Of a stretch of DNA of 64,000 nucleotides, positions 1-64,000 are shown in pieces. This DNA comes from Tubulanus polymorphus. Its lineage: Eukaryota; Nemertea; Palaeonemertea; Tubulaniformes; Tubulanidae. The position numbers were made by a program, and so were the translations under genes. The DNA is taken from positions 1,674,001-1,738,000 of the forward strand of contig NC_134028.1 in the NCBI RefSeq assembly GCF_964204645.1, in the 5' to 3' direction. Below the pieces are notes generated by a model. That model was not told the origin of the DNA. It did no database searches and saw only the letters and a program-made list of their open reading frames with translations. The stretch's first letter is position 1, and every line of letters starts with the position of its first letter.

Positions 1-1258
1 ATATATATATATATATATATATATGTACATTCCAGCACACACAACATTATACACACCATTACATTGCCAATTTAATGATCGTTGCTATGGTGACAACATC
101 CGACCTTTCTCTCGCTTGCGCCTTATCGACGTAACCGGTAGTTCTGTGCTCTGTATGTTCGAACCAAAGTCGAATTATTTCATGCCACAACGAATATAAT
201 ACTATTCGACAATTTCAGCTTTTAATGATGGATCTTCAGACTTATGCGACGTATGGGTTCTTGTTGAAAGCCAGTAATAGATTTGTAACCAACTCAGACT
301 AATAACGTTTTCTTCGTCAATCACTTGGATATTGTCATCATTTTCATTATCAAGTTGATTAGCAGTTTAACCATACGCATACCCCTTGAGAGCTATGTTT
401 TTGACAAATCTAAAACCATATATCGCTTTATAATCATAATTCAAAGTATATTCACTTAAAATTAACCCAATTATGTCATGATTGAGAGAAACCGAGTTTG
501 TGAAAGGTATTCAGATTAGTACCAAAACCTTCTGCACGCACAGATCCATCCAAACCAAACTGAAAAAATGGCCTGTAAACTGTCTCAAGGACGTCGGATA
601 TTTTTGGTAGGAAAACATCTATCAAAGTCTCAGAAACGTCGATAATTTTCAATCTTTTCTGTTTTTCAGGAAAGACAGGATCTCGGGGAAATCCTTCTAT
701 CAATTAATTACTTGCCAAGCGCCGGTCGTCTGAATATTGACGTCATCAAAGCCAAACAGCTACTACAAACTGATTTAGTCGGGGGATCAGGTATAAAGCA
801 CTGAAGCTCAATTACTACGGCTTATATCCAGTACCGGTATATCAGTGAAACTATCGAAACATTAATTAACCCTTTCAGACTTCGCCGAGTATAAAGATTT
901 ATAGTACTCATAAGGCTAAACAAAAATTATACTTTGTTTCTCCGCATTGGCCGGGTCATTTTTGTAAAAAATTAATATGATTTTAAAAAATTGTAATCAG
1001 TTCATCTCTATAGCGGCCGGGTCTGTTATGGTAAAATAAATCATGATTTTAAAATAAGTAATGTACAGAGATAGGTCAACTTTTAAGCTCAGCAGAGCTT
1101 AGCCTCAGCATTTCACGTATAGGCCATTCATTCTACAACTGGGAGATGATGTATCGATCAGATTATGGCTCGAAACTAGTTCTCCTTAAGTCTAATAACA
1201 AGACGCGCCCCGTGGGATTTATATGTCAAATACTCATCGGGTTCATCTTTCGTTGCAG
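1..1258. other. non-coding stretch, probably intron of the synaptotagmin-like gene
   Basis: It starts with an AT dinucleotide run (1-24) and ends at a splice acceptor, a pyrimidine-containing tract plus CAG at 1256-1258. I see no convincing coding exon in it on either strand. The only recognisable structure is a damaged copy of an interspersed inverted-repeat element at about 911-1104, listed separately. Because the next exon begins in the middle of a C2 domain, this stretch is most simply an intron whose upstream exons lie outside the window. Confidence 0.55.
911..1104. mobile_element. MITE-like element, family 1, damaged copy
   Basis: It begins with TAAGGCTAAACAAAAATTAT and runs through two GGCCGGGTC-type blocks and a TTAAGCTCAGCAGAGC block, in the same order as the copies at 19661-19883 and 45648-45876. 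The right terminal inverted repeat is almost gone: the sequence jumps from GCAGAGC straight to TTAGCC. It is non-autonomous, with no transposase reading frame. The family assignment rests on the shared internal blocks seen here. Confidence 0.75.
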
Positions 1259-1608
1259 ATCCTTTTGTCAAGGTCACGCTCCTATACGACGATAAAGCGA
1301 TGAAGACGAAGAAAACTTCGACGAAAAAGAATACGATTGACCCGGTGTTTAACGAGTCGTTCAATTTCAACGTCACACCGGAGCAACTGGAGCACACGAG
1401 CGTAGCAGTTACCGTCTGGGATTACAACTCGAAAAGTAAAGACGATTTCGTGGGCAGAATCGTCATCGGCACGTACACGACCGGGCCGCACGAGATTACC
1501 CATTGGAACCGTATGATACGGTCGCCTCGTTCACCCGTAGCTCAGTGGCACACGCTTCGCTCGCGTAAAGAATGCGACAGCAAAGTCGTCATCATGAACT
1601 CGTCGTGA
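1259..1608 (+). CDS. synaptotagmin-like protein, last coding exon (second half of the C-terminal C2 domain)
   Basis: The exon opens after the acceptor at 1258 in phase with a preceding G, giving DPFVKVTLLYDD, and ends at TGA 1606-1608 (about 116 residues). Synaptotagmins are membrane proteins whose C2 domains bind calcium and phospholipid in vesicle exocytosis. Visible C2B hallmarks are the Lys-rich strand (KTKKTSTKKNT), the DPVFNESFNFNV strand, the HW helix segment (EITHWNRMI) and the terminal WHxL signature (AQWHTLR) needed in synaptotagmin C2B domains. In the last calcium loop, WDYNSKSKDD, the second acidic ligand of the usual DxD pair is Asn, so calcium binding may be weakened. The upstream exons with the transmembrane segment and C2A are outside the window. 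Synaptotagmin is the best family; Doc2 or rabphilin-like is less likely because of the WHxL ending. The paralogue is not resolved. Confidence 0.82.
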
Positions 1609-3077
1609 ATGACGATCGACGTGAAAAAAAATAGAAGAAAACGTGTATCCGGTAGTACGATGTAATATCAATAGTAAGCGAAATCGTATTGGAACATAAA
1701 AGAAACAAAGTACAAAAAAAACTTGTAATAATCATGTGCAAAATAGTTTGAAATTTAGATAGTAAAAGTTTCAAACTAGTTGCAGTAGTTTTGTTATACT
1801 AATATCAAAACCATGAAATACTCAAAACATAATTCTTAAATATCAGTTTCATGGAAGGATATGTTTCGATCTCTTTTGATGTAGCAAACAATAGCGCACA
1901 CATTCATTTACCTTAGGAGATTAGTAATACTTAAATGTAGTAGCGAATTATTGTACAAAATCGAAAAGAAATAATCACAAACTTTAGCACAATGACTAGT
2001 TTATTCATTATTTAACGCACAACTAATAAACGAGCTTCGATTTGCTGCTTTGATAGAATATGACTTCCAGAAATATCAAACGAAAAGGCTGAAAAGTTCA
2101 TTAGAGAATTTATAACACTAGAACACAATGTAATTCATATAATATCAGCTGTTGTGTATTTCGCGTATAGTTGACCCGTCGCCTCTTCGATGCAGACCAT
2201 GAAAATGTGTAGGATCTGGATCTGTTATCTGTTTAGAGAATGCCCCTCGTTTCGCCGGTTCGTAAAAGATATTTTTTCGTGTTTTTATTACAAGGGCATA
2301 CTCAGATATTCACCAAAATGAAAACAAATAAACCATAATCATTTTCAGAAACCAGTGAAATATTAGAAAATAACCGAATTTTGTTTCTGATCGCGATCGC
2401 TTCTGATTCTAATTTACACAGATTTCCTGAGGCATTACCTACAAACGATTGTATTATGTGATTTGTTGTTGATTCAAGATTGCTGTTAAAAACATTGTTC
2501 AGTCATTTGAACTTTTATAAAATATATATAAAAGCCCCTGTTATGTGTATATTTTTCTAGTTATTGCAGTTATACAAGCGACGTTGCTGGCATTATTCAA
2601 TACTTCATATGGACGTGATGATAACGTTCTAGTCGAAACGCTTCGTTTATGTAAGACAGCGCCACTGGCGAACAGATATCGTCTGAGAAAGATGTCGAGA
2701 TGATAATTTTTATTTTTGAAAAAAAAAACCAAATACCAAAACTGTAGGAAATTATTTTTGCGCGTATTAATGTATCAGCCGCTACCTATTGCAAGGTTAT
2801 CTATAATAACAATATAGATACGTAATAGAAAATATGGGCAAAACACCAGAACCGAATAAAAATTACCGTCGCTTTTAATAACATGTATAGAGTCTATTTT
2901 GATTTTTTTAACCTTTTATCAACGCCAGTTCATGTGATATTGCATTCGTGATCTAATACGAGATCAGATTGTCCCGAGATAGAAAATGACGAGCAAGTTG
3001 TCGACTGTGTTTCGTTTACAAAAAAAAAATACATATATTTTGTAGAAATCATATATCCGTATACTATATTAAAGATG

Positions 3078-3113
3078 TAAAGACAATGTAAAGACAATGT
3101 AAAGACAATGTAA
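3078..3113. repeat. short tandem repeat, unit AAAGACAATGT, about three copies
   Basis: The unit GTAAAGACAAT is repeated three times in direct succession before the sequence changes to AACGTGTAT. It lies in non-coding DNA. Confidence 0.85.
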
Positions 3114-3458
3114 CGTGTATAACGAAGTGAAAATGAATTTAGTCAAATACTAAATAACATTCTAAAAACATACGTTACGACTATGTTGTACGTGTACAGT
3201 GTAAATCTTACCTTCCCAGTGAGTTGTAAATAATCGAAAAAAATTGTGATTTGTGACCTTAAGTTAGGTATATTATTTTTTATACTATATTTACATAAGA
3301 TTAATAATATTTATGACGTATTCGTGTCTAATGTCGAAAATTGGTAGTCGTATATCGTATATTGTGTCCATCGACCTTGGAAACTGTTGTATATTGACGT
3401 GTTGACTGTGAGTGCATACGTAACCACAATAAATCTGTTATGTATTGTCAAAACCATT

Positions 3459-3572
<114 letters not shown>

Positions 3573-4353
3573 CATTATACAAAATATTGTTATGGCTTGT
3601 ACGTATGTTTGTAGTTTAGAAAGTGAAATAAAATCGCACGATTTGCAGAAATGATCGTCTTTATTATCGTGTGTTGGGAAAATATGATGATCATGATCAT
3701 GAACTTGAACTTGATATATCGCTGCGTCAAACAGTGACGCATATAACGACGGAAGTTATCCCCGTGTCAACAATCCTTCCGAAAATGACTAAAGTCTAAA
3801 GAAAATCATGAAATGAAAGGAATTTGGTTCGTTGTTTTTAGCTAAGAGAATATATGATTATCCACATTACAGTTACACAGTATATTCCACATTCTTAAAC
3901 CCTTTGAATGTAGCAGTGTAACTACCTCAATATACCTCATTTCTCATTTGATGCTCATGTGCTATAAACCCTATTGAGAAACTAAGGAACTATAGGGTAT
4001 GACACTGGGGATCAATGGGCAGTCACTTTACAGGGTATGTCATACCCTAGAGGTAAACTAAGGGTAATAAAACACAAGGAGAAATAATGAAATAAAAATT
4101 ACATATTTTGGGTATCCACGTGAGGCTTCAGATTATTTGCGATTGAGTTCGTTCCTTGTTCTAAAGTAATACGAACTGAAAAACTCTTTATTTGATAAGC
4201 TTTTCTTTTATCTTATCTAATTAAAGCTTTGACCCGATTGATACATATCGATTGAAAAAGGGTAAACAAGTGAACGCATTATATACTAGTCAACCATTTT
4301 CGATACATTTTCATATCCGACTCCGAAATTTCGCAATACACGCAAATGAATTG

Positions 4354-7300
4354 ATGATGCATTGTTTTTGGTGCATCACCGTGCTAACTCTAGCACTCTG
4401 TTTCGCTAATACGAAGTCCGTATCTGTGAAAGATTATATTTCAAACTATATAACATCTTATTGGCGACCAGAGACTGGCGATGAAACGAAGACTGACCAA
4501 TCAAAATGTGGATACGCGGTAAGAAAAACTTTGTACTATATGAATTTCTATGGAAGATTCATCAAAGTTTGATGCAAGTCTAGAAGCAATATATTTATTG
4601 TAGAAAAAACGATATACTTTTCAAAATTATTTGATGATTCCTAAATGCATCGGTTATACATTTATTAGTCTTAATGGACATAGTCGAGTAGAAATTAGTA
4701 TGAGGGATTGTAAATATGATTAGTTGTTATTGAAAGGCGTGTAATCCAGGGAAAACTGGGATGTTAAATCTTCACCTTGTGCCTCACACGCATGACGATG
4801 TTGGCTGGCTGAAAACAGTGGACCAATATTTCTACGGAGGTAAGAGCCGTTTTATTTTCTGCCGAGCGATGATTTTTATAAGTACTCGCTCACGTTTCGA
4901 TCCATCCTAATTTCAGCGCGTAATGAAATACAAAAAGCGGGCGTGCAGTACATCTTAGACTCAGTGATAGCACAACTTAAAGAGGATTCCACGAAACGAT
5001 TCATCTATGTCGAAGTTGCATTTTTCCATCGTTGGTGGCTTCAACAACACGATTCAATCCGTCACAATATTAGAAACCTTGTTAACTCAGGTATTTACGG
5101 TTCGTCGAGCTGTCACGTGAAGCTCATCAGTTTATCAACGTTCGATGGACACTTATACTACTTTCTAGTGCATCGTTTATGTCGTTTCTTAAATCTTAAA
5201 GAAAATGCGCAATATCTGTATCTGTAATGCTTAATTGACGTGTATGTATTTCATATCATCAGGTCGTTTAGAGTTTATACTCGGTGGTTGGTCTATGAAC
5301 GATGAAGCTTCTACTCACTATTCCGGTATAATTGATCAACATACACTCGGCCTTAAATTCATTAAGGATAATTTTGGAGAGTGTGGCCGTCCTAGAGTTG
5401 CCTGGCAAATCGATCCATTCGGTCATTCCAAAGAGCAAAGTTCACTTTTTGCTCAGGTAAGAATTTAGATTTCGCGCAAACAAGATGAAGCCGTTTGATT
5501 AAAATCGATTGTTTACAATGTATTTTAGATGGGTTATGATGGCCTGTACTTTGCTCGGATAGACTATCAAGACAGAGCTAAACGAAAGAAAGAAAAGCAA
5601 ATGGAAATAATTTGGAAAGCCAGCAATAGCATTCCAGGTAAATAAGAGAATGGATATCTTTCCTCTCAGATTCAAAATCATACTCAACGTTGTAATCTTT
5701 ATTTCAGGCAGTAAATCCACTTTATTCACTGGAGTTTTCTACGAAAACTACGGGCCTCCGCCAACATTTTGTTTCGACTTTTTATGCGCGGATCCGCCCG
5801 TTATGGTATGTCGTTGGTTACCGATAAGCGTCAAGTCAGAGATTTAAAATCTGGTAAAATTCAACTGATGAATGATTGTTAAATTTCACAGGATGATCCG
5901 AGGTTGCACGATCGTAATGTAAAAAAGCGCGTCGATGACTTCATAGCTCACGCCCTGAAAGTGGTGAGTTTGAAATTGTGAAAACTAGTCGAACACGATA
6001 AGTGCAAAATCAAATCTTACCAACCGAAATCTTACTCTGTCCACCATAGGGAAATCAACTTGTATTTTACATTCAGACGATTCTAATATTATATCGAAAA
6101 AAGTTATTCACAATCTCATAGTGAAGGAAGATAAAACGAATGTTCCTATTAATCATAATTATTGCGCTTTTTGATTTAGGCAAAAAGTTACCGTACAAAA
6201 AATGTCATGTTGACGATGGGCAGTGACTTCACATATCAGGATGCGAACATGTGGTATTCTAATATGGATAAACTGATTGAATATATCAATAACAGGGTAC
6301 GAAATATAACAACTACGTTCATACAATCTCAATCTTACTTAAATGTTCACTGATTTCATTTGATTACTATCATTAGCAAGCTAACGGAAGTAAAATAAAT
6401 GCCTTTTACTCGACGCCATCTTGCTACCTGTACGCCAACAATAAAGCTGGTTTGAGGTGGCCGACAAAAAGTGACGATTTCTTCCCTTACGCGAGCGATG
6501 CTCATCAGATGTGGACTGGATATTTTACCAGTAGACCGGCTTTAAAATATTACGAAAGACAAACCAATAGATTTCTGCAGGTAATTTCATTGAAAATATG
6601 GACTAGGAACTTTTCTGAAGATATCACGTGATCATCCATTTTATCTACGAATGCTTGTAGGTTTGTAAACAGCTCGATACGTTCGCTAAACTTCGACAAC
6701 AATTTGGAAGCGATCTCAAAATACGGGCGCTCAGTAAGTTCACTACTTTTCGTTGCCGACAATCAAATCCAGATCTATCGACGGATTTATCTATTCTCTA
6801 CCAATAGTTTTTTTAAATCCCCTTTTGGTATATTTTTCTCAATTGTTTTCAGAGGAAGCGATGGGAGTAATTCAACATCACGACGGTGTCAGGTATGAAA
6901 TTGTCTTACAGTCGTTCAGCGCATCACGTATAATTCCGACATAGAAACAGATCTTTCTTTTCAGTGGAACAGAAAAACAACATGTCGCTTATGATTACGC
7001 GATGAGACTTGCGAATGGAACGACGGAATGCGAGGTGAATTATCTAAAATACTACTTCATTGCGAATTCAAATATCAATCGTCATACGGCAAAGAATTTT
7101 ACATATTTAAATTGGTTGTAGGATGTTGTGAACGAAGCTATGAAGAAATTGCTGAGTGTAAACAAATCAAAACCTCTTCCACGACTGACATTCTGTCACC
7201 AAACTAACATCAGTCTATGCTCAGTTTCAAGTGTAGCGAAACAGGTATTTTCAAATTCGAATTATCAAATCGAAGGAATATGACGCAATCCATAATGCTT

Positions 7301-10113
7301 TCTTTTTTTACTAGTTTACAATGGTTGTATACAACCCGTTATCTCGTCCAGTTACTGCCTGGTTACAAATCCCAGTTAACGGTAACGCCTACAATATTTC
7401 AGACACCAACGGACATCCACTCGCAGCTACTGTACGTAAAACACCTTCGCCAACATCTCATTCCTTACTTACCATAGTGGATTGACCATTCTGATGATTA
7501 TGTTCTAGATTATACCAGTAAGCCAGAGAACACAAGCGATACCCGAGAGAAAATCATCAAATTACACTTCCAGAAACGATATTGTAATGAAGGTTGAATT
7601 ACCAGCGATGGGACTGACCACTTATATGTTCCAACTTTCAAAAAGTTCGCATCGTAACAACACATTTATCTCAAAGGCAAAGTGATTGATTATATTTCAG
7701 TATATATCATCGAAATGTGGTTTTTCTTATGAAAGGTCGAGCGTTGAAACTGTTGCAAACTTATGGAAGGCACGAAGTACGAGGACCGTATACAATTGAA
7801 AATCAGGTAAAATATCACCATTAACTGAAGGTTTCTAACTACTTTAAACTGAATACTATGCGATATCGTTATGTCATCTCCATTGGGATTATCATCTTAT
7901 TGCAGCATTTAAGAGTATATTTCGATGGACAAACTGGTATGATTTCGCGTATTGATAATCTAGATGAACAGCTACATCTGCCTCTTCATCAGTCACTGCG
8001 ATATTACACCGGATTTCCTGGAAATAATTCTCAACCCAAGTTTCAAGCGTCGGGAGCGTATATCTTCCGTCCTATAGAAAATAGACCAAACCCAATAGTC
8101 AACAAAGTTCGCAATACTTTGATGAAGGTAATAAGTAGTCGAATAGAACACTCTAATCCGTGTCAACTGTAGACAAATGAAGAACTCCCTAAATTCGATG
8201 GAATTTATTGAAATAAAACCACAACGTTTCGGAGTATATACAAACGTTACAATCCACTTAACACGTTAATTGAATTTCCTATTTCTGTTAATCTATAGGG
8301 AAAAGTCGTAGAGGAAATGCACCAGGAATTTAGTCCCTGGGCCACGCAAGTTGTAAGACTAAGGGATAATGAGAAATATGTGGAAATTGAATGGACTGTT
8401 GGTCCAATACCCATCAGGTAAAGCGTTACATCAAGACAGGAATATGAACACTGTTCTCTTATTACTATGTGATAGCTTAGTGGATATATAATTACACATT
8501 TTAGCGATGGCAAAGGTCGAGAAGTGGTGAACTATTTTCAGAGCGGTTTAAAAACACATTCAATGTTTTATACGGACGCAAATGGACGCGAAACACAAAC
8601 ACGACGGTACAAAACATATTCGTTAGATTAACATGATTTTCTTAACCAGATTTAGATCATTCTGCGGGTTATTTCGAACTTTTTTATCTCCCACTAGTTG
8701 AGTTTGTCAGTGTAGTTTGTCGTTTCAGTCGGAATTATCGCCCGACCTGGACACTTCAACAAACTGAATCCGTTGCAGGAAACTATTACCCGATTAATGC
8801 ATACGCGTACCTTAAAGTAAATTCACTGCCAAATCTTTTTTCACACGTTGGGAGAAAAACAAATATACTAAAAGTAACAATCAATATCTATCGGTAGGAT
8901 GAACAAGCGAATGTTCAACTGACTGTGTTAACTGACCGGTCACAAGGGGGCGGTAGTATCACTGACGGATCTCTGGAGATCATGGTACGTATGCTCGGTG
9001 GCGATGTACGTTTATAGTGCGCCTTTAGACGTCATCGAACTAACCAAATTTAAGAAAAAAATCATTCCATCGACATATAAACGTTGCTTGGGTATATGTT
9101 TGGATGGTTTGAAGGTGATTTGGTTTAAATGAGTTGGATTTTTTGTTTAATTACAGGTACATAGAAGATTACTTCATGATGATCGGTTCGGTGTTGGTGA
9201 AGCCTTAAATGAAACTGGTTCCGATAAAAATGGACTCATCGTTCGAGGTTATTATCTTCTATACATCGAATTTTTTTGGATAAAAACAAATTCTAATTTT
9301 TTCGTTTTATTCTAAAAGGGCGGCATTATATCTGCCTAGACAGACCGAACAAAGCCGTCCGGCAGATGCGAGAATTGGCTAAGAATATATTCAACAGTCC
9401 CGTAGCAGCATTTACTGAAACAAAGCTTACATTCTACAAATGGAAAACGATGTACAACGTCTCGGTACGTCTGGATTATTCGGGAAATTCCATTTTATCA
9501 TAAGTTGGGAATTTCTCAACGTTTTAGTTATTCTATTTCAGTGGTCTGGTTTGAAAAAACGACTACCACCGAATATTCACCTGTTAACATTAGAACAGTG
9601 GGATGGTGGAGATATTTTGATACGGTTAGAACATTTCTACGAAGTGGGAGATCCATCTTTATCTGCGCCAGCTTCCGTCGACTTACGGGTAAATTATCGG
9701 GTTTTCTTCACCGAAAACGCTATCGCAGAGTCCCTCCAGTTCTTAACAAATATCATTATCTTTAATCAAAATCATCAATCTATCAGAAAGAGTTCGATTG
9801 TTTATTTCAGGGTTTATTTCAACCATTTGAAGTAAAAGCCGTTGATGAACTGATGCTTGCTGCAAATCAAAGAAAAGCCGACAGTAAAAGATTAAAATGG
9901 AATTATACAGGTCAGAAAAATAGATCAATATGTTCTATCAAAAAACATCAATGGTGTAAGCCGTGAATTTAAACTGCAAATGAAATAATCTTTTCAGATA
10001 AAGAAGCGACTGAATCCCAACCACAGATGACACAACAACACGTCAAAACTGACCCCCTTGTGATAACAATGTCTGCAATGGAAATTCGAACCTTTCAGGT
10101 CACATTAGTTTAA
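4354..10113 (+). CDS. MAN2B1: lysosomal alpha-mannosidase, tandem copy A (26 exons, 1027 aa)
   Basis: Glycoside hydrolase family 38 enzyme that removes alpha-linked mannose from N-glycans in the lysosome. Exons: 4354-4518, 4737-4839, 4917-5090, 5263-5456, 5529-5637, 5708-5805, 5892-5963, 6180-6296, 6377-6580, 6661-6733, 6853-6892, 6965-7034, 7122-7244, 7315-7431, 7509-7644, 7736-7806, 7906-8127, 8299-8417, 8505-8606, 8729-8816, 8898-8984, 9157-9247, 9319-9464, 9542-9688, 9811-9910, 9998-10113. They sum to 3084 bases with all phases joining. The start is the first of two adjacent ATGs, giving a hydrophobic signal peptide ([18 protein letters not shown]). Zinc ligands lie in HTHDDVGW (His74, Asp76) and QHHDGVSGT (about His446). 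The nucleophile is Asp198 in WQIDPFGHS. The length fits the family (human about 1011). One donor is weak (GTTCGC after 7644) but is required by the frame. AATAAA at 10191 is the likely poly(A) signal. Confidence 0.95.
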
Positions 10114-10672
10114 CCATACAGGCATCTCTACCAGTTCTATGGACAAGAAATAAAGATGGTGACATTGATGAAAAGAATTGATATGATTATAATAAAATGA
10201 TATATTAGCAAACATTATGAGTATAGAATTTTACATTGTTTACTGAGGATTTTCTCAGCGAATCTGATCATTTCCGACATGATTCGACTAAATCTTCAAT
10301 TTATTCGACAAGTACGAGCTCAAAGTGTACTAAGACACCTAGTCCAAAGACTGCTTTAGTTAGTTTGATAATCTCGAATATCATTTCACTCATTTCGAGA
10401 TTTCCATCTCACGAACTTTCCGTCCAATATTGAGACGATGTCGCTTTCAGTGGCTTTTACACGAGATGCTGGGCTTCGAGGATGTCGCAGAACACTGTAC
10501 TTATCTCTAGTTTTGAGAGCGTATATATGTCATATGAATTGGGAAGTGATTATTATCTAATCTCTTAAAAACGTCAACGCGACCTTTATATAGACCTATA
10601 TAGAAAGTAGGGAGATCAATCGTGCCTAAATGTATATGATTTTTTGATCGTCAACACTCGGGTAATGCACAA
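10114..10672. promoter_or_regulatory. MAN2B1: intergenic spacer between the two mannosidase genes; 3' end of copy A and probable promoter of copy B
   Basis: The spacer is only about 560 bases. It carries AATAAA at 10191-10196, matching the end of copy A. TATATA-like motifs at 10585-10600 lie about 75-90 bases before the copy B start codon and could be its TATA element. I see no coding exon. So short a spacer means copy B either has its own compact promoter or shares upstream control with copy A. Confidence 0.45.
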
Positions 10673-13600
10673 ATGGTCAATATGTATTGGTTCATCTTCT
10701 ACGGAGTGCTGACCTTTTATCTGAATTGTTTCGTTTTCGTTCGGACTGAAGTAAAGGAAAATGTGGAAAATATATCGAACTATATGCCAAATAACTACCG
10801 GCCGGAAACCGAGGACAAGGCGCGCGATGAACCAAAATGTGGATACGAGGTAAATCGAACCATTCAAACTATATCATAAACGGGGTTAAAAACTGCCAAA
10901 TCTAGATTTTAATTCTCTTGGACAAAATGACAGGTATACCCCCCCCCCCTGATTATTTAAAGGCGTGTGACGCAGGGAAAAGCGGAATGTTGAATATCCA
11001 TCTCATACCTCATTCACACGACGATGTAGGGTATACGAAAACAGTCGACCAATATTTTTATGGAGGTACGGATAAATACTTTTAGTCGGTACAATTAAAA
11101 ACCTTCAGAAAAATTAAGAAATTTAAACATAAGTTAACTTAAGTTCAGGTAATGACAGACCATGTCGATTCGAAAATCATTATAAGATGAATGTGATTCT
11201 GTAAACACCGGTGCCCTGGATCTCATATTTGGAAGATCTTCAATTATTCTTTTTCAGCCCACAACGAAATCAGGACTGCAGGTGTGCAATATATCCTCGA
11301 TTCAGTAGTAGCGCAGTTGATGAAAGATTCACGAAAACGATTCATCTACGTCGAAATGGCATTTTTCTATCGTTGGTGGCGTCAACAAGACGATACAATC
11401 CGTCATGATATTACAAATCTCGTAAACTCAGGTCTGGTTCAATCGGCTTATTACGGGACATTCTAGAATATTCTAGATACTCGACGTTTTCTGGAAATTC
11501 TACTTGATATACTGGGAAGAAATGAACTTTCGGAGACTACTTTTTATAAGAAGTTCTTAATTGAATCTCTGAGATTGGAAATATTTTTCTGAACAGGTCG
11601 TTTAGAGTTTATACTCGGTGGTTGGTCTATGAATGATGAAGCTTCTACTCACTATTCCGGTATAATTGATCAACATACACTCGGCCTTAAATTCATTAAG
11701 GATAATTTTGGAGAGTGTGGCCGTCCTAGAGTTGCCTGGCAAATCGATCCATTCGGTCAATCGAAAGAGCAAAGTTCACTTTTTGCAATGGTAATACATT
11801 TAAGACGTTAAAGCAACGGGTATTCCCGTAATTTCAATAACGAGAATACCATGTATTTTAGATGGGTTATGATGGCCTGTACTTTGCCCGGATAGACTAT
11901 CAAGACAAAGCTAAACGAAAGAAGGACAAACAGATGGAGATGGTTTGGAAAACTAGCAACAGTATTCCAGGTATGGAATCTTAAGAAAAACTTTAAGTTT
12001 GAGCATGTTTTTAATTGCGTCATTGGTAAATTCCAGGTGAGAAATCCACTTTATTCAGTGGAGTACTATATGAACATTACGGCGCTCCGTCGACATTCTG
12101 TTTTGATTTGCTTTGCATTGATCCACCTGTAATGGTAAGAAAGTATTGACGAGCAAAATGAAATAAATCTATCTATCTATAAACACCGGCGATAACGTTG
12201 AAACATTCTATGCAGGATGATCCGAGATTACACGATTATAATGTAAACGAGAGAGTTGAGGATTTTATAGCTCACGCTCAGACAATGGTTAGTGTAGGAA
12301 AAGTTGCCATACTCGGTTCAACGGACTCCCAATTTTCATAAACAATCGATCAAATGGGACTTTTGCCCTAAACAAAGCTCTGATTTGAGATGAAGAATTT
12401 TCTTTTCGTTTTCGTCAAGGCAAAAAGTTATCGTACCAATCACATCATGCAAACAATGGGTGGTGACTTCGCGTATCAAGATGCGAACATGTGGTTTACA
12501 AATACGGATAAACTGATCAGATACATCAATAACAGGGTAAAGATGACATGTAAATTCATTTCGTTTATTACTGCATCCATCATCTTGAATTTCATTCAAT
12601 AACATGTGAAACTTTGATATAAGGTTATAAGCTAAGATAACGGCTGATAATTTCTATACATGTATAGCAAGCCAACGGAAGTAAAGTGAATATATTTTAC
12701 TCGACGCCATCTTGTTACCTGTATGCCACCAATAAAGCTGGTCTGACGTGGCCGACAAAAAGTGACGATTTCTTCCCCTACGCGAGCGATGCTCATCAGA
12801 TGTGGTCTGGATATTTTACCAGTAGACCGGCTTTAAAATATTACGAAAGGCAAGCCAATAGATTTCTGCAGGTAATGCCACCTTCAACAACTTTTTGATA
12901 ACACCCCCTAAGATTGAACAGTCCCACTAAAACCGACTATTCTAATTTGTAATCCAAAGGTTTGTAAACAGCTTGATACGTTCGCACAGCTTCAACGGCA
13001 GTTTGGCAGCGATCTTAAAATACGGGTTCTCAGTAAGTCAACAGTTATATCATATTTTCAAATTCACGGCAAGTTCTTTTTCTTATCACCCATTGTTAGT
13101 TCAGTACACGTCTTTATACCAAAATTTTTTTTTTCAGAGGAAGCGATGGGAGTAGTTCAGCACCACGATGGTGTCAGGTATGAATCCTATGGCCGTTGAT
13201 TTTTTATATAATCATATAAAGGCTAAAGAAGCTTTTAAAGAGCTCGATAGTGTTTTTATTTCAGTGGTACTGAAAGACAGCATGTCGCTTATGATTACGC
13301 GATGAGACTCGCCAAAGGGATATTAGAATGCGAGGTGAAATTGCTTATACACATACGATTCATATCTTAGCCAAACGACGTCAGTCATTTTTATGTCATT
13401 GTTACTTCCAGGATGTTGTGAATGAATCTATGAGGAAATTGCTGAGTGTAAACAAATCAAAACCTCTTCCACGACTGACATTCTGTCACCAAACTAACAT
13501 CAGTCTATGCTCAGTTTCAAGTGTAGCGAAACAGGTATTTTCAAATTCGAATCATCAAATCGAAGGAATCATGACGCAATTCACAATGCTTTCTTTTTCC

Positions 13601-16600
13601 TACCAGTTTACAATGGTTGTATACAACCCGTTATCTCGTCCAGTTACTGCCTGGTTACAAATCCCAGTTAACGGTAATGCGTACAATATTTCAGACACCG
13701 ACGGACATCCACTCGCAGCTACTGTACGTAAAACACCTTCGCCAACATCTCATTCCTTACTTACCATGGCAAATCGACCATTCTGATGATTATTTTCTAG
13801 ATTATACCAGTAAGCCAGAGAACACAAGCGATACCCGAGAGAAAATCATCAAATTACACTTCCAGAAATGATATTGTAATGAAGGTTGAATTACCAGCGA
13901 TGGGACTGAACACTTATCTGTTCCAACTTTCAAAAAGTACGTAACATTTCATTCGTACTGCGGCTGAATATGTTGATACATGGTTTCAATAATTTTCTTT
14001 CCTGTAGATGTGGCGCTAAAAATGATGCAAAGTTATGGAATGTACGATGTATCGGGTCCTTACACATTTGAAAACCAGGTATACATGTCATTGCATATAA
14101 TACATTAAAATGTAGTCTATGGAATAAATCTGGTAACGTTTAGCACACGACATATCGTTTTATTGCAGCATTTAAGATTATATTTCGATGGACAAACTGG
14201 TATGATTTCGCGTATTGATAATCTAGATGAACAGCTACATCTGCCTCTTCATCAGTCGCTGCGATATTACACCGGATTTCCTGGAAATAATTCTCAACCC
14301 AAGTTTCAAGCGTCGGGAGCGTATGTTTTTCGCCCCACTGAAAATGAATCAAACCTCATAACCAATAGAGTTCGCAATACTTTGATAAAGGTAAAGTAAT
14401 ATTGTTGATTGCTTTCTTTTTTTAACAAGCGATGTCGAAAAATAGCAATTCATTTTGGCAGAGAATCTGATATTTCTTTGACTATAGGGGAAGATGGTAC
14501 TAGAAATGCACCAGGAATTTAGTCCCTGGGCCACGCAAGTTGTAAGACTAAGAGATAATGAGAAATATGTTGAAATTGAATGGACTGTTGGTCCAATACC
14601 CATCAGGTAAAGCGTTACATCAAGACAGGAATACGAACTCTATTCACTTATTACTATGTGATAGCTTAGTGGATATATAATTACACATTTTAGCGATGGC
14701 AAAGGTCGAGAAGTGGTGAACTATTTTCAGAGCGGTTTAAAAACACATTCAATGTTTTATACGGACGCAAATGGACGCGAAACACAAACACGACGGTACA
14801 AAACATGTTCGTTAGATTAACATGATTTCTTTTCGATTAGAAACCAAATTTAGATCATTTTGCGGGTAATTTCGAACTTTTTTATCTCCCACTAGTTGAG
14901 TTTGTCAGTGTAGTTTGTCGTTTCAGTCGGAATTATCGCCCGACCTGGACACTTCAACAAACTGAACCAGTTGCAGGGAACTATTACCCGATTAATGCAT
15001 ACGCGTACCTTAAAGTAAGGCTGTTTCAGTAAAATTGTTCCAATTTGAAAGGAAAATAAAAATGTAGCTAATATTATTGTATCAATTCATAATATGTTCA
15101 TATCCAGGATGAACAAGCGAATGTTCAACTGACTGTGTTAACTGACCGGTCACAAGGGGGCGGTAGTATCACTGACGGATCTCTGGAGATCATGGTACGT
15201 ATGCTTGGTGGCGATGTACGTTTATAGTGCGCCTTTAGACGTCATCGAACTAACCAAATTTAAGAAAAAAATCATTCCATCGACATGTACACGTTGATTT
15301 GGTATGTTTGGATGTTTTGAAGGTGGTTTGGTTTAAATGAGTTGTGAATTCTTTGTTTAATTACAGGTACATAGACGATTACTTCACGATGATCGGTTCG
15401 GTGTTGGTGAAGCCTTAAATGAAACTGGTTCCGATAAAAATGGACTCATCGTTCGAGGTTATTATCTTCTATACATCGAATTTTCTTTGATAAAAACAAA
15501 TTCTAATTTTTTCGTTTTATTCTAAAAGGCCGGCATTATATCTGCCTAGACAGACCGAACAGAGCGGTCGGGCAGATGCGAGAATTGGCTAAGAATATAT
15601 TTAACAGTCCCGTAGCAGCATTTACTGAAACAAAGCTTACATTCAACAATTGGAAAACGATGTACAACGTCTCGGTACGTCTGGATTATTTGGGAAATTC
15701 CATTTTATCATAAGTTGGGAATTTCTCAACGTTTTAGTTATTCTATTTCAGTGGTCTGGTTTGAAAAAACAACTACCACCGAATATTCACCTGTTAACAT
15801 TAGAACAGTGGGATGGTGGAGATATTTTGATACGTTTAGAACATTTCTACGAAGTGGGAGATCCATCTTTATCTGCACCAGCTTCCGTCGACTTACGGGT
15901 AACTTATCGGGCTTTCTTTACCGAAAACGCTATCGCAGAGTCCCTCCAGTTCTTAACAAATATCATTATCTTTAATCAAAATCATCAATCTATCAGAAAG
16001 AGTTCGATTGTTTATTTCAGGGTTTATTTCAACCATTTGAAGTAAAAGCCGTTGATGAACTGATGCTGGCTGCAAATCAAAGAAAAGCCGACAGTAAAAG
16101 ATTAAAATGGAATTATACAGGTTAGAAACTAATCAGTCATATTCCGCTTAGATTTTTATGTTACAAGATGGAGCTGGGAAGAGTCTGAATGAATCGGTAC
16201 CGACGTTAATGTTTGAATTTCATTTCGATTATTGTTTCTGTGCCATTCAGTTCTCAAAACGGTTTAATATATCATGCCTACATAACAACAGCAGTCAGGG
16301 GCTGTAATTGTTTGAAAATGAATGTTGACAGAGAAAAAAGATGCCCGGTCGTGTTTTCTTTCTGAAGCTATTCGCTATCAATTACGATGAGCGGAATCGG
16401 CGCTGTGCAAACTAGCAAATTTTAGCTTTATCATGCCCCATTAGAACGGCATGCCTCGCACCTGGTGCTGCGTCTCGCAATTGAGATATTCATCACGAAC
16501 GGGAACCAGTCAGCCAAATTTACCCACACACAAACACACACCGTCGTTAAATTAACCATTAATAGCTTAGAGTCGTCTATTCATCGACAGTCATCTTCGA

Positions 16601-17266
16601 ACAGATAAAATCAAGCTTTCAGCGAAATAGCACGCGATAATGCGTCCGGTCAGAACTCGCTCCTCCAGTTTTAACTTGTGCCGAGTAACAAATGCCCCAT
16701 GACAAACCTCTACTAGAACACAGGAAAAAAAAACAAGTATTCAGTGTAGATGAATGGTATGATGGTCTCAAGAACTAATAATTAGGCTGTCCACGGTATA
16801 CAGCTAACAAACCACCTTCTCCTCTAGCGTTCATTAACGTGTCACACCACTTTCATAGATTAAAATAGATAACAACGTCCGGTGGCCATTTATAATCCTT
16901 TAAAGATTCTGATCTGACTAAAGACACGTGTGATGGATAGACATCTAACCACTTATTGATTACATAAACATCGCATACAAGTTATGAAACGGAAGGGATA
17001 CACGCTCATTTCATGCGATCTTTCGCATTTCTGATCAAAATTTCGATCGGAAATTTTCTTCAGTTTTTCTTGTTACTTACGCGCGATAAAAGCAGACGGA
17101 TTGTTCAGAAAAAAACGATCGGTACGAAATTGTTGAATGTTTTTCTTTTTTAGATGAAGAGCAAACTGAACGCCTAACACAGATACCTGAACATACTGAA
17201 AAAGACCCGCTCGTGATAATAATGTCCGCCATGGAAATCCGAACCTTTCAAGTTACATTAGCATAA
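10673..17266 (+). CDS. MAN2B1: lysosomal alpha-mannosidase, tandem copy B (26 exons, 1030 aa)
   Basis: Second GH38 gene with the same exon-intron plan as copy A. Exons: 10673-10849, 10963-11065, 11258-11431, 11597-11790, 11862-11970, 12037-12134, 12216-12287, 12420-12536, 12668-12871, 12960-13032, 13138-13177, 13265-13334, 13412-13534, 13607-13723, 13801-13936, 14008-14078, 14169-14390, 14488-14606, 14694-14795, 14927-15014, 15108-15194, 15367-15457, 15529-15674, 15752-15898, 16021-16120, 17154-17266. The sum is 3093 bases, all in phase, with no stop, so it is not a pseudogene. A signal-anchor-like N-terminus ([17 protein letters not shown]) differs from copy A. The zinc motif reads HSHDDVGY and the nucleophile Asp202 is kept, but the family His four residues later is Gln206 (DPFGQS). 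Exon 8 uses an AAG acceptor. The last intron is about 1 kb against 87 bases in copy A. AATAAA is at 17411-17416. Confidence 0.94.
16121..17153 (+). other. expanded last intron of mannosidase copy B
   Basis: This 1033-base intron replaces an 87-base intron in copy A, so roughly 950 bases were gained in B or lost in A. It holds a CA-rich run near 16525-16543 and no coding sequence that I can recognise. No clear terminal repeats were seen, so insertion of a mobile element is possible but not shown. Confidence 0.6.
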
Positions 17267-18599
17267 GTTGCAGTGAAGACATGGATTCAGAATGATCACA
17301 CGCTCTTACGTTTTCGAGTTCTTGCTGTTTGTGTCAATTGGTTCATGTTTGTTTCAATTCATTTCAACATATTTCGCGTGATTTACATTCATTACACTCG
17401 TGATTATTTGAATAAACGATTGGATGGAATATTGCTGAACTGACGCATTTTTAGGTCTTCAGTTATTTATTTCGGGTATATGATTAATTAAAGCTCGGTT
17501 TTTGACGCGTCGACCTTTCCATAGATACATTCATCGCCTGTTAACTGTTTTAACTCGTTATTTGTTCAGATAGCTTGCTATAAAAAGATTCTGAGATCCA
17601 TTCGCATTTCAACGCCTCGCTTTTGCCGCCTCAGAAATAAGTACACCACCCATACTTCTTCGTATAAGCGATGTATCATGTGACAAGGAGTATAGAATTT
17701 GAGATCGGAATCTTTAGTCTATAGAAGAGATTTATACTTTCCTACAGATCGGCTTTCGTTTCGTAGTTCGCACAAACAGTATAATGTTAAACAGAGGATA
17801 TAGAATTTCCAATTCAGATTTGCAAAAATATTGCTAAAGCTCTTTGTCGTATTCAATGCATTTAGGTAGAAAACACAACTTTTTGCAAAAGTGAACCTTT
17901 TTGCAAAAAATGATTGAGCACAATAGCCTCCATTCTGTGCATCTCTTATATTATTGAGATTATTGAGAGCCGAGTCTAAAGATACATATTTTCATCACTC
18001 TGAAGATCGGAGAGACATCTCAATGCGTTTGCACTCATGGCCATATTTCCACCTTGTTAATAGTTATGCGATAAAGAAACATTGTATGTAAACTTCTAAT
18101 TTACAAAATTACAATTTTCCGACGAAATTGACATTAATAACTCGACTGGTTTGTTTCAATATTTGTTCAAAAGCAACTAATAATCATCATCGAGGACGGT
18201 ATGACGGACGCTCCAATAAGCTTTGCTCGTAGAGTCGCGCGCCAACCGCGGTTATTAATGCAATGAAGACTGATTGGTGAATTTGGTGTTTCTTGATTCT
18301 TTGTCACGACACGTGCCTCACGGAAGCTCTCTATTGGAGAGGATGAACGCAAACATTTATTGCTGCTATTAACCGCCTTTAATTTACTGAGATTACATAT
18401 AAAGCGCATGTGTAAATTGGTATCCGTCGGAAACTCTCTAGGAATTGAGTCTTCCTGCCCGAGGTGGTGTAAGTGGCAAGTAGGAATCCTGGCTGAAAAT
18501 TATCAACATTGGATTATACCGTTATCTCGTAATAAAGGATTAGCGAAATTTTACTAAAATTAAATTCAAAACTTTGCGAAGTTTACGAAAGTAAACGAG
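17267..18599. promoter_or_regulatory. 3' end of mannosidase copy B and upstream region of the Atonal-like gene
   Basis: AATAAA at 17411-17416 probably ends copy B. Closer to the bHLH gene are a perfect CACGTG E-box at 18310-18315 and a TATAAA at 18398-18403, about 200 bases before the start codon. These are motif matches only. No coding exon is supported. Confidence 0.4.
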
Positions 18600-19079
18600 A
18601 TGGATTTAGAAAATCTCGAAGATATCGATTCGGATGGATTCGAAGAAGGGGGATCCTCTGCGGCAAACGTGGACTGTCAACAGTCGGCAATGAAACGATC
18701 GACTTGCAAACAGATGTATCGCGCTACCAAGAAAAGGAAGCCGACAAAGTCGACAGACCACATCAATGACGACGACCAGTCGACCGATCTAGAACGACAA
18801 GACGAAACGATGAACAGTAATCTTTGTCGGTTGGATAGATTTTCCGTCGACGCCGAGTACGGATTCAACAATCGGGATGTTCTCAAAAAACGTCGCGTTG
18901 CCGCTAACGCCCGGGAAAGGAGGCGCATGCATTCTCTGAACGTGGCGTTTAATCAACTGCGAGACGTTGTACCGGGTATAAACGGCGATAGACAGTTATC
19001 GAAATACGAAACTCTACAGATGGCGCAAAGTTATATCAGCGCTCTGAAGAGTATTCTCGATCTCAACGAAAAATGTTAG
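18600..19079 (+). CDS. Atonal-family bHLH transcription factor (single exon, 159 aa)
   Basis: Atonal-group proteins bind E-boxes as heterodimers with class I bHLH partners and start neuronal or sensory-cell fate. The bHLH covers residues 98-153 at the very C-terminus. The basic region reads [17 protein letters not shown], with the NxRER contact motif; the loop is short (GINGDRQ); helix 2 reads [17 protein letters not shown], the strongest Atonal signature. The N-terminal half is acidic and polar with a Lys/Arg cluster near residues 41-50. Lack of introns is usual for this group. The ATG at 18600 is the first in frame and is preceded by AAACGAG. It could be the orthologue of ATOH1, ATOH7, amos/cato or another Atonal member; the sequence does not settle which. 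AATAAA at about 19650 may be its poly(A) signal. Confidence 0.92.
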
Positions 19080-19660
19080 CGTGATTTTTACCGGGAAAAC
19101 ACGAAAGACGTTACTCGAAAAAATGTACCCACATTTTCGTTAGTCCGAAGATTGAGAACCGATGCCAATACGAAAAATTGAAGCTGGATTTCATTAGTTC
19201 TACTGTTGAAAATCCCGTGTATATACATTTCGTCAGTGACTATGCATTTCAAAATTCATCTCTTCAATTTCATTTCGAATTGACATAGACAAAATTGATT
19301 TTTGAGGATAAGGATCAGTTTTATCACGTTAATAAGCTATAGAATAGCTTCATCATTCAGGATCCGGAAAGGATATAGTGCCACAATGAAAAACAGTTTA
19401 AAAGGAAAAAAATGAAACTGGTTTTGGATTCAAAGCAAAAAATAGTATACATGTTTATAATATTTGCGAAGTTTGGTGACGTTATGTGTATAGGGTAATA
19501 TATATTTGTTTATATATGCTGTTTTATTGAAATCTTTTTTTCTGAAATCCTATTTTTCCGCAAGTCTAAAAACGGTCACAATCCTATCTATATTTTATAT
19601 TCCTATAATCCTGTAATTGTGCAGTACTTTTACTGCTTTGTATGTGAAAAAATAAATGCA

Positions 19661-19883
19661 TAAGGCTAAAAAAAAATTGATACCTTGTTTCTCCGCTCTG
19701 CTGAGCTTAAAAGTTGACCAAGCCGCCTATCTACCCTATACATAACTTTTTTTTAAATCGTGATCAATTTTACCATAACAGACCCGGCCGCTATAGAAAT
19801 GAACTGTTTACAAATTTTATCATATTTTACAAAAATGACCCGGCCGCTGCGGAGAAACAAGGTATCATTTTTGTTTAGCATAA
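19661..19883. mobile_element. MITE-like element, family 1, complete copy
   Basis: It starts TAAGGCTAAA, continues into GATACCTTGTTTCTCCGC, and ends with the inverted form GCGGAGAAACAAGGTATC and TTTAGCATAA. The terminal inverted repeats are about 35 bases. Length is about 223 bases with no transposase. Compared with the copies near 0.9 and 45.6 kb it lies in the opposite orientation. Flanking TA at the ends would fit Tc1/mariner-type insertion, which is inference. Confidence 0.85.
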
Positions 19884-20137
19884 TCATAAACAAATTGGCG
19901 AAACTTATGATGCATCAAGAAGTGTCGGATCGTTGTGATATTTCAAAATGGACAATTCGTATCGTTCCGGAAGCTATCACGGAGTATAGTATGAGCTCGC
20001 GGAATGATAAAGCCGTTTTAAAGTATCCGGCTGATATAAGCAACCACTTAAGTTAATTGGTTTTCATACGTAATGCAGTAAATCATATAATCTATCGATA
20101 GTTTTGCGGTGCTTAAAAAGGAGTAACAGTTTAGACT

Positions 20138-20180
20138 AAGATGGTGTCAACGACAGGCTTGCCTGACTCTATACCATCTT
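20138..20180. repeat. nested hairpin in intergenic DNA
   Basis: Arms AAGATGGT and ACCATCTT enclose a second perfect palindrome, CAGGC-TT-GCCTG. The phrase GACTCTATACC recurs near 20500, so the hairpin may be one end of a larger repeat that also contains the tRNA-like relic. Confidence 0.65.
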
Positions 20181-20439
20181 CGCTTGCCAGGGGTCCAGTA
20201 TCACTCCCGAACTCGCTTCCACCAGCCCCCTGGCCTCACGAAGCGTGATTTCATTACTGGCGCTGTTGCGCATGACGTCATATATCGATTTGCGAAATAC
20301 TTCCTTGTTCGGTAAAACGTTCGCTGATTGGTCCATTTAACGGGAAAACCAACAGAAGTCTACTGTCGGTTTGTTACAAGCGCTGTGATTGGTACGACCG
20401 GATTCTGGTCGGCTAGTAACGACTCCAACGACTCGTGAG

Positions 20440-20489
20440 GTCAAGGGGTTCGGGAACAGCTTTAGCGTAGTGGGTTCGAATCCCTTGAC
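20440..20489 (+). other. collapsed tRNA-like (SINE-type) relic
   Basis: A B-box (GGTTCGAATCC, 20473-20483) directly follows and overlaps an A-box-like TAGCGTAGTGG (20463-20473), and both sit within an 8-base inverted repeat GTCAAGGG/CCCTTGAC. A working tRNA needs about 30 bases between the two boxes, so this is not a functional tRNA gene. It resembles a deleted tRNA-derived SINE head. Confidence 0.5.
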
Positions 20490-21909
20490 GGGTGAAGATG
20501 ACTCTATACCTGTTCAACCTTTTATTCGAATCGCTTTTTTCTGAAAAGCTGCTACATCACATCACCATGTTCGTGAAACGGAAAGCTTATGAGTCCATGA
20601 AATAAGAGATTTAATGCTGAAAATAATTGTGCGAGTGGTTGTGCACTACGTCATCAATATATTTGGGCGAGACTGGTTATCGGGCAATTCAATCCAATTG
20701 TCGATATATTCAAATTAATTTTATTGATCCTTCTTTATTTCATTTATATCATATTATTCACTGTCGACAATATTAAGCAATATGTACATATACAAATCAT
20801 TTGCAACACTGTCAATAAACTTTCGAAGTTAGATTTCTTGTTCGATCGTGCTATCACTTTGAATATTGATACAGGAAAATTAAGCATAGCGACACTTATC
20901 ATATATTATAATAAGAAACAGTAATTTTTGGTCCATTTATCGTTGGTTGCATCATCGTTGCAATGAGAAGAGCTCGTATATTTGTAGAAAAGCTAATAAT
21001 CTTGGCTTCGAGCAGACGGATTCAGCCACTCCTCGCGTTCGAGGTTTTTTGCCGATCAGACAAGCGACATACTATCCAATGCATTTTTTGTGATACTTGA
21101 CCTGCATGTGCATGGATTTCTTTGCCAGTTCACCGTCCTTCAGCAGACCTGATGGCCTCGCGAGACTTTGCTACGACACGGAATCCTGCTTGGTTCTACG
21201 CCAACAGAATACCTACTAAAGAAGAGTCTTCGTTTAAGATATAAGACGCCCACAAACATGTAGGACCTGCTCAAATTGGCAATTGTTGATAGTGAAGGCC
21301 TGACGTCGCCCTTGAAAGAGAATAGATCGAATCGGGATTAGATTAGTTTATACTTGACATATTCACGTTTATTTAAACTTAGGATTTGCATGCATGAAAA
21401 CCCAATGCGAACAATATCGCTGAATACCGCTTTAAAGAATAACATATAGGATCGTCTTTCTGAATAAAGATATACTTCAAATCACCGTTCCGTGCTGACA
21501 GGTGGCAAATAAAGTATTTTCTCATTCAATACAGTAGTTTATATCTTTATTTACATTTAGAAAACCGACACACAGCATTTTAATCATTGAATTCTTCATC
21601 AGAAAAATATACATATTACATAAGATTCGTCAACAATTTTTACAGGCAATATTGTTTCCCTTTCCTCGAACAAGTTTCCAATTTGTTCTCTTTCGTGACC
21701 CATAGTCGGGGAAAGGGAACATTTTTCCTTGAAAAGGACTATTTAAAAGAATATGAAAACAAAATCAAAGCAAGGACATTTTGTCTATTATTTCACGTTG
21801 AGGAAATGTTTCAGAGGTATTTGCTCAAAAAGCGCATAAACAATCCGAGCAATAGCCGTATCAAAATGTTTTCATCATTCGATTCTCGCGTGGGAGGTGA
21901 ATAGGTTAA

Positions 21910-21955
21910 TATCAGTAACCGGGCACTCGGTCCTTCACCGGGTACTTTACTGATA
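21910..21955. repeat. imperfect hairpin
   Basis: Perfect 9-base arms TATCAGTAA and TTACTGATA enclose a GC-rich loop with two CCGGG blocks. It lies about 500 bases before the kinase start codon. Its role is unknown. Confidence 0.6.
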
Positions 21956-22459
21956 CTACCAGCGCGGCGAAGCACTGGTTAAAAAACAAGCTATTTAAAA
22001 ATACACACCGCAGGAGCGAATACTATATGAAAACAAGCGTGCTGCGATGTTATTTAAGTAGTTGAGTAAACCAAGTATTATATAGTTACAGAGACGTTCA
22101 GAGACTCGAGCATCTGAAATTTGGGAAGAATTGTCCGGTTAACCGGTGGAAATTTGACAAAAACATTTGACAGATAGCGCTAGCGGTCGAACGGAATCAA
22201 CGAAACTAGGCCGGGAATTTCTGTGCAAGGGTACAAGTAATATTGTGTGTCGTGAACTCGCGCTATAGTGTGTATAGGTAGTGGAACTATGCGGATCTAC
22301 TACCACTATACATTTTACATTACATTTCCACTATACAAGCACTAAAGAACGGCTCTAGATAGGTCGCAGAGATCTTCTCAACGGTTAATTCGCTGTAATT
22401 AGGAAAAGGATCTGGCGACCACAGTTTTAGAATAAGGAGGAACACTAGCGACCGTCATC

Positions 22460-31719
<9,260 letters not shown>

Positions 31720-33782
31720 ATGGACGGGTCGCCGACTACGTGCGCCTTAGTGCGTATTTCTCTACTGATGACGTGTTGAATAATCGTGTGTGGACATATT
31801 TTAAATACTCGACGTGCATCACTGCTGATATTATAAAGATACTCTGTTATGTAAAGATTGTTTTGCTGAAAGTAACTAACCTCGACTCCTATTTCTATGA
31901 ATGGTTGATTTTGTTTGTTGTCAATGACGGGTCTGAGAAGCGTGACGATATTCACCATAGGCAGCAACATAATCAGCGATGGATCTTTGATCTTTGAAGC
32001 GCATAAGAATAAGATTGAAATAATTGATAACAGAGAACCTCATACATCGGTTCTAGTCCAGGGTTAGTTTTGCCATGTATAAGAATATAGGATCACGGAA
32101 TTAAGTCTAATTTATCGTCGTTATCCTCTTTAAGGGTCTTCCAAGGATGAATGCTCGATTCAGTTGATTGTTGAAATTCTTATTAGGTTTTTTTTTAAAC
32201 TGTTCTTGTTTCTAAACGGGTGAATTTTTAAAGAAAAGTTGCGAACCAGTCGGACTCGTAGACTGCATCTTCTGCTGCAGTTATATGTTCTATCAATGGT
32301 GGAACAGCGATTATATTTTGATTCTTAGGATTTATATGATTAATTCCAACTGGCTATAGCTCACCCCTTGATTACAGGAAATATTTCTTAACGCTCAGAT
32401 TATAAACAAACTAGATTTGAAATACACTACAAGGGAATTAGAACTGTTAATGTTGAAATGTGTCCAATGTTTTAGTGTCGAATTTCAATTAAGGTCAGGT
32501 TAAATTCTATGAATTTGAATTCTGCACTGAAAGAGGGTACACTGCTATAGATGTCACACGCTTAATTTTCTATCAAGTAGTAGATTTGGCCGATACACCT
32601 GTTACAATACTTTTACAATGTTTCGACACCTGAAATTGGTGTGCTATCCCCCTCAACGTCCAAAATTATTGAAATAAATGTTATAAGAAGAAAAAAGGTT
32701 GTTTGTTCCTGAAATTTTATACTTAAATCTCAAGAATATCGTAAATAAATTTGATGTTATTTAATAATCTTGTTTTGTTTTAATCGAGTTGATTTCTGAT
32801 AAGGAGAGGGCGTGATAACGACGAAATTTGAGATCCTACCCCAGAACCACTCGTAGTTATGTGTAGAGACGTCAGAGCGGCAGAAATTGTAGTTACCACA
32901 ACGGCATTAGTCTTACAACCGTTTCTTGCAGTGGAACTTTTGAAACGAATCATATTTCTCGGAAACTAAGTTTTACGATCCCTTCCAAACATCCGGATGG
33001 AGTATTCTATGATCACATCTAAATGTGTGATTCCCTCGAAACGAATCGCAAAGGTACCGGCAAGACACTAAACGGTTAAATGAGTTTCCTATAGACAGAC
33101 CGAAGGTACCCGTAAGTAAATTACGACATGAGAATACCGTTATTTAAACTGTATATCTGGTTGTCTGGAGAAATAAATTTCTGATGACGGGAAATGCTAC
33201 TCAACTACTTGACTTAAGTAAAATCAAAATGGGAAGATTTTAAGCAACATTAGCGTTCAAACTTTTTATTGCTATACTTTTATTTGTATAAAATGTGTAT
33301 AAAATCATTTAAATTTTGCCGATGCTTTACTTTCGAACATCGAAACAATATTTCCGTATTATGCATAGTTCTTTGAAAGAATATATCTCAAATCGTTATT
33401 ACCCAAATAAATCCTAAAACAAAGATGAAGAGAATCGATATTCATGAATAAATGTAAACATCGGGTGCGCGTTTAGGTTTTTTTCCCAAACAACATAACA
33501 TATTTTATATTCTATTATGAAACCGCACAATTTCTCGAAAACGGAGGTATATATATATATGTTAAAGTTGAAATAGTCGAAATAGTAGAGATTGTCCAGC
33601 ACGTGAATGGAAGGACAATATCGATACAAACTTGTGCAATAATCTTACATCATATTATAAAGTATATACAATATCATACAAAATCAAATGAAATAAAGCA
33701 CGTAACGTAATCTCTATGGTGATCGAGGAATTAAAACAGAAAACAATGAGATTATTATTTTTTCAATAGCGTGAGAATCGCT
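31720..33782. other. 3' UTR of PRKG1 and the converging 3' region of the secreted-protein gene
   Basis: No coding exon is supported. AATAAA motifs for the kinase occur at about 32673 and 32742, which would give a 3' UTR of roughly 1 kb. Genes on both sides point toward this stretch. Some open frames exist but look like none that I know. Confidence 0.5.
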
Positions 33783-36424
33783 TTAATTGCGCCATCGGCG
33801 AAGGCGACGCCACCTAGCGAGCTCTGCTCGTTCAATATTTGCTGCGTAACAACATTTGTGAAAATCATTTGGTCGATGTTTGACGCATCTGCCGAATTGA
33901 TGACGAATTTCTTTACCGTAGTCAATAGATTCTAATCTGGGCATTCTGCGGTTCTGTGCACGATTGTTGTTTCGGGAGTCGATCGATGCGGCATAAAACT
34001 GCGCCATACAGTGGAAGCCTTTGTCGCCTGCCAATCTGCCAAGCATGCAACAAGACCAGTGTCTGCGGTCCACGTCTAAAATCATGACAAAAATAGAAGA
34101 AATATTTTAAGTAAAGCGTGGAATGACTTTTTCGATCGTTTATCGTGTACAGAATTTTTATGTTATGTTAATTATTATATAAAAAACACAAAATCCGGTT
34201 TATTATTTTGATAATAATAAAAAACTTGGAATCGCATAAAAGAAGATCATTTTATGAGTTCAGAGAATTTTAAAGCGCGTAGTACTTTTTCGACAGGACA
34301 AACAAGGTCTCCGCAGGGGCTGACGACTGAACTTTTTCATATTCCGGTCAAAAGCTCTTCGAGGGCCTGATGATTCATGTTATACAACTTTTAATAACCC
34401 TCGTACGATTGTTATAGTTTACAACATAGATTATATTTAGAATAGTGTTGGTATTTCTCAATTCTTTAAACGAGATTTACTAAAACATTCAATTATGAGC
34501 GGTGAAAAGAGAGCAATAAGTGACACTGTTTTGTAAGTAAGTCGTGAGAATGGCGTGATGAGGGCATGGCGTGATATCCTTCGTTGATTCACTGTGACTT
34601 GTTCAACTTCTGCCCATGATTTATTATACGTTGAATATAATATCTCTATGTGAAACAGAAGTCTTTGTAACGGTTAGCGAAACGATTCGTATTTGTATAC
34701 AAAAGATAACATCAAAACTAATTAATAACTTCAGAAAAATAAGACAGATTTAGCACCGACGATATTTCGTATTATAATGATCACTATGTTTTAAAAGCCT
34801 AGTTTACCCAATAAAATTTAGATCGAAGAAGATTCTGACACACAATTTCCATTCATTGCGATGTTGAGTAAATAATGAACGTTTCGGTCACTTTAAAGGT
34901 CGTTGGCCTACAAGGCATTGTTTTCCTGCATAAAAGTTTATAAATAAGGGTAATAAATGCCGTATATAGGACTGACATAGAATACATATATTCATATGAT
35001 TTCCAAACGAAGACTTGGACATGCGACAATGTTTCTCGCATGAGGAATGAAATGTAGCGACCAGAGTTGATAAAATCACTATTATCAACGATGTAATTTG
35101 ATATTGTGAAATCAAATCGAATCTAGTAATGTAATGTATTTGCAAATATGTTTATTCTTACATATCAAATAGTTTAATCTTATCACCTTTATTCACTATA
35201 CGCGTATATGGAAAACATCAAACATTTTTATGTCTGATGCCGGAGAACTATCGGGGGAGTATCAGAGCGGATGTTTATTACCTCTGAAATATCCAATAAT
35301 ATCAGATGAAGTAACTGGAGCGGGTACGAGTTGTGAAACGTTCCTCGGTTTCTGATTGTTCGTAGCCCGTGAAGAATGAGGTCGTGGTCTCGTCGATTGC
35401 TCCCCGAATAACTCGTCCCCAAGTTCCATCAAGTAATCTGCAATTAGAAAATCATTTAAAACCAATTATATTTTTACTATGAAAATATGTGTAAAAGATA
35501 ATGTTGAATTGGGCACAGTGTATATTTTCTGTATAAGCACAGATGTTTCGGCCTGGATATTCGAAGGTTATTCGCAATGGGCACACCTCTCAGTTTCATC
35601 TATGCCTGGCTGCAGAATAAATGAATAATTCATCTCGGACAATAAATTTACGATATATCCCGGTACATAATGTTCATGTATAGAATGTATACGTGTTAAA
35701 AGTGCTGTTCTATGGCTAATAATCGAGCTATTTTGTAAAAAGGAGTCCACGACGACTTGCTGAGTGGGTTTTAGGTATATTGGCAACTAATACCCGCATT
35801 AGTACAGGCGTACGGAACCATTTAAAAAATTTTGATACCCCTTGTAGTGTAGGCTATATAAATGTATTTGAATAATGAGGAGATCACGCAATAGGATATT
35901 CTTTTTAAGAAGTCGAAAGAGCTCCTGTACATGCGTCAGGCTACGAACTAGAATTCTTACACAACCAAGTATCATGTAACATCTATAATGAATGGTAGTA
36001 AATCTCGCCTAACACTGACGTGGTCAACTTAAAGTCCGACAAAAACGAAATGATTTTCTGACCTACGAACGTATTTTCCGATCCTTATCTCGGATCAGCT
36101 TTGCCTATTTGGTTCAATTAGGCGGGGTTTACTGCAGTCCAAAAGGGTAGAGAGGTAACATCATGTAGGATAGTATAGATCAGACATTTTTTTATGAATT
36201 GTGTCTTTACCTGATTTTAACGGTATTTTTTTAAATTTCCTTATTTCAATCACCAGTTATCGTTTAGGTAATATTAATGCAATTATGAAAAACTTTTTCA
36301 AAAAGAACTTACCGGTGAAATGCTCGTACCGTATTTCCCTCGAATCCGGCCGAATCGCGTGCGACGCCCAAAAACTACCAAAAACCATCGCCAGCAAAAC
36401 AATTGTTCTTAGACAATGCATCAT
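33783..36424 (-). CDS. secreted six-cysteine protein, family not recognised (3 exons, 186 aa)
   Basis: Minus-strand exons are 36424-36313, 35437-35282 and 34075-33783. Donors and acceptors are canonical, phases join (112+156+293 = 561 bases) and the last exon ends with TAA. Residues 1-23 form a clear signal peptide (MMHCLRTIVLLAMVFGSFWA then SHA). Residues 24-95 are polar and low in cysteine. The C-terminal part has six cysteines at 98, 99, 112, 153, 164 and 165, a CC...C...C...CC pattern (HWSCCMLGRLAGDKGFHC; GRCVKHRPNDFHKCCYA), then a tail rich in Arg and Trp. Dibasic RR sites occur at 94-95, 132-133 and in the tail (179-183), so proteolytic maturation is possible. I infer an extracellular peptide or growth-factor-like protein with three disulfides. 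I cannot place it in a named family and do not assign a function. The nearest gene downstream is a Dimmed homologue. Confidence 0.75.
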
Positions 36425-38065
36425 CGCTAACTGTGCGCCAACAGATTAGACAAAATATATGTATGATGCTAATGTAGGCTACTAAAGTATGCGTTGATTA
36501 ATGATTTCCGTGGAACACGACACGTAGAATATGAACTATATGATTTGTTTGCAAGTCGTTCGCTGATAGGGTCTCATATTTGAACAAAGGCAATCTATTT
36601 CCTGTCTTTCATACGCGCTAAAAGACCTGCAGGTACTTGAGCCACTTTCTTGTAAGTAACGAACGCCATGCGCGCCCGTCCAATGAGAATATCTGGATTC
36701 GAATCCAAACCTTGATACGAACACGTACTCGAATAGGGACATTCACGGTTTTTGCGTAGTTCGTAAAAATAAAATATACAATGAACTGATCAGTTAACAT
36801 TGCACCATCGATATCAATCATTGAATTGACTGGCAATTTCATACATTATGCAACTCTGTATCAGTCAGAATACTCTTTGTACTCGTAAAAAGGTTTTTGT
36901 ACGGAGTCCTTATCCGAGGATTGATTGATTAATAGTTTGATTCTGTAACTTAAGCTACTTTTCCAGAGGTTGATAAACTAAAAACATATAGGATACTTTT
37001 CATTTAAATCAATCATTGATTCATTTTCATGTATTAACACGGTACAAACGTGAATGTGATGAACTGTATACATGTTTATGTTTAACACGTAGATAATTAT
37101 ATATTTCACTTCAAATATTTATGTTTCATTTACATTAGTTATTAATTCACCACATTTAATTACAGCATAGTGTATAGTTGTGTCAATTTCTGAGGCAAAG
37201 GGCGCATAACCGTCAGCATATGCATATAAATACAAATATGTTTTTTCTCTCTGATTCTAGAAGCCATTTCATTTGATAATCGCCTAGAAACCTGGTATAT
37301 TCATTCGTTCATTTATCTAGAATTCGTTTTATTCATTTTCCGCATCGGGTCATTGGCACATCTGTCGCCACTGTAGAAGCGATAGCTAACAATGTTTTTT
37401 GATCCACCGCTGTATCGTAACTACCTTAACAAGCGTGTGATTTTCACATTATGCATGCAGCATAAAAATATAAATGAAATCAACTCAATCGACCAAAAAC
37501 TTTTGCTTCGATCGATGTTTCTTTATGTTTCTTTCCAGGCGGCATTTTGAAAGGAAAGACAGAAACGGGCTTTTCAACAACAACAACAAAAACACAAGAA
37601 TTAGATAACTGCTAGATATATTGTCCTACTCAATATCAAAATATCTATACAAAGCAAAAACAAACATCTTTAAAATTTCAGATTGGTATTCACCATCAGG
37701 TTCCTGTGGCCTACACTGTATAAATTGATATCGATATTGTCGAATCTTGGAATAATCATTCAAATGATTACTCCAAGGTCGAATTAAGATCTAATGTTTT
37801 CATTTTTTATTGTTTATCAAATTTGGAAATAAAAACACACATTTAAAACCCCTGAGAGACTGATTCTAAGCCCACAATTCTACCGTGATGCCATCATGAT
37901 AATCGAGAAGTTACGTTGGCCAAATTTAGCCAACAAATCGTGTCATACACGAGAAGGATTTGATTCCGGTATCAACATTCGACCGCCCCCAACATCAGCA
38001 ACAACTATGATGGAGAGGAAAATAGCTGGCGCGTAGTGACGTTTTTATGAATGAGAATGTAGTTT

Positions 38066-38298
38066 TGACGTCATAATGACGGCGATGATAGTCGCCGCGT
38101 GCAAATGGCTACAAAGATAATACACCGACCGCCACACGGAGCAGTTCGCATACACAGCCGCACTGGTTCAACAGCAGCGAGCGCTGATCGCCCCTGTCTC
38201 CGTAGTCGTCGTGATCGCCGCCGCCGTCGCCGTCGCCGTCGTAAGATTTGCCTTGTTTCACCAAATCTTCATATTTCGAAATCTTTTAGAAAAAAAAG
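38066..38298 (+). promoter_or_regulatory. candidate promoter and non-coding first exon of the Dimmed-like gene
   Basis: A perfect cAMP-response palindrome TGACGTCA lies at 38066-38073 with another TGACG nearby. It is followed by an unusually GC-rich tract with a GCCGTC/GCCGCC repeat (about 38196-38241) and a good donor (AAAG then GTAAGC) at 38299. The Dimmed-like coding exon has a splice acceptor three bases before its ATG, so a 5' non-coding exon must exist upstream; this is the best candidate I see. An open frame across it is Arg-rich only because of the repeat. Confidence 0.4.
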
Positions 38299-41054
38299 GT
38301 AAGCAGTTCGTATAATTTTGCTGTCGTTTTTATTCATTCGTGTGTAAGTTAAATGAGAAAATGCATTCAAATTCAAGTGTAGAGAATGTTCTGATTACTG
38401 AATGTGTTGTACATTAAATCGATTCTCGTGTGCTGCAATCGTCATGCTGATGGCCGTTCACAGCGACGATGGTAGATGCAAGTCGCCAATTATACATCAC
38501 TACAGAACACTGAGCAGCTACAGCTAAGAATTCTAAATCTAACGGTTAAGGTGGACACACCTTTTTACCAGGAAACGGGAGAAAATAGAAAAGGGGAATG
38601 ATACGAGATCGCGTGGTTTGGAGACCACGCAGGTAATAATGGGAAATGTTTTTCTCGTAATTGCTCTGATGCTGAGAGAAAACCATCAACATCAAGTTTG
38701 AATATTCGCTTCTAAATGCCAGATATTCATGTAAAATGAGGAGGTATTACGGTGGATATGTACTGCGCGGTCGTGATCGATGAACGCTGTGAAGTTGAAT
38801 ATGAAATCCGGAAATCTATTTCTGCATGCATAATTTGATTTTATTCCCTATCGAAATTATGAATGAATCAATGGATCAATTGTCACACACAACCAATTTT
38901 GTTTCAAATAGCATTATAGAAAACTGTTTTATTTAGCCGGCATTTTAGAACAGAACAACATTTGCCATTACCGGATTGGCGTTCTGACATCAGGGCCAAG
39001 ATCCCCACTTTTGTTCATTGAGAGAGACTTCTTCCGCTCTTATTTCCGACCCTTATTTTAAGGCATGATAACTGAAGATGTAAAACATTTTTCTATCTTA
39101 GTTGATTTGTAATTCGGTAAACTGTACTCTCAAAATGTGCCATATTATATAGGAACCCCAGTAACATTTTACACTCCTTTCGCATATCATACGTACATTC
39201 TTCACCTCCTTAACCGTTCGCAGATTTCTGAAACAAATAAAACGCTGTAAATCATCATTGTGAACAAAAAAAAATATTCGTTGCCGGTATGCATATAATA
39301 TAGGCAATATCGTAATCAATAAATGTTCGCATATTTACATACTAGTCTGTGTGACTATATGTGAGATTATTCGATCCACACCTGCCGGTGTAGTACGAAA
39401 CACCTGCATTTTTGACACGATAGATTGAATTCAAAATGGTACATCTTGTATTATATATGTATATACTATAAATACTAAGGCCCCAAATCCCAACTGATGC
39501 ATTTTAATGATCTGACACGTCGACGACGGTCGCCATATTGCACCGAAACCCGAATTTAACCTGAAATGATAAATGGAAATGCGCGAAAGCTATTTTCTCC
39601 TATAATCAACCGGAAGTGCTGAAATGCGTTTAGTCGTTTCATTTAGCGAACGTAAGGAGAATGGTAAAATGTGAAGAAATGTATGCAACTTTTTAACACT
39701 GGATTTACGTATTAAGAAGGCCAGGAAAAAATTATTTATTCCATCAATTAATACAAAAAATAGATTTGAATAAACGTAATCAATTCCGATGCGGGAAATG
39801 CATGTCGATGCGTGATGTGATAAAATGCTTGGATATTTTTGAAACTATTTATTAATCTTAATTGAGACCGTTCTAATTAATAACGTATAGTTGGAACGTG
39901 GCTCAGTTCCACAAAAATCTGAATTAGATTTGGCAAGCGAAAATTGAAATTGGTAAATTGAAAATTCAACGCCACGGAGTTCTGTAAACCCGTAAATGAA
40001 TTATTTTATTACAGCGATCAAATACCGTGGAGAAGAATAAAGCCTCTACGTATGAATAGATATATAGATTAATTATTACTAAATAACAATCGGATTAGGT
40101 TACAACTGCATTAAACAGCTGGTATTTGCGCAGGACTTTCAGATGATTGATTGGAAACGATGGACCAACACAGGTGATGATGGGTTTCGGTTTGAAATTT
40201 CCGTTAAAAATCATTCAAACTGCATAAAATATGCCTATAAGACCATGTTGTTGAGCCCTATATGATATGTATGTATATACATATCAGAAATTCGACGCAT
40301 AATTCAAAATCTACAAAAATCATGGCTTTTGTCGATATACGGTAAACTAAGACAATGTAAAGCTGACGCCAGTTAGCGGACCGGTGCACTCTGATGCACG
40401 GTCTCAGAACACGTGCATATGTCTACATTTAGGCATTTCCGCATTTGTAGTTTTGATTCGTATCCCGTCCAGTTGTTCATTTGTCACCATCCAACCCCCA
40501 AGAGTGACAAAGAATTAACATGTGCTAGCTTGTTTCTGCACCGGTTAATATGTCATCTGTCAACAGCGGTCCCATTGTTTTTTTTTTGGGGGGGGGGATG
40601 AGGGTTCACGGGTACGCTATTTTCAATCGCGCCAATCTAGTTAATTGAAATCGTTATCGTTCGATTTTGCAAGAAGTATTCCGCATCGTTTTTCATCGTT
40701 CTTGTTGGATTGCTCTTCGTCAATACAACAATTGCAGATATTCATAGTGTAATCAATACACATAACGCAACATCTGTTCAAATGAGTAGGTTATAGAATA
40801 TAATATGTCAGCATCCGAATGATCACTCTCACTCTCTAAGTCCATTGATAATTGAATGTTAAGCATTCATTGAACGGCCAAATGTGATACATATAACACG
40901 TTCATTAGTAGTAAATTTAAGTTGATTTTTACAGATATCACTTTCGCAGTTTACATGATGTATGTGCACATGTTGTCGGAAACGATTCCAACAAAACACC
41001 GCAAAACAAAGCATTAAAGTTTCCGCTTAAGCGGACGAACAATATTTACAAATG

Positions 41055-41234
41055 TGAAGACAAATAGTACTTTGAAGGTTTACTAAATATTCATTGACAG
41101 TAAGAGGTTTAGCTACAATAGTGCATAGTAACATCATCAGGTGTGAGTGATTGAAGCTAGTATGCAGTAGTAGTGAATGCTCAAACTGTCAATGAATATT
41201 TAGTAAACCTAGTTCGAAGTACTTTTTGTCTTCA
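41055..41234. repeat. long inverted repeat (foldback element)
   Basis: Left arm 41055-41101 and right arm 41185-41234 are reverse complements over about 47 bases with few mismatches (GGTTTACTAAATATTCATTG against CAATGAATATTTAGTAAACC, for example). The loop is about 83 bases. Outer GCGGACGA (41031) and TCGTCCGC (41267) extend the symmetry. There is no coding capacity. Confidence 0.85.
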
Positions 41235-42867
41235 AATAAACTAATTTAACAACAGGTTTACACGGCTCGTCCGCTATTCTCCTAAACAATGTTTCTGTTA
41301 GAATGCATGCAGTAAAAATGTTCTTATTCTATCATTAACGAGGTTTTAAGAAATCAAAATCAGAAGGCCATCCCTAACATATATCCCCATTGAAGTATAT
41401 GAAGTCACGTCCCTGATTCACTAAAGATTCAGTGTACATCTGCACATATCTACTACGTGTTGATATATTTCTCGTATCGCGCTGTCGACGCGTTATCGTC
41501 ATTTTCAAAGCCTGTAATAAATAACATTTTGATAGTGATGATTTTATCTATTGATTTTCCGCAACGATTTCTATATAAAATTCAGTGAGATGAATAGATT
41601 TCTCCGGTATAAACAACATGTTGAAATGAGTTTCTATATTCTATATATGTGGATAGGGGAACGAAACTTCGACGTCAATCTATACCAATTATCTTTTCGA
41701 AGGATAACTCTTGTTCGCATGTATGAATAATGATAAGATAATGAAAAACAATTTTTTTCAATTTTCCGAAAAACGAATGCAAAACACACGATAGAAAACA
41801 GTGAAGATGCTGATATGAAATTATGAACGTTCTTCGACTTCCTCGTTTTATTCTGTGAAAAAATTGTGAATATTCAACTAAAAATCTCTATCGCATATTC
41901 CAATAGACAAACGACAGAATGATGAAGTACGAATATCGTATACGTCGTATAGTAGAGTGTCAACGTGGGGGCGTCAGGCATAAGAGTATATAAACAGAAA
42001 CTGTTATTCGAAATGGCAATATTATTTACCATCAATTTCTCGATGAAAATTGGCCTTAATTCGACTGGGAATAACGTGGCACAATGTGGGAGAATGTTGT
42101 GTTGTATTAAGTGACACAAATTAGTTCATTGCGGGGACCATTCTTAAAAACACGTGCATACATCACTTATCATCAGTCTTTGTCCAGGGTTTCAGCGGGG
42201 GTTTCCCGTATGGGCATTCCGAACAACGTCGGGTCGACACGGAGTCGGGCTGGTATTACTATCACTATTCGTGATTTCTAGGCAACTCTTACCCCACGTT
42301 GAAATATGACATATCTCGGCATCTATTGTGTTCAGCTAGAAATAAAAACAAAAGACACTTTCGTGTCACAGACATATGCTGTAGAATTGTATACACTTAA
42401 AACCACCTGTAACTTACTTCAGCGCATTAAGGCAAATACGAAATTCGATATAATCTATGCGTAAAGATTCAATCCGCAAGCAATGACAAACATTTGTTTC
42501 TGCCTCTGAATCGTTTGGGAATCTCAACTATATAAAGAAACATTATAACATTAGCTTTATCTAATTGAAATGAGTATTTGTATAAGGTTTCAATGTCTGC
42601 CCTACCGCCTCCAACCATATTATAGTGTGTATATATAGAATTTTCAATCTATATTTATACAAAAGAATTTTGTAAGGGTTCTGCTCAACGTCTCTTTCGA
42701 TCATTTTTTGCCGGTAGTATTAGACGTGTGCAGGGTTTTTTGTCGACACATGGTTCAGCATTAACCCTTTAACATGCGATCCCGAACCAACTAAGTAAAC
42801 AAATTTGTCGTTCGAACAGACACAATGAAACTGAAACGATGACTTTTATTTTTATTTTTTTTAGATC

Positions 42868-43434
42868 ATGCGACGTTCCGCTTTCAATATTGAATCACCG
42901 TTCGACTTTGATGTTTCGACCGGTGTTGATGCATCGGCATCGATGTGGGACGTGGTTCCGTCATCGAACTGCTCCGACACCAGTTCGAATAGGCGAAAGA
43001 GGGATGCTTCCGAGAGCGACGACGATTCGGTCGAATTTCGTAAACCGATGAAGCAAACGAAACGTTCTAAACGTCGCAAAACTGTGAGCGCTCGCGAACG
43101 CAACATGCGACGCATCGAAAGCAATGAACGAGAACGCATGCGCATGCATTCGCTGAACGATGCCTTCCAAGGTTTACGCGAAGTTATACCGCATATGAGT
43201 ATGGGTCGGAAACTATCCAAAATAGAGACACTAACCTTAGCGAAGAATTACATCAAAGCATTGACGAATGTTATATGCGACATGAGGGGTGAGGACCGTC
43301 GCTTCAATTTCGACGAGGAGATAGGCGACGAGGATGACGCGGACGCCGATGGACAATTATCAGATCTACCAGATACAGAAGCAAGCACGGAAATCGTGCA
43401 TACATATACCGACAATTTGATAACGACCGCCTAA
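42868..43434 (+). CDS. BHLHA15: Dimmed/Mist1-type bHLH transcription factor (188 aa)
   Basis: Class A bHLH factor that in flies (dimmed) and vertebrates (Mist1) drives the regulated-secretory cell programme. The bHLH covers residues 80-137. The basic region reads [20 protein letters not shown], helix 1 continues [10 protein letters not shown], and helix 2 reads [17 protein letters not shown], the diagnostic Mist1/Dimmed signature. Two Lys/Arg clusters just before it (residues 62-78) are likely nuclear signals. The N-terminus and C-terminus are acidic, with an Asp/Glu-rich run near 149-165. An acceptor (TTTTTTAG) ends at 42864, three bases before the ATG, so the coding part is one exon behind a non-coding leader. 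The first ATG after the acceptor is used as start. Confidence 0.95.
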
Positions 43435-45647
43435 TGGACTGTGCATAATTCGGAAACACGTATAGCAAGCGATAAGCCTTTTGAAATGCAAATATGACTT
43501 TCTGCAATTTTCAGAACATATGTGCATCGTATTTTTGGTTTTTACCGGATTTAGTGCATCGACCTCGCCGGACAAACACCGACATGTTATTTAATGAACG
43601 CACCAGCGAACAGGGCTGGCTACGATTGATAGCTGCGAAACGAAAAGAAAATATTCGATGAACTTTAAAGCGACAAATATGATATTTATGAAGTCAAAGA
43701 AGAACTGTGATTATTATGATAAGTGTCAGAGGCCTAGTGAAGAAAAAACAGATTTATTTTTGTCCATCATATGCTATTTATAAACGGGTTGGTAGGTGGA
43801 AGAGCCACATAATTATGTAATTCAATAAGTATTTCATCCCAACATCAACATCAAAGCTTTGGGTTTATAGGTTGTAAATATGCGTAGATACATTTAATCG
43901 ATTGATTAAAGATATTGGGTTTGGGGAGATTTGAACGCAGTTAACATCAGCTCATTCAATTATTTCATGTCTTCTATCTCATATATATATATATATATAT
44001 TAATATACATATACAAAAACAATTATTCTATATATCATATGCATGGTCAGGGATATCGGGATTTTTATTCAAAAAGATATTTTCTCACTTCCTTTAGAGA
44101 CTATTTTAGATAACATGAAATTGAAACCTCCTCGACAAAAGATACTTCCCAAATATTGATATAAGAGAGATAGTAGCACTCGACAAACCATTTGCATTTA
44201 CAACCCATAAAATGGGGTGCTCGATTTGGAGCATAAAGGTTTATTGGTGATTGAAAATAGCATACAATATGATGACTTTTATTATCAGAAGTTTTGGATT
44301 AAGATTACACAACACGTCCGCCATTATTGGAAACAAGAAGGAGCGATTTAGTTGTTATTAATTGATCTTTATAAAACTGTACAGAACCGTACGACTCTAA
44401 ATGACAGTAGTCGCATCTCAAAATTCATACAAACGATATTCTGAGACTAGAACATGACATTTAGTCAGATTTCTCCACGAAGGTCTTGGATGCGCGTGGT
44501 GACATTCAATTTTGCTCTTTCGAATCGATTATAACGTTGACATTATCAAAATCATTACGAAAAGTTAATCTATAATCACCTAATTTTGAGATAGCAACTG
44601 TATGTTTTTGATTGAGCTCGAAATAACGAAGAAGCGATCTTAACGAATAGAGTTGAAATCGTTTACCGGTAGGGATGATTTCAGATAGATCCGATAGCTC
44701 TGAAGGCCATAAACCTCAGAATTGAACATAAGTAATTTCTGCTGCCTATAGCAACTTAAAATGCCATATATATTAAAACAAAACAGTATATTGATAAAAT
44801 GTTATTTTTTATAAGAGATATTGAATGAGTAAAAAATGGTTTTTGTATGATATTGCTGGCATCATACATCGAGTCCAGACAATCAGGCAAAGTGTTCCAT
44901 GAATTACGTATAAGGTATGCTAAAAGCCCTGCTAAAATATTTTTTTAAAGTATATTTTACTGACTGCATAGTTCTCGGAACTGGAGATTTTCCCTTAAGT
45001 TTTCAGAATACATTCGAATACATTTTCGAGGCTTAAGGTCTCGTCAAATTTCCGTCTCTATAAAAAAAAGCCATCTCGTTTTCCAGTTACTCCTCGCAAT
45101 CTGTGCATGATTGTTTTGAAAATTCTCATATATAGATATACTCTATAGACACTTTGATAGTAGATGATATACTCTCTGAAATGGCTAAACCTTTACATTC
45201 TTCATCTTGTGAAACGTACGTATAAAATATACATATATATCCTAAGACATTCTATTTTAGTGTAACGTGTTTCGTCGGGTGGTGGGTGGACTCCGTGTTA
45301 CTGTCAAATCGTATAAGGTTTCAGCATTCTTAAGAATACAAAATATATTTTATTGGACTTAGATGTATTGATTGTATGTTTGTATACGTTATTATTGTTC
45401 TTCCACAATCAGCGCCATTTTCATTTACGAAATTCTCATTTTTACCGACCATGATTACGTAACGTGTATTTTGTAAGAGACATTTTAACCTGATATTTTC
45501 AACAATTGGTTATTTTTATCATTTTTTTTCAGTGACCAAATATACCTGAAACAGAAATATACATTATAGGAATGAATTTTATACGTGTTTTGATTTCTAT
45601 GATCATAAAATAATTAACACAGGCGCGGGTGGACGTGTAAAACCATG

Positions 45648-45876
45648 TTAGGCTAAACAAAAATGATACCTTGTTTCTCCGCAGCGGCCGGGTCATTTTT
45701 GTAAAATATGATAAAATTTATAAACAGTTCATTTCTATAGCGGCCGGGTCTGTTATGGTGAAATTGATCACGATTTTAAAAAAAGTAATGTATAGGGTAG
45801 ATAGGCGGCCGGCCGGGTCAACATTTAAGCTCAGCAGAGCGGAGAAATAAGGTATCAATTTTTTTTTAGCCTTATA
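45648..45876. mobile_element. MITE-like element, family 1, complete copy
   Basis: It opens TTAGGCTAAACAAAAATGAT and ACCTTGTTTCTCCGC and closes with GCGGAGAAATAAGGTATCAA followed by TTTAGCCTTAT, a terminal inverted repeat of about 35 bases. It is about 229 bases long and in the same orientation as the copy at 911. Internal GCGGCCGGGTC blocks make it GC-rich against the local background. Confidence 0.88.
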
Positions 45877-46417
45877 ATCGGATTCGGTTTGAGACCCGAT
45901 AATTGACATGTAAGCGCAATACAGGTTGTAACTCCATCCGTTCCTGTCTATTTTCCGCGCACACACATACCACGTACAGTTTGATTATATCGGTCAGTAC
46001 CAATTAATTCAAAATAATTAGCAGTAGTTTATCCAACCAGATATTTGCTGCACGAATCTTAGGTCAAATAGATGCAACTTTGATTATCATGAAAATTTAA
46101 TTTTCGCCGCTACCGAGTATTGCTGTATGTAAAGCCAATCCTTGTTTATAATCCTGATCGAAGAGAGAATGAATGACCTGTTACTTATTGAATATTCTAG
46201 CGAGTATAAACCGGTGGGTGGAATATGCCCGGTGTTTCGTGTAGCTGTAACTAAACGTCATCAATGCAAACAGATATTATCATCATATATTGTTAAAATA
46301 TAAAAAATGATTTACTGGTATAAATCTCACCCGTTTACCGTCTATGTGTATGTACACTATTTATTAAGCATGGATCATTATTCAACTTATTGATTGTTCC
46401 TGGTGTTAATTCTGAAT

Positions 46418-46465
46418 TATGATTATTATAATTATTATTATTATTATTAATATTATTATAACTAT
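46418..46465. repeat. ATT/AT microsatellite
   Basis: A run of ATT trinucleotides followed by AT dinucleotides in intergenic DNA. Confidence 0.85.
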
Positions 46466-46993
46466 ATATATTATATATGTATTGAATTTATGGACGGGAT
46501 ATTTCTTCTTTGTTATGTTTGACAAAGTCTAAAATCGTATTCGAAATACAGATTATTTTTGCGAATTGTTTTGTTGTTCCGTGATCTTTGTTGGACTTAG
46601 GTTGACTGGGATGCCCATCGCTAAAAATATCATCTCGGACAGTGCCACAGTGGATTAGCGCACTCACGATGGCCTCTCATCGACAATCAAATACAGCCTT
46701 ACAGCTCATTGAGTGAAGTGTTGACATAAAAATGTTGTCGGGAAACTATATGTTGAGTTGAAGGATACATGAATAAAAAGTGTAATTATCATTTTGTGAA
46801 ATTAAATGACGTTTTTCCATAGAAATATTCCCCTAAACGCGCTATCACATTAATTCGCTATTACATTAGTTCACAGAAATCGCACCAGGGGACCTATGCA
46901 CTCGGGAACTCTCACCGGTAACATTTACTTGTAACAAGGACTCGGATGACCGAAAACCGGAGTTCTCCAGCGTGAGGCCGCATGCCTGTGTAG

Positions 46994-47078
46994 ACTGGTC
47001 GCCTGTCCAATTCTGCGCCACCTGCATTCGCAGTCAGAATAGCTGAAGGTAGAGTCTAGAATTCGACAGGCAACCAGT
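46994..47078. repeat. inverted repeat with about 21-base arms
   Basis: ACTGGTCGCCTGTCCAATTC (46994) is mirrored by GAATTCGACAGGCAACCAGT (47059-47078) with two mismatches. A B-box-like GGTTCGAACCC lies just after it at 47090-47100, so it may be part of a tRNA-derived repeat. Confidence 0.7.
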
Positions 47079-48195
47079 CCTCGAACCAAGGTTCGAACCC
47101 CACAAGTAAGTCAATTGAATCATACGCCTAGGTCCTCTATGCGCAAAGAATATTTGGGTTCTGTCACTCAATGTCTTGGTTACTCGTGATTCTCATCCAC
47201 ACAAAAACTAGGGGTCCAGGTGGACTAAAAACATTACCCCCAAAATAAATGGTGACATGTTTATTTTATGAAAATAGTTTATTCTTGCCAACAGAGACTT
47301 AAGTTTACAACAATTATAGTACTGCATATTATATACTCGAATGTTTTTTTATTGTAAATTTGTTTTCTATTCTATTATAGCACATTTAGTAGTAGAATCA
47401 TTGAATAACATAAAAAGCTGTCATCAAATTTATAGCCATCTCTTCATTTTTTAAAATAAATTATTTATGACAAGAACACAATCACCAGGTATAAGCACAT
47501 TTAATCACTGGGGAAAATAACCTTAAAGCTATGAATATTTCTAAGAAATGCTGATCTAAAGACATAGCTCGATCAATACTGAGCACAACTTGACCCTTTC
47601 AGCTTTCAGTCAATTCTGCAATTATTCAATCATTAATAATAACCATGAATCAAACCATTTTATTGGTTTAAAGACACAATGAACCAATGACGACTACTAG
47701 TAGTCGTTCTTACAAATATTATGCGAATATCAACTCATTATTACTGATTGATAGAAGATTATTGAGAATCTTTTTTTTTAACTATCACAGTTCGAACAAT
47801 ATAATTCGGCGCTACTGGATAAATTCAAACTGGCTCCAAAAACTATGTATAATCACGAAGAATAAACCCAATTTTTGAATTTCTTGATAAATTATGTTAT
47901 CAAAATATTTTTTTTTTCTGTTCAAATTCTCAAAAATATACAGAAAATTGAGAACTTAACAATATGTATGGCGAGATTGAGAGCACTCGCATCGCAAATT
48001 TTATCCATATCCCGAATCCAACCACCATACAACAATTCAAGAATTCGCAACTATAAATCTCAAGTCTACCGAGTTATTTTGTTATTCCTATTCATACGGA
48101 ATCAGATCAAGTGTACATCAATAAAATGTTCATAACAAACGAAAAATCTAAAACTAACCTACATTCTATAAGCGAAGAAGTCGCGAGAAATGTAG

Positions 48196-62466
<14,271 letters not shown>

Positions 62467-63215
62467 TTTATTGATCCAGATTTAATTTCACTGTATTGGA
62501 GGGAAAAGTGAAAATCTTGACTGACAATACAAAACTATTAAAAACATGATTAGGCCCAATTGTTTTATTCCCTGATTTAACATCACAACAGAAACTGAAT
62601 TATGATTTCAGGGGCAAAACAAGAATGAGGGAATGAGACAATTTTTTAAGTGAAATAAAAATTGTCACAACTTTTGAGTCTTTGACTGAAATCGATAAAA
62701 CATGATTTCGACTATATAAAACTACTGTTGTGGCCACAGCCAGTAATTATGGGCTTGACAAACACAATAGATGAGATGTTAAACTTAGGTCCACCACATT
62801 TTGCTATTTTATGCAACATAGGCCCAATAGCCAAAGATGTAACTCGGTGCAACAGTCCCCAAAGTAGCGTCTTAACACCCACGTGTAGCAGTAGGCCCTT
62901 ATTATTCTACTGTCGTCATTGCCTTTGCTAAATTTTACCTGCTTTCACCGTTTCTCTGCACTCGAAGGAATGTATTGCTCCAATATTGTTGGTCTGGCAG
63001 GGTTCAGTTCGCGTTGACAGTTCAGTTATTGCCGATGATGCGACGATGACAAGATTTCGACTTCCCTATATCAATCAGCATCGACATAAGGCGATCCAAT
63101 CACAGCCAATCACAATGTCGATTTATCTAAACGTCATCAGACTGGGCGGGCTTACCCGACGCTGCTGGTCGACGCTTCAAAATTCTAGGGGCCTGAGGCA
63201 AAGTATATAAAGAAA
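62467..63215 (-). promoter_or_regulatory. FASN: candidate FASN leader, first intron and promoter
   Basis: On the minus strand, a CAG acceptor lies just above 62490, 24 bases before the start codon, so the leader is probably spliced. A fitting donor (GTCGG then GTAAGC) lies at 63155, which would end a short non-coding exon of about 63156-63180. A TTTATATA motif at 63203-63211 is then about 25-30 bases upstream, right for a TATA box. Within the putative first intron are two CCAAT boxes (about 63095-63112), a TGACG and a GGGCGGG GC-box (63144-63150). These are motif readings only, with no transcript evidence. Confidence 0.45.
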
Positions 63216-64000
63216 TGTATTGTTTTAATAAGCTCTAAAATGTGATTTGTTTGTTATTTATTGAATATTATGGAAGACCTCAGACGACATACGAGATATG
63301 AGATATAACATACGAGATATGAGATGCAACATACGAGATACGGCTTATGACATATACGAGATACGACTTATTTACAGTACGGGTGTCCGTCCGCTAGCGC
63401 CACCGCGGTGTATATTTTTCAACATCTACTCGGCGTTGTGGCGTATACTACGACACGTGCGCAGGCAGTGGCGTATACATTAACTATGAATATCAATATG
63501 CGAAAAACGTTTCATTTGAAACGAAAAACATTTAAAAATATTCGATCAACCACTCCCGGGGACCGGCTTCTCGCTGTGACATCAGTGGGCGGCCACTCTT
63601 AGTAGTGTGAGACACCGATGGTCCGGTGATTCGAGTTGGCTCCAAATACAGGGCTACAGCCCCTAAATCCACCAAAAACGCCTCAAATTCCATTTTTGAG
63701 TGTACAAAAATCCCTCAAAAAGAGTTAGCCATGGCCCCTTCAAATTGGTGGTCAGTAAGAATTGCGCCTAGTCAAGGGTTTAAACTTCGCGTTCGATGGA
63801 GGGTTTTCGATGAAGAATGAAAGATGTATGTATATTACGAATGCCGATGACCAAAGAGTTAAAAAAAAAAGTCCGACACACGCGGAATCTGTGTTTAGTG
63901 TACTATGATTTCAACGAATGAATTGAAACATGGACATGAATTAAAAATACTAAAGATAACATAGATCTATTGAATGAATTATTCATTAAATATCAGAATG
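63216..64000. other. upstream flank of FASN
   Basis: It contains a tandem repeat at 63288-63370 and otherwise no coding exon that I can support. Two short plus-strand open frames (63408-63602 and 63626-63820) lack recognisable domains. Confidence 0.5.
63288..63370. repeat. imperfect tandem repeat, unit about 20 bases
   Basis: The core ACATACGAGATATGAGAT is repeated about four times with decay (ACATACGAGATACGGCTTATG in the later units). It lies about 80 bases upstream of the putative FASN TATA motif. Confidence 0.85.

Follow-up and report, generated by a model that had tools for sequence, protein, structure and literature searches.

A small secreted six-cysteine protein and its relative in the same genome: a possible family of orphan ligands

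The gene described here codes for a small protein with a predicted leader and a six-cysteine domain and, together with one relative in the same genome, it makes up a real-looking, unnamed two-gene family of small secreted proteins in this animal, as far as can be judged from sequence. The reading that we favour, tentatively and at a little less than an even chance, is that the gene is genuine, that it belongs to this unnamed two-member family, and that its product is a secreted three-disulfide protein most likely working as the ligand of a receptor. By unnamed, we mean without a name in Pfam, NCBIfam and the PDB; an uncharacterised orthologue is likely to be present in public proteomes, and the family counts as a new orphan of an ordinary type. 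Orphan secreted disulfide-rich proteins are a frequent source of previously undescribed hormones and immune ligands of invertebrates, and a two-member family with fixed cysteine spacing provides a concrete target in this respect.

The window, i.e. the whole stretch of 64,000 nucleotides that was analysed, corresponds to G000:C4:1674001-1738000 in a genome of 267.8 Mb and 77 contigs. Three minus-strand exons (Table 1) splice into 561 nucleotides encoding 186 residues and a stop, through two GT-AG introns that are both of phase 1; the original prediction had described three exons joining cleanly into a protein of this length, and its coordinates, splice sites and product were all found in the sequence as described. 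Exon 2, with its acceptor TTGCAG and its weaker donor AGAG/GTAATA, is the least certain exon of the model, because it constitutes a symmetric phase 1-1 cassette, which can be skipped without any change of frame, and has no counterpart in the model of the relative. The leader MMHCLRTIVLLAMVFGSFWASHA is strongly hydrophobic (mean Kyte-Doolittle value of 2.96 over the best nine residues), in agreement with the strong signal peptide initially proposed, which remains a predicted one. Of the seven cysteines of the precursor, one belongs to the leader and the other six, residues 98, 99, 112, 153, 164 and 165, to the domain, so that the announced CC...C...C...CC pattern takes in exon 3 the precise form CC-x12-C-x40-C-x10-CC. 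An open CC-x12-C-x(37-41)-C-x10-CC occurs once in the six frames of the window, while about 0.04 would be expected, from base composition, per genome-sized random sequence. In addition, the precursor contains four RR pairs, at residues 93, 132, 179 and 182, and one N-glycosylation motif, at residue 70. The tail, which carries RWRRLRRWR and ends in RWRN, is basic and includes the last two of these RR pairs, and the Arg/Trp-rich tail with dibasic sites of the original prediction thereby holds. As to codon usage, scored with a small training set of which one stretch contained a stop, values as high as those of exons 1 and 2 were reached by 11% of 2571 and 12% of 875 open control stretches, respectively, and values as high as that of exon 3 by 16 of 23.

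Table 1. Positions of the six-cysteine gene, its parts, its bHLH neighbour and two loci elsewhere in the genome
Feature	Position	Strand	Description
Exon 1, coding	36313..36424	-	Residues 1-37 plus the first base of codon 38; contains the hydrophobic leader; donor CACCG/GTAAGT
Exon 2, coding	35282..35437	-	Residues 38-90; linker or propeptide; one N-glycosylation motif
Exon 3, coding, with stop	33783..34075	-	Residues 90-186; six-cysteine domain and basic tail; acceptor TTTTAG
Predicted signal peptide	36356..36424	-	Residues 1-23; cleavage placed by eye after ..WASHA; hydropathy
Six-cysteine core CC-x12-C-x40-C-x10-CC	33849..34052	-	Residues 98-165
RR pair directly upstream of the domain	34062..34067	-	Residues 93-94; putative processing site
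RR pair within the long loop	33945..33950	-	Residues 132-133; putative processing site
Arg/Trp-rich C-terminal tail	33786..33848	-	Residues 166-186
bHLH exon adjoining the six-cysteine gene	42868..43434	+	Pfam HLH 2.7e-18
Relative	G000:C4:8715820-8716214		Same chromosome as the window; CC-x12-C-x38-C-x10-CC, basic tail, tentative leader
Complement C3-like gene	G000:C7, about 19363927-19380400		ANATO 4.1e-5, over Pfam cut-off; CC-x13-C, FxxCC

The evidence for a family arises from a search in which the domain was compared with all six reading frames of the complete genome, and which returned the domain itself and one other place, G000:C4:8715909-8716160, at E 0.022, the reverse search from this relative recovering the window gene at E 0.011. 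In the relative, RCCKVGEKTARKRLKC is separated by a loop of 38 residues from CSENFEKSFEKCC, after which comes an Arg-rich tail, and both members have CCxxG, FxKCC and such an Arg-rich tail in common. More precisely, their alignment reaches a score of 92 compared to a maximum of 73 among 5000 cysteine-fixed shuffles of the window protein, and since all 5000 shuffles are beaten, the two proteins are related beyond their cysteines. The last exon of the relative starts at 8715820 in phase 1, the same phase as exon 3 of the window gene, and the distance from exon start to first cysteine amounts to 34 residues in the relative compared to 8 in the window gene. The long loop of the relative contains KKR and that of the window gene RR, and its C-terminal end is RERY. 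A candidate first exon of 61 bases, at 8712676-8712736, with the donor ACTG/GTGAGT and the leader MNYGSFELCTLFTCGLFAVTGA, was retrieved when the 26 kb upstream were scanned under relaxed settings, as one of seven candidates and the sole one with a donor score of 8; as stricter settings left no leader exon candidate in these 26 kb, this exon is considered tentative. With it, the relative would be a 152-residue precursor in which the six shared cysteines are accompanied by two in the leader and two in the tail. Finally, a genome search with a blend of both members revealed no third member better than E 3.1. Over all searches, the candidates for such a member were weak (E 1.2 and 3.1), and the match at E 1.2 has a CC without the six-cysteine spacing.

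That the protein could be matched to no named hormone or growth-factor family had been stated from the outset, and this was borne out by searches of Pfam, NCBIfam and the PDB, none of which gave a convincing match. The window protein has no match in Pfam at E 10, the relative has two unrelated weak ones below their cut-offs (E 0.036 and 0.12), no useful model was found in NCBIfam for the natural sequences, and the single window sequence has no match among PDB sequences. The profile of the natural pair has 13 PDB matches, led by HP0721 at E 0.008 and followed by Rh5 chains of the malaria parasite; these were set aside as helical, charged stretches of unrelated proteins. No relatives appeared in one scan of prokaryote contigs and two scans of viral contigs, as expected for an animal gene, and because these collections hold prokaryotes and viruses, this result says nothing about other animals.

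Structure prediction from the single sequence of exon 3 gave four helices at a poor mean pLDDT of 56.5. A Foldseek search with this model, which is too weak for a fold search, found no real match, and in a second look, in which 8 chains were compared, C3a and C5a were not among the matches listed, which proves nothing with a model of that quality. On the basis of the sequence features, the leader would direct the product into the secretory pathway, where the C-terminal domain would fold into a compact helical bundle held by three disulfides, as the conserved cysteines and the low-confidence model suggest. By analogy with anaphylatoxin-like modules, the pairing would most likely be C1-C4, C2-C5 and C3-C6. 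Trimming of the precursor may occur at the RR pair that precedes the domain and perhaps also within the long loop, after which the mature protein would act extracellularly, in the most likely case as a receptor ligand. A signalling role is in this sense possible.

Several other explanations have to be weighed against this one. That there is no functional gene at all, the exons being chance open reading frames joined by chance splice sites or the remains of a pseudogene, would accord with the weak donor of exon 2 and with codon scores that do not set the exons clearly apart from control stretches, but is hardly credible given a relative with the same cysteine plan and with similarity beyond the cysteines, and a reading frame that stays intact across three exons. 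The main rival to the ligand reading, since both members are basic, is a secreted cationic defence protein, i.e. an antimicrobial or immune effector whose helical core would be held by disulfides and whose tail would bind microbial membranes. Basic residues outnumber acidic ones by 32 to 19 in the window precursor and by 37 to 16 in the relative, and the RWRRLRRWR of the former is echoed by the Arg-rich tail of the latter. However, the Trp residues of the window gene's tail are absent from the relative, neither natural protein matches a Pfam defence family, and the helical moment of both tails is ordinary, being equalled or exceeded by 2219 and 926 of 5000 shuffles, respectively; the first of these counts gives no support to an amphipathic antimicrobial helix in the window gene's tail. 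This defence role is regarded as rather unlikely. A tissue-specific structural or accessory secreted protein of gland, cuticle or reproductive tract, and not a signal, is regarded as unlikely. Such roles are common among the small secreted cysteine-rich proteins of animals, and the genome yielded only two members, which are quite diverged; nevertheless, single-copy genes with an ordered disulfide core would be untypical of bulk structural proteins.

A divergent true member of the anaphylatoxin-like (ANATO) family, namely a stand-alone ligand derived from a C3a/C5a-type module, enlarged by a loop of 38-40 residues and by one more helical turn ahead of the last CC, is the remaining alternative. 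It was assessed with shortened copies, from which the long loop and the four residues before the last CC had been removed in both members. In the PDB, the best match of the shortened pair profile is C5a (1c5a, which we take to be pig C5a), with an E-value of 0.0055; the query had been deliberately shaped to the ANATO spacing by hand-chosen deletions, and E-values of this size also arise without kinship, as with the natural pair profile and HP0721. C5 or C5a chains account for seven of the nine PDB matches of the shortened profile, six of these seven lying at E 5 to 7, and by comparison the certain ANATO domain of the genome itself matches C5a at E 0.044. Against the C5a stretch, none of 200 column shuffles scored as high as the shortened pair profile, whether with both cuts or with the loop cut only. 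Besides, the natural C-terminal half of the window gene, RCVKHRPNDFHKCCYAANIERAE, aligns to the C5a stretch KCVKAFKDCCYIANQVRAE with one four-residue gap (RCVK....DFHKCCYAANIERAE against that stretch), and only one of 5000 cysteine-fixed shuffles did as well, compared to 408 of 5000 with the relative. In Pfam, the shortened relative covers the full ANATO profile with 12.5 bits and E 0.3, the cut-off being 21.4, and none of 40 cysteine-fixed shuffles of it gave an ANATO match, HMMER filters being on in both cases.

Most other results point away from ANATO membership. The shortened window gene has no match to Pfam ANATO, the shortened pair matches two unrelated Pfam families better (E 0.12 and 0.17) than ANATO, and shuffles of the shortened relative match other Pfam families at E down to 0.015. 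With a profile of four ANATO sequences, the natural proteins do no better than cysteine-fixed shuffles, of which 368 of 1000 equal the window gene and 141 of 1000 equal the relative; with the shortened copies, these counts become 7 and 120 of 1000, respectively. The relative with only the loop cut has four unrelated matches in the PDB, the best at E 0.021, and no complement protein among them. Compared with the genome's own C3-like ANATO, the pair profile receives no support, 48 of 200 and 27 of 200 shuffles being as good. In summary, the shared CC-x12-C, CCxxG and FxxCC, the C5a matches and the presence of a C3-like protein in the same genome argue for a divergent ANATO member, whereas the lack of any Pfam ANATO match of the natural sequences, the loops outside the ANATO range, the need for hand-chosen deletions to obtain the best matches and the missing C-terminal Arg argue against it, and we judge it quite unlikely. 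Still more doubtful would be the scenario of two independent secreted genes that carry an enlarged C3a/C5a-type module and yield free ligands without complement cleavage, beside the C3-like protein. Were the ANATO-like plan true, it would mean that ligands of the C3a/C5a type can have genes of their own, and could lead to receptors in animals whose complement signalling is little understood. The ANATO resemblance may thus serve as a lead on a possible fold, not on family membership, and the unnamed family of probable receptor ligands is retained as the preferred reading.

The six-cysteine gene adjoins a bHLH exon (Table 1) that we take to be of the Dimmed/BHLHA15 type, which had inspired the idea that the two genes are co-regulated. 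Drosophila DIMM is reported to target no neuropeptide genes and to prefer the E-boxes CATATG and CAGCTG, mostly in first introns (PMC4344488). The first intron of the six-cysteine gene contains neither CATATG nor CAGCTG, and near the gene, with 1 kb upstream examined, a single CATATG was detected in the second intron and another at 0.8 kb upstream. The window as a whole has fewer CATATG sites than expected, 13 compared to a mean of 20.7 in shuffles; CAGCTG occurs 10 times compared to 6.1. The idea of co-regulation is weakened by the reported absence of DIMM from neuropeptide genes, by the lack of first-intron sites and by the absence of CATATG enrichment, and adjacency says little, since it was seen in one genome with no relatives compared; co-regulation is thus weak, being neither shown nor made likely. 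As a separate observation, five of the 13 CATATG E-boxes of the window fall within 42373-44041 (1.7 kb), around the Dimmed-type exon, a clustering noticed post hoc that 61 of 20000 random placements equal somewhere. Since Dimmed/Mist1-type factors bind CATATG according to the same study (PMC4344488), and the motif clusters around the gene's own exon, self-regulation of the Dimmed-type gene through this cluster is conceivable.

Elsewhere in the window, a cGMP-dependent protein kinase (PKG) gene at 22436-31437 on the plus strand is convergent with the six-cysteine gene and shows two candidate first coding exons, each with a PKG coiled-coil, which lies just below the Pfam cut-off in 22436-22732 and over it in 26389-26712. 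A second bHLH exon (18564-19076; HLH 5.3e-19), presumably of Atonal type, is located about 24 kb from the Dimmed-type exon. The region 4225-16042 contains near-identical tandem gene copies, presumably alpha-mannosidase-like (e.g. the open frames 9419-9832 and 15629-16042), and the two of its frames that were searched have no match in Pfam. The same holds for one searched frame of a large minus-strand gene at 48494-62481, which to us reads like a fatty-acid synthase. The peptide IVINFTITDPAAIEMNCL is read at both 19757-20053 (+) and 45721-45984 (-), and this stretch would be a dispersed repeat, perhaps a mobile element. At the scale of the genome, TTAGG telomere-type arrays are present at two places only, G000:C3:4313853 and G000:C9:818422, with 36 overlapping matches, and the first of them is internal, the contig continuing past 20.8 Mb. 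In addition, only three places of the genome have matches to the odorant-receptor family of insects with E-values of 0.001 or less, and the odorant-binding-protein model has no genome match, which is not proof of absence. A hymenopteran source of the genome, such as a wasp or bee, is supported neither by these counts nor by the presence of the C3-like gene.

Among known systems, the order CC-C-C-CC is that of what we take to be conotoxin framework III (M superfamily), and the likeness is limited to this order, the conotoxins having much shorter loops and another fold class than the six-cysteine protein. Insulin-like peptides, ITP/CHH, eclosion hormone and neuroparsin, i.e. arthropod hormones that are also made as secreted disulfide precursors, some with dibasic sites, differ in the order of their cysteines, and neither natural sequence has a Pfam match to them. 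No stand-alone anaphylatoxin-like arthropod protein was noticed in searches of a library of open-access papers. The C3-like protein of the same genome resembles the pair by its ANATO domain, with CC-x13-C and FxxCC, but it is a large multidomain thioester protein, with a bait-region match (0.00047) just below the cut-off, the thioester motif PTGCGEQ and a cysteine-bearing C-terminal part, and with respect to its ANATO the pair profile does not stand out from shuffles. In two studies, C3-like genes are placed in Strigamia, Tetranychus and Parasteatoda, and described as lost from representative Hexapoda and Crustacea (PMC4833078, PMC8960428). Should the animal be a hexapod, its C3-like gene would run counter to the loss reported for that group.

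Finally, the comparison with the ANATO family (PF01821; C3a, C5a, fibulin-1/2) reveals both differences and likenesses. The C3-C4 loop measures 40 residues in the window gene and 38 in the relative compared to 9-13 in ANATO, and 10 residues separate C4 from the last CC in both members compared to 6. The natural sequences have no Pfam ANATO match at E 10, and the domain occurs here in a separate gene and not as part of C3/C5 or a fibulin. The two members end in RN and RY, without the C-terminal Arg that is reported as needed for the activity of the anaphylatoxins C3a and C5a (PMC8960428). On the side of the likenesses, both members have the cysteine order CC-C-C-CC, a first spacing CC-x12-C that lies within the 11-13 of the ANATO stretches compared, and the two motifs CCxxG, with Gly three after the first CC, and FxxCC, with Phe three before the last. 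In one structural source, module 1 of fibulin-2 has its cysteines at C435, C436, C449, C462, C469 and C470 with disulfides 1-4, 2-5 and 3-6, the residue numbers of modules 1 and 3 give CC-x12-C, and a structure of four helices is reported for both C3a and C5a (PMC11220139). The six-cysteine domain, helical in the model at pLDDT 56.5, would in this regard resemble C3a and C5a, which are short soluble ligands.
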